Assembly: GCA_007280345.1 (NCBI GenBank)
Contig: QYQD01000074.1
Location: forward strand, 1-38,831
DNA from: Deltaproteobacteria bacterium
GTDB taxonomy: Bacteria; Desulfobacterota; QYQD01
Reading direction: 5' to 3'
Length of the DNA: 38,831 bases
A program made the translations under genes and the position numbers. The notes beneath the pieces are model-generated. The model was not told where the DNA came from. It was given only the letters and a program-made list of their open reading frames with translations, and searched no databases. Shown one piece after another: positions 1-38,831 of the stretch; within the stretch, counting starts at the first letter, position 1; each line of letters opens with the position of its first letter.

Positions 1-1
1 A

Positions 2-589
2 CACCTTGTGCGGGGGCATCGCAAACGCAAACCCAAGGGGATAGGCAGAAGGGAGCGTAAAACCAAGATTCCCAACCGTATCCCAATAGAGGCACGGCCT
101 CAGTCTGTGGAAACCCGGCATCGGTTTGGGCACTGGGAAGGGGACAGTCTGGTATCGAGGAGGAGCCTTGCGGCTCTGAACTCACTGGTGGAGCGCAAAA
201 GCAGGCTTCTGCTTCTCACAAGGCTTGAGAGGAAGTCGGCAGAGCTGACCACGGATGCCGTGATACTGAGACTTCAGGAACTCCCTGAGAAAGCAAGACG
301 CACGCTGACGCTGGACAACGGGACCGAGAATGCACAGCATGAGGCTATCACAGAGGCCATAGGCATGCAGTGCTATTTCGCCCGTCCTTATGCTTCGTGG
401 CAGAGGGGAACCAACGAAAGCGTCAATGGTCTGGTCAGGCGGTACTTCCCAAAGGGTACTGACTTTAGTAAGATAACGGATGAACAGGTGGCAATGGTCG
501 AATCAATCATTAACAACAGGCCCAGAAAATGCCTGGGCTACAAAACACCGCTTGAGGTCGCTTCTACTTTTGTTGCACTTCGACCTTGA
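2..589 (+). CDS. IS30-family transposase, C-terminal part (cut by window edge)
   Basis: This is the catalytic C-terminal part of a DDE transposase. The frame is open to the left edge of the window, so the GTG at position 8 is probably an internal valine and the N-terminal helix-turn-helix lies outside. An Arg/Lys-rich stretch leads into the IS30-type catalytic core: GHWEGD (first Asp), TLDNGTE (second Asp) and the NESVNGLVRRYFPKGTDF region carrying the catalytic Glu. The end (NNRPRKCLGYKTPLEV) is typical of the family. The stop lies in a stretch around 571-600 that probably holds the right terminal inverted repeat of the element, as in other IS30 relatives; the left end is not available to confirm this. 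All three catalytic acids are present, so nothing visible suggests decay. Confidence 0.9.
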   Translation, partial: HLVRGHRKRKPKGIGRRERKTKIPNRIPIEARPQSVETRHRFGHWEGDSLVSRRSLAALNSLVERKSRLLLLTRLERKSAELTTDAVILRLQELPEKARRTLTLDNGTENAQHEAITEAIGMQCYFARPYASWQRGTNESVNGLVRRYFPKGTDFSKITDEQVAMVESIINNRPRKCLGYKTPLEVASTFVALRP

Positions 590-605
590 ATGTGGGCGGT
601 TAAAG

Positions 606-835
606 TTGACGGCTTCGTAAAAAGTCCATTTGCTGCGTTGCGCGGCATCCTTCGTCACTGCGGCGTAGCTATGGAAATAGTTCACCGTTCACAGTTCACC
701 GTTCACCGTAAGTGCATGGTTTGTTGACGGACAACGGATAACGGATAACGGTCAACGGATAATAGGATTTGCGCGCCTTGCAACTGAAGCTTTTTACTGT
801 GCCGTCCAAACTCTGACTTTTTACGAGTTCATCAA
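606..835 (+). repeat. Terminal-inverted-repeat element, copy 1 (with internal insertion)
   Basis: The ends are imperfect inverted repeats: TTGACGGCTTCGTAAAAAGT at 606 and the reverse complement of a GACTTTTTACGAGTTCATCAA-like end finishing at 835. The left 65 bases and the right 75 bases match, in opposite orientation, the element at 15484-15637. The middle differs: here about 80 bases of heptamer tandem repeats (680-758) replace about 15 bases in the other copy. A 9-base direct repeat, AAAGTTGAC, occurs at 602-610 and 834-842 and may be a target-site trace. No coding capacity is seen, so this looks like a non-autonomous MITE or REP-like element. Confidence 0.75.
680..758 (+). repeat. Two heptamer tandem arrays (GTTCACC-type and NNAACGG-type)
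   Basis: Four 7-base units of consensus GTTCACC run from 680 to 707 with one mismatch (one unit ends in A). After a short spacer, five 7-base units ending in ACGG run from 724 to 758. Both arrays lie inside the inverted-repeat element and are absent from its second copy, so they were added to this copy or lost from the other. Confidence 0.85.
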
Positions 836-906
836 AGTTGACTTTTACCCTGTTTGTTATTAGATAGTTTCCATCCGGGAGACACCCGTTTCCGGCTTTG
901 CACTAT

Positions 907-941
907 AGGCTGAAAGCTGAAAGCTCAAAGCTGACCGCTGG
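907..941 (+). repeat. Heptamer tandem array (AAGCTGA-type)
   Basis: Four clear 7-base units of consensus AAGCTGA (907-934) and a degenerate fifth end 10 bases before the ATG chosen for the histidine kinase. A longer kinase frame starting at a TTG at 898 would translate this array into a non-conserved leader, which is the main reason for preferring the ATG at 952. Confidence 0.85.
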
Positions 942-951
942 AATAGATCCG

Positions 952-2016
952 ATGGAGATTTCTGATAAAAGTTACCGCCGGTTTTTTGAAGAAGCCCGGG
1001 AGATGCTTTTTATAGCGGACAGGGAGGGTCGATTGCTGGCTGTAAATCCCTATGGCGCCGGCCTGCTTGGATATGCCTCACCGCAGGAACTACTGGCCGT
1101 GGGGTCAATTCATCAATTATATTACTATCCGCAGGATGAGAAAGATTTTAGGAAAAGGATCGAACAGGAGGGTTTAATACGTAATTATGAACTCACCCTC
1201 AGGAAAAAGGATGGCGGCAAGATATCCGTCTCTTTGACCGGGAATGCCATAAGAGATGGAAGCGGTGAGGTCGTCGGCTATGAGGGGATTGTCAGGGATT
1301 TCCGTGAACGCAAGAGGCTGGAGAAACAGCTCTTACATCTGGAAAGGCTCGCGGCCATGGGTAAGCTTTCCGCAGAGCTGGCCCATGAGATTAATAATCC
1401 CCTGGGCGGCATACTGATGTACGCGAAACTGGCCCTGGAAGACCTGCCTGAGGGCGATGCCCAGGCCCAGCGCCTGGAGAAGATTTCCAGATTAGCGACC
1501 CGCTGTCGTATGATTGTGCGCGGGCTCCTTGATTTTGGCCGCGGTGACACGGCCGAAAGGGAGTGGGTGGACGTCAACCAGACTATCCTCGATATGTTTG
1601 ACCTGATTCGTGACCATATCCTCTTCAGGCCGGTTCGCGTAGAGATGAAGCTGGGCGGGAATCTGCCCCGGGTGTGGGGGAACCGCAGCAATCTGGAGCA
1701 GGTTGCCTTAAACATGATGATTAATGCGGCTGAGGCCATGGAAGGGCAGGGGACGTTGACAATTGAGACCGGATATTCGAAGGAAGAATCTAACTTTTCC
1801 ATGTACTTTAAAGATACCGGGCCGGGTATAAGTAAGGAAAACCTGAATAAGATATTTGAGCCCTTTTTTACGACGAAAAAACGTGGCAAGGGGACTGGAC
1901 TAGGCCTTTCCATCAGCCATGGAATCATACAGAAGCACGGGGGATCGATTCAGATCAAATCCAGGCCGGGGGAGGACACGACATTTCTCATCCAACTGCC
2001 AGGTAGGAAAAGATGA
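952..2016 (+). CDS. Cytoplasmic PAS-domain sensor histidine kinase
   Basis: This is a 354-residue sensor kinase that should autophosphorylate on His and pass the phosphate to the regulator encoded next. A PAS domain with PAC motif fills about residues 8-118, and a short coiled linker leads to a HisKA domain with the H-box AELAHEINNPLGG (phospho-acceptor His about 145). The HATPase domain shows an N-box (NMMINAAEAM, about 254-263), G1 (DTGPGI, about 288), an F-box (FEPFFTTK) and G2 (GKGTGLGL, about 312). There is no transmembrane segment or signal peptide, so it senses something in the cytoplasm, such as redox state or a small ligand. The ATG at 952 is chosen because the upstream in-frame codons lie in a repeat array. 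Its stop overlaps the next start by 4 bases. The signal is unknown. Confidence 0.92.
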   Translation: MEISDKSYRRFFEEAREMLFIADREGRLLAVNPYGAGLLGYASPQELLAVGSIHQLYYYPQDEKDFRKRIEQEGLIRNYELTLRKKDGGKISVSLTGNAIRDGSGEVVGYEGIVRDFRERKRLEKQLLHLERLAAMGKLSAELAHEINNPLGGILMYAKLALEDLPEGDAQAQRLEKISRLATRCRMIVRGLLDFGRGDTAEREWVDVNQTILDMFDLIRDHILFRPVRVEMKLGGNLPRVWGNRSNLEQVALNMMINAAEAMEGQGTLTIETGYSKEESNFSMYFKDTGPGISKENLNKIFEPFFTTKKRGKGTGLGLSISHGIIQKHGGSIQIKSRPGEDTTFLIQLPGRKR

Positions 2017-3368
2017 CCATGAGGATGCGCGGTAAGATATTAATTATCGACGATGACGAGGCCATCCGCGATGGCTGCTACCATACCCTCGCCAGGGAAG
2101 GTTATGAGGTGGTCACGGCGGCCACCGGCCGGTCCGGTCTGAAGGCATTTGAAGCGTCTTCCTTTGATCTGGTTTTACTGGATATGAGGATGCCGGACCT
2201 GGGCGGCATGGAGGTGCTTAACCAGATCAAGGAGCAGGACCCGCAGGCGGTGATAATTGTTATTTCCGGCTTTGGCACTATACCTTTGGCGGTGGAGGCC
2301 ATGAAGGCCGGGGCCTATGATTTTTTCCCAAAGCCTTTTGAACCGGATGAGCTTCGCATACTGGTAAAACGAGCCCTGGATACCAGGCGCCTGGCCATGG
2401 AGAATATTTATCTGAAGCAGGAACTTAAGAGTAAAGAGGGTACGTCCCGTATTGTCTATCAAAGCAAGGCGATGTCCAAGATCATCCGCATGATGGAACT
2501 GACCGCGCCGACGGACAGCACCGTACTTATAACCGGTGAGAGCGGAACCGGTAAGGGACTGGTGGCCAGGCAGATTCATGAGATGAGCCAGCGCAGTAAA
2601 AATCCCTTTGTGGCCGTGGATTGTGGAACACTGGTGGAAACCCTTTTTGAGAGCGAGCTTTTCGGGCACATTAAGGGCTCCTTTACCGGTGCAGAGGCGA
2701 CCAAGATCGGCAAATTCGAGCTGGCGCAAGACGGCACTATCTTTTTTGATGAAATCGCCAACATCAGCCTGGATGTCCAGGCCAAGTTGCTCAAGGCCGT
2801 AGAAGAGAAGACCATATCCAAGGTCGGCAGCCATCGTTCCATTAAGGTAGATGTCCGCATTATTGCGGCTACGAATAAGAATCTCGAAGAGGCCATCAAA
2901 CGCGGGGCATTTCGCGAGGACCTTTTTTTCCGCTTAAACGTCATGCCCGTACATCTCCTTCCTCTTCGCGAGCGTAAGGAAGATATTCCGGTACTGGTAC
3001 CGTATTTTCTGGAGAGACTGGGCGCTAAGTACAAGAGAGACGGCCTTTCTATATCTGATGAGGCCTTAAACTTATTAATGAACTATCATTGGCCGGGCAA
3101 TGTGCGGGAGTTGGAAAACACGCTTGAACGGGTGGTTATCCTGACCGAAAAGCCGACACTGGATGTCCATGATTTTATGTATGCCGGGTTGCCGGGTTCC
3201 AGCCCGCCACTCTCTGCCGATTCTTACGCCCTTGCCGATATGGAGCGCAATCATATTGCGCACGTATTGCATCGCTATAAAGGTAATAAGTCCGAGGCGG
3301 CCCGGGCGCTGGGCATTGATCGTAAGACCCTCCGCGAGAAGATAAAACGCTACGGCCTGTCTGATTAA
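2013..3368 (+). CDS. NtrC-family sigma-54-dependent response regulator
   Basis: This is a 451-residue transcription activator paired with the preceding kinase. The receiver domain (about 8-122) has the acidic pocket IIDDDE, phospho-acceptor Asp57 in LVLLDMRMP and the conserved Lys107 in FPKPFE. The AAA+ domain (about 148-385) has Walker A GESGTGKG (175-182), the sigma-54 contact loop as GSFTGA (222-227, Ser in place of the usual Ala), Walker B GTIFFDE (241-247) and the arginine-containing FREDLFFRLNV. A Fis-type helix-turn-helix (about 408-448) closes the protein. It should bind enhancers and activate RpoN promoters. No clear -24/-12 promoter was seen nearby, so targets are unknown. Start is the ATG in the ATGA overlap; ATGs at 2019 and 2025 are alternatives. 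Confidence 0.95.
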   Translation: MTMRMRGKILIIDDDEAIRDGCYHTLAREGYEVVTAATGRSGLKAFEASSFDLVLLDMRMPDLGGMEVLNQIKEQDPQAVIIVISGFGTIPLAVEAMKAGAYDFFPKPFEPDELRILVKRALDTRRLAMENIYLKQELKSKEGTSRIVYQSKAMSKIIRMMELTAPTDSTVLITGESGTGKGLVARQIHEMSQRSKNPFVAVDCGTLVETLFESELFGHIKGSFTGAEATKIGKFELAQDGTIFFDEIANISLDVQAKLLKAVEEKTISKVGSHRSIKVDVRIIAATNKNLEEAIKRGAFREDLFFRLNVMPVHLLPLRERKEDIPVLVPYFLERLGAKYKRDGLSISDEALNLLMNYHWPGNVRELENTLERVVILTEKPTLDVHDFMYAGLPGSSPPLSADSYALADMERNHIAHVLHRYKGNKSEAARALGIDRKTLREKIKRYGLSD

Positions 3369-3404
3369 GATCAGGGTTGTTAAATGGTAAAGCCCAATTT
3401 ATCC

Positions 3405-3433
3405 TTGACTTTTCCCTGTTTTTTCCTTAATTA
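3405..3433 (+). promoter_or_regulatory. Possible sigma-70 promoter for tRNA-Gln
   Basis: TTGACT at 3405-3410 is followed after 17 bases by TAATTA at 3428-3433, about 30 bases before the tRNA. The -35 matches consensus at 5 of 6 positions and the -10 is weak. The position suits a tRNA transcript with a short leader. Confidence 0.35.
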
Positions 3434-3463
3434 TTCACGGCGTAAGCCATAAGATAATATTGT

Positions 3464-3537
3464 TGGGGGATCGTCCAGCGGCAGGACTGCAGACTCTGAA
3501 TCTGTCTACCGAGGTTCGAATCCTCGTCCCCCAGCCA
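3464..3537 (+). tRNA. tRNA-Gln (anticodon CUG)
   Basis: The sequence folds as a full cloverleaf. A 7-bp acceptor stem pairs TGGGGGA (3464-3470) with TCCCCCA (3527-3533), followed by discriminator G and an encoded CCA (3535-3537). The D-arm stem is GTCC/GGAC, the anticodon stem is GCAGA/TCTGT with loop CTCTGAA giving anticodon CTG (reads CAG, glutamine), and the T-arm contains GAGGTTCGAATCCTC. It lies alone between the two-component genes and the activase pair. No clear terminator hairpin follows. Confidence 0.96.
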
Positions 3538-3647
3538 ATTTTTTGACGGTTATTTTGTCCATTACTTGCCCCTTCTCTTTCTCGTTCATATCTGATTAAT
3601 TCCATTAGGCCAGATATTTTTCCATCAGCCGGAAAGAAGTAACACTT

Positions 3648-4388
3648 ATGATTAGAAATATTGGAATAGTGGGTATGCCGCCGAGGGAGGTCATGTTCCG
3701 CCTTAAAGGGGAAGGCGCAAGGATTTATGATCTTGATGCCCTGCATGTAAAACCTGACCTTGAGATTACTGCTTCGTATATACCACGGGTTTATTGTGCC
3801 ATCCTGCGCACGGTCTTGACCAATGCCAAAAAGATGTCTTTAGATGCCATCTATATAGATGTAGGCGAGGGAAAGTGCAGCGGGGCCCTTTATATTGCTG
3901 AGATATTAAAAGTAGAACTTAATATCCCGATTATTCAGACACGTAATGAAGATAAGCTGCGTTTCGGCAATCCTGTCTGTGAGAGCGTCCTGCCCTTGGT
4001 AGAAAAAATGGAGTTGATAACGCAGAGTGTGTTGGAGCCGGAAGCAATGAAAAATGATATGGTTCGATGTGAGCCAGTAGCTGGATTCTGGGGCGTACCG
4101 CCGAGGGACTTCTCTATTCTATCCCTGTTCCCACCGCGCACCCATGTCTTTGGCTGGACAAGGTGTATGGAGAATAAGACCCCGGCTGATGCAGCGTTAG
4201 AAAAAGTGGTCCACCCTGATGTTCCTACCGTATTCTTTGCCCAGTCTTTTTGTCAGAAGACGGCCTTAACCTATTATCTGGCCAGAAGACATCCCTGTGG
4301 ACTCTATGTGGATGCTGATGTATATATGGGGCATAGCACCAAGTCAAAAGTTCAGGCATTCCTTGAATTAAATGGAGCAATAGATTGA
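3648..4388 (+). CDS. Cysteine-rich protein of unknown function, partner of a BcrA/HgdC-type activase
   Basis: I do not recognise this 246-residue soluble protein. It has seven cysteines (about residues 50, 77, 111, 141, 173, 202, 217), enough to hold an iron-sulfur cluster, though they are spread and form no CxxC motif. A G-x-PPR-(E/D) motif appears twice (about 9-14 and 149-154), with a further FPPR at 161-164, suggesting two related halves. The C-terminal third has strong conserved-looking blocks (FGWTRCMENKTP, FFAQSFCQKTALTYYLARR, VDADVYMGHSTKSK). A GGAAAGAAG-like ribosome site precedes the ATG. The stop overlaps the TTG start of the activase gene, so the two should be co-translated. By position it could be the protein the activase acts on, taking the place of a 2-hydroxyacyl-CoA dehydratase-type partner; this is inference. 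Confidence 0.6.
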   Translation: MIRNIGIVGMPPREVMFRLKGEGARIYDLDALHVKPDLEITASYIPRVYCAILRTVLTNAKKMSLDAIYIDVGEGKCSGALYIAEILKVELNIPIIQTRNEDKLRFGNPVCESVLPLVEKMELITQSVLEPEAMKNDMVRCEPVAGFWGVPPRDFSILSLFPPRTHVFGWTRCMENKTPADAALEKVVHPDVPTVFFAQSFCQKTALTYYLARRHPCGLYVDADVYMGHSTKSKVQAFLELNGAID

Positions 4389-5029
4389 TATTAGGTGATT
4401 TTGGCACATCATATACAAAATTATGGGATATAGAGAAAGAATCTGTCCCACGCATTGTGCGCAGTATGGATATAGCTGGTGGCCTGCGTACTACGTTATC
4501 TACCGGCCATAATGGGGAGCGCTTCGGCGAACGCTACGTTAATGAGCTTACGGCCCTGGCTCGCGGCGCGAAGAGGCTGATTAAAGAGGATGATTTCGTC
4601 ATCCTGGATTGCGGCAGCCGGGACCTGAAATTCGTAAGGTTCAGCGGGGATAAGGTCAGGGATACGGGGTGGAATGCCGAGTGCGGGGCCTCCCTTGGAT
4701 TTACCATAGAATTACTGGAGAGGTATTATGACCTCGATCACCGCCGGATGTCCGTGCCATCTACCCACTTACCGGTAACCTGCGGGGTGCTGGGTCTCAG
4801 CCACATCTTTGATGCCATTATTCAGGGCGCGCGGCCGGAAGAGGCGGTGGCCTCTTTCATTAAAGGCATCGCCCTAAACGCCTACCGTTTTGCCGGATCC
4901 CCACCCAAGCTTTACCTCTCCGGAGGCCTTTCTGAAAATCCTGTCTTTGTCAAAAGCATGCCCTGTGAAGTGGTTGTTTTAGGACGATTTGTTCTACTTG
5001 AAGGGCTGCGCTATATAGCCTCTATTTAG
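4385..5029 (+). CDS. BcrAD/BadFG/HgdC-family ATPase (dehydratase-activase-like)
   Basis: This is a 214-residue minimal member of the ASKHA-fold activase family. Relatives hydrolyse ATP to push a low-potential electron from a bridging [4Fe-4S] cluster into a partner enzyme. Visible family features are a phosphate-1 loop (LGDFGTSYTKL, 3-13), a linker like the family's TGYGR segment (TGHNGERF, 40-47), phosphate-2 (ILDCGSRDLKFVRF, 73-86), two cysteines at the usual cluster-ligand positions (Cys100 in NAECGASLGF, Cys133 in VTCGVLGLSH) and a final LSGGLSENPVF (178-188). It is shorter than the usual roughly 260 residues. No dehydratase or benzoyl-CoA reductase subunits are nearby; the only partner is the preceding gene, joined by a TTGA overlap. 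Family is well supported, substrate unknown. Confidence 0.8.
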   Translation: MILGDFGTSYTKLWDIEKESVPRIVRSMDIAGGLRTTLSTGHNGERFGERYVNELTALARGAKRLIKEDDFVILDCGSRDLKFVRFSGDKVRDTGWNAECGASLGFTIELLERYYDLDHRRMSVPSTHLPVTCGVLGLSHIFDAIIQGARPEEAVASFIKGIALNAYRFAGSPPKLYLSGGLSENPVFVKSMPCEVVVLGRFVLLEGLRYIASI

Positions 5030-5082
5030 CTTGACTATTCAAAGAAAATAAATTAATTATTTGTGCTTGACGGTTAAATTTT

Positions 5083-6588
5083 GTGTTCAATACGGTGCGA
5101 GAAGTGGAAGATTTTAATAAGCTGACAGAGCAGAGACAAAAAAAGGCTGGTGACCTGAAAGAAATGGGAGTTCTCCTTTATCCCAATAATTTCATGGTCA
5201 AGGACAGGGTAGGGGACATAATATGTAAATATGCCCAGGTTAATGATCTGCCCGGCGAGGATCAGAAGTTCGTTATAGCCGGCCGGATGATTGCCCTCAG
5301 GGACTTTGGAAAGAGCGTCTTTACCCATGTCCAGGACGGGAATGGAAAGATCCAGGTCTATTTGCGGAAGGATGTCCTGGGTAGTGAAAGTTATGAGGTA
5401 TGTAAGCGTCTGGATATCGGCGATATTGTGGGTATTGAAGGGACACTTTTCAGGACTAAAACCGGCGAATTGACGATTCTGACACAGAAACTAAACCTTT
5501 TGACCAAATCACTCCGTCCTTTACCGGAGAAGTTCCATGGCCTTACGGACGTGGAAACGCGGTATCGCCAGCGGTATGTCGATTTAATGGTCAATCCCGG
5601 GGTACGGGAAGTCTTTTTGAAACGCATCCGGATAATCCAGGAAGTGAGAAATTTTCTTACTGAAAGGGGTTTTCTGGAGGTTGAGACGCCGATGATGCAG
5701 CCCATCCCCGGTGGGGCCACGGCCAAACCCTTTAAGACCTATCATAATGCCCTCGATATGGAGCTGTACCTGAGAATTGCCCCGGAATTATATCTGAAAC
5801 GCCTGGTCGTGGGCGGGTTTGAACGGGTTTTTGAAATTAATCGCAACTTTCGCAATGAGGGCGTCTCTATCCAGCACAACCCTGAATTCACCATGCTGGA
5901 ATTTTATCAGGCCTATGCCACCTATGAAGATCTGATGGCCCTTACCGAAGAGATGTTTTTCATGCTGGCCGGGAAGATTTGTGGTCAGCCGGTCATTTCT
6001 TACCAGGATTATGAGATAGACTTCACCCCTCCGTGGAAGAGGTATGCCCTGAAGGATGCCCTGGTGCAAGTCGGCGGGTTGCAGGACGAGCTTCTCCATG
6101 ATGAGGCAGGGGCCAGGGCCTATGCCGTTTCCCTGGGTATTAAGCTGGGTGAAAAAGACGGCTTCGGCAAGACGCTCGTAAAGCTCTTTGATCATCTGGT
6201 GGAGCCGAAGCTGATCCAACCAACCTTTATCTATGCCTATCCTCTGGAGGTCTCTCCGCTTTCCCGAAAAAATGAGGCAGATAACGAGGTAGTAGATCGT
6301 TTTGAACTGTTTATCGCCGGCCGGGAGATGGCCAATGCCTTTTCCGAGTTGAATGACCCGGTTGACCAAAGGGAGCGTTTGGTTAAACAGATACTGAACA
6401 GAGACACGGCAGATGAGGACGAGGAAATCGTCCCTATTCTGGACGAGGATTTTCTCCGGGCCCTGGAGTACGGCATGCCCCCTGCGGCCGGGGAGGGGAT
6501 CGGGATAGACCGGCTGGTTATGCTTCTTACGGATTCACTTTCTATCCGGGACGTAATTTTATTCCCGCATTTGCGTCCTGAGCGTTAA
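5083..6588 (+). CDS. lysS: Lysyl-tRNA synthetase, class II
   Basis: The 501-residue enzyme charges tRNA-Lys in the cytoplasm. An OB-fold anticodon-binding domain spans about residues 60-150 (FVIAGRMIALRDFGKSVFTH). The class II catalytic core follows with motif 1 around FLEVETPMMQPIPGGA, motif 2 as FRNEGVSIQHNPEFTMLE and motif 3 as GIGIDRLVMLLTDSLSIRD, ending LFPHLRPE. Length and motifs are full. The GTG at 5083 is taken as start; a GTG at 5095 is an alternative and neither has a strong ribosome site. It begins the gene run that leads into lolC/E, an order common in deltaproteobacteria. Confidence 0.96.
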   Translation: MFNTVREVEDFNKLTEQRQKKAGDLKEMGVLLYPNNFMVKDRVGDIICKYAQVNDLPGEDQKFVIAGRMIALRDFGKSVFTHVQDGNGKIQVYLRKDVLGSESYEVCKRLDIGDIVGIEGTLFRTKTGELTILTQKLNLLTKSLRPLPEKFHGLTDVETRYRQRYVDLMVNPGVREVFLKRIRIIQEVRNFLTERGFLEVETPMMQPIPGGATAKPFKTYHNALDMELYLRIAPELYLKRLVVGGFERVFEINRNFRNEGVSIQHNPEFTMLEFYQAYATYEDLMALTEEMFFMLAGKICGQPVISYQDYEIDFTPPWKRYALKDALVQVGGLQDELLHDEAGARAYAVSLGIKLGEKDGFGKTLVKLFDHLVEPKLIQPTFIYAYPLEVSPLSRKNEADNEVVDRFELFIAGREMANAFSELNDPVDQRERLVKQILNRDTADEDEEIVPILDEDFLRALEYGMPPAAGEGIGIDRLVMLLTDSLSIRDVILFPHLRPER

Positions 6589-6616
6589 ATTCATAGGTTA
6601 TGGTCTGCGACCAAGT

Positions 6617-7870
6617 ATGAACTTTGAATGGTTTATCGGCCTTCGTTATCTGAAGGCAAAGAGAAAGCAATCATTTATCTCGGTGATTACCTTTATTTCC
6701 GTGGCCGGGGTCATGGTCGGGGTAATGGCACTGATAGTCGTTCTGGCGGTCATGACCGGCTTTGAAGAGGATCTGAAGGGCAAAATACTGGGCCTTAATG
6801 CCCATGTCCTGGTGCTTAAATATGGTGATTCCGTTGGGGATGTAAAAGGACTGCAGGAAAAGATAGAAAAGACAAAAGGGGTAGTGGCTACTACTCCTTT
6901 TATTTATTCTCAGGCCATGCTGAGCTCGCAGCTCGGGGCCTCCGGTGTGGTCTTAAGAGGAATTGATCGTAAGTCATCTAACAAGGTCATCAACCTGCGT
7001 CAATATATGGTCGAAGGTTCATTGGAGAATCTGGAGATTCCTTCCGGGCAGAAAGGGCCGGGGGGGGATACAGAAGGGATTCCGGGTATTATAATCGGCA
7101 GGGAACTGGCCAAAAATCTGGGTGTGATAAGGGGTGACCGGGTACAACTTATGTCCCCGACCGGTATGATTACGCCTGTGGGGGTCATACCCAGGATGGA
7201 GGCATTTAAGATAGTCGGCATATTTGATTGTGGCATGTTTGAATATGATTCTTCCATGGCCTTCATATCCCTGAGAGCGGCCCAATCTTTATTGGGCTTA
7301 GGCAACAGAATAACCGGCCTGGAGGTAAAAGTAGCAGATATCTATAAGGCCGACCAGGTGGCTGCCGCTATTAACAACACGCTTGGTTATCCTTACTGGA
7401 CCAGGGACTGGATGAAGATGAATAAGAACCTTTTTTCGGCCTTAAAACTGGAAAAGATAGCCATGTTCATAATCCTGGCCCTGATTGTCCTGGTGGCGGC
7501 CTTCAACATTGTCAGTACGCTGATAATGGTGGTTATGGAGAAAAACAAGGACATAGCTATCTTAAAGTCTATGGGCGCTACGCGGAAGAGCATCATGAAA
7601 ATCTTTGTCATGGAAGGGGTAATCGTCGGCTTTGCCGGGACCATACTTGGAGTTATAGGTGGTTTTGGCCTCACGAGCCTGCTCAAGAAATATAAGTTCA
7701 TTAAATTGCCCAGCGATGTTTATTACATATCCACCCTGCCGGTAAAGGTAGAGGCGCTGGATGTGGCCTTAATTTCAATTGCGGCTATAGTTATCAGTTT
7801 TTTGGCTACCCTTTATCCTTCCTGGCAGGCTTCAAGGCTGGAACCGGCGACTGCCTTGAGATATGAATAA
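6617..7870 (+). CDS. lolC: Lipoprotein-releasing ABC transporter permease (LolC/LolE family)
   Basis: The 417-residue inner-membrane permease works with LolD to extract outer-membrane lipoproteins from the inner membrane and hand them to LolA. It starts with the family signature FIGLRYLKAKRKQSFIS and a first membrane helix (about 22-48, ending in VVLAVMTGFEEDLK). A large periplasmic domain follows (about 50-270), then three C-terminal helices (about 275-300, 320-345, 375-402) and a cytoplasmic LEPATALRYE end. Only one permease gene is present, so a LolF-like homodimer is possible and the choice between C and E is nominal. The ATG of lolD lies inside its last codons (8-base overlap). Confidence 0.93.
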   Translation: MNFEWFIGLRYLKAKRKQSFISVITFISVAGVMVGVMALIVVLAVMTGFEEDLKGKILGLNAHVLVLKYGDSVGDVKGLQEKIEKTKGVVATTPFIYSQAMLSSQLGASGVVLRGIDRKSSNKVINLRQYMVEGSLENLEIPSGQKGPGGDTEGIPGIIIGRELAKNLGVIRGDRVQLMSPTGMITPVGVIPRMEAFKIVGIFDCGMFEYDSSMAFISLRAAQSLLGLGNRITGLEVKVADIYKADQVAAAINNTLGYPYWTRDWMKMNKNLFSALKLEKIAMFIILALIVLVAAFNIVSTLIMVVMEKNKDIAILKSMGATRKSIMKIFVMEGVIVGFAGTILGVIGGFGLTSLLKKYKFIKLPSDVYYISTLPVKVEALDVALISIAAIVISFLATLYPSWQASRLEPATALRYE

Positions 7871-8603
7871 TAAAGACTTGCTCACCGGCTTCTCCATGAG
7901 CCAGGGAAGCGGACCGGTCGTAGAGGCCCGTAACATTCACAAATCATTTGCCACGGACGGGCAAGGGATAGAAGTGCTGAAAGACATCGACCTGACCGTA
8001 AATGTTGGAGAGTCTTTGGCCATAGTCGGCGCTTCTGGAGTAGGCAAGTCCACACTGTTACACCTTCTTGGCACCCTGGAAATACCGGATAAGGGCGCTA
8101 TCCTTTATAATGGCCTGGACGTATCGAAGTTAAGTGACGAGGAACTGGGCGCCTTTCGAAATAGATATATAGGCTTTGTTTTTCAGTTCCACCACCTGCT
8201 GCCTGAATTTACCGCTATTGAAAATGTGATGATCCCGGCGCTTATCGCGCGCCAGGAGAAAAAGGATGCCTGCGCCCTGGCCGAAGGCATCCTTTGTGAA
8301 GTCGGTTTAAAAGACCGGCTGAGGCACAGGGTGGGAGAACTTTCCGGAGGTGAGCAGCAGAGGGTGGCCCTGGCCCGGGCCATAGTCCTGTCCCCCCGGC
8401 TCCTTCTGGCAGATGAACCCACAGGGAATCTGGATGCAAAAACAGGCCAGAAGGTACACGATCTCATCTTGAGCTTGGGGGAAAAGAATAATATGGCCAC
8501 AATCGTGGTAACCCATAATCTGCGGCTGGCGCAAAGCATGGGACGCTGCCTGACTATAGTTGACGGACGCTTGGAACAATCTGATCCGGGGAGATTTTCT
8601 TGA
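7863..8603 (+). CDS. lolD: Lipoprotein-releasing ABC transporter ATPase LolD
   Basis: The 246-residue ATPase subunit energises the LolC/E permease encoded just before. It has Walker A GASGVGKST (about 56-64), a Q-loop in FVFQFHHLLPEFTAIENV, the ABC signature LSGGEQQR (about 159), Walker B LLLADEPTGNLD (about 179-190) and the switch His in VVTHN. The FHHLLPEFTA segment is typical of the LolD subgroup of MacB/FtsE-like ATPases. About 15 residues precede the conserved start (VVEARNIHKSF), slightly longer than usual; an ATG near residue 13 is an alternative start. The gene overlaps lolC/E by 8 bases and ends one base before the bamA start chosen here. Confidence 0.94.
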   Translation: MNNKDLLTGFSMSQGSGPVVEARNIHKSFATDGQGIEVLKDIDLTVNVGESLAIVGASGVGKSTLLHLLGTLEIPDKGAILYNGLDVSKLSDEELGAFRNRYIGFVFQFHHLLPEFTAIENVMIPALIARQEKKDACALAEGILCEVGLKDRLRHRVGELSGGEQQRVALARAIVLSPRLLLADEPTGNLDAKTGQKVHDLILSLGEKNNMATIVVTHNLRLAQSMGRCLTIVDGRLEQSDPGRFS

Positions 8604-8604
8604 T

Positions 8605-11247
8605 ATGAAGATATTTTTAAGATCATTGATTCTGTTTTTCATGGTGAGTTCTATTTTTCAACCGGCCATAGCCGCAGAAAAAAAGACTGTAGCGGCTGCG
8701 CCTTTTATTGTGCACAGTAAAGAAGACATCAGTTCCCTGGTGGCTTCAATGGAAAAGAACCTGATGTCAGCTCTGGCATCAGCGGGCTTTGCAGTGATCG
8801 ATTCGGCCCGGGTAGCCGGGGAGATCGACAGAAACAGGCTTTTTGATGCCAAATACATGCGGGATGCGGCAGGAAAGCTGGGGGCGGATTGCATCGTATG
8901 GGGCAGCATTACTAAAATCGGCCGGCGACTGAGCCTGGATGTCTGGTTGCTTGAGATGGACGACACTAAAGGTCCCGTGCCACTTTATGCCGAAACCACC
9001 GGGGCCGACCGGTTGGATACGGCGCTGCAGAAGATAGTGGGCAATATCCAGTTCGCCGTCTTAAAGAAAGAACGTATAGGAGAAGTCTTGTTTTCCGGTA
9101 ATCGAAGGATTGAATCTGAGGCCATCCGTACCCATATCAAATCCAAACCGAGCGATATTTTTAATAAGGACAGGTTGAGCGAAGATATGCGCTCCATTTT
9201 TGCGATGGGTTATTTTACAGAGATAAATATCGATGTTAAAGACGCTCCGGAAGGGAAAATTGTGACCTTTGTGGTTACAGAGAAGCCGGTTATAAAAGAC
9301 ATCAAGGTAGAAGGGAATATCGGTGTCGAAACGGAGAAAATAAAAGAAGTAATCAGCGTCCGGACAAACTCAATTTTAAAGCTCAAGGATATCCAGGAGT
9401 CTGAGGAAAAGATCAGATCTCTCTATCGGGAGAAAGGTTATTACGGAACACTTCTGGATCACAAGTTATCAGAGTTGCCTAATAATGAGGCTATACTGAC
9501 CTTTTCCATTAAAGAAGGCGAAAAGGTGCATATAAAGGATATCCGGTTCGTTGGAAACAAGGCCTTTGGCAGCAAGCAATTAAAAGATATGATGGAAACT
9601 ACGGAAAAGGGGTTTTTATCCTGGCTCACATCCTCCGGCATTTTAAACCGGGATGTTTTGGAGCGTGATTTATCCAAGATAACTTCATTTTACTATAACA
9701 ACGGGTATATCGAGGCCAAGATCGGAGAGCCTGAGATCGAACACAAGGAGAAATTCATATTCATCACTATCCCTATAGAGGAAGGTTCTCAATTTACAGT
9801 GGGGTCGGTGGATATTGAGGGTAAGCTCATAAAGCCAAAAGAGGAGTTGCTGTCGATATTGAAGATTCGCCAGGAAAAGACCTACAGCCGGGACGTCTTA
9901 AGGAAGGATATCTTGACCTTAACTGATGTCTATGCGGACGCCGGTTATGCCTATGCCGAGGTCGCACCCGAGATCGCCAAGGATGATATGGGGAAAAAGG
10001 TAAATATAACTTTTTTTATTCAGCCCGGGGGAAAAGTCCATTTCGATCGGATAGAGATATCCGGGAATACCAAGACGCGGGATAAGGTTATAAGACGTGA
10101 ACTCAGGATAGCGGAAGGAGATCAATTTAACGCCGAAGGCCTGCGTAAGAGCAATCAGAGGTTGCAGAAGCTTGGCTTCTTCGAGGATGTGAATATAACC
10201 CCGGTCAAAGGCGCTGACGAAACTAAAATGGACCTCAAAATCGAGGTTAAAGAAAGGCCTACCGGGGCCTTCAGTATAGGCGGCGGTTACAGCTCTGTGG
10301 AGCACTTTATTGGTATGGCCGAGATATCACAGCGAAACCTTTTTGGCCGCGGCCAGGAGTTGAGCCTGCGGGCCCAAACCAGCAGCCGTTCCACCCGTTA
10401 TAACCTTAGTTTTACAGAGCCTTATTTTCTTGATACCAAACTGGCCACCGGCGTCGACCTTTTTAACTGGGAAACGGAGTATGATGATTATACCAAGAAG
10501 AGTACCGGCGGGGGATTAAGGCTGGGCTATCCCTTAACCGACAATCTGAGGGTCTTTGGCGGTTATAGATTCGAAGATGCCACCATGTCGGACGTTCGGT
10601 CCACAGCCTCATGGGTGATAGTTGAGTCTATGGACATCCATGTAACCAGCTCCTTAACCGCCGCCATAGAGAGGGATACACGCAATAGTTATATCGATCC
10701 TACTGCCGGGTCGATAAACAGCTTTTCGGTCGAGTATGCGGGCGGATTCCTGGGGGGTGACAGCGCCTATACGAAGTACACGGCCAAATCCGGCTGGTAC
10801 TATCCACTTTTCTGGGATACAGTGGGGCACATTAACGGGGCTATAGGTTATGTTAAGGAGAACCCGGACGGTAAGCTGCCTGTGTATGAAAAGTTTTATA
10901 TGGGTGGTCTAAATTCAGTGCGTGGTTTTAAGTTTGGCGACATCAGCCCTATCGATCCGGCGACCAATGAGCGCATTGGTGGCGAGAAGATGCTGCTCTT
11001 CAACGTTGAGTATATATTCCCCCTGATAAAGAAGGCCGGGCTAAAGGGTGTGGTCTTTTTTGATGCCGGTAATGCCTTTCGGGAAGAGGACAGTTACAAC
11101 CTGACCGACCTCCGAACCAGCGTTGGTTTCGGTTTCCGCTGGTTTTCACCCATCGGGCCGCTGCGCCTGGAGTGGGGTTATAACATAGACCCGGAGCCGG
11201 GTGAAGAATCGAGTAGCTGGGATTTTACAATTGGTGGAGCGTTTTAA
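8605..11247 (+). CDS. bamA: Outer-membrane protein assembly factor BamA with extra N-terminal domain
   Basis: This 880-residue protein should be the core insertase for outer-membrane beta-barrels. The ATG at 8605 begins a classic signal peptide (MKIFLRSLILFF, cleavage near QPAIA-AEKK, about residue 23) and follows GGGGAG; an in-frame TTG at 8560 would add a leader before the signal and lies in lolD. About residues 27-155 form an extra domain before the POTRA repeats, resembling FlgT/TolB-N-like periplasmic domains (AAPFIVHSKEDISSL, LGADCIVWGSITKIG). Five POTRA units follow (about 158-550), then a barrel (about 555-880) with the loop-6 motif VRGF (about 771) and a C-terminal Phe. A skp gene, often next in this order, is absent. 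Confidence 0.95.
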   Translation: MKIFLRSLILFFMVSSIFQPAIAAEKKTVAAAPFIVHSKEDISSLVASMEKNLMSALASAGFAVIDSARVAGEIDRNRLFDAKYMRDAAGKLGADCIVWGSITKIGRRLSLDVWLLEMDDTKGPVPLYAETTGADRLDTALQKIVGNIQFAVLKKERIGEVLFSGNRRIESEAIRTHIKSKPSDIFNKDRLSEDMRSIFAMGYFTEINIDVKDAPEGKIVTFVVTEKPVIKDIKVEGNIGVETEKIKEVISVRTNSILKLKDIQESEEKIRSLYREKGYYGTLLDHKLSELPNNEAILTFSIKEGEKVHIKDIRFVGNKAFGSKQLKDMMETTEKGFLSWLTSSGILNRDVLERDLSKITSFYYNNGYIEAKIGEPEIEHKEKFIFITIPIEEGSQFTVGSVDIEGKLIKPKEELLSILKIRQEKTYSRDVLRKDILTLTDVYADAGYAYAEVAPEIAKDDMGKKVNITFFIQPGGKVHFDRIEISGNTKTRDKVIRRELRIAEGDQFNAEGLRKSNQRLQKLGFFEDVNITPVKGADETKMDLKIEVKERPTGAFSIGGGYSSVEHFIGMAEISQRNLFGRGQELSLRAQTSSRSTRYNLSFTEPYFLDTKLATGVDLFNWETEYDDYTKKSTGGGLRLGYPLTDNLRVFGGYRFEDATMSDVRSTASWVIVESMDIHVTSSLTAAIERDTRNSYIDPTAGSINSFSVEYAGGFLGGDSAYTKYTAKSGWYYPLFWDTVGHINGAIGYVKENPDGKLPVYEKFYMGGLNSVRGFKFGDISPIDPATNERIGGEKMLLFNVEYIFPLIKKAGLKGVVFFDAGNAFREEDSYNLTDLRTSVGFGFRWFSPIGPLRLEWGYNIDPEPGEESSSWDFTIGGAF

Positions 11248-11255
11248 ATAAGCAT

Positions 11256-11320
11256 TCAGCTATCAGCTATGATGGGTGCACCTGTGGGATATGAAGGAAA
11301 AGCTGACGGCTGAGAGCTAA
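11256..11320 (+). repeat. Two short heptamer arrays in the bamA-lpxD gap
   Basis: Two exact TCAGCTA units lie at 11256-11269. About 30 unique bases later, three 7-base units of the complementary-looking type NNGCTGA occupy 11300-11320. The first array carries CAGC and the second GCTG, so the two can pair as an imperfect stem. The array ends 13 bases before the lpxD ATG. Confidence 0.75.
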
Positions 11321-11333
11321 GAGCCTTTGCGGA

Positions 11334-12371
11334 ATGAAAACACTAAAAGAGATAGCCGAGCATTGTCAGGGGCTACTCGTAGGAGATGGCGATCTCATCA
11401 TTACCGGTATAGCCGGCCTTGATGAGGCTACGGAAGGCCGGATCAGTTTTGTCGCCCAGAGAAAATACCTGACAAAGATGGAAACCACCCGGGCATCGGC
11501 CCTCATTGTGCCTATGGAGGTGACCGGGGCTCGTGTACCTATTATAAGGACAGAGAACCCTTATCTGGCCTACGCCCGGATAGCTGCCCTTTTCAGTTCC
11601 CGGCCATTTGAGGCAAGGGGCATCAGCAAAGAGGCCTGGATAGGCAAAGACTGCCGGATTAATCCCAACGTCAGCATATATCCCTTTGTCTATATTGGAG
11701 ACAATGTGCAGGTCGAGTCGGGAGTTACCATTTATCCCGGAGTGTATATTGGAAACGAGGTTTCTATCGGCGAGGGTAGCGCTGTCTATCCGAATGTAAC
11801 CATAATGGATAGGTGTATTATCGGCGCGCGGATCATAATACACAGTGGTGTGGTAATCGGCAGCGATGGGTTTGGTTATGCCAGGGACGGGGCTAAACAT
11901 GTTAAGATCCCGCAACTTGGCATTGTGCAGATTGATGACGACGTAGAGATTGGCGCCAATACCACTATCGACCGGGCCGCCCTGGGAAAGACGTGGATCA
12001 AGCGGGGCACAAAAATTGACAATCTGGTCCAGGTGGCTCACAACGTGATAGTCGGAGAAGACACGCTTCTCATTTCTCAAGTGGGTATTTCCGGCAGCGT
12101 GGAGATCGGCAACAATGTCATTCTGGCCGGCCAGGTAGGGGTGGCCGGACACATTAAAATCGGCGACCGGGTTAAGGTTGGGGCAAAATCGGGCGTGCCG
12201 GGTTCCCTGCCGGAAGATTCGACAGTCTCCGGCATCCCGGCCATTTCGCACCAGGAGTGGTTAAAAGCCAGCGCTGTTTATCGACGATTGCCCGATCTTC
12301 TTAAAGAAGTTCGTGATCTTAAGAAGAGAATCGCCAACCTTGAAAAGAATACAGGGGGACATGAGAAATGA
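11334..12371 (+). CDS. lpxD: UDP-3-O-acylglucosamine N-acyltransferase LpxD
   Basis: The 345-residue enzyme adds the second acyl chain (N-acylation) in lipid A synthesis. An N-terminal uridine-binding domain (about 1-95) precedes a left-handed beta-helix of hexapeptide repeats (about 100-310) with family landmarks [12 protein letters not shown] and the catalytic His of VAHNV (His236). A charged, probably coiled C-terminal helix ([18 protein letters not shown]) matches the family. The stop overlaps the fabZ start in an ATGA, so translation is coupled. Length is normal. The upstream gap is repeat-filled and offers only a weak ribosome site. Confidence 0.96.
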
Positions 12372-12823
12372 ACATGGAAACAAACAAGATAAACATCGGG
12401 GAAATATTGAAGATATTACCGCATCGGTACCCATTTTTATTGGTAGATAAGATACTGGAGTACAAGTCGGGAGAATCAATAAAAGGCCTTAAGAATGTCA
12501 CTATTAACGAACCATTTTTTCAGGGCCACTTTCCAGGTCAGCCGATCATGCCCGGGGTGCTGATTTTAGAGGCTATGGCCCAGGTAGGGGGGATACTGGC
12601 CTATATTTCCAACGACGAGGAAATGAAAAACAGACTATTTTATTTTATCGGCCTGGATAAGGTTCGTTTCCGGAAGACCGTAGTCCCCGGAGATCAGATT
12701 GTCTTTGATTTAACCATGCTGAAACGAAAAATGAAGATGTACATAATGGCCGGCCGGGCCACGGTCGACGGCAAGCTGGTGGCCGAAGCCGAGCTGATGG
12801 CTGCTATGTCGGATGAAAACTAG
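12368..12823 (+). CDS. fabZ: (3R)-hydroxyacyl-ACP dehydratase FabZ
   Basis: The 151-residue hot-dog-fold enzyme dehydrates 3-hydroxyacyl-ACP in fatty-acid elongation and competes with LpxA/LpxD for the same hydroxyacyl-ACP pool, which explains its place between them. The family motif [11 protein letters not shown] opens the protein, and the active-site pair is visible as His54 in FQGHFPGQP and Glu68 in [12 protein letters not shown]. The ATG in the ATGA overlap with lpxD is used as start; a second ATG two codons later is possible. The stop codon lies in the first unit of a nine-unit heptamer array. Confidence 0.96.
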
Positions 12824-12881
12824 CTATCAGCGTTCAGCCGTCAGCTTTCAGCTTTGGGCTGATTGCTGATGGCTGAGGGCT
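12819..12881 (+). repeat. Nine-unit heptamer array, hairpin-forming, in the fabZ-lpxA gap
   Basis: Nine consecutive 7-base units with consensus NNNRGCT/C run without a break for 63 bases from the end of fabZ. The first half carries TCAGC-type units and the second half GCTGA-type units, so the array folds on itself into a long imperfect stem around a TTTG loop near 12853-12857, with the 7-base register kept in the helix. It ends 9 bases before the AGGAG ribosome site of lpxA. Confidence 0.85.
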
Positions 12882-12900
12882 GTAATAAAAAGGAGATCAC

Positions 12901-13677
12901 ATGAAGATTCACCCTACAGCTATTGTCGATACAAACGCTGTTTTGGCAGAGGGTGTCGAAATCGGTCCTTATGTCATAATTGGCAGTGATGTAAAGATCG
13001 GGGCTCGGACTACAGTTGGTCCCCATACTACCATAGAGGGCTGCACCACTATCGGTGAAGACTGCAAAATAGCGCAATTTGCGGCTATCGGCGCGGCCCC
13101 CCAGGATACGAAGTATAAGGGGAGCCCTACCGCGGTCGAGATCGGCAACGGCAATATTATCCGGGAGTATGTCACCATTCACAGGGGGACGGAAAACGGT
13201 GGAAGAGTTACCCGGATTGGCGACCATAACTTTTTGATGGCTTATACACACATAGCTCATGACTGTAAGATCGGAAACCATGTTATCTTTGCTAACTGCG
13301 CCACCTTGGGAGGGCACGTGGAAATCCAGGATCATGCCATCCTGGGCGGCCTGGTGGCTGTCCACCAATTTTCCCGTATCGGAGGTTATGCCTTTGTGGG
13401 CGGGTTATCCGGTATCATTAAAGACATCCCGCCTTACGTTATAGCTTCAGGGGAGAGGGCTAAGCTCTTTGGTATAAATATTATCGGCTTAAAGAGGCAT
13501 AATTTCTCGCCCGAGGCCATAGATGCCCTGAGGACAGCTTATAAATTAATAGTCCGTTCGCCGCTCACTCTCAAAGAGGCCATTAAAACCGCAGAAAGAG
13601 AGGTTTCGCAGGTGCCCGAGGTTCAATACTTTATCGATTTTATTAAGAACTCTAAGAGGGGCATTCCAAGAAAATGA
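12901..13677 (+). CDS. lpxA: UDP-GlcNAc acyltransferase LpxA
   Basis: The 258-residue cytoplasmic trimer performs the first step of lipid A synthesis, moving a 3-hydroxyacyl chain from ACP to UDP-GlcNAc. Left-handed beta-helix repeats cover about residues 1-185 (IHPTAIVDTNAVLAEGVEIG onward). The catalytic His is in YTHIAHDCKIG (His120), and ALGGLVAVHQF-like and PPYVIASGERAKLFGINIIGLKR segments define the acceptor site and family. At the position of E. coli LpxA His191 an Arg is seen (SGERA), a difference in the acyl-binding end. An AGGAG lies 5 bases before the ATG. The stop overlaps lpxI by ATGA. Confidence 0.96.
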   Translation: MKIHPTAIVDTNAVLAEGVEIGPYVIIGSDVKIGARTTVGPHTTIEGCTTIGEDCKIAQFAAIGAAPQDTKYKGSPTAVEIGNGNIIREYVTIHRGTENGGRVTRIGDHNFLMAYTHIAHDCKIGNHVIFANCATLGGHVEIQDHAILGGLVAVHQFSRIGGYAFVGGLSGIIKDIPPYVIASGERAKLFGINIIGLKRHNFSPEAIDALRTAYKLIVRSPLTLKEAIKTAEREVSQVPEVQYFIDFIKNSKRGIPRK

Positions 13678-14477
13678 CCAGGAAAATCGGGATCATCTCG
13701 GGCAGCGGCAGGTTCCCGCTCATTTTTTCCGAGGCGGCGCGCCGGGAAGGTTTTGAGGTCATAGCTATTGCGCACAAAGGAGAGACCAGGCCGGAACTGG
13801 CTGAGACCGTAGATAAGATTTTCTGGTTAAAGTTGGGCCAGTTGGGGAAGATAATCGATATCTTCAAGCAAGAAGGGGTGCGCGACGTGGTCATGGCCGG
13901 GGGTATAGATAAAAAGAATATCTATAGAAAGGTCTGGCCGGATCTGAAGGCCATTTCTGTATGGTCGAGGTTAAAGAACCGGCTGGATGACGGCATCTTG
14001 CGGGCATTGGCCGGTGTCCTGGAGGAAGAGGGCATAATGGTCCGCGAATCAACCCTGTTTCTCCGGTCTCTTCTGGCGCCAAAGGGTGTTTTGACGCGGC
14101 GTAAGCCCACGGCAGAGGAGATGAAAGACGTGGAATTCGGATGGAAAGTGGCCAAGGAGATCGGTGGACTTGATATCGGGCAATGCATCGTGGTTAAAGA
14201 CCTGGTGGTTCTGGCCGTGGAGGCCATCGAAGGGACGGATGAGACTATCCGGCGGGGCGGGCAACTGGCTAATAAAGGGGCGGTTGTGGTAAAAGTCCTT
14301 AAGCCCAGACAGGATCCTCGTTTTGATTTACCGGCGGTTGGTCTTCAGACCATCCGCACGATGCAGGAGGTGAAGGCCTCCTGCCTGGCCGTCGAATCGG
14401 ACAAGGTATTGATTTTTGAAAAAGAGGAGATGCTGCGAGAGGCCGATCGGCATAGGATCGCCATCGTTGCTTTGTAA
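13674..14477 (+). CDS. lpxI: UDP-2,3-diacylglucosamine hydrolase LpxI
   Basis: The 267-residue enzyme cleaves UDP-2,3-diacylglucosamine to lipid X and UMP, doing the job of LpxH with an unrelated fold. The family is clear from the start (IGIISGSGRFPLIFSEAAR), the MAGGIDKKNIYRK segment, the RRGGQLANKGAVVVKVLKP block and the active-site region QDPRFDLPAVGLQTI (Asp214 and Asp218). It overlaps lpxA by 4 bases. Use of LpxI is common in alpha- and deltaproteobacteria that lack LpxH. Length is normal. Confidence 0.95.
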   Translation: MTRKIGIISGSGRFPLIFSEAARREGFEVIAIAHKGETRPELAETVDKIFWLKLGQLGKIIDIFKQEGVRDVVMAGGIDKKNIYRKVWPDLKAISVWSRLKNRLDDGILRALAGVLEEEGIMVRESTLFLRSLLAPKGVLTRRKPTAEEMKDVEFGWKVAKEIGGLDIGQCIVVKDLVVLAVEAIEGTDETIRRGGQLANKGAVVVKVLKPRQDPRFDLPAVGLQTIRTMQEVKASCLAVESDKVLIFEKEEMLREADRHRIAIVAL

Positions 14478-14517
14478 ATTTAAAAAGGTTTAATGTCTTT
14501 TTTGTGTGGAGAGAATC

Positions 14518-15495
14518 ATGCAGAAGGTTAAAGTCGGGGTTATAGGTGTAGGATATTTAGGCCAATACCATGCCGAAAAATATGCATCTATGGAAGAGGC
14601 CGATCTGGTTGGGATAGTCGATATCGACAAAAAACGGGCCCATGAAATTGCAGAAAAATACGGCGCTAAAACCTATACTGACTACAAGGATCTCATCGGA
14701 AAGGTTGAAGCGGTAAGTGTGGTCGTCCCCACCACCCTGCACTACCCGGTTGCCGGCCATTTCCTCAGACAGGGGATAGACGTTTTACTTGAAAAGCCCA
14801 TGACCTGCACCCTGGCCGAAGCAAGCCGGTTGATTAAACTGGCTAAGGCGAGAAATCTTATCTTGCAGGTCGGCCATCTGGAACGCTTTAACCCGGCGGT
14901 AGTGGCCTTAAAAGACCATCTTGAGAATCCGCTTTTTATCGAGTCTCACCGGCTTTCAACTTTTAAGGGCCGGGGAATCGATGTGGACGTGGTCCTGGAC
15001 CTCATGATACATGATATTGATATTATCCTGAATATCGTCAAATCAAAGCTTAAAGACATCCATGCGGTTGGGGTGCCGGTTATCACGCCTAACACAGATA
15101 TAGCCAATGTGCGCCTGGAATTTGAAAATGGCTGCACGGCCAATGTCACGGTAAGCCGCATCTCTAATAAAAATATGCGTAAGATCAGAATATTCCAGCC
15201 CAACGCCTACCTGTCCGTCGATTATGCACGCAGGGAAATCATGGTTATTAAGAAAACTGCCCAAAACGGTATGTATGGTTTCCCGGGCATTGAGGAACAG
15301 GTCGCTTCTTTCCCTGAGAGTGACTCCCTGGCAGAAGAACTCAGGGCCTTTGTCTCTTCTGTCCGAACCAGGAAGCCGCCGGTTGTTTCAGGCGAGGATG
15401 GCCAAAGGGCTCTCCAGGTGGCCTTAAAGATTATGAAACAAATAAATCGGACTATAGAAAACCTTGGTCGCTCACTAAATATGTTGGTCTCGTAA
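14518..15495 (+). CDS. Gfo/Idh/MocA-family NAD-dependent sugar oxidoreductase
   Basis: This 325-residue oxidoreductase has an N-terminal Rossmann fold (VKVGVIGVGYLGQYHAEKY), the family EKP motif (LLEKPMTC, Lys93) and a likely catalytic His165 in LMIHDIDI. The ATG at 14518 is chosen because GGAGAG lies just upstream; the GTG at 14506 is within that site. Its place between lpxI and lpxB recalls gnnA, whose product oxidises UDP-GlcNAc at C3 so that GnnB can install an amino group and lipid A gains an amide-linked chain. No gnnB-like aminotransferase is in this window, so another UDP-sugar dehydrogenase role is equally possible. The last codons and the stop come from the end of a repeat element (15484-15637). 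Confidence 0.85.
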   Translation: MQKVKVGVIGVGYLGQYHAEKYASMEEADLVGIVDIDKKRAHEIAEKYGAKTYTDYKDLIGKVEAVSVVVPTTLHYPVAGHFLRQGIDVLLEKPMTCTLAEASRLIKLAKARNLILQVGHLERFNPAVVALKDHLENPLFIESHRLSTFKGRGIDVDVVLDLMIHDIDIILNIVKSKLKDIHAVGVPVITPNTDIANVRLEFENGCTANVTVSRISNKNMRKIRIFQPNAYLSVDYARREIMVIKKTAQNGMYGFPGIEEQVASFPESDSLAEELRAFVSSVRTRKPPVVSGEDGQRALQVALKIMKQINRTIENLGRSLNMLVS

Positions 15496-15637
15496 AAAGT
15501 CAAATTTGGGACGACACAGTAAAAAGCTCCAGTTGCAAGGCGCGCAAATCCTGAGGAATGAGGCGTACTTATGGCTACGCCGCAGTGACGAAGGATGCAA
15601 CGCAACGCAGCAAATGGATTTTTTACGAAGTCGTCAA
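15484..15637 (-). repeat. Terminal-inverted-repeat element, copy 2
   Basis: Reverse-complemented, this 154-base element matches both ends of the element at 606-835: TTGACGACTTCGTAAAAAAT at one end, a long shared GCGTTGC...CATCCTTCGTCACTGCGGCGTAG block, then GGATTTGCGCGCCTTGCAAC and a CTCGTAAAAAGTC end. Its middle lacks the heptamer arrays of copy 1. It overlaps the last 12 bases of the oxidoreductase gene, supplying its TAA stop, and ends 18 bases before the lpxB ATG. The lpxB frame stays open across it. Confidence 0.8.
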
Positions 15638-15655
15638 ATATGTCCTTGCCGGAAC

Positions 15656-16822
15656 ATGCCCGCCGGGTCAGCTAAAAACATCCTTATAGTAGCCGGAGAG
15701 TCCTCCGGTGATATGCACGGGGCCAGTCTGGTCCGGGCCGTGCATGATATTAATCCCGAAATAGATTTTTGGGGCCTGGGCGGGGAAAAGATGCGTGAGG
15801 CCGGAGTTAATATACCTTTTGATTCTACCCGGTTGGCGGTAGTGGGTATTTCCGAAGTATTCACACATCTATGGCAGATTGTTCAGGCCCAGCGTCTTTT
15901 ACGAAAGGCCATGCGTGATAAGCGGCCGGATCTGGTTATACTCATTGATTATCCAGATTTTAACCTCCTTTTAGCGGCCAAAGCCAGGGGCCTGGGAATT
16001 CCGGTTATGTACTATATAAGCCCGCAGGTATGGGCCTGGCGCAGCGGGCGGGTCAAAAAGATAAAACGGCTTGTAAATAGAATGGTGGTCATTCTCCCTT
16101 TTGAGGTGGAATTTTACCGCAGGCATCAAATGGAGGTAGATTTTGTCGGGCATCCACTTCTGGATGTAGTTAAACCGGCCCTGGATGACGAATATTTTTA
16201 CAAACATTTTGAGATTGACCGCAGCCGGCCTGTTGTTGGTCTCTTTCCCGGCAGCCGGTTACAGGAGGTAAACAGGCTTATGCCTTCCATTATAGATGCG
16301 GCCGGGAGATTGGAAGAAAAGATTCCGGGCATCCAGTTTGTCCTGCCCCTGGCTCCAACTATCGATAGAAGATGCGTTGAAGATTTTATCCATCCGACAG
16401 GGCTTAATATTAAGGTTATTGAAGATGGGGTCTATGATACTATGAAGGCGGCCCGTGCCGTTATCGCCGCTTCGGGTACGGTAACCCTGGAGGCGGCTAT
16501 CATGGGTGTGCCTATGATAATCGTCTATAAGGTTTCAAGGTTGAGTTATCTTGTGGGAAAAATAATGGTAAGGGTATCCCATATTGGCCTGGTCAACCTG
16601 GTGGCCGGTCGAAGGATCGTCCCTGAACTGGTCCAGGAAGAGGTTAACGGCCGGAGGATAGCGGAAGAGGTTCATAAAATTATAGCTGATGAGAAGTATT
16701 CCCGGACTATGAAAAATGAACTTGAAGGAGTAAAAAACAGGCTGGGCGGGCCGGGTGCATCTGCCCGCACGGCGGAAATTGTATGTCAGATGGTAATGGA
16801 GTCGGAAGTTCAAACAGGTTAA
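15656..16822 (+). CDS. lpxB: Lipid-A-disaccharide synthase LpxB
   Basis: The 388-residue GT19 enzyme joins lipid X and UDP-diacylglucosamine into the beta-1,6 disaccharide at the inner membrane. The family start ILIVAGESSGDMHGASLV, the central YYISPQVWAWR, GHPLLDV, LFPGSRLQEV and the donor-site SGTVTLEAAIMGVPMIIVYK are all present. The open frame reaches back to 15506, but those 50 codons translate the repeat element, so the ATG at 15656 is chosen; it gives a normal family length. No strong ribosome site is seen, perhaps because the insertion displaced the native upstream region. The last residues (EVQTG) are encoded by the next repeat. Confidence 0.94.
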   Translation: MPAGSAKNILIVAGESSGDMHGASLVRAVHDINPEIDFWGLGGEKMREAGVNIPFDSTRLAVVGISEVFTHLWQIVQAQRLLRKAMRDKRPDLVILIDYPDFNLLLAAKARGLGIPVMYYISPQVWAWRSGRVKKIKRLVNRMVVILPFEVEFYRRHQMEVDFVGHPLLDVVKPALDDEYFYKHFEIDRSRPVVGLFPGSRLQEVNRLMPSIIDAAGRLEEKIPGIQFVLPLAPTIDRRCVEDFIHPTGLNIKVIEDGVYDTMKAARAVIAASGTVTLEAAIMGVPMIIVYKVSRLSYLVGKIMVRVSHIGLVNLVAGRRIVPELVQEEVNGRRIAEEVHKIIADEKYSRTMKNELEGVKNRLGGPGASARTAEIVCQMVMESEVQTG

Positions 16823-16858
16823 ACAGTTCAAACGGTTCAAGCCGCTTGAACTGACTAA
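16806..16858 (+). repeat. Nonamer tandem repeat with palindrome, lpxB-msbA gap
   Basis: Four 9-base units of consensus CNGTTCAAA cover about 16806-16841 and include the lpxB stop codon. The last unit forms a perfect 7-bp hairpin, GTTCAAG-CCG-CTTGAAC. No T-run follows, so it does not look like a standard terminator. Confidence 0.7.
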
Positions 16859-16893
16859 TTCAACTTACAAGATACAGTGCTACTCGGGTTTCT

Positions 16894-18663
16894 ATGTCAA
16901 TTTATAAACGCCTATTCAATTTGATCGTTCCTTACTGGAAGAGAATGGCCGTAGCCATGATCGGCATGGTAGGAGTGGCCCTTCTTACTTCAGCCACGGC
17001 CTATGTAGTAAAGCCCATGCTGGATGAGGTCTTCCTTAAGAAAGACATGACCATGATCCATTTGATTCCGCTGGCCATAGTTTTTCTTTTCTTGAGCAAA
17101 GGTATTTTTTACTATGGTTATTTTTACCTTATAAACTCCGTAGGACAAAAGATTGTGGCGGACCTCAGGGAAGCAGTGTACAGGCACTTAAATTGCCTGT
17201 CCCTTTCCTATTTCCATCGTACGCCGACCGGCGTCCTTATCTCACGAATTCTAAACGACGTAGGCATGATTCAGGGTGCGGTTTCCAATGTTGTGGTTGG
17301 CGTACTCAAGGATGCCTTTACCGTAGTCGGTCTGACCTCTGTCATCTTTTATCAAGACTGGAAACTAGCCCTCATAGCCATGACCATATTCCCCATAGCG
17401 GTAATTCCTATCGTTAAGTTCGGTAGAAAACTGCGGGAAATCAGCACCAAAAACCAGGAGATTGTGGGAGATGTAACTGTATTATTGCATGAGGGTATTA
17501 CCGGCAGTCGTATCGTAAAAGCTTTTACTATGGAAGAGTATGAAATCAAGAGATTCAGAAGGCAAATTAAAAGACTTTACGACATCATTATGAGCGACGT
17601 TAAGGTAAAGGCTGTCGCCCATCCCCTTATGGAATTATTGGGTGGTATTGGAATCGCCTTTATAGTGTGGTACGGAGGCTTACAGGTGATGAGGGGCGCC
17701 TCAACGCCGGGTACGTTCTTTTCTTTTCTAACAGCCATGATAATGCTGTATGAACCGGTGAAAAACCTCAGCGGCGCCAACAGTGCGATACAGCAAGGGG
17801 TGGCTGGCGCTATCCGGGTCTTTGACCTTTTAGATACTCCCCCTGAGATAATAGACAAAGAGGGTGCGGTAGCGCTACCGCCTATTAAGCGGCATATTGA
17901 GTTTAGAGATGTATCCTTTAAATATGACGAGGCAGTTGTACTCAAGGACACAAATCTTAAGGTGAAGACCGGTGAAATCCTGGCCATTGTGGGCATGAGC
18001 GGTGGAGGTAAGACCACACTGGTCAATCTCATCCCGCGATTCTATGATATAACCGATGGCGCAATTTCTATTGACGGCATAGACATCAGAGACGTTACCA
18101 TCTCTTCCCTCCGTTCCCAAATAGGCATAGTGACCCAGCAGACGATCCTCTTCAATGACACGGTACGTAACAACATAGCCTATGGCGACGTCAGGAAGTC
18201 TGAAGGGGAGATAATAGAGGCCGCCCGTGCCGCCTATGCCTACGATTTTATCGAGAGGTTACCTCAGAGATGGGATACCGCAATCGGTGAACAGGGCGTC
18301 AGGCTCTCAGGTGGCGAAAGGCAGCGGATTTCCATCGCCAGGGCGCTCCTTAAAAATGCGCCTATTTTAATTCTGGATGAAGCCACATCTTCTTTGGACA
18401 CTGAGTCTGAACTTGAGGTGCAGAAGGCCCTGGATAATTTGATGCAGGGAAGGACCACCTTGGTCATTGCCCATCGGCTTTCCACTATTCGAAATGCTGA
18501 CCGGATTATTGTCATCAAGGATGGCGCCATTGTGGAAGAAGGCAAACATGATGAGCTTTTGGCTTTGGGCGGCGCATATCGTAAATTGCACGATATGCAG
18601 TTCCGGGATGAGTTGGATATTGCCACAGAGACGGATATCACCACAGAGAACGCAGAGGGATAA
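16894..18663 (+). CDS. msbA: Lipid A export ABC transporter MsbA
   Basis: The 589-residue half-transporter flips core-lipid A across the inner membrane. Six membrane helices fill about residues 15-300. The nucleotide-binding domain follows with Walker A GMSGGGKTTL (about 365), the signature LSGGERQR (about 470), Walker B ILILDEATSSLD (about 489-500) and switch His in IAHRLST. Position after lpxB and before waaA supports the lipid A role over a general exporter. The last residues (TETDITTENAEG) show a three-residue period because they are encoded by a 9-base repeat that also appears in other gaps here; this tail is unlikely to be part of the ancestral protein. Confidence 0.94.
   Translation: MSIYKRLFNLIVPYWKRMAVAMIGMVGVALLTSATAYVVKPMLDEVFLKKDMTMIHLIPLAIVFLFLSKGIFYYGYFYLINSVGQKIVADLREAVYRHLNCLSLSYFHRTPTGVLISRILNDVGMIQGAVSNVVVGVLKDAFTVVGLTSVIFYQDWKLALIAMTIFPIAVIPIVKFGRKLREISTKNQEIVGDVTVLLHEGITGSRIVKAFTMEEYEIKRFRRQIKRLYDIIMSDVKVKAVAHPLMELLGGIGIAFIVWYGGLQVMRGASTPGTFFSFLTAMIMLYEPVKNLSGANSAIQQGVAGAIRVFDLLDTPPEIIDKEGAVALPPIKRHIEFRDVSFKYDEAVVLKDTNLKVKTGEILAIVGMSGGGKTTLVNLIPRFYDITDGAISIDGIDIRDVTISSLRSQIGIVTQQTILFNDTVRNNIAYGDVRKSEGEIIEAARAAYAYDFIERLPQRWDTAIGEQGVRLSGGERQRISIARALLKNAPILILDEATSSLDTESELEVQKALDNLMQGRTTLVIAHRLSTIRNADRIIVIKDGAIVEEGKHDELLALGGAYRKLHDMQFRDELDIATETDITTENAEG
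18624..18659 (+). repeat. Nonamer repeat coding for the MsbA tail
   Basis: Four 9-base units in register (CACAGAGAC-type, one degenerate, then CACAGAGAA and CGCAGAGGG) end two bases before the stop of msbA. Because 9 is a multiple of 3, the units give a T-E-T, D-I-T, T-E-N, A-E-G pattern. Related CGCAGAGAA units occur at 29644-29670. Confidence 0.65.
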
Positions 18664-18669
18664 AAAGTT

Positions 18670-18763
18670 TTCAGCGGTCAGCGGTCAGAGACCGTTAGTT
18701 CGCTGCGGCGAACTAAACGTTCGAACGACTCGAACAGCTCGAACGAGGAGATAGCTGATAGCT
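18670..18763 (+). repeat. Composite repeat block in the msbA-waaA gap
   Basis: This gap is almost entirely repeats: three heptamers of type GTCAGCG (18670-18690), a hairpin pairing GTTAGTTCG with CGAACTAAAC (about 18694-18718), three 9-base units TCGAACGAC, TCGAACAGC and TCGAACGAG (18721-18747), and two exact GATAGCT heptamers (18750-18763). The waaA ATG follows 6 bases later without a clear ribosome site, apart from GAGGAG at 18745-18750. Confidence 0.8.
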
Positions 18764-18769
18764 TGTAAC

Positions 18770-20092
18770 ATGTTCACATTATATAACGTCTTACAATTAA
18801 CTTTCATCTTTATATTCCTGCCATTCATCCTGCTTAAAATAGCTTTTACACCAAAATATAGACAGCGGATTTTAAACCGGCTGGGGCTGCACCTTCCTTC
18901 TATGGATGTGGTGGATGACTCCGGCCCCAGGATATGGATCCACGCCCTGTCCGTGGGCGAGGTGATGTCTTCAATAGCCCTGGTCAGGGAGATGCGGCGG
19001 CGATTTCCAGATTGGGTGATAATTTACTCAACCTCCACGGCCACAGGCGCGGGTATCGCACGGCAAAAACTTGGTGATATGGTCGATTACCTGATTACTT
19101 ATCCCCTCGACCTGTTCTGGTCGGTGCGGCAGGTAGTGAAAAGCGTCAGGCCTGACCTTTTTGTCCTAATTGAGACGGACCTGTGGCCTAATATGCTGGG
19201 CGCGCTTTCACGTCGTGGGATACCGATTATCCTGCTGAACGGGCGTATATCAGACGCCTCTTTTAATAACTATAAAAGATTGGGTCTGTTTTTCCGCCCT
19301 CTGTTTTCGTTAATAGACTGTTTTGCCATGCAATCACTTGAGGATAAAGAAAAGATGGTGAGGCTTGGAATAAGTCCCCAGAAGATATATAGGATCGGCA
19401 ACCTGAAATTTGACCAGGAAGGCGTGCAGATCGGAGAAAAGGAGACCGGGGAGTTAAGACATATTCTGCATATACCCGCTGAAAGTAAGGTTTTTATCGC
19501 CGGCAGTACCCACGCAGGGGAAGAGAAAATAATCCTTTCGGCCTATGGTAAGTTAATCCTTACTTATCCTGATCTCTTTCTCTTACTGGCTCCACGAGAC
19601 CCGGGCCGGGCGGACGAGGTGAAGAGGTTAGTCCAATCTGCCGGTTTTGATACCTATAAAAGGACTGAGCTCCCGGCGTTGCCGGAAAGTAATAAGGCGC
19701 AGGTGGTTGTTCTTGATACCCTTGGGGAACTTTCGAAATTATATGCCCTGGCCACGGTAGCCTTTGTCGGCGGGAGTCTGGCGCCGGAACGGGGACATAA
19801 CGTCCTGGAGGTCGCTGCCCATGCCCGACCGGCCCTGTTTGGCCCACATATAGAGGATTTTAAAGAGGCAGCCACAGCCCTTATAAAAAGGGGCGGCGGC
19901 TATATGGTAAACAACGAAGATGAACTTGTAGCTGCACTCAGACTTATTTTGGCTGATTCTTCCCAGGCCCAAAAGGCAGGAGGGATGGCCTTTCAGGTGA
20001 TTGAAGAAAATAGAGGAGCAGTGAGCAGGGCTGTTGACCTCATTTCTGAGACCATAACCCATAACTCGCAACCCGTAACTCGTAACTCGTAA
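18770..20092 (+). CDS. waaA: Kdo transferase WaaA (KdtA)
   Basis: The 440-residue GT30 enzyme transfers Kdo from CMP-Kdo to lipid IVA at the cytoplasmic side of the inner membrane. A single N-terminal membrane anchor (about 5-27) precedes IWIHALSVGEV with the catalytic Glu64, YSTSTATGAGIA, the ETDLWPN motif, LLNGRISDASF, and the donor-site blocks LLAPRDPGRADEV and GGSLAPERGHNVLE. The final residues, ITHNSQPVTRNS, are encoded by a heptamer array (20054-20093) and are not family sequence. Whether it adds one Kdo or two cannot be read from sequence. The next start is 2 bases past the stop. Confidence 0.95.
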   Translation: MFTLYNVLQLTFIFIFLPFILLKIAFTPKYRQRILNRLGLHLPSMDVVDDSGPRIWIHALSVGEVMSSIALVREMRRRFPDWVIIYSTSTATGAGIARQKLGDMVDYLITYPLDLFWSVRQVVKSVRPDLFVLIETDLWPNMLGALSRRGIPIILLNGRISDASFNNYKRLGLFFRPLFSLIDCFAMQSLEDKEKMVRLGISPQKIYRIGNLKFDQEGVQIGEKETGELRHILHIPAESKVFIAGSTHAGEEKIILSAYGKLILTYPDLFLLLAPRDPGRADEVKRLVQSAGFDTYKRTELPALPESNKAQVVVLDTLGELSKLYALATVAFVGGSLAPERGHNVLEVAAHARPALFGPHIEDFKEAATALIKRGGGYMVNNEDELVAALRLILADSSQAQKAGGMAFQVIEENRGAVSRAVDLISETITHNSQPVTRNS

Positions 20093-20093
20093 C
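20054..20093 (+). repeat. Heptamer array overlapping the end of waaA
   Basis: Five full 7-base units and a partial sixth (consensus GTAACTC, drifting from ATAACCC) run up to one base before the lpxK ATG. The waaA stop codon is inside the array. As 7 is not a multiple of 3, the encoded tail shows no protein periodicity. Confidence 0.85.
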
Positions 20094-20094
20094 A

Positions 20095-21267
20095 ATGCTT
20101 AATTATTTCTTATCACCCCTTGGTTATCTATACGGCCAGGTCATGAGATTGAGATCAAGGTTTTATGAATTTGGTCTTTTTAAGACCCGAAGTCTGCCCT
20201 GCCGGGTCATCAGCATTGGCAACCTGACACTGGGGGGGACAGGAAAGACGCCGGTGACCATGTGGCTTGCCGATTACATACGGAGTAAAGAGAAAAAGGT
20301 AACCATAGTGAGCCGTGGATACAGGGCAAAGAATAAAAGGCCGGTGTCCATCGTTTCCGATGGGCAGCGCATTCTTCTTGGTCCGGATGAGGCCGGAGAT
20401 GAGCCGTTCATGATGGCCAGAAATCTCCCGGGAGTGCCACTCCTCATAGGTAAAGAGCGATTTTTAGTCGGGATGAGGGCCATAGAAGATTTTAGCCCTG
20501 ATGTGGTCTTGCTTGACGATGGCTACCAACACCTGGGATTGGCCAGAGATCTAAATCTCCTGCTTCTCCGGCCGGTCAAACCCTTTGGAAATGGACGTGT
20601 ATTTCCGGCCGGTACCTTACGCGAACCGCTTTCAGCTCTTAAACGTGCGGATGCCTTTATTTTGACCTATGCGGAGGAAGAGGCTGGGTCTGTCATGGAG
20701 GAACAACGGCTCTTTTTGCAAGAAAGATTCCCGAACAAACCGGTTTTTGTAAGCTACTGTAAGCCAGTTTCCTTCTATTTATTAAATGAAACACACATGT
20801 CATACAGCGACGAAAAGGATAATGAAAATCGCAAGCGGGACAGCCGGGACGGCTGTCCTACCACGAATGGTGATTTTGTAATCAGTAGGACAGGCGTCTC
20901 GCCTGTCAAGAGGGTATTTACAGATGAAAAGAAAGCACATCCACCATCAGAACTAAAAGGAAAGAAGGCCCTTGCCTTTTGCGGTATAGCCCATCCCGAG
21001 TCTTTCCGGAAGATGCTGATTCGTTTAGGTATTGATCTGGTTGATTTTATGGATTACCGTGACCACTATGATTATCATAGAGGTGACCTGGAAAAGATCG
21101 AGGAGAAGGCCGCCAGAAAAGGCGCGGAGTTTATAATCACGACAGAAAAAGACGCTGTTAAAATTGGAAAACCGATTGAATTAAAGATCCCCGTTGGAGT
21201 ATTAAAGACAGAATTTATCTTTGAATCTGATTTTGCGGCATTTGTTAGTGGGCTCCTGGGTATCTAA
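20095..21267 (+). CDS. lpxK: Tetraacyldisaccharide 4'-kinase LpxK with in-frame insertion
   Basis: The 390-residue membrane-associated kinase phosphorylates the 4' position of the lipid A disaccharide. The P-loop GGTGKTPVT (about residues 44-52), VSRGYRAK, DEAGDEPFMMA, LLDDGYQH and the C-terminal FCGIAHPESF and ITTEKDAVKI blocks identify it. It is about 40 residues longer than usual. The extra part, roughly residues 240-285, sits just before the GKKALAFCGIA strand and is encoded by a palindromic repeat (20837-20907) that keeps the frame. The catalytic blocks on both sides are intact, so the enzyme may still work with a surface loop added. It starts 2 bases after waaA. Confidence 0.93.
   Translation: MLNYFLSPLGYLYGQVMRLRSRFYEFGLFKTRSLPCRVISIGNLTLGGTGKTPVTMWLADYIRSKEKKVTIVSRGYRAKNKRPVSIVSDGQRILLGPDEAGDEPFMMARNLPGVPLLIGKERFLVGMRAIEDFSPDVVLLDDGYQHLGLARDLNLLLLRPVKPFGNGRVFPAGTLREPLSALKRADAFILTYAEEEAGSVMEEQRLFLQERFPNKPVFVSYCKPVSFYLLNETHMSYSDEKDNENRKRDSRDGCPTTNGDFVISRTGVSPVKRVFTDEKKAHPPSELKGKKALAFCGIAHPESFRKMLIRLGIDLVDFMDYRDHYDYHRGDLEKIEEKAARKGAEFIITTEKDAVKIGKPIELKIPVGVLKTEFIFESDFAAFVSGLLGI
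20837..20907 (+). repeat. Structured palindromic repeat inside lpxK
   Basis: Two perfect hairpins lie 30 bases apart: GGACAGCC/GGCTGTCC with loop GGGAC (20838-20858) and GACAGGC/GCCTGTC with loop GTCTC (20889-20907). They are joined by a third perfect pairing, GTCCTAC (20855-20861) with GTAGGAC (20885-20891). It reads through in frame as part of LpxK (including SRTGVSPV) and looks like an intergenic-type repeat that landed in the gene. Confidence 0.8.
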
Positions 21268-21269
21268 TA

Positions 21270-21322
21270 GTAGCCGCATCCTTTAGGGTGCGTAACTTAC
21301 TCAGGCTAAAGCCTGCGGCTAC
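21270..21322 (+). repeat. REP-like palindromic element, lpxK-waaF gap
   Basis: The ends are a perfect 9-bp inverted repeat, GTAGCCGCA (21270-21278) and TGCGGCTAC (21314-21322). Inside are two hairpins: CGCATCC/GGGTGCG around TTTA (one G-T pair) and CAGGC/GCCTG around TAAA (21302-21315). The inner and outer stems compete, so several folds are possible. It ends 14 bases before the waaF ATG. Confidence 0.75.
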
Positions 21323-21336
21323 CCCTGATAAAACGT

Positions 21337-22392
21337 ATGCAATTAAAAGAAGACAAAGACATTAAAAACATCCTTATCCGATCCACCAACTGGGTTGGCG
21401 ACGCCATAATGACCACCCCGGCCATTCAGGCCATCCGACAGAATTTCCCCAATGCGAAGATAACCATCCTGGCCAAACCCTGGGTCAAAGATGTCTTTGC
21501 GGCCAATCACTGTATCGATCAGATTATTGTCTATGACAGTATGCACAGGCACAGAGGTTTGCGTGGGCAGGTACGTATGGCCAAGGAATTGGCTGAACAA
21601 GGCCTTGACCTGGCTATTCTACTGCAAAACGCTTTTGAAGCGGCTTGGCTGGCCTATCTGGCGCGCATCCCAAGGCGTGCCGGTTATAATACGGATGCAC
21701 GGAGTCTTCTGCTGACACATAGCGTACCCCTGAAGAAAGAGACAAAAAAGATACACCAGGTCTATTACTACCTCCGTATGCTGGAAGGCCTGGGCCTGGA
21801 GACAGAAGGTGAGTTAAAGCTTTTTTTGTCGCCGCCTCCTGATGCTGCAACCTGGGCACAAAAAGCCCTTTTTGAGGCCGGAGTAAGAGAAGGTGATGAC
21901 CTGATCGGCATTAACCCGGGTGCTGCCTATGGCCCGGCCAAAAGGTGGCTGCCGGAACGTTTTGTAGAATTGGCCGGGATGCTTACAAGACAGGCGGATG
22001 CTAAGGTAGTTGTTTTCGGGACTAATGCAGATAGAAAAGTGGGGGAGGGGGCTTTAGCAACAGCCCCGGAGCGCGTGATTAATATGGCAGGGAAGACCAC
22101 CCTGGGACAGGCCATGGCCTTAATGGCTTGTTGCCGGGTCTTCATTACCAACGATTCAGGCCTGATGCACGTAGCCGCAGCCCTGCATGTTCCCCTGGTA
22201 GCCATCTTCGGCTCTACCAATCCGGTGACTACCGGACCATTTTCAGACCGGGTCGTGATCGTGCGCAAGGATATAGATTGCAGCCCTTGCCTAAAGGCAG
22301 TTTGTCCGGTAGACTTTCGCTGTATGAAGGAGATTATGCCAGAAGAGATTTTTGCGGCTACACTAAGAATGTTGGAGGAGTATAGAAATTGA
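21337..22392 (+). CDS. waaF: ADP-heptose:LPS heptosyltransferase II
   Basis: The 351-residue GT9 enzyme adds the second heptose of the inner core in the cytoplasm. It begins with ILIRSTNWVGDAIMTTPAIQAIR, the strong WaaF signature (NWVGD), and has the donor-site blocks GINPGAAYGPAKRWLPERF and FITNDSGLMHVAAALHVPLVAIFGSTNP followed by the cysteine-bearing CSPCLKAVCPVDFRCM tail typical of the family. Coupling to gmhB (TTGA overlap) links heptose supply and transfer. Length and motifs are normal. Confidence 0.93.
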   Translation: MQLKEDKDIKNILIRSTNWVGDAIMTTPAIQAIRQNFPNAKITILAKPWVKDVFAANHCIDQIIVYDSMHRHRGLRGQVRMAKELAEQGLDLAILLQNAFEAAWLAYLARIPRRAGYNTDARSLLLTHSVPLKKETKKIHQVYYYLRMLEGLGLETEGELKLFLSPPPDAATWAQKALFEAGVREGDDLIGINPGAAYGPAKRWLPERFVELAGMLTRQADAKVVVFGTNADRKVGEGALATAPERVINMAGKTTLGQAMALMACCRVFITNDSGLMHVAAALHVPLVAIFGSTNPVTTGPFSDRVVIVRKDIDCSPCLKAVCPVDFRCMKEIMPEEIFAATLRMLEEYRN

Positions 22393-22994
22393 ATATTGGT
22401 GTCTTTCTGGATCGAGACGGGACCATCAATGAGGAGATGGGTTATATCAACCACCTTTCGCGGTTTCATATCCTCCCGCGTGCGGCGGAGGCCATAAGGC
22501 TCTTAAACAAGAACGGATTAAAGGTAGTTGTGGCTACCAATCAGTCCGGCCCGGCCCGGGGATATTTCCCGGAAGGGTTAATTATTGAACTAAACAATAA
22601 GATGATAGACATCCTGAAAGAACAGGATGCGCGCCTTGATGGGATTTATTACTGCCCGCATCACCGCGAGGCCATAGTTCCTTCTTACCGGGTGGTCTGC
22701 GATTGTCGCAAGCCCAAAACCGGCCTGTTAAAAAAAGCGGCTCAAGAGTTGGCTATTGATCTCTCGAAATCTTATGTAGTAGGCGACCGCTTCCTGGACA
22801 TCGAGCTTGCCCATAATGCCGGGGCCAAAGGTATCCTGGTACTCACCGGTTACGGAAAGGGTGAGTTGATGTATCAGGGCAATTCAAACCCTATAAGGCC
22901 GGATTTTGTGGCCGAAGACCTGTGGGAGGCAGCCGACTGGATTCTCCAGGACATATCATCTCACCGCAAAGGCGCAAAGAAAGACCTGAAGTGA
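22389..22994 (+). CDS. gmhB: D-glycero-D-manno-heptose-1,7-bisphosphate 7-phosphatase
   Basis: The 201-residue HAD-family phosphatase removes the 7-phosphate during ADP-heptose synthesis. HAD motif I is VFLDRDGTIN (Asp8, Asp10), motif II is VVATNQSG, and motif III/IV are CRKPKTG and VVGDRFLDIELA. The zinc-binding loop CPHH...CDC, characteristic of GmhB, is present. Start is a TTG overlapping the waaF stop; no better codon fits the conserved N-terminus. The C-terminal residues after WILQDI (SSHRKGAKKDLK) are encoded by the left arm of an inverted repeat, so the original end was probably altered by an insertion. Confidence 0.93.
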   Translation: MNIGVFLDRDGTINEEMGYINHLSRFHILPRAAEAIRLLNKNGLKVVVATNQSGPARGYFPEGLIIELNNKMIDILKEQDARLDGIYYCPHHREAIVPSYRVVCDCRKPKTGLLKKAAQELAIDLSKSYVVGDRFLDIELAHNAGAKGILVLTGYGKGELMYQGNSNPIRPDFVAEDLWEAADWILQDISSHRKGAKKDLK

Positions 22995-23147
22995 TAAAAG
23001 AAGAAGATAAATTGTCAAACGAAATCATCGGGGCAGCAATCGAAGTACATCGCAATCTGGGGCTAGGCTTGCTGAAGTGGTAGAGTAATTGTGGATGGAA
23101 TAAAGAGAATTGCTAATGGTCTTTAAAACTTTGCGCCTTTGCGGTGA
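22961..23147. repeat. 19-bp perfect inverted repeat framing a GxxExxY pseudogene
   Basis: TCACCGCAAAGGCGCAAAG at 22961-22979 is repeated as an exact reverse complement at 23129-23147. The 149 bases between hold the last bases of gmhB and a collapsed GxxExxY gene. The right arm ends 3 bases before the ATG of the next heptosyltransferase gene. The arrangement resembles a small cassette inserted at a gene junction. Confidence 0.8.
22991..23126 (+). pseudogene. GxxExxY-family protein, remnant with internal deletion
   Basis: From GTG 22991 the frame reads KLSNEIIGAAIEVHRNLGLG, the hallmark N-terminus of the GxxExxY family (PF13366), and stops at 23081-23083. At 23085-23126, in another frame, the sequence reads VDGIKRIANGL and stop, matching the usual C-terminus of the same family. 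The roughly 80 central residues, including the GxxExxY motif itself, are missing. It is therefore a deletion remnant and cannot make the protein. It begins 4 bases inside the end of gmhB. Confidence 0.75.
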
Positions 23148-23150
23148 AAC

Positions 23151-24191
23151 ATGAATATCCTCATCGTCAAATTAAGCGCTATCGGCGATGTAGTTCATTC
23201 TCTGCCTGTCCTCTACGCATTGCGTGAGAAGTTCCCATCAGCCCAGATTAGTTGGCTGGTAGAGGAAGCGGCTTCCAGTTTGCTCCATGAACATCCTTTA
23301 TTGGATCGCCTGATTGTGTCAAAACGCAAAAGCTGGCTTAAGGCCCTCGGCCACGCCGGTGATAGAAAAAAGGCTATAACCGAGATAACATCATTCATTC
23401 ATGCACTAAGAGATACTGAATACGATATTGTTCTCGACCTGCACGCTCTTTTGAAAAGCGGGCTATTGATCTTCCTCGCCCGGGGCAAGCGAAAAATCGG
23501 CTATGCCCGGGGAGATGAAGGAAGCTCCATCTTTTTGAACGAGAAAATCCCATCTTATGATATCGAAAAACATGCTATTTTGCGGTATATGAATTTAGCA
23601 ATTCACCTCGGCGCACAGCCAGATGGTTATTACTTCCCCATCCCTATTTCGGATACGGATAAGCAATCAATTAGACAGATACTCAAACAAGAAAGAGTCG
23701 AGGGGTCTTTTATAACCATAAATCCTATGGCCAAATGGGAAAGCAAGCTCTGGGATAAAAAAAAGTTTGCCCTACTGGCCGATCATTGTATAAGGGAATT
23801 TAAACTCCCGGTTATTTTTACCGGCGGCAGAGAAGATGACGCTGAGATTCAGTCAATTATGGAACAAATGCAGGAAAAGGCGGTTAATCTCTGTGGCAAG
23901 ACTAATCTACGGGAACTAGGGTATCTTTATAGCCTTAGTCGGGTGATGGTGACGACCGATACCGGCCCCATGCATATAGCTGCGGCCGTGGGGACGCCGG
24001 TAGTAGCCCTTTTTGGCCCTACCGCCCCCTGGCGGACGGGGCCATTCGGGGATGGTCATGTGGTTATTCGCAAGGAGCTGCCCTGTAGTCCCTGCTTCAA
24101 AAAAAAGTGTACTGATCCGAGATGCATGAATACAATCGAGGTGGAAGAGGTTTTGCAGGCAGTTAGAACAAACGTTAGTGGCCGTATTTGA
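23151..24191 (+). CDS. waaC: Heptosyltransferase I-like glycosyltransferase (GT9, WaaC type)
   Basis: The 346-residue GT9 protein begins ILIVKLSAIGDVVHSLPVLYALR, closer to WaaC (KLSAIGDV) than to WaaF. Donor-site blocks are INPMAKWESKLWDKKKFALLA and VTTDTGPMHIAAAVGTPVVALFGPTAPWRTGP, followed by the CSPCFKKKCTDPRCM cysteine tail. It likely adds the first heptose to Kdo, upstream of WaaF action. The start lies 3 bases after an inverted-repeat arm, so its ribosome site (GCGGTG) is part of the repeat. WaaC versus another heptosyltransferase is judged on motif only. Confidence 0.82.
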   Translation: MNILIVKLSAIGDVVHSLPVLYALREKFPSAQISWLVEEAASSLLHEHPLLDRLIVSKRKSWLKALGHAGDRKKAITEITSFIHALRDTEYDIVLDLHALLKSGLLIFLARGKRKIGYARGDEGSSIFLNEKIPSYDIEKHAILRYMNLAIHLGAQPDGYYFPIPISDTDKQSIRQILKQERVEGSFITINPMAKWESKLWDKKKFALLADHCIREFKLPVIFTGGREDDAEIQSIMEQMQEKAVNLCGKTNLRELGYLYSLSRVMVTTDTGPMHIAAAVGTPVVALFGPTAPWRTGPFGDGHVVIRKELPCSPCFKKKCTDPRCMNTIEVEEVLQAVRTNVSGRI

Positions 24192-24282
24192 ACGGGATGG
24201 TTTGCTTGAAACAATTCATTGTTGTTGCAATATATTGCCAGAAATATTATAATTGTAATGCAATATTAAGATGGGATAGAGA

Positions 24283-25590
24283 GTGGAAAAGTATAAATTA
24301 AGAGAGCTGATAATTGAACATAAAGAGAGATTCCTTTTAAAAGGGGGGTTGATAAGAAGGGAAGTTCAGGACGATATTGCCAGGTATCTAGAGCACAAAG
24401 AAATAATTTTGATTACTGGAGTAAGAAGGGGTGGGAAGTCATCCCTGATGAAGTTAATATGCGATGATATAATTTCGGGGTTTAATGTGCCATCTTCCAA
24501 TATCCTCTATTTAAACTTTGAGGATGAAAGATTTGTTGACTTTTCTGTAAAAGACTTTGAGCCCCTTTATGAGATATTCATAGAAGTAGAGAATCCAAAG
24601 GGCAGAAAATACTTTTTCCTGGACGAGGTCCAGAATATCAGAGGGTGGGAAAAATGGGTCAACAGACTTTATGAGTTTGAGGATATAAAGATTTTTGTCA
24701 CCGGTTCAAATGCCGCATTGCTCAGCTCTGAAATCTCTACTGCCTTGACCGGAAGAAATCGTCAGGTAGTCAATTGGCCGTTTTCCTTTCGGGAATTTCT
24801 GGCGCTAAGAGGGTATGTACCGGAGGAAAAGAGTTTTTATATAAGAGAAAGAAGAGTAGAGGTAAGGAGGTTATTTAGGGAGTATTTTGAGCTTGGGGGG
24901 TTTCCTGAAGTTTTAAAAATCAACGATACTACACTCTTAGAACAGTATTTTAAGGATATAATTTATCGCGATGTGATAGCTAGGTATTCCATAAGAAATA
25001 TTAAGGAAATCAAGGAGTTGACTTTATTTTTAGCATCTAATATAGGAACGATTCAGAGTTATAAAAATCTCAAAGAGTTAATAGGAGTAAAGAGCCTTAA
25101 TACAGTTAAAAATTATCTGGAGGCATTGAGCGATGTCTTTCTATTTTTTTGTATTGATTTTTTTGCTTATTCAATTAAACGGCAGATTTATAACCCATCC
25201 AAGGTCTATTGTGTTGATGCCGGCCTAAGCAGTTCTATAAGTTTTAAATTTTCTAAAAATCTGGGGCATCTTTATGAGAATCTTGTATACATAGAACTAA
25301 AGAGGAGAAATAAAGAGGTCTATTATTGGAAATCAAAAAAGGGAAGAGAGATAGATTTTGTAATAAAAAGGGGGCCAAAGATCGAAGAGGCCATTCAGGT
25401 ATCCATTTCATTGGTGGATAAAATGGTAAAAGAGAGAGAAATACGGGCCTTGATGGAGGCAAAAGAAGAATTAAATCCACCTAATCTTGTCATTCTCACT
25501 GAAGATGAGGAGGGGCAGGAAACTATAGGAGATGTTGAAATTAATATATTCCCTTTATGGAAATGGTTAATTCTGGGCGGTAAAAAATAG
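24283..25590 (+). CDS. AAA-family ATPase with DUF4143 domain
   Basis: The 435-residue protein belongs to the widespread ATPase/DUF4143 family of unclear role, often found in mobile or accessory regions. Walker A is GVRRGGKS (46-53), Walker B YFFLDEVQNI (110-119), and a sensor-like IFVTGSNAALLS follows (about 135). The DUF4143 half ends with YYWKSKKGREIDFVIK (about 345-360), resembling a PD-(D/E)xK nuclease core. Start is a GTG; no other in-frame start suits the conserved LIRREVQDDI region. It is much richer in A and T than the lipid A genes before it, as is its upstream gap, which suggests later acquisition. Confidence 0.88.
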   Translation: MEKYKLRELIIEHKERFLLKGGLIRREVQDDIARYLEHKEIILITGVRRGGKSSLMKLICDDIISGFNVPSSNILYLNFEDERFVDFSVKDFEPLYEIFIEVENPKGRKYFFLDEVQNIRGWEKWVNRLYEFEDIKIFVTGSNAALLSSEISTALTGRNRQVVNWPFSFREFLALRGYVPEEKSFYIRERRVEVRRLFREYFELGGFPEVLKINDTTLLEQYFKDIIYRDVIARYSIRNIKEIKELTLFLASNIGTIQSYKNLKELIGVKSLNTVKNYLEALSDVFLFFCIDFFAYSIKRQIYNPSKVYCVDAGLSSSISFKFSKNLGHLYENLVYIELKRRNKEVYYWKSKKGREIDFVIKRGPKIEEAIQVSISLVDKMVKEREIRALMEAKEELNPPNLVILTEDEEGQETIGDVEINIFPLWKWLILGGKK

Positions 25591-25619
25591 ACTCTAACAA
25601 CTTAGGTACAGCGACTTGT

Positions 25620-25634
25620 GCTGAGAATCTCAGC
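25620..25634. promoter_or_regulatory. Palindrome upstream of the nucleotidyltransferase gene (possible operator)
   Basis: GCTGAGA and TCTCAGC flank a single A, a perfect 7+7 palindrome 20 bases before the TTG start of the MNT-like gene. It could be an autoregulatory operator of the pair, or a fragment of a dispersed repeat. Confidence 0.3.
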
Positions 25635-25654
25635 GGAAGGCGAGCATAGTATAG

Positions 25655-26032
25655 TTGACGAAAATCGATATTACAAAATATAAGGCTGCTTGGGAAGAAA
25701 GAGCCCGGCGTGAAAGCGCCGAAAACGAGGCAGCGAGGGCTAAAGCCGTACAAGTAGCCCAAAGTCTAACCGAGATGCTGGTCAGGAATTACCCGGTTAG
25801 AAAAGTTATCCTTTATGGCTCGGTTATCGAGCCGGGCCGGTTCAAAAAAACCTCGGATATAGACATAGCTGTAGAAGGTCTTCCCAAAAAACATCACTTT
25901 GAGGCTCTCGCCCTCCTAATGGAGGCCAGTCCCTTCGAGGTTGATTTAAAACCCATAGAAGAAGTGTCCGAACTGCTACGGCAAAGAATGGTCAAGGGAA
26001 AGGTGCTTTATGAAAAAGGAACGACTAGCTGA
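25655..26032 (+). CDS. MNT-type minimal nucleotidyltransferase (putative antitoxin)
   Basis: The 125-residue protein has the DNA-polymerase-beta-type minimal nucleotidyltransferase core: GS at 55-56 in LYGSVIEPG, the metal-binding pair DID at 68-70 and a likely third acid in FEVDLKP (Asp97). A charged helical extension of about 40 residues precedes the core. In MntA/HepT systems such proteins AMPylate and silence the HEPN toxin encoded next to them. Here the nucleotidyltransferase gene is first and overlaps the HEPN-like gene by 23 bases. The TTG start is chosen for frame; no good ribosome site is visible. Confidence 0.82.
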   Translation: MTKIDITKYKAAWEERARRESAENEAARAKAVQVAQSLTEMLVRNYPVRKVILYGSVIEPGRFKKTSDIDIAVEGLPKKHHFEALALLMEASPFEVDLKPIEEVSELLRQRMVKGKVLYEKGTTS

Positions 26033-26495
26033 TCTGCTGGCAGAAATCAACGATGAACTTTTACTCCTTGACAAGCTTATCCGGGATATAGAGAATGTGG
26101 GTAACATAATCCCCGCAGATGAAGAACAGAAGGCAGTCTATGAAGAAAGCCTGGCCTTAAAACTGCACAACTTTTATACCGGGATAGAAAGGATATTTGA
26201 AAAAATCGCAGAAGATATTAATGGCGGCGTGCCGGTATCCTATGATTGGCACAAGCGATTGTTGAAGACCATGTCTTTGGAAATAACAAATGTAAGGCCG
26301 CCTGTGATTTCTAAAGAAACGGCAAAGCTATTACATGAATTTCTTGCCTTCAGACACGTGGTACGTAATATTTATGGCTTTGAACTTGATTCTGAAAGGC
26401 TGTCAAGGCTTATCGAAAAAAGTAAAGAGGTTTTTGGCAGGGTTAAACAGGAAATACAGGATTTTTTGCAGTTTTTGAATAAATTAAGCAAGTAG
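26010..26495 (+). CDS. HepT-like HEPN-fold protein (putative toxin)
   Basis: The 161-residue all-helical protein matches the HepT-like group. It has LHNFYTGIERIFEKIAEDI in the middle and the signature FLAFRHVVRNIYGFELD near 112-127. In classical HEPN RNases the motif is R-x4-6-H; here Arg115 is followed by His116 and the position of the usual distal His is Asn120 (RHVVRN-x-Y), a form I recall from other members of this subgroup. Catalysis therefore may differ or rely on His116. It overlaps the nucleotidyltransferase gene, making a probable toxin-antitoxin pair. Confidence 0.78.
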   Translation: MKKERLADLLAEINDELLLLDKLIRDIENVGNIIPADEEQKAVYEESLALKLHNFYTGIERIFEKIAEDINGGVPVSYDWHKRLLKTMSLEITNVRPPVISKETAKLLHEFLAFRHVVRNIYGFELDSERLSRLIEKSKEVFGRVKQEIQDFLQFLNKLSK

Positions 26496-26580
26496 TTTCC
26501 ATTCCTAGACACCATGTACGCTCAACAAAAAGGATTATTTTAGAGAAAAGGGCTTCTTATTCTACGGATAAAATCCAGAT

Positions 26581-26895
26581 ATGAACAGAACTCATCATTT
26601 TATATGTAAAGAAATAGAGACACAACATTATGAAATATCACTTCATGCAGATGATGAGAGAATCGCCGAAGGATTAACTGCTTATCAAATAGAGTATGCC
26701 CTATTAAGCTGTAAAATCATTGAGAAATATTCCGATGACCCACGTGGGGAAAGTTGTTTGGTTCTTGGCTTTACTCCTGAAGGTATACCTATTCATGTTG
26801 TGTGTGGTAAGAGTCCTTCAGGTAATTTGATTTTGATTACAATTTATATACCAACTATGCCGAAATGGAAGGATCCATATACAAGGAATAAATAA
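26581..26895 (+). CDS. DUF4258 protein (putative RelE-like toxin)
   Basis: The 104-residue protein fits DUF4258: an early HADDERIAEGLTAYQIEYALL segment, IIEKYSDDPRGESCLVLGF, then IPIHVVCGKSPSGNLILITIYIP. Such proteins are commonly encoded directly before a YgiT-type zinc-finger protein and are regarded as RelE/MqsR-like toxins. The zinc-finger gene follows after 16 bases. The upstream gap (26496-26580) has no clear ribosome site. Confidence 0.82.
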   Translation: MNRTHHFICKEIETQHYEISLHADDERIAEGLTAYQIEYALLSCKIIEKYSDDPRGESCLVLGFTPEGIPIHVVCGKSPSGNLILITIYIPTMPKWKDPYTRNK

Positions 26896-26911
26896 TAGGG
26901 GGTATTGAAAT

Positions 26912-27163
26912 ATGAAAAAAAAATATGGCGATTGTTTCTATTGCGGTGGAGCTGTCGAAGAAAAACTTATGCCTCGTGAAATTAGATGGAAAGGTCAATT
27001 ACTTGTTTTTGAAAATGTGCCTATGGGAGTTTGTACACAGTGCGGAGAAAAAGTTTTAAAGCCTGGGGTAGCAAAAGCTATCGATCAACTTCTTAAAGGT
27101 CAAAAAAAGCCGAATAAAACTATTCAAGTTCCCGTATATGAGTATGAGAGTAATGTTGCCTAA
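26912..27163 (+). CDS. YgiT-type zinc-finger protein (MqsA-like antitoxin, no HTH)
   Basis: The 83-residue protein carries two CxxC pairs (CFYCGG about 8-13 and CTQCGE about 41-46), the zinc-binding N-terminal domain of MqsA/YgiT antitoxins. It stops near QVPVYEYE, without the DNA-binding helix-turn-helix of full MqsA (about 131 residues), so if it is the antitoxin of the preceding DUF4258 protein, self-repression would need another factor. A TAGGGGGT ribosome site precedes the ATG. Confidence 0.85.
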   Translation: MKKKYGDCFYCGGAVEEKLMPREIRWKGQLLVFENVPMGVCTQCGEKVLKPGVAKAIDQLLKGQKKPNKTIQVPVYEYESNVA

Positions 27164-27183
27164 GGTAACTTGACAAATATTTT

Positions 27184-27212
27184 TCTGCGTGTATCAGCGC
27201 AAATCTGCGTCC
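27184..27212 (+). repeat. Decamer repeat upstream of Trm112 gene
   Basis: Three units of about 10 bases (TCTGCGTGTA, TCAGCGCAAA, TCTGCGTCC) precede the Trm112-like gene and end shortly before its AAGGAG ribosome site. It is similar in style to the 7- and 9-base arrays in other gaps. Confidence 0.5.
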
Positions 27213-27227
27213 AATTAAGGAGTTGTC

Positions 27228-27395
27228 ATGATTAGCAAAGAACTTTTAGAGATTCTGGCCTGTCCCAAGTGTAAGGGCGATGTCAGATTGAACGAGTCAA
27301 AGGACGGATTGGTCTGTGACAAGTGTAAACTCCTATACGAGATTAAGGGCGACATACCCATCATGCTGATTGACGAGGCCAAAAAGATTGAATAA
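27228..27395 (+). CDS. Trm112-family zinc-binding small protein
   Basis: This 55-residue gene begins MISKELLEILACPKCKGDVR and has a second pair in LVCDKCKLLYEIKGDIPIML, the four-cysteine zinc knuckle and IPxML ending of bacterial Trm112-like proteins (YcaR type). In Proteobacteria such genes commonly sit next to lpxK and kdsB, and Trm112 proteins elsewhere stabilise methyltransferases. Here it stands after the toxin-antitoxin island. AAGGAG lies 6 bases before the ATG. Role in this organism is unknown. Confidence 0.9.
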   Translation: MISKELLEILACPKCKGDVRLNESKDGLVCDKCKLLYEIKGDIPIMLIDEAKKIE

Positions 27396-27420
27396 AATCA
27401 TATCGTTAAGTTAATAAAAC

Positions 27421-27535
27421 GTAACTACTCAGGTTCAAAGTTCCAAGGTTCACGGTTAGAGAGCGATGAAGATTGAACGGTTTGAAGATAAGGAAACCAA
27501 CCGTGAACCGTGAACCAGACAACCCGAGTAATTAC
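27421..27535. repeat. 115-bp inverted-repeat element between converging genes
   Basis: The ends GTAACTACTCAGGTT (27421-27435) and AACCCGAGTAATTAC (27521-27535) pair at 13 of 15 positions. Inside, GGTTCACGGTT on the left matches three heptamers of GTGAACC type (27496-27516) on the right, so much of the element folds back on itself. No gene is seen. It may serve as a bidirectional terminator structure, but no T-run lies directly beside it. Confidence 0.7.
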
Positions 27536-27562
27536 AATAACAATTTTTTATATTCAGAGATA

Positions 27563-28666
27563 CTACCTCGGCGATAGTGTTTCCATCATCTCTTGAATAG
27601 CTCTTTGTACCTTATCCGTTCCTAAGTTCTGAAGGCATTTACTCCACCCCGTGGAATCACAGCCTTTCTGATGACAGGGCACGCAGTCGTCATCGGGAGT
27701 GACAACACGGTGATTGTCGCCTGGAGGCGCCCAGTCCCTCCAGTCCGAGGGACCATAGATAGTTATAGTAGGAATCCCTACCGCCGCGGCAATATGAGGA
27801 GCCGCGCTATCTACCCCGATATGTAAAAAACTCAAGGCCAGTACTCCGGCTAACTCACTCAATGTAGTCTGGCCGGCAAGATTAAATACTTTTCCCCGGC
27901 ATTTTTTAACCAATTCAAGGGCCTTATTTTTCTCCTCAGGGGAGCCCACGATGACGGCTGGAAAGCCGTGTCTATCCCATATCCAGTCGATGACCTGGAC
28001 CCATTTATCATAACTCCATTCTTTATATTGCCACCTGGAAAAGGGATTTAGTGTAATCCATCGTTGATTGACGTTAAGAATGTTTTGGCGATCGAGGAGT
28101 TGCCGCACCTGTTCTTTAACATTTTCAGAAACCCACAATTTGGGGACAATATTTTTTGTATCGATGCCGAATTCTCTCACAATACGGAGTGATTGCTCTG
28201 CAGCTCCCAGTGTTTTTTTTGTTGGTAGCGGAGGATCAACCACATGGGTAAATAACATATTCCGCCAGAACGGTACTTCACAGTAAAACATGGACACTCT
28301 CACCGGGGCGCCTGTAATATAGGCCATTATTGCTCCCCGATCCCCGGCCCGTAGATCAAAAACAAGGTCAAACTGTTCCTTACGTAAGCCTCTTATAAAG
28401 CGTATTTGCTCGATGGCTTTTCTAAAGAAGCTCCCTTTATAACGCCTGACCTCAAATATTTTATGAAGGGACGGATCTTCCTCTAAAAGTGTTCCAAAGC
28501 CTTCCCACACAAGAATAGATACTTTTGCGTTCGGATATTTTTCTTTGGCAGCTCTGAGAGTTGGCGTAACCCAGACCACATCACCAATATCACCCAGTTG
28601 GATAATCAGAATGTTTTTTATATATTCTGTAGCTTCTTTTTGAAGAGGTTGACCTTTAATAAACAT
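27563..28666 (-). CDS. GT9 heptosyltransferase-family protein
   Basis: The 367-residue protein starts with ILIIQLGDIGDVVWVTPTLRAAK and has the GT9 donor-site region LHIGVDSAAPHIAAAVGIPTITIYGPSDWRDW and a cysteine-bearing CVPCHQKGCDSTGWSKC near the end. It is the third GT9 protein in the window. The Q-L-GDIGDVVW start and the SDWRDWAPPG loop differ from WaaC/WaaF and recall WaaQ-like side-branch heptosyltransferases; the sugar cannot be read from sequence. It is last in a - strand set, 8 bases after the GT2 gene. Confidence 0.85.
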   Translation of the reverse strand: MFIKGQPLQKEATEYIKNILIIQLGDIGDVVWVTPTLRAAKEKYPNAKVSILVWEGFGTLLEEDPSLHKIFEVRRYKGSFFRKAIEQIRFIRGLRKEQFDLVFDLRAGDRGAIMAYITGAPVRVSMFYCEVPFWRNMLFTHVVDPPLPTKKTLGAAEQSLRIVREFGIDTKNIVPKLWVSENVKEQVRQLLDRQNILNVNQRWITLNPFSRWQYKEWSYDKWVQVIDWIWDRHGFPAVIVGSPEEKNKALELVKKCRGKVFNLAGQTTLSELAGVLALSFLHIGVDSAAPHIAAAVGIPTITIYGPSDWRDWAPPGDNHRVVTPDDDCVPCHQKGCDSTGWSKCLQNLGTDKVQRAIQEMMETLSPR

Positions 28667-28674
28667 CTATCCAC

Positions 28675-29589
28675 TCAAGGGCGACCGTTTAAGTGCCAGA
28701 GTATAAGCTTTGAATTGACTACCCATTTATTCCTTAAATTTTTATTTGTACAAAGCGTAACCAGATTCCCAAAGGAAGTTAGTAGCCAATTTATAGTTGT
28801 ACGTACAAAAATGACAAGAGAAACAAGTTGATAATAGCTACGACCTTTCCATTTTCGAAAAAATTGGTATCTGGAACGATAAAACTCGATCCGGGAACGA
28901 ATATCCCGGCCGATACTCTGTCCTTGTAGATGATAAATACGAGCTGATGGCACATGGTATATTTTCCAGCCGGCAGTTTTCATCTGTAACGCCCAATCCG
29001 TCTCTTCAAAAAAGAAAAAGTAGCGCTCATCGAACATTCCGACTTCATCTATGGCCTGCTTCCGCACCATAAGACATGCCCCGATCCCTGAGTCAACCTC
29101 AATCGGCCATTTATAATCGTATCGCTTGCTTGGATAACTTTTAGGAAGCAAGTATTCAAGGAGAGAGGTGTTGAGAAAAAGCGTCCAAAGAGTTGGGAAA
29201 CTTGCGATTGAATTTTGTTTGCTCCCATCGGCGTTTAAAAGTTGTCCGCAGGCCGTAGCCGCATCCGGATGGGCCTCCATAAAAGAAAATAGTTCATAAA
29301 CGGCATCTTTGGTTAAGATCGTATCTGTATTCAGTAACAATGCATACCGGCCCTTCATAATGCTAATAGCTTGATTATTGGCCGCCCCGAAACCCAGGTT
29401 GGTGGTGTTTTCGATAATCGTAACCTGCGGAAACTCCTCACGCAGCATGGCCACGCTGCCATCATGAGAAGCATTGTCAACCACGATGATCTCAAAGCTA
29501 ATATTTTGTACTGTCTGGTAAATAGAGTTCAGACAATTTCGCAGGAGATCCTTCGTGTTCCAGTTGACGATAATGATTGAAATATCCAT
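28675..29589 (-). CDS. GT2 glycosyltransferase, rhamnosyltransferase (WbbL)-like
   Basis: The 304-residue GT-A fold enzyme begins ISIIIVNWNTKDLLRNCLNSI, has VDNASHDGS, a metal-binding NTD (LLLNTDTIL) and the acceptor-side DERYFFFFEETDWALQMKTAGW. This layout is typical of dTDP-rhamnosyltransferases of outer-core or O-antigen synthesis. A C-terminal hydrophobic stretch (about 255-280) may associate with the membrane. The ATG lies just downstream (on the - strand) of a CCACAGAG-type repeat. Sugar specificity is inferred. Confidence 0.88.
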   Translation of the reverse strand: MDISIIIVNWNTKDLLRNCLNSIYQTVQNISFEIIVVDNASHDGSVAMLREEFPQVTIIENTTNLGFGAANNQAISIMKGRYALLLNTDTILTKDAVYELFSFMEAHPDAATACGQLLNADGSKQNSIASFPTLWTLFLNTSLLEYLLPKSYPSKRYDYKWPIEVDSGIGACLMVRKQAIDEVGMFDERYFFFFEETDWALQMKTAGWKIYHVPSARIYHLQGQSIGRDIRSRIEFYRSRYQFFRKWKGRSYYQLVSLVIFVRTTINWLLTSFGNLVTLCTNKNLRNKWVVNSKLILWHLNGRP

Positions 29590-29823
29590 TTCTTACCACA
29601 GAGTTCACAGCGCGGCAAAGCCGCAACTAAGAGATATGTTTACCGCAGAGCACGCGGAGAACGCAGAGAAAAATTTTTTTTTGCAAGGATGCAAAAGAAA
29701 AGTTCTTACTCGCCGCCACAGGCTTCACAGAACCAACTAAGACAAACAAGGCATTAAGCTGAAGGCTGATAGCTGAGGGCCGACTGCCCGTCCGGGATTT
29801 TTTGGTTTTCGGACGGAAACCAG
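29590..29823. repeat. Repeat-filled gap between two glycosyltransferase genes
   Basis: No gene is seen in these 234 bases. They hold a CCACAGAG-type start, a GCGGC-AAA-GCCGC hairpin (29612-29624), three 9-base units CGCAGAGCA, CGCGGAGAA, CGCAGAGAA (29644-29670), about 80 bases without obvious structure, three heptamers of NAGCTGA type with a degenerate fourth (29756-29783), and a hairpin pairing CCGTCCG with CGGACGG (about 29788-29816), just downstream of the WaaE-like stop on the - strand. Confidence 0.75.
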
Positions 29824-30606
29824 TCAGCGACCATGTCGATTCAGTTTAGCCTGTCTGTTTAATTCAGCCAACTTGGCATATTTAAAAAATTTATTCACCG
29901 AATCGGTAATGGCCAGGGTAAATCCCTGTGCGCCATCCAGAACTCCGAGTTTTAAAAAGTAGTCCTGTAAAAATGTAAGAGATGCGCGCAGGGCGGCAGA
30001 CCAGACCGAGGCTTTTCTGCCCTGATCAAATGCCTCCTGGGCGGCCAGGGTGGAATAATGGTCGATCTTGAGTAAAATCTGGCTGAGGCGGCTTTCAGTA
30101 TAATGTTCTATAGGTACGTCCAATTCCCGCACGGGGCCATTTACCACTATGGATTCGTGAACCTTTGCCGGAGACATTTGGCCGCGATCCTTTTGGAAAA
30201 GCCTGACCACCCGGTCCGGCCACCATCCGGAGTGCCTGATCCAGCGCCCTTGAAAGTAGTTTTTTCTTGGGAAACTATACCCGGCAACACTTTCTGAGGC
30301 ATCGGAAACAATACCTTTTATGATAATGGCAGTTTCCGATGGGATTCGTTCATCCGCATCCAGCACGAGTATCCATTTATTTCTACACTTATCGAGGGCA
30401 AATTGCTTCTGGAGACCAAATCCCCGCCAGGGTTCAATAAATACCTCGCACCCAAACTCTGACGCAATTTTTACCGTGTCATCCGTGCTCCCAGAATCGA
30501 CCACCACAACCTGCTCGGCAAAGTCTATGCTTTTGAGGCAATCGGGCAGGTTATCTGCCTCGTTCTTGGTTATGATGGCTACGGAAAGGGGAATCTTTTC
30601 TATCAT
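29824..30606 (-). CDS. GT2 glycosyltransferase, WaaE/KdtX-like (LPS core)
   Basis: The 260-residue enzyme begins LSVAIITKNEADNLPDCLKSI, carries VVVDSGSTDDT, the metal-binding LDADERI and the KVHESIVVNGPVRELDVPIEHYT block typical of the WaaE/KdtX group, which adds beta-1,4-glucose or a similar sugar to the first heptose of the inner core. It fits a core-assembly role beside the heptosyltransferases. It is the first gene of the - strand set and diverges from the O-antigen ligase gene across a 158-base AT-rich gap (30607-30764) that should hold both promoters; no promoter there is convincing. Confidence 0.88.
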   Translation of the reverse strand: MIEKIPLSVAIITKNEADNLPDCLKSIDFAEQVVVVDSGSTDDTVKIASEFGCEVFIEPWRGFGLQKQFALDKCRNKWILVLDADERIPSETAIIIKGIVSDASESVAGYSFPRKNYFQGRWIRHSGWWPDRVVRLFQKDRGQMSPAKVHESIVVNGPVRELDVPIEHYTESRLSQILLKIDHYSTLAAQEAFDQGRKASVWSAALRASLTFLQDYFLKLGVLDGAQGFTLAITDSVNKFFKYAKLAELNRQAKLNRHGR

Positions 30607-30764
30607 GCGCTTGGTTATTAAATCTTGTCGAGTTTCATAAGTTCAAAAATTATCTGCCATAAGCTATCACGGAGGCAAAGATGATGCATCTTTTAATCAA
30701 ATATGATAAAAAGCCTCTCACGAGACTAATTTGACTGAGTTTTAGAGAAGAGAGACTAATTAGC

Positions 30765-32030
30765 ATGTTGTATGACAAAGCTGTCAGTGATTTAATGCCA
30801 ACAGACCAAGTAAAAAAAGGCGATAGAGTATTTGAACTCTTAAAACAAAGCGTTCCCATATTAATGGGAATATTCTTATTCTTCAATCCTTTTCCCCATA
30901 CAACCACTATAAAAGAGATTTGTTTTTATCTTCCGGCCCTTATCGTATTTCTGTTAATGATTTTCAGGAAGATTGACTTCTCCTTCAGGACACCGTTAGC
31001 CATCCCTTTTGCGCTGTTTGCTCTTTGGAGCTTTACGGGCCTCTTTTTCGCACTTGATAAGCCAAATAGCATCCATGACTTTTATGCACATTTATTAGAA
31101 TATATTGCGCTTTATTATATATTGTTCAACTTTTTTCAATCCAGAAAACAAGTTATTTGTCTCGTATGGATTATAATCGTCTCGGTCTGCCTTTTCTCTA
31201 TAGGGGGGATGATTTATTTTTACCTGGTATTAGGAAATGCTTTATCTACAAGATATGGTTTTACTGAAATGTCAATTAATTATACGGGGTTTGCAACTGT
31301 ATTCGCTATAATTCTTTCACTGCATCAGTTTACAAGAGAAGCTAGGTTATATCGCAAAGCCGCTCTGCTTATTTGCCTTTTAGGAACATTTACAGCAACA
31401 CTTTTAACTCAAACCAGGGGCGCTATAATTGCGCTGGCTTTTTCATTCATCGCTCTACTTATAGCAACTATAATAAACAATAAAAAGGTCTTGATATTAT
31501 CTTCTCTAGCATTGCTTATTATGATAGGCACTATTGTCATTATACCTGATCTCAGAAATCGTTTTAACATCGATCTCATATTAGACAATGAAAGATTGGC
31601 TATGAATCGTCTATATATGGAAGTAGTTAGAGATTACCCGATCGCGGGTACTGGTTTTGGGATGCAAATTCTTCAGGACAAGAAGTTCTTGAATACATAC
31701 AATGCGAGGGTACCCGTAGGGTACAGACAGGAAACACTTTTAGTACCTACCCATAATCTATTGATGGACATAACGGTGAGGCTTGGCCTTGTTGGCCTTC
31801 TATTATACCTCTATATAATATTTGCATTTTTTCGAATGGGTTGGAGGACTATCAAATATGGTAAAGACGATTTTATAGAAGGCTGGGGAGTTTGCTTAAT
31901 GATTTCTTTTTTATCCGTATTAATTCAGGGCATGTTTGCAGATGCATCCTTCGGCCCACAAGTAGTTGTTTTTTATACGATATTGGGAATGATGACAATT
32001 TTGTGGCGTCTGAATGCGGCGTCAGCGTAG
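30765..32030 (+). CDS. O-antigen ligase/polymerase family membrane protein
   Basis: The 421-residue protein has about ten to twelve hydrophobic segments and the family block LLTQTRGAIIALAFSFIALL (about 205-225), followed by a large periplasmic loop containing MEVVRDYPIAGTGFGMQIL and VPTHNLLMDITVRLGLVGLLLYL. This is the Wzy_C/WaaL pattern. It should join undecaprenol-linked glycan to the lipid A core, or polymerise O-units; the family alone does not separate the two. It opens the + strand glycan cluster. Confidence 0.88.
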   Translation: MLYDKAVSDLMPTDQVKKGDRVFELLKQSVPILMGIFLFFNPFPHTTTIKEICFYLPALIVFLLMIFRKIDFSFRTPLAIPFALFALWSFTGLFFALDKPNSIHDFYAHLLEYIALYYILFNFFQSRKQVICLVWIIIVSVCLFSIGGMIYFYLVLGNALSTRYGFTEMSINYTGFATVFAIILSLHQFTREARLYRKAALLICLLGTFTATLLTQTRGAIIALAFSFIALLIATIINNKKVLILSSLALLIMIGTIVIIPDLRNRFNIDLILDNERLAMNRLYMEVVRDYPIAGTGFGMQILQDKKFLNTYNARVPVGYRQETLLVPTHNLLMDITVRLGLVGLLLYLYIIFAFFRMGWRTIKYGKDDFIEGWGVCLMISFLSVLIQGMFADASFGPQVVVFYTILGMMTILWRLNAASA

Positions 32031-32060
32031 TAATACGGAACGGAAAACGGAACTTTTTAT

Positions 32061-33023
32061 ATGTTAAAGAATCTCATTTGTAAATTAGTATCGATTGTAT
32101 TTGACAAACCACTCGCACCACCAACCAACAGAGAAAAAGAATTAGTTGACGAACTCAAAACCATTTTTCGTGGATTTTCATATCCGAAAACGATAAGTAG
32201 CGCTCCCTCCGAAGGAACATGGTTAAACAATATGAACCTTCTGAGGGAGCTAGTCCTAAGTGATGATCCCAGAGAATTCCTGCGTTGGGATGTTATCTTG
32301 GGGACGATGTTCGTAACGAATGCCGCGTATATAAGTAGAGAATTAAGCTATCTTAAAAATCATTCTGAATGGAAGAGCCGTTGGCGTGAAGCAATCAAGG
32401 AATCTACAGTCGGGCGTCCTATACCTTATTGGAGATATCCGCTTAGCAGCGGAAATTTGATTCATCATGCCTACCACTTAGCCCAACTTGAAGAAAAAAA
32501 TGCAATGCACATCAACAAGATGAATTTCGTTTTTGAATTTGGCGGTGGTTATGGAAACATGTGCAGATTACTTCACAATTTGGGATTCCAAGGAAAATAT
32601 GTTATTTTCGACCTCCCGGCTTTTTCTGCATTGCAACAATTTTACCTTAAATCCACAGCCATATTAGTTCACTCAGTTGAATCATTCAAAAACGCAAAAA
32701 AAGGCGTAGTTTGTATCTCAGACTTGGAACAGCTAATGGATATTTTGGGGGTGTGTAATGAAGAACTGAACTCTATTTTTATCGCCACTTGGTCAATTAG
32801 TGAGGTGCCGACCAGTCTTAGGGAATCAATTTTGTCTCTAATATCCCAAATTAAGGCATTCCTGATTGCTTATCAAAATCAGTTCGAAAAAGTAAATAAC
32901 GTCGAGTTCTTTAAAAACTGGATGGATACTAGAACTGACATTGAATGGCATAATTGGCAAATTCGGCACTTACCGAATAACAGCTATCTGGTCGGTAAAA
33001 AAGGACCCCTTAATGACGTCTAA
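32061..33023 (+). CDS. Putative sugar O-methyltransferase
   Basis: The 320-residue soluble protein has a Rossmann-type SAM-binding motif, FVFEFGGGYGNMCRLLHNLGF (GGGYGN), in the middle (about residues 157-175), followed by VIFDLPAFSALQQFYL, the arrangement seen in a family of putative sugar O-methyltransferases in glycan clusters. The long N-terminal helical part (1-150) is not recognised. It would decorate a sugar of the surface glycan. Its end overlaps the next gene by 11 bases. Assignment rests on one motif and context. Confidence 0.65.
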   Translation: MLKNLICKLVSIVFDKPLAPPTNREKELVDELKTIFRGFSYPKTISSAPSEGTWLNNMNLLRELVLSDDPREFLRWDVILGTMFVTNAAYISRELSYLKNHSEWKSRWREAIKESTVGRPIPYWRYPLSSGNLIHHAYHLAQLEEKNAMHINKMNFVFEFGGGYGNMCRLLHNLGFQGKYVIFDLPAFSALQQFYLKSTAILVHSVESFKNAKKGVVCISDLEQLMDILGVCNEELNSIFIATWSISEVPTSLRESILSLISQIKAFLIAYQNQFEKVNNVEFFKNWMDTRTDIEWHNWQIRHLPNNSYLVGKKGPLNDV

Positions 33024-34152
33024 TCCTCGCAAAATAGCCGTTGTTATTCCCAAATATGGTTTGGTGGGTGGGGCAGAAGGCTTTGCCGCTGAATTAACTG
33101 AAAGGATTGCTCAGGACAGACGATTTGAAGTACACGTTTTTGCCAATAAATGGCAAAAGACATCGGGACACATTGCCTTTCACGGGGTTCCTGTTATCAC
33201 CTTCCCCAAGTTCCTGACGACAGTAAGTTTTGCCTATTTTGCCGGTTACAAAATATCAAAAATGAATTTCGATCTGATTCATACCCACGACAGAATATTC
33301 GATGCCGACATATTTACCATGCACGGTATCCCGCACCGAATATGGGTCCGTGAGGTGCGTAAAAAACGCATGAGCCTCTTTGATTATGCAACGGCCTGGG
33401 CCGAAAAAAAATTGGTTACGAACAAAAGATGCCGAAGGTTTCTTGCCGTATCCAACCTGGCCAAGGAAAAATTCCTGCAAGAATATAAAAATGTTAATCC
33501 TGATAAGGTCCAGGTCATCCATCCTGGTGTTGATATCCAAAGATTTCAAGGGCTTGATCGGCAGCTTTGCCGCCAGGAAATAAGAAGGCATTTTGGCATT
33601 GATTTTACAGAAATGGTGATTTTGTTTGTTTCTATGAATTTTGATATTAAGGGCCTCGACAAGCTTATGATGGGATTAGCCAAATTCAAGTCGAAATATC
33701 CATCAGAAAAGTTTAGATTATTGGTCGTGGGCAAGGGTGATGCTGATAAATACGGCCGCCTTGCTCAGAATTTAGGAATCAAAGACCATGTAATTTTTAC
33801 CGGAGTCGTCCAGAAGGAAAACCTTGACAGGATATATCTCGCCTGCGATATCTTTTCCATGCTTTCGAAATTCGATACCTTTGGGATGTCCGTACTCGAA
33901 GCCATGTCTGCTTCCTTGCCGGTCATTATTAGCGGGAACGTGGGGGCAACGGACCTGGTGAAAGAGGGGGTCAACGGATTTGTTGTTGAAAATACATCAG
34001 AATCTAATGAAATCAGTCATAAAATCACATGGTTGTTCAATGCCGACAAAAGAACCAGTATGGCAAAAGAAGCCTACAATACGGCACTAAGCAATTCATG
34101 GAAAGTTGTAACAGAAAAGATTATAAGTACTTACGAAGAATTATCGAATTGA
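33013..34152 (+). CDS. GT4 glycosyltransferase
   Basis: The 379-residue GT-B enzyme starts KIAVVIPKYGLVGGAEGFAAEL (glycine-rich acceptor-side loop), with IHPGVDIQRFQG in the linker and the GT4 donor-site FGMSVLEAMSASLPVIISGNVGATDLV (E-x7-E type) near the end. The N-terminal HTHDRIFDADIFTMHGIPHR resembles heptose- and hexose-adding WaaG-like enzymes. The frame is open from 32941, but the ATG at 33013 gives a normal N-terminus and an 11-base overlap with the methyltransferase gene. Confidence 0.88.
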   Translation: MTSNPRKIAVVIPKYGLVGGAEGFAAELTERIAQDRRFEVHVFANKWQKTSGHIAFHGVPVITFPKFLTTVSFAYFAGYKISKMNFDLIHTHDRIFDADIFTMHGIPHRIWVREVRKKRMSLFDYATAWAEKKLVTNKRCRRFLAVSNLAKEKFLQEYKNVNPDKVQVIHPGVDIQRFQGLDRQLCRQEIRRHFGIDFTEMVILFVSMNFDIKGLDKLMMGLAKFKSKYPSEKFRLLVVGKGDADKYGRLAQNLGIKDHVIFTGVVQKENLDRIYLACDIFSMLSKFDTFGMSVLEAMSASLPVIISGNVGATDLVKEGVNGFVVENTSESNEISHKITWLFNADKRTSMAKEAYNTALSNSWKVVTEKIISTYEELSN

Positions 34153-34200
34153 TATCTCGGCCGTAGTTGAAAGGTAACTTATTAAAATTGAGCAGTTTTT

Positions 34201-34944
34201 ATGAAAACTAAAATATCTGTCATTTTAACGGCGTGGTGCAGACCACAGTTCTTAGAGGAGCAGGTTGAGCGAGTACTTGATCAAAGCATCCATCCTCATG
34301 ACGTTGTCCTATGGTATAACAGTCCACCTAAGAAGTTAGGTTTCCTGGAAAGAAAACAACTGGTGAGTTTTAAAAATGATAAATATATAAAAAAGATTAT
34401 CTGTGATTACAATTTTGGCATTATTCCTCGTTTCTCTATGGCTTCATGTATGGAGGGAGAATACGTTTGCATTTTTGACGATGATACGATGCCTGGGGAA
34501 CGTTGGTTTGAACATTGTTTAAGCTACGTCGATAATAAAAACGTAATGTGCGGAACGATAGGTCTTCGTTTTTTATCGAGCAACGAACTAAAGACGGAAA
34601 AACCCCGAATGGGCTGGGAGGCTATGAACACTCATCTGGAATATGTGGACGTAGTGGGTCATAGCTGGTTTTTACGACGGGAATGGGCCAGATATTTCTG
34701 GGATGAAGAGCCACTTCTCCGGAGTTTTGGTGAAGATATCCATTTTTGCGCCATGCTCCAGCGTCATGGTATTGGTGTTGTCTGTCCTCCTCATCCAGCT
34801 CATGACAAATCGCTGTGGGGTTCGGTTAAACCGGAGCGTGGAGTGGACAAAGTTGCTATTAGCTGTAGCTCCGATAAATCAAAGGAATTTTGGCAAGTCG
34901 TCAGACATGAAATCGAACGAGGCTATAAGCCTATTCTATTATGA
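34201..34944 (+). CDS. GT-A (GT2-like) glycosyltransferase
   Basis: The 247-residue protein begins ISVILTAWCRPQFLEEQVERVL and has a metal-binding CIFDDDTMPGERWFEHCL (three Asp) at about 92-109, then VVGHSWFLRREWARYFW and SFGEDIHFCAMLQRHG, which place the acceptor loop and a likely catalytic acid. It is shorter than usual for GT2 and has no membrane helix. Its stop overlaps the wecB start in an ATGA. Family is clear only at the fold level; the sugar is unknown. Confidence 0.75.
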   Translation: MKTKISVILTAWCRPQFLEEQVERVLDQSIHPHDVVLWYNSPPKKLGFLERKQLVSFKNDKYIKKIICDYNFGIIPRFSMASCMEGEYVCIFDDDTMPGERWFEHCLSYVDNKNVMCGTIGLRFLSSNELKTEKPRMGWEAMNTHLEYVDVVGHSWFLRREWARYFWDEEPLLRSFGEDIHFCAMLQRHGIGVVCPPHPAHDKSLWGSVKPERGVDKVAISCSSDKSKEFWQVVRHEIERGYKPILL

Positions 34945-36026
34945 TACTCGTGGCATTTGGTACTAGACCTGAAATCATCAAACTTTTTCCGGTAATTAAT
35001 GAGCTGAAAGCGAAGGCGTTACCATTTAAAACGCTTTTTAGCGGACAACAACTCGATTTGTATGAAGATGTCAAGGAATTAGTGCCGTCACCTGATTTTA
35101 GTTTTGCTGATTCTTTCTCCGGTAATGGAAAGCATAACTCTTTAGGGATGAGCTTTATTAAGATTTGTCAAGCTGCTGAAAGGCTTTTTTCTGATCATCA
35201 CTTTGATATGACTATTGTTCAGGGAGATACTACAACAGCTTGGGCGCTTGCACAAATGGCCTTTTATAATAATATCAAGGTCGCCCATATAGAAGCTGGG
35301 CTACGCACCTTCGATGTGGAGAGTCCCTATCCCGAGGAGTTGAATCGAACCCTAATTACTCAAGTAGCCTGTCTCAATTTCGCCCCAACCAAACAGGCTT
35401 ACGATAATCTTGTCAATAGTGGTGCACAGAGCATATATCTGGTAGGAAACACCATCGTTGATGCCGTCAATTATTTTAAGGCTCGTCTCCACTTGACCGC
35501 GGGTCAATCGAATAAGGTTTTAGTCACGATACATCGCAGAGAGAACCATGCCTACATGGCAAAGCTATTTGATGAATTGCAAGAGGTTGCTTCCAAGAAT
35601 CCAGAACTGGAACTGATCTTTCCTATGCACCCAAATCCCAACGTTACCAAACATCAATCGAGACTCACAGCCGATAATATCCGTGTTATTTCACCGATTG
35701 GTTACCCGGATATGTTGAGATTAATAAATCAAGCTCGTTTTATCATATCGGATAGCGGCGGTATCCAGGAGGAAGCTACCTGCTTCAATAAGAAGGTGTT
35801 GATCGTCAGGGCAAAGACAGAACGACCGGAAGTGATTGAAATGGGTTTGGGACTTTTGGCAGATAAAGATATTCAAAAGGTTATTGACTGGGCTAAGACG
35901 CCTCCAAAGTCTATTAAAAAATCTCCTTACGGGGATGGAGACGCGGCCCAAAAAATCGTTCGAATTGTATCGGAATTTGTCGATAAAAAGAAAAAAACCG
36001 GGAAAAATAATGAAGCAGGACTTTAA
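34941..36026 (+). CDS. wecB: UDP-N-acetylglucosamine 2-epimerase (non-hydrolysing)
   Basis: The 361-residue enzyme interconverts UDP-GlcNAc and UDP-ManNAc, feeding ManNAc-type sugars into the surface glycan. Family blocks are ILVAFGTRPEIIKLFPVI, FSGQQLDLYEDV, VQGDTTTAWALAQ, KVAHIEAGLRTFD, FPMHPNPNV and ISDSGGIQEEATCFNKKVLIVR. It is normal in length. A WecC-type dehydrogenase to make ManNAcA is not in the window. It overlaps the genes on both sides (4 and 17 bases). Confidence 0.92.
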   Translation: MILVAFGTRPEIIKLFPVINELKAKALPFKTLFSGQQLDLYEDVKELVPSPDFSFADSFSGNGKHNSLGMSFIKICQAAERLFSDHHFDMTIVQGDTTTAWALAQMAFYNNIKVAHIEAGLRTFDVESPYPEELNRTLITQVACLNFAPTKQAYDNLVNSGAQSIYLVGNTIVDAVNYFKARLHLTAGQSNKVLVTIHRRENHAYMAKLFDELQEVASKNPELELIFPMHPNPNVTKHQSRLTADNIRVISPIGYPDMLRLINQARFIISDSGGIQEEATCFNKKVLIVRAKTERPEVIEMGLGLLADKDIQKVIDWAKTPPKSIKKSPYGDGDAAQKIVRIVSEFVDKKKKTGKNNEAGL

Positions 36027-36735
36027 AAGCGATTTTTTTGAACTAATGAAGATGATTGTGGAATCCGATTCGATGGCCTTCTCCAGATTTGCCGATGGAG
36101 AAGCCAATATCCTAAAGAACAATAAGATCGGGAATAAAGATGGATGGTTGTATAAAAAGGACAAAAATCTTATCTTTCGGGCCGATTTAAGAAAATCCTT
36201 ATTATGCACAGACCCCGGGTTCATCTATGGAATTTCTTGCACATGCTGTGACAGGGAAAATCATGAATTCTTACTCTGTCATTTAAAGACAAAGTTAGAA
36301 AACCTGACATTTTCCAATCTGTGGGTTAATGCGAACTTCCCTTTATTTAAAGAATATTTTTTCAAAACCCTCATCGCATCGAAAAAAGATATCGTGATTT
36401 GCACTAACAGTAAGGCAAAAATAAAAAAACTAGAAGAACTTATACCTATTAAAGATTTTATCCCGATTCCGGGAAACTGTGTAGTTTTTTGGGAGAAGCA
36501 TAGAGATTACGTCAAAGCCCTGCTTGATCTGAAAGGGAGTACCTATAAAAATACCATATTCCTCTTTGCCGCCGGCCCTCTTTCCGAAATATTGATATAC
36601 GAGTTGTGGTTAGTTAACCCTAACAATATCTTACTGGATATCGGTTCTTCACTTGATCCATTCTTATTCAATCGCAAGTCAAGATCCTATCATTACGAAA
36701 ATAGTGAATTCGCCAATCGGACGTGTGTTTGGTAG
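36010..36735 (+). CDS. GT-D fold (DUF1792-like) putative glycosyltransferase
   Basis: The 241-residue protein starts near MKQDFKSDFFELMKMIVESD and contains SRFADGEANIL (about 25-35), matching the RxGDGE motif of GT-D fold glycosyltransferases, whose D-x-E binds the metal. The end, FLFAAGPLSEILIYELWLV...ILLDIGSSLDPF, matches the family's GP-x...DIG pattern. The frame is open back to 35836 inside wecB; the ATG at 36010 is chosen because the motif then sits at the usual distance from the start. It is AT-rich relative to its neighbours. The family's known members extend O-glycans of adhesins in Gram-positives; here a role in surface polysaccharide is inferred. Confidence 0.65.
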   Translation: MKQDFKSDFFELMKMIVESDSMAFSRFADGEANILKNNKIGNKDGWLYKKDKNLIFRADLRKSLLCTDPGFIYGISCTCCDRENHEFLLCHLKTKLENLTFSNLWVNANFPLFKEYFFKTLIASKKDIVICTNSKAKIKKLEELIPIKDFIPIPGNCVVFWEKHRDYVKALLDLKGSTYKNTIFLFAAGPLSEILIYELWLVNPNNILLDIGSSLDPFLFNRKSRSYHYENSEFANRTCVW

Positions 36736-36761
36736 ATTCTGAGCACCTTAAAACAAAAGTT

Positions 36762-37919
36762 ATGAAGGGTGGATCGCTGAAAAAGTTCAGAAGGCAATTC
36801 AGGGCCTGGAAGAACAAAAAGAGGCTGAAGCAGGAACTCGACCACTATAATTCGATATTTGCATCACGCCATCTCACCATACCTGATGATCGAACTATCC
36901 AGCAGACCATAAGACAAAAATTCCCCCATTTGAAACCGAAACCAAAGGGTGAGTTGCACATCCTTGCCATTTATCATCATTACAACTGGGAAAATGAATC
37001 CCTGAAGCCTGCCCTTGCGAAATTCGGCACGGTTCGACATTACGACTGGTTTGAAGAGTTCAACCATCAGCGAAAGGACTGGCATAAATCAGTAAGGGCA
37101 GAGATGAACGAGTATCTCGTTAATCGCATAGGGCGGTGGATTAAAGAAGATAATATCGATGTAATCTTCGCTTATCTTTCCGGGGAACTGGTGACACCGG
37201 AAACTATGCGGGCACTCAAGGCTGTCGGCGTTCCCATGATTAATCTCGCCCTGAACGACAAGGAACATTTTGTGGGAAAAATCAGACACGGCCAGGCCAT
37301 GGGTTCCCGGGACATTTGCCGTTATTTTGACCTCTATTGGACAAGCACCGAGGATGCCCTGAAAAAATATTGTGCAGAAGGCGCTCTTCCTATCTATCTC
37401 CCCGAAGGCGCCAATCCTGAGATTCACAGGCCATACGACGTAGATAAAACCATTGACGTGTCCTTCGTCGGACAATGTTACGGAAACCGCCCGGAACTTA
37501 TTCGCAAACTCACGCTGCACGGCATACGCGTCGAAGCGTATGGATATGGCTGGCCGAATGGCCCCTTATCTACGGACGACATGGTGCGCATGTATTCAAG
37601 AAGCAAGATAAATCTCGGTTTTGGCGGAGTAGTGGGGCATGAGGATACCTACTGCCTCAAGGGCAGGGATTTTGAAATTCCCATGAGCGGTGGGTTGTAT
37701 TTGACTGAGTATAACCGGGAACTGGAACAATTCTACAATTTGGGCACTGATATTGTGACATATACCGGTTTTGAGGATCTTGTTTCAAAAATTCAAGACC
37801 TTCTCTCCAATCCTGAAAAGGCTGAGGCCATAAGAAAAAGCGGGTATCAACGCGCCCGCAATGAGCATACCTGGGAGATGAGGTTCGAAAGGATATTTAG
37901 ATTAATGGGGCTGATTTGA
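36762..37919 (+). CDS. CgeB-like GT-B glycosyltransferase
   Basis: The 385-residue protein has the C-terminal CgeB/Glyco_trans_1_2 pattern: IDVSFVGQCYGNRPELIRKL, VEAYGYGWPNGPLSTDDMVRMYSRSKINLGF, then CLKGRDFEIPMSGGLYLTEYN and a final NEHTWEMRFERIF. The N-terminal half has HILAIYHHYNWENESLKPAL and IFAYLSGELVTPETMRALKAVGVPMINL. CgeB relatives modify surface glycans or proteins in many phyla. A GTG at 36723, inside the previous gene, is an alternative start adding 13 residues. No membrane segment is seen. Confidence 0.78.
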   Translation: MKGGSLKKFRRQFRAWKNKKRLKQELDHYNSIFASRHLTIPDDRTIQQTIRQKFPHLKPKPKGELHILAIYHHYNWENESLKPALAKFGTVRHYDWFEEFNHQRKDWHKSVRAEMNEYLVNRIGRWIKEDNIDVIFAYLSGELVTPETMRALKAVGVPMINLALNDKEHFVGKIRHGQAMGSRDICRYFDLYWTSTEDALKKYCAEGALPIYLPEGANPEIHRPYDVDKTIDVSFVGQCYGNRPELIRKLTLHGIRVEAYGYGWPNGPLSTDDMVRMYSRSKINLGFGGVVGHEDTYCLKGRDFEIPMSGGLYLTEYNRELEQFYNLGTDIVTYTGFEDLVSKIQDLLSNPEKAEAIRKSGYQRARNEHTWEMRFERIFRLMGLI

Positions 37920-37921
37920 AT

Positions 37922-37993
37922 ATGCGCATATTATTGCTTCCCGGTTTGGATAATGGTATGTTACCCGTCGGAACCTTAAAAATAAGAGTTTGA
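37922..37993 (+). other. Short open frame, possible truncated gene start
   Basis: Two bases after the CgeB-like stop an ATG opens MRILLLPGLDNGMLPVGTLK and ends after 23 codons. The hydrophobic start looks like the first strand of a Rossmann-type enzyme. It breaks off just where the toxin-antitoxin cassette begins, so it may be the stump of a gene cut by that insertion. This is a guess from composition and position. Confidence 0.3.
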
Positions 37994-38019
37994 TATATTG
38001 TCTTAAAGGGGGTGTTTAT

Positions 38020-38205
38020 ATGGGTTTGCTTAAAGAAGTGACCATAGAAACCATAAAACGGCTACCTGATGAGTGTTCGGCAGAAGACATAATGTATAAG
38101 GTAAACTTTGTTGCGCAGGTTCTTGAAGGACTTGGAGATGCTGAAAGTGGGAAGTTGGTGACCGCAGAGGAACTTCTAAACAGAGTCGAACAATGGGCAA
38201 AATAA
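38020..38205 (+). CDS. Small antitoxin-like protein of a ParE/RelE module
   Basis: The 61-residue protein precedes a ParE/RelE-type toxin gene and overlaps it by 13 bases, the usual antitoxin-first order. It is acidic and helical (SAEDIMYKVNFVAQVLEGLG) and ends TAEELLNRVEQWAK, a tail I associate with antitoxins of RelE-like toxins. No DNA-binding motif is evident. The ATG at 38020 follows GGGGGTG; an upstream ATG at 37990 is less likely. Confidence 0.75.
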   Translation: MGLLKEVTIETIKRLPDECSAEDIMYKVNFVAQVLEGLGDAESGKLVTAEELLNRVEQWAK

Positions 38206-38507
38206 AATGGACAGAGAAGGCGAGTAGTAATTTATATGCAATTCATGATTATATCGCCAGAGATTCTAAGACATACGCTACTCGATTCATAAAATCTCTT
38301 ATCAAGGCAACCACAAAACTTGAAATAATGCCTCATTGTGGTCGTATTGTGCCTGAGCTTGAAAGTTATGGATTTAGAGAAGTCATTTTCCAGAATTACA
38401 GAATTGTTTACAGGGTTATAGAACCTAACAAACATGTTGAAATACTCGCAGTAGTTCATGGTGCTCGTGAGATTAAAGGAATATTTCGCCAGGAATGGGA
38501 ACTGTAG
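38193..38507 (+). CDS. ParE/RelE-superfamily toxin
   Basis: The 104-residue protein matches the family start KIKWTEKASSNLYAIHDYIARDS, with MPHCGRIVPELESYGFREVIFQNYRIVYRVIE and a final HVEILAVVHGAREI. The R-I-V-Y-R strand and the HGAR end are standard for ParE/RelE. Whether it hits gyrase or ribosome-bound mRNA cannot be read from sequence. The pair sits between the glycan cluster and hldE. Confidence 0.88.
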   Translation: MGKIKWTEKASSNLYAIHDYIARDSKTYATRFIKSLIKATTKLEIMPHCGRIVPELESYGFREVIFQNYRIVYRVIEPNKHVEILAVVHGAREIKGIFRQEWEL

Positions 38508-38521
38508 TTGGTATGACAGGT

Positions 38522-38831
38522 ATGGATAAAGAAAAATTGAAGGAAGCCGTTAACCGTTTCCAGGCCGTAAAAATCATGGTTATCGGCGATGTGATGATGG
38601 ATCAGTTTATATGGGGCAAGGTATCTCGCATTTCTCCTGAGGCCCCGATACCGGTGGTTGATGTAAGGGATGAGTCCCGGATGCTGGGAGGGGCGGGAAA
38701 CGTAGTACACAATATCTGTTCGCTCGGCGCGCAGGCCGCTCTTTGTGCAGTCGTGGGGAGGGATGAGATGGGGCGCCGCGTGGTCAAGGAACTACGGAAA
38801 CTTGGCTGTCCCGCCGAAGGCATCGTGGTCG
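38522..38831 (+). CDS. hldE: D-glycero-beta-D-manno-heptose-7-phosphate kinase, N-terminal part (cut by window edge)
   Basis: The frame runs off the right edge after 103 codons. It shows the PfkB-family start of HldE/RfaE1: VKIMVIGDVMMDQFIWGKVSRISPEAPIPVVDV, then MLGGAGNVVHNICSLGA and VVGRDEMG. This kinase makes heptose-1,7-bisphosphate, the substrate of the GmhB encoded at 22389. Whether the adenylyltransferase half is fused (HldE) or separate (RfaE1) lies beyond the window. An in-frame ATG at 38513 is an alternative start. Confidence 0.92.
   Translation, partial: MDKEKLKEAVNRFQAVKIMVIGDVMMDQFIWGKVSRISPEAPIPVVDVRDESRMLGGAGNVVHNICSLGAQAALCAVVGRDEMGRRVVKELRKLGCPAEGIVV

Follow-up and report, generated by a model that had tools for sequence, protein, structure and literature searches.

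To our knowledge, few ATP-driven electron pumps of the superfamily of 2-hydroxyacyl-CoA dehydratases, benzoyl-CoA reductases and the double-cubane cluster protein (DCCP) have known roles, and what DCCP itself does in the cell is an open matter. The mechanism, ATP-driven electron transfer, is established for the DCCP reductase (DCCP-R), HgdC and BcrAD (PMC11971306), and the potentials accessible to such pumps lie far below that of ferredoxin and are theoretically close to -1 V (PMC11971306). In the benzoyl-CoA reductase BzdNO, an N-terminal helix and an intermediate three-helix domain line the CoA channel and close the active-site groove (PMC11971306). Cys95, Cys128 and Cys380 of BzdO are the three ligands of its catalytic [4Fe-4S]-OH2 cluster, and this single cluster sits at the position of the proximal sub-cluster in the double cubane of DCCP; Cys263 of BzdN, in the ligand numbering of the same source, is a distal double-cubane ligand (PMC11971306).

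Here we analyzed two genes in a window of 38,831 nucleotides, from a contig of a Deltaproteobacteria bacterium. They represent a conserved gene pair of sulfur-metabolising bacteria, which is nearly universal in one order and sometimes is the only system with the fold of the 2-hydroxyacyl-CoA dehydratases (HGD-D) in a genome. The pair as such is outside the family libraries, with both proteins below the curated family cut-offs. A literature search, limited in that most subscription papers lay outside its reach, returned nothing on exactly this pair.

Two overlapping genes

The TTG start of the second gene overlaps the stop of the first, the two genes sharing 4 nt (TTGA), and both ORFs lie at the place given in the preliminary description, which was made from the letters of the window (Table 1). 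Both ORFs differ from their same-genus copies mainly at third codon positions, and we therefore regard them as real genes. A tRNA-Gln gene (3464-3537) lies upstream of the pair and lysS (at 5083) downstream of it. At the edge of the window is an integrase-core (rve) transposase fragment, IS30-like (8-589). Further downstream, positions 11334-37919 hold what we take, from reading the sequences, to be a lipid A/LPS core biosynthesis run, with LpxD, LpxA, an LpxI-like protein, LpxB, MsbA, KdtA, LpxK and heptosyltransferases, followed by glycosyltransferases.

Table 1. Features of the gene pair. Nucleotide positions are those of the window; L101 is the locus with a canonical HGD-D protein that served as reference for the cysteine alignment (hhalign); AF2, AlphaFold2 model.
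Feature	Location	Strand	Description
Gene 1 (P0001)	3648..4388	+	246-aa miniature HGD-D-fold Fe-S protein, ATG start
Gene 2 (P0002)	4385..5029	+	214-aa compact ASKHA activase, TTG start
Gene 1, Cys50 codon	3795..3797	+	aligns with L101 Cys147; by position BzdN Cys73 / BzdO Cys95
Gene 1, Cys77 codon	3876..3878	+	aligns with L101 Cys177; by position BzdN Cys100 / BzdO Cys128
Gene 1, Cys173 codon	4164..4166	+	in GWTRCMENKTP, behind strand 2 of domain C; topological equivalent of L101 Cys343 / BzdN Cys263
Gene 1, Cys202 codon	4251..4253	+	aligns with L101 Cys409; by position BzdN Cys327 / BzdO Cys380
Gene 2, Cys100 codon	4682..4684	+	ECGASxG in place of KCAAGTG; expected cluster ligand
Gene 2, Cys133 codon	4781..4783	+	TCGVLGxSH in place of CTVFAESE; second expected cluster ligand
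Gene 1, domain N	residues about 1-112		strands 4-8, 25-28, 67-71, 95-98 (AF2)
Gene 1, linker helix	residues 117-129		sole helix joining the domains (AF2)
Gene 1, domain C	residues about 143-246		strands 145-149, 165-168, 194-198, 218-222 (AF2)

The first gene encodes a miniature of the HGD-D fold

The preliminary description had reported seven cysteines and repeated PPR(E/D) motifs in a first protein that it could not place. The cysteine count is exact (Cys50, 77, 111, 141, 173, 202 and 217), and the motif indeed occurs twice, at residues 11-14 and 151-154. Across the gene-1 family, only the PP of the first motif is invariant, and the second is invariant as FWGVPPRDF in the alignment A1. The protein itself has, in miniature, the HGD-D fold shared by 2-hydroxyacyl-CoA dehydratases, benzoyl-CoA reductases and DCCP, and three lines of evidence now place it there. 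The profile search that had been proposed for the 246-residue protein was successful in part: 28 of 77 homologs match Pfam HGD-D (PF06050) weakly, with a best E of 9.3e-5, but the protein itself, at 12.9 bits, is below the curated cut-off of 28.4. When the gene-1 family was compared by hhalign with 21 canonical HGD-D proteins of the phylum, the alignment reached E 5e-6 over 239 columns, approximately the full length; the unrelated control, the gene-1 family against the gene-2 family, gave E 0.35. Moreover, the AlphaFold2 model (pLDDT 86, pTM 0.83) shows two alpha/beta domains, each with four strands, as expected for the HGD-D / BCR-HAD fold. In a Foldseek search of the PDB, chains of 3-methylbenzoyl-CoA reductase came out on top (E 4e-5 and 1.9e-4), DCCP was second (E 8e-5 and 1.9e-3) and BzdO was also found (E 1.2e-3), all of them at probability 1.00, while the unrelated matches interleaved with them or following them, of similar length, had about 0.5 or less. 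A sequence search of the PDB, with the single protein and with the profile, gave no match, and a scan of NCBIfam yielded no credible family and no sequence-level link to any named marker protein. The module had also been described as one without a dehydratase; in fact, the gene-1 protein is itself a reduced partner of the dehydratase/benzoyl-CoA reductase/DCCP fold.

The gene-1 model lacks the CoA-binding bundle, which consists of the N-terminal helix and the three-helix intermediate domain, and this loss argues against CoA esters as the substrate. The groove that is left open in the model fits a small substrate or the docking of a client protein. As for the relation between the two domains, their modelled topology suggests pseudo-symmetry. 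An internal-repeat reading was set aside, because hhalign of the N half against the C half aligned only the GxxGxPPR(E/D) loop (E 0.013).

The second gene encodes a deep-branching activase

The gene-2 protein branches deeply among the activases, and DCCP-R is its nearest relative of solved structure. The earlier label "BcrA/HgdC-type" holds at the level of the fold and as a weak family match, but not at the curated cut-offs: the protein scores 22.4 bits against Pfam BcrAD_BadFG (PF01869, cut-off 31.5) and 37.6 bits (E 1.6e-9) against TIGR00241 (CoA_E_activ, cut-off 125.4). TIGR00241 is matched weakly by 74 of 75 homologs as well. The model (pLDDT 91) has the ASKHA fold, and its best Foldseek match is DCCP-R (E 7e-15, TM 0.79-0.80), followed by MbdQ/P, HadI and HgdC. 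Both activase cluster cysteines, already pointed out in the preliminary description, are present as Cys100 and Cys133, which are invariant in the homologs together with the Gly-rich phosphate motifs. By analogy with HgdC and DCCP-R, these two residues would be ligands of a cluster common to a homodimer. The canonical motifs GGQD and KCAAGTG are replaced by GSRD and ECGASxG in gene 2 and its relatives. In a small FastTree tree, built from 14 proteins of the gene-2 family and 12 canonical activases, this family is monophyletic (local support 0.996), and its branch is 1.8 substitutions per site from the sampled canonical activases.

Conserved cysteines and the predicted cluster of the gene-1 protein

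Cys50, Cys77, Cys173 and Cys202 of gene 1 are invariant in 86 sequences, and Cys111 and Cys141 are kept in 79 and 80 of them, respectively. In the canonical HGD-D set three cysteines are near-universal (23-24 of 26 sequences, a few of which are mis-picked ORFs) and three are variable. By hhalign, Cys50, Cys77 and Cys202 fall on the three near-universal ones, and the cysteines of the proximal cluster are accordingly present in gene 1. Cys173 lies in the context THVFGWTRC, to be compared with AVIVGEESC of L101 Cys343, each after strand 2 of domain C. This equivalence was drawn by topology, hhalign being 6 columns off, and according to the model Cys173 may be the equivalent of a fourth double-cubane ligand. 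The positions matching BzdN Cys36 and Cys293 are not cysteines in gene 1, so the six-ligand pattern of DCCP was not found and no standard [8Fe-9S] double cubane is expected. We infer that gene 1 keeps four of the six double-cubane ligands, with Cys173 counted by topology. Its protein would then hold one cubane at the proximal site, bound either by four cysteines or by three with an open iron.

The divergent f39 lineage (L008, L097, L131) has SVPCWD in place of the second PPRD motif, with an extra cysteine of the domain-C loop at the residue equivalent to Pro152, and Cys141 was lost alongside this gain. The cysteine of SVPCWD is possibly an alternative cluster ligand in these proteins.

Distribution of the pair and its neighbours

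In bacterial and archaeal genomes, one scan returned 80 loci, the relatives numbering 127 in all; homologs are present in 80 or more other genome records. The 80 loci are nearly all labelled as Deltaproteobacteria, Desulfobulbaceae, Desulfobulbus, Desulfocapsa or simply Proteobacteria. In all 87 of the 87 loci where both genes are readable, the activase is directly downstream on the same strand, the genes overlapping by 1-20 nt in 61 loci and lying 0-30 nt apart in 18. The distribution was sampled in depth in one phylum, where 28 of the 395 genomes searched with a profile have gene 1. In one order of this phylum (that of genome G194, which appears to be Desulfobulbales), 105 of 116 genomes carry it, or 83 of 89 among the good ones, and nearly always in one copy. 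The pair is also present in a 1.7-Mb genome of the same order with an estimated completeness of 100%. Gene 2 is absent too from nine of the 11 members of the order without gene 1; in the other two, its first base is base 1 or base 2 of a contig, and an assembly break has probably removed gene 1. The two genes are thus gained and lost together. Conserved co-occurrence and adjacency, put forward as a check in the preliminary description, were both confirmed, and the opposite case of two genes that rarely occur together was not found.

The same-strand gene directly upstream of gene 1 is similar in 67 of the 80 loci and is usual in Desulfobulbales; in the sole annotated case (L051, 6919-8001), it encodes an LptF/LptG-family permease and overlaps gene 1 by one base. 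In the genus of the window the pair sits before lysS-lolC-lolD-bamA, and in f39 the neighbours are metallo-beta-lactamase-fold genes or others. Neighbours are therefore unrelated across the three lineages compared, and no conserved neighbour among them names a substrate. The permease and the lysS-lolC-lolD-bamA contexts are both envelope-related, with no gene in common. No plasmid location of the pair was found.

Some irregular reading frames were seen among the relatives. At G467:C1:2562816-2563546, G420:C61:12110-12839 and in G415:C80, gene 1 is broken into two frames that overlap; one of these genomes is a single-contig assembly, and an assembly frameshift, a pseudogene or something else is possible. 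Selenocysteine was ruled out for L139 and L149, which had been flagged for TGA, as this TGA is the normal stop. One TGA was also flagged inside a canonical HGD-D match (G055:C1:109229-110251), where it may be selenocysteine, a terminal stop or an error.

Carriers of the pair differ in their other HGD-D systems. On a different contig (G000:C172, L101:1177-3305), the genome of the window carries a canonical DCCP/DCCP-R-like pair, consisting of a 458-aa HGD-D protein with the six-Cys pattern and a 251-aa activase that overlaps its stop. No canonical pair is over the cut-off in the same-genus genomes G001 and G003 (97-98% completeness). In the carriers G018, G118, G217, G260, G280 and G338, no further HGD-D protein scores above the cut-off; four of them, G118, G260, G280 and G338, are also without an activase above the Pfam cut-off. 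In these six carriers, gene 1 is therefore the only candidate HGD-D-fold partner for gene 2.

Possible function of the pair

We consider that the pair is probably a minimal two-component ATP-driven reductase, similar to DCCP-R:DCCP and with a non-CoA acceptor. Both folds, the kinship with DCCP/BCR and DCCP-R, the conserved cysteines and the obligate pairing are computational results, whereas we infer the presence and type of the clusters, the homodimerisation, the docking and the ATP-driven electron transfer as follows. The ASKHA ATPase of gene 2 would dimerise around one [4Fe-4S] cluster, with two cysteines per subunit, and would be reduced by a ferredoxin-type donor. The reduced dimer would dock on the gene-1 protein, and ATP binding and hydrolysis would push single electrons, at a very low potential below that of the donor, into the gene-1 cluster. 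This cluster would be held between the two alpha/beta domains by Cys50, Cys77 and Cys202, with Cys173 as a fourth ligand or a near neighbour, and would deliver electrons to a substrate other than a CoA ester, either a small molecule or a cluster or cofactor of another protein. The suggestion of the preliminary description that these genes form an ATP-driven low-potential electron system survives as the best reading, with the cysteine-rich protein as the presumed electron-receiving partner, but one part of it has to be changed since a dehydratase-fold partner is present. Two observations count against a reductase. With the GSRD and ECGASxG motifs the coupling of the ATPase may differ, and gene 1 has four of the six ligands only and is far below the HGD-D cut-off.

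The same ATP-driven electron transfer step could also serve a different acceptor. Gene 1 would then be an adaptor whose cluster, super-reduced and partly exposed, is offered to a client metalloprotein for the reductive activation or repair of the latter. We regard this as a tentative alternative, less probable than the reductase. The groove-closing helix bundle of BzdNO is missing in the gene-1 model, and the cluster should hence be more accessible. A single copy, near-universal presence in the order and unrelated neighbours in three lineages are more housekeeping-like than catabolic, and a maintenance role is attractive from this distribution and from the absence of a conserved neighbourhood. 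DsrA is present in 20 of 20 tested carriers; however, it is also present in 17 of 36 sampled genomes of the phylum that lack the pair, as well as in 9 of the 11 genomes of the order in which gene 1 was not found, and no client was identified. Acetyl-CoA synthase CdhC was rejected as an obligate client, because it is present in 16 of 20 carriers and missing from four, and a link to dissimilatory sulfite reduction in general was rejected as well, dsrA being common in genomes without the pair. A so far undescribed, order-wide maintenance system, in which an ATP-driven pump charges a bundle-less DCCP-like adaptor that activates or repairs a client metalloprotein, is likewise possible but rather doubtful. 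If it is true, the HGD-D fold would also act as an electron-delivery adaptor, in addition to catalysing reactions of CoA esters or small molecules.

We also considered two further explanations. The divergent GSRD motif in place of GGQD and the long branch of the gene-2 family could indicate a redox sensor or regulatory ASKHA module, whose ATPase has lost its electron-transfer function, but the invariance of both cluster cysteines and of the Gly-rich phosphate motifs in gene 2, together with the Fe-S ligand triad kept by its partner, counts against this reading, and we regard a sensor as very unlikely. Sulfur transfer by a TudS-like gene-1 protein, with the open iron of a [4Fe-4S] cluster taking the substrate sulfur and the ATPase being ancillary, seems highly improbable to us. 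TudS belongs to the same superfamily, and the descriptions of it give a single domain, a catalytic cluster of the [4Fe-4S]/[4Fe-5S] type and activity as a desulfidase; a superfamily triad of cysteines is kept in gene 1; yet gene 1 is always paired with an activase, of which the TudS descriptions examined make no mention, and it has both alpha/beta domains and a fourth invariant cysteine. The ATP-driven reductase with a non-CoA acceptor remains our preferred reading. As a minimal and genetically isolated pair, the two genes are a clean test case for the function of this fold without CoA binding.

Comparison with known systems

In gene order, with an HGD-D gene followed by an activase, the pair is like DCCP:DCCP-R (PDB 7yyl/7yzm), as is the canonical L101 pair. 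DCCP-R is the best structural match of gene 2, and DCCP ranks second among the structural matches of gene 1. However, the DCCP chains in 7yyl/7yzm have 420-422 aa versus 246 aa in gene 1, which is without the helical domain and has four of the six cluster ligands, and gene 2 differs from DCCP-R in carrying GSRD and ECGASxG. With BzdO/MbdO of the class I benzoyl-CoA reductases, gene 1 shares the two alpha/beta domains and the cysteine triad of the catalytic cluster, but it has neither the CoA-binding helices nor a second, BzdN-type subunit, and there is one activase gene here instead of the two of BzdPQ/MbdPQ. Gene 2 shares the activase fold and the cluster cysteines with HadI/HgdC (4eht, 1hux), which also have an HGD-D-type partner, whereas gene 1, unlike HadBC/HgdAB, is a single short chain without the CoA-binding part. 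TudS/DUF523, the 4-thiouridine desulfidase, resembles gene 1 in that it is a relative of reduced size within this superfamily and has one Fe-S cluster, that of gene 1 being predicted. One domain is described for TudS, in contrast to the two alpha/beta domains, the fourth invariant cysteine and the obligate activase of gene 1.
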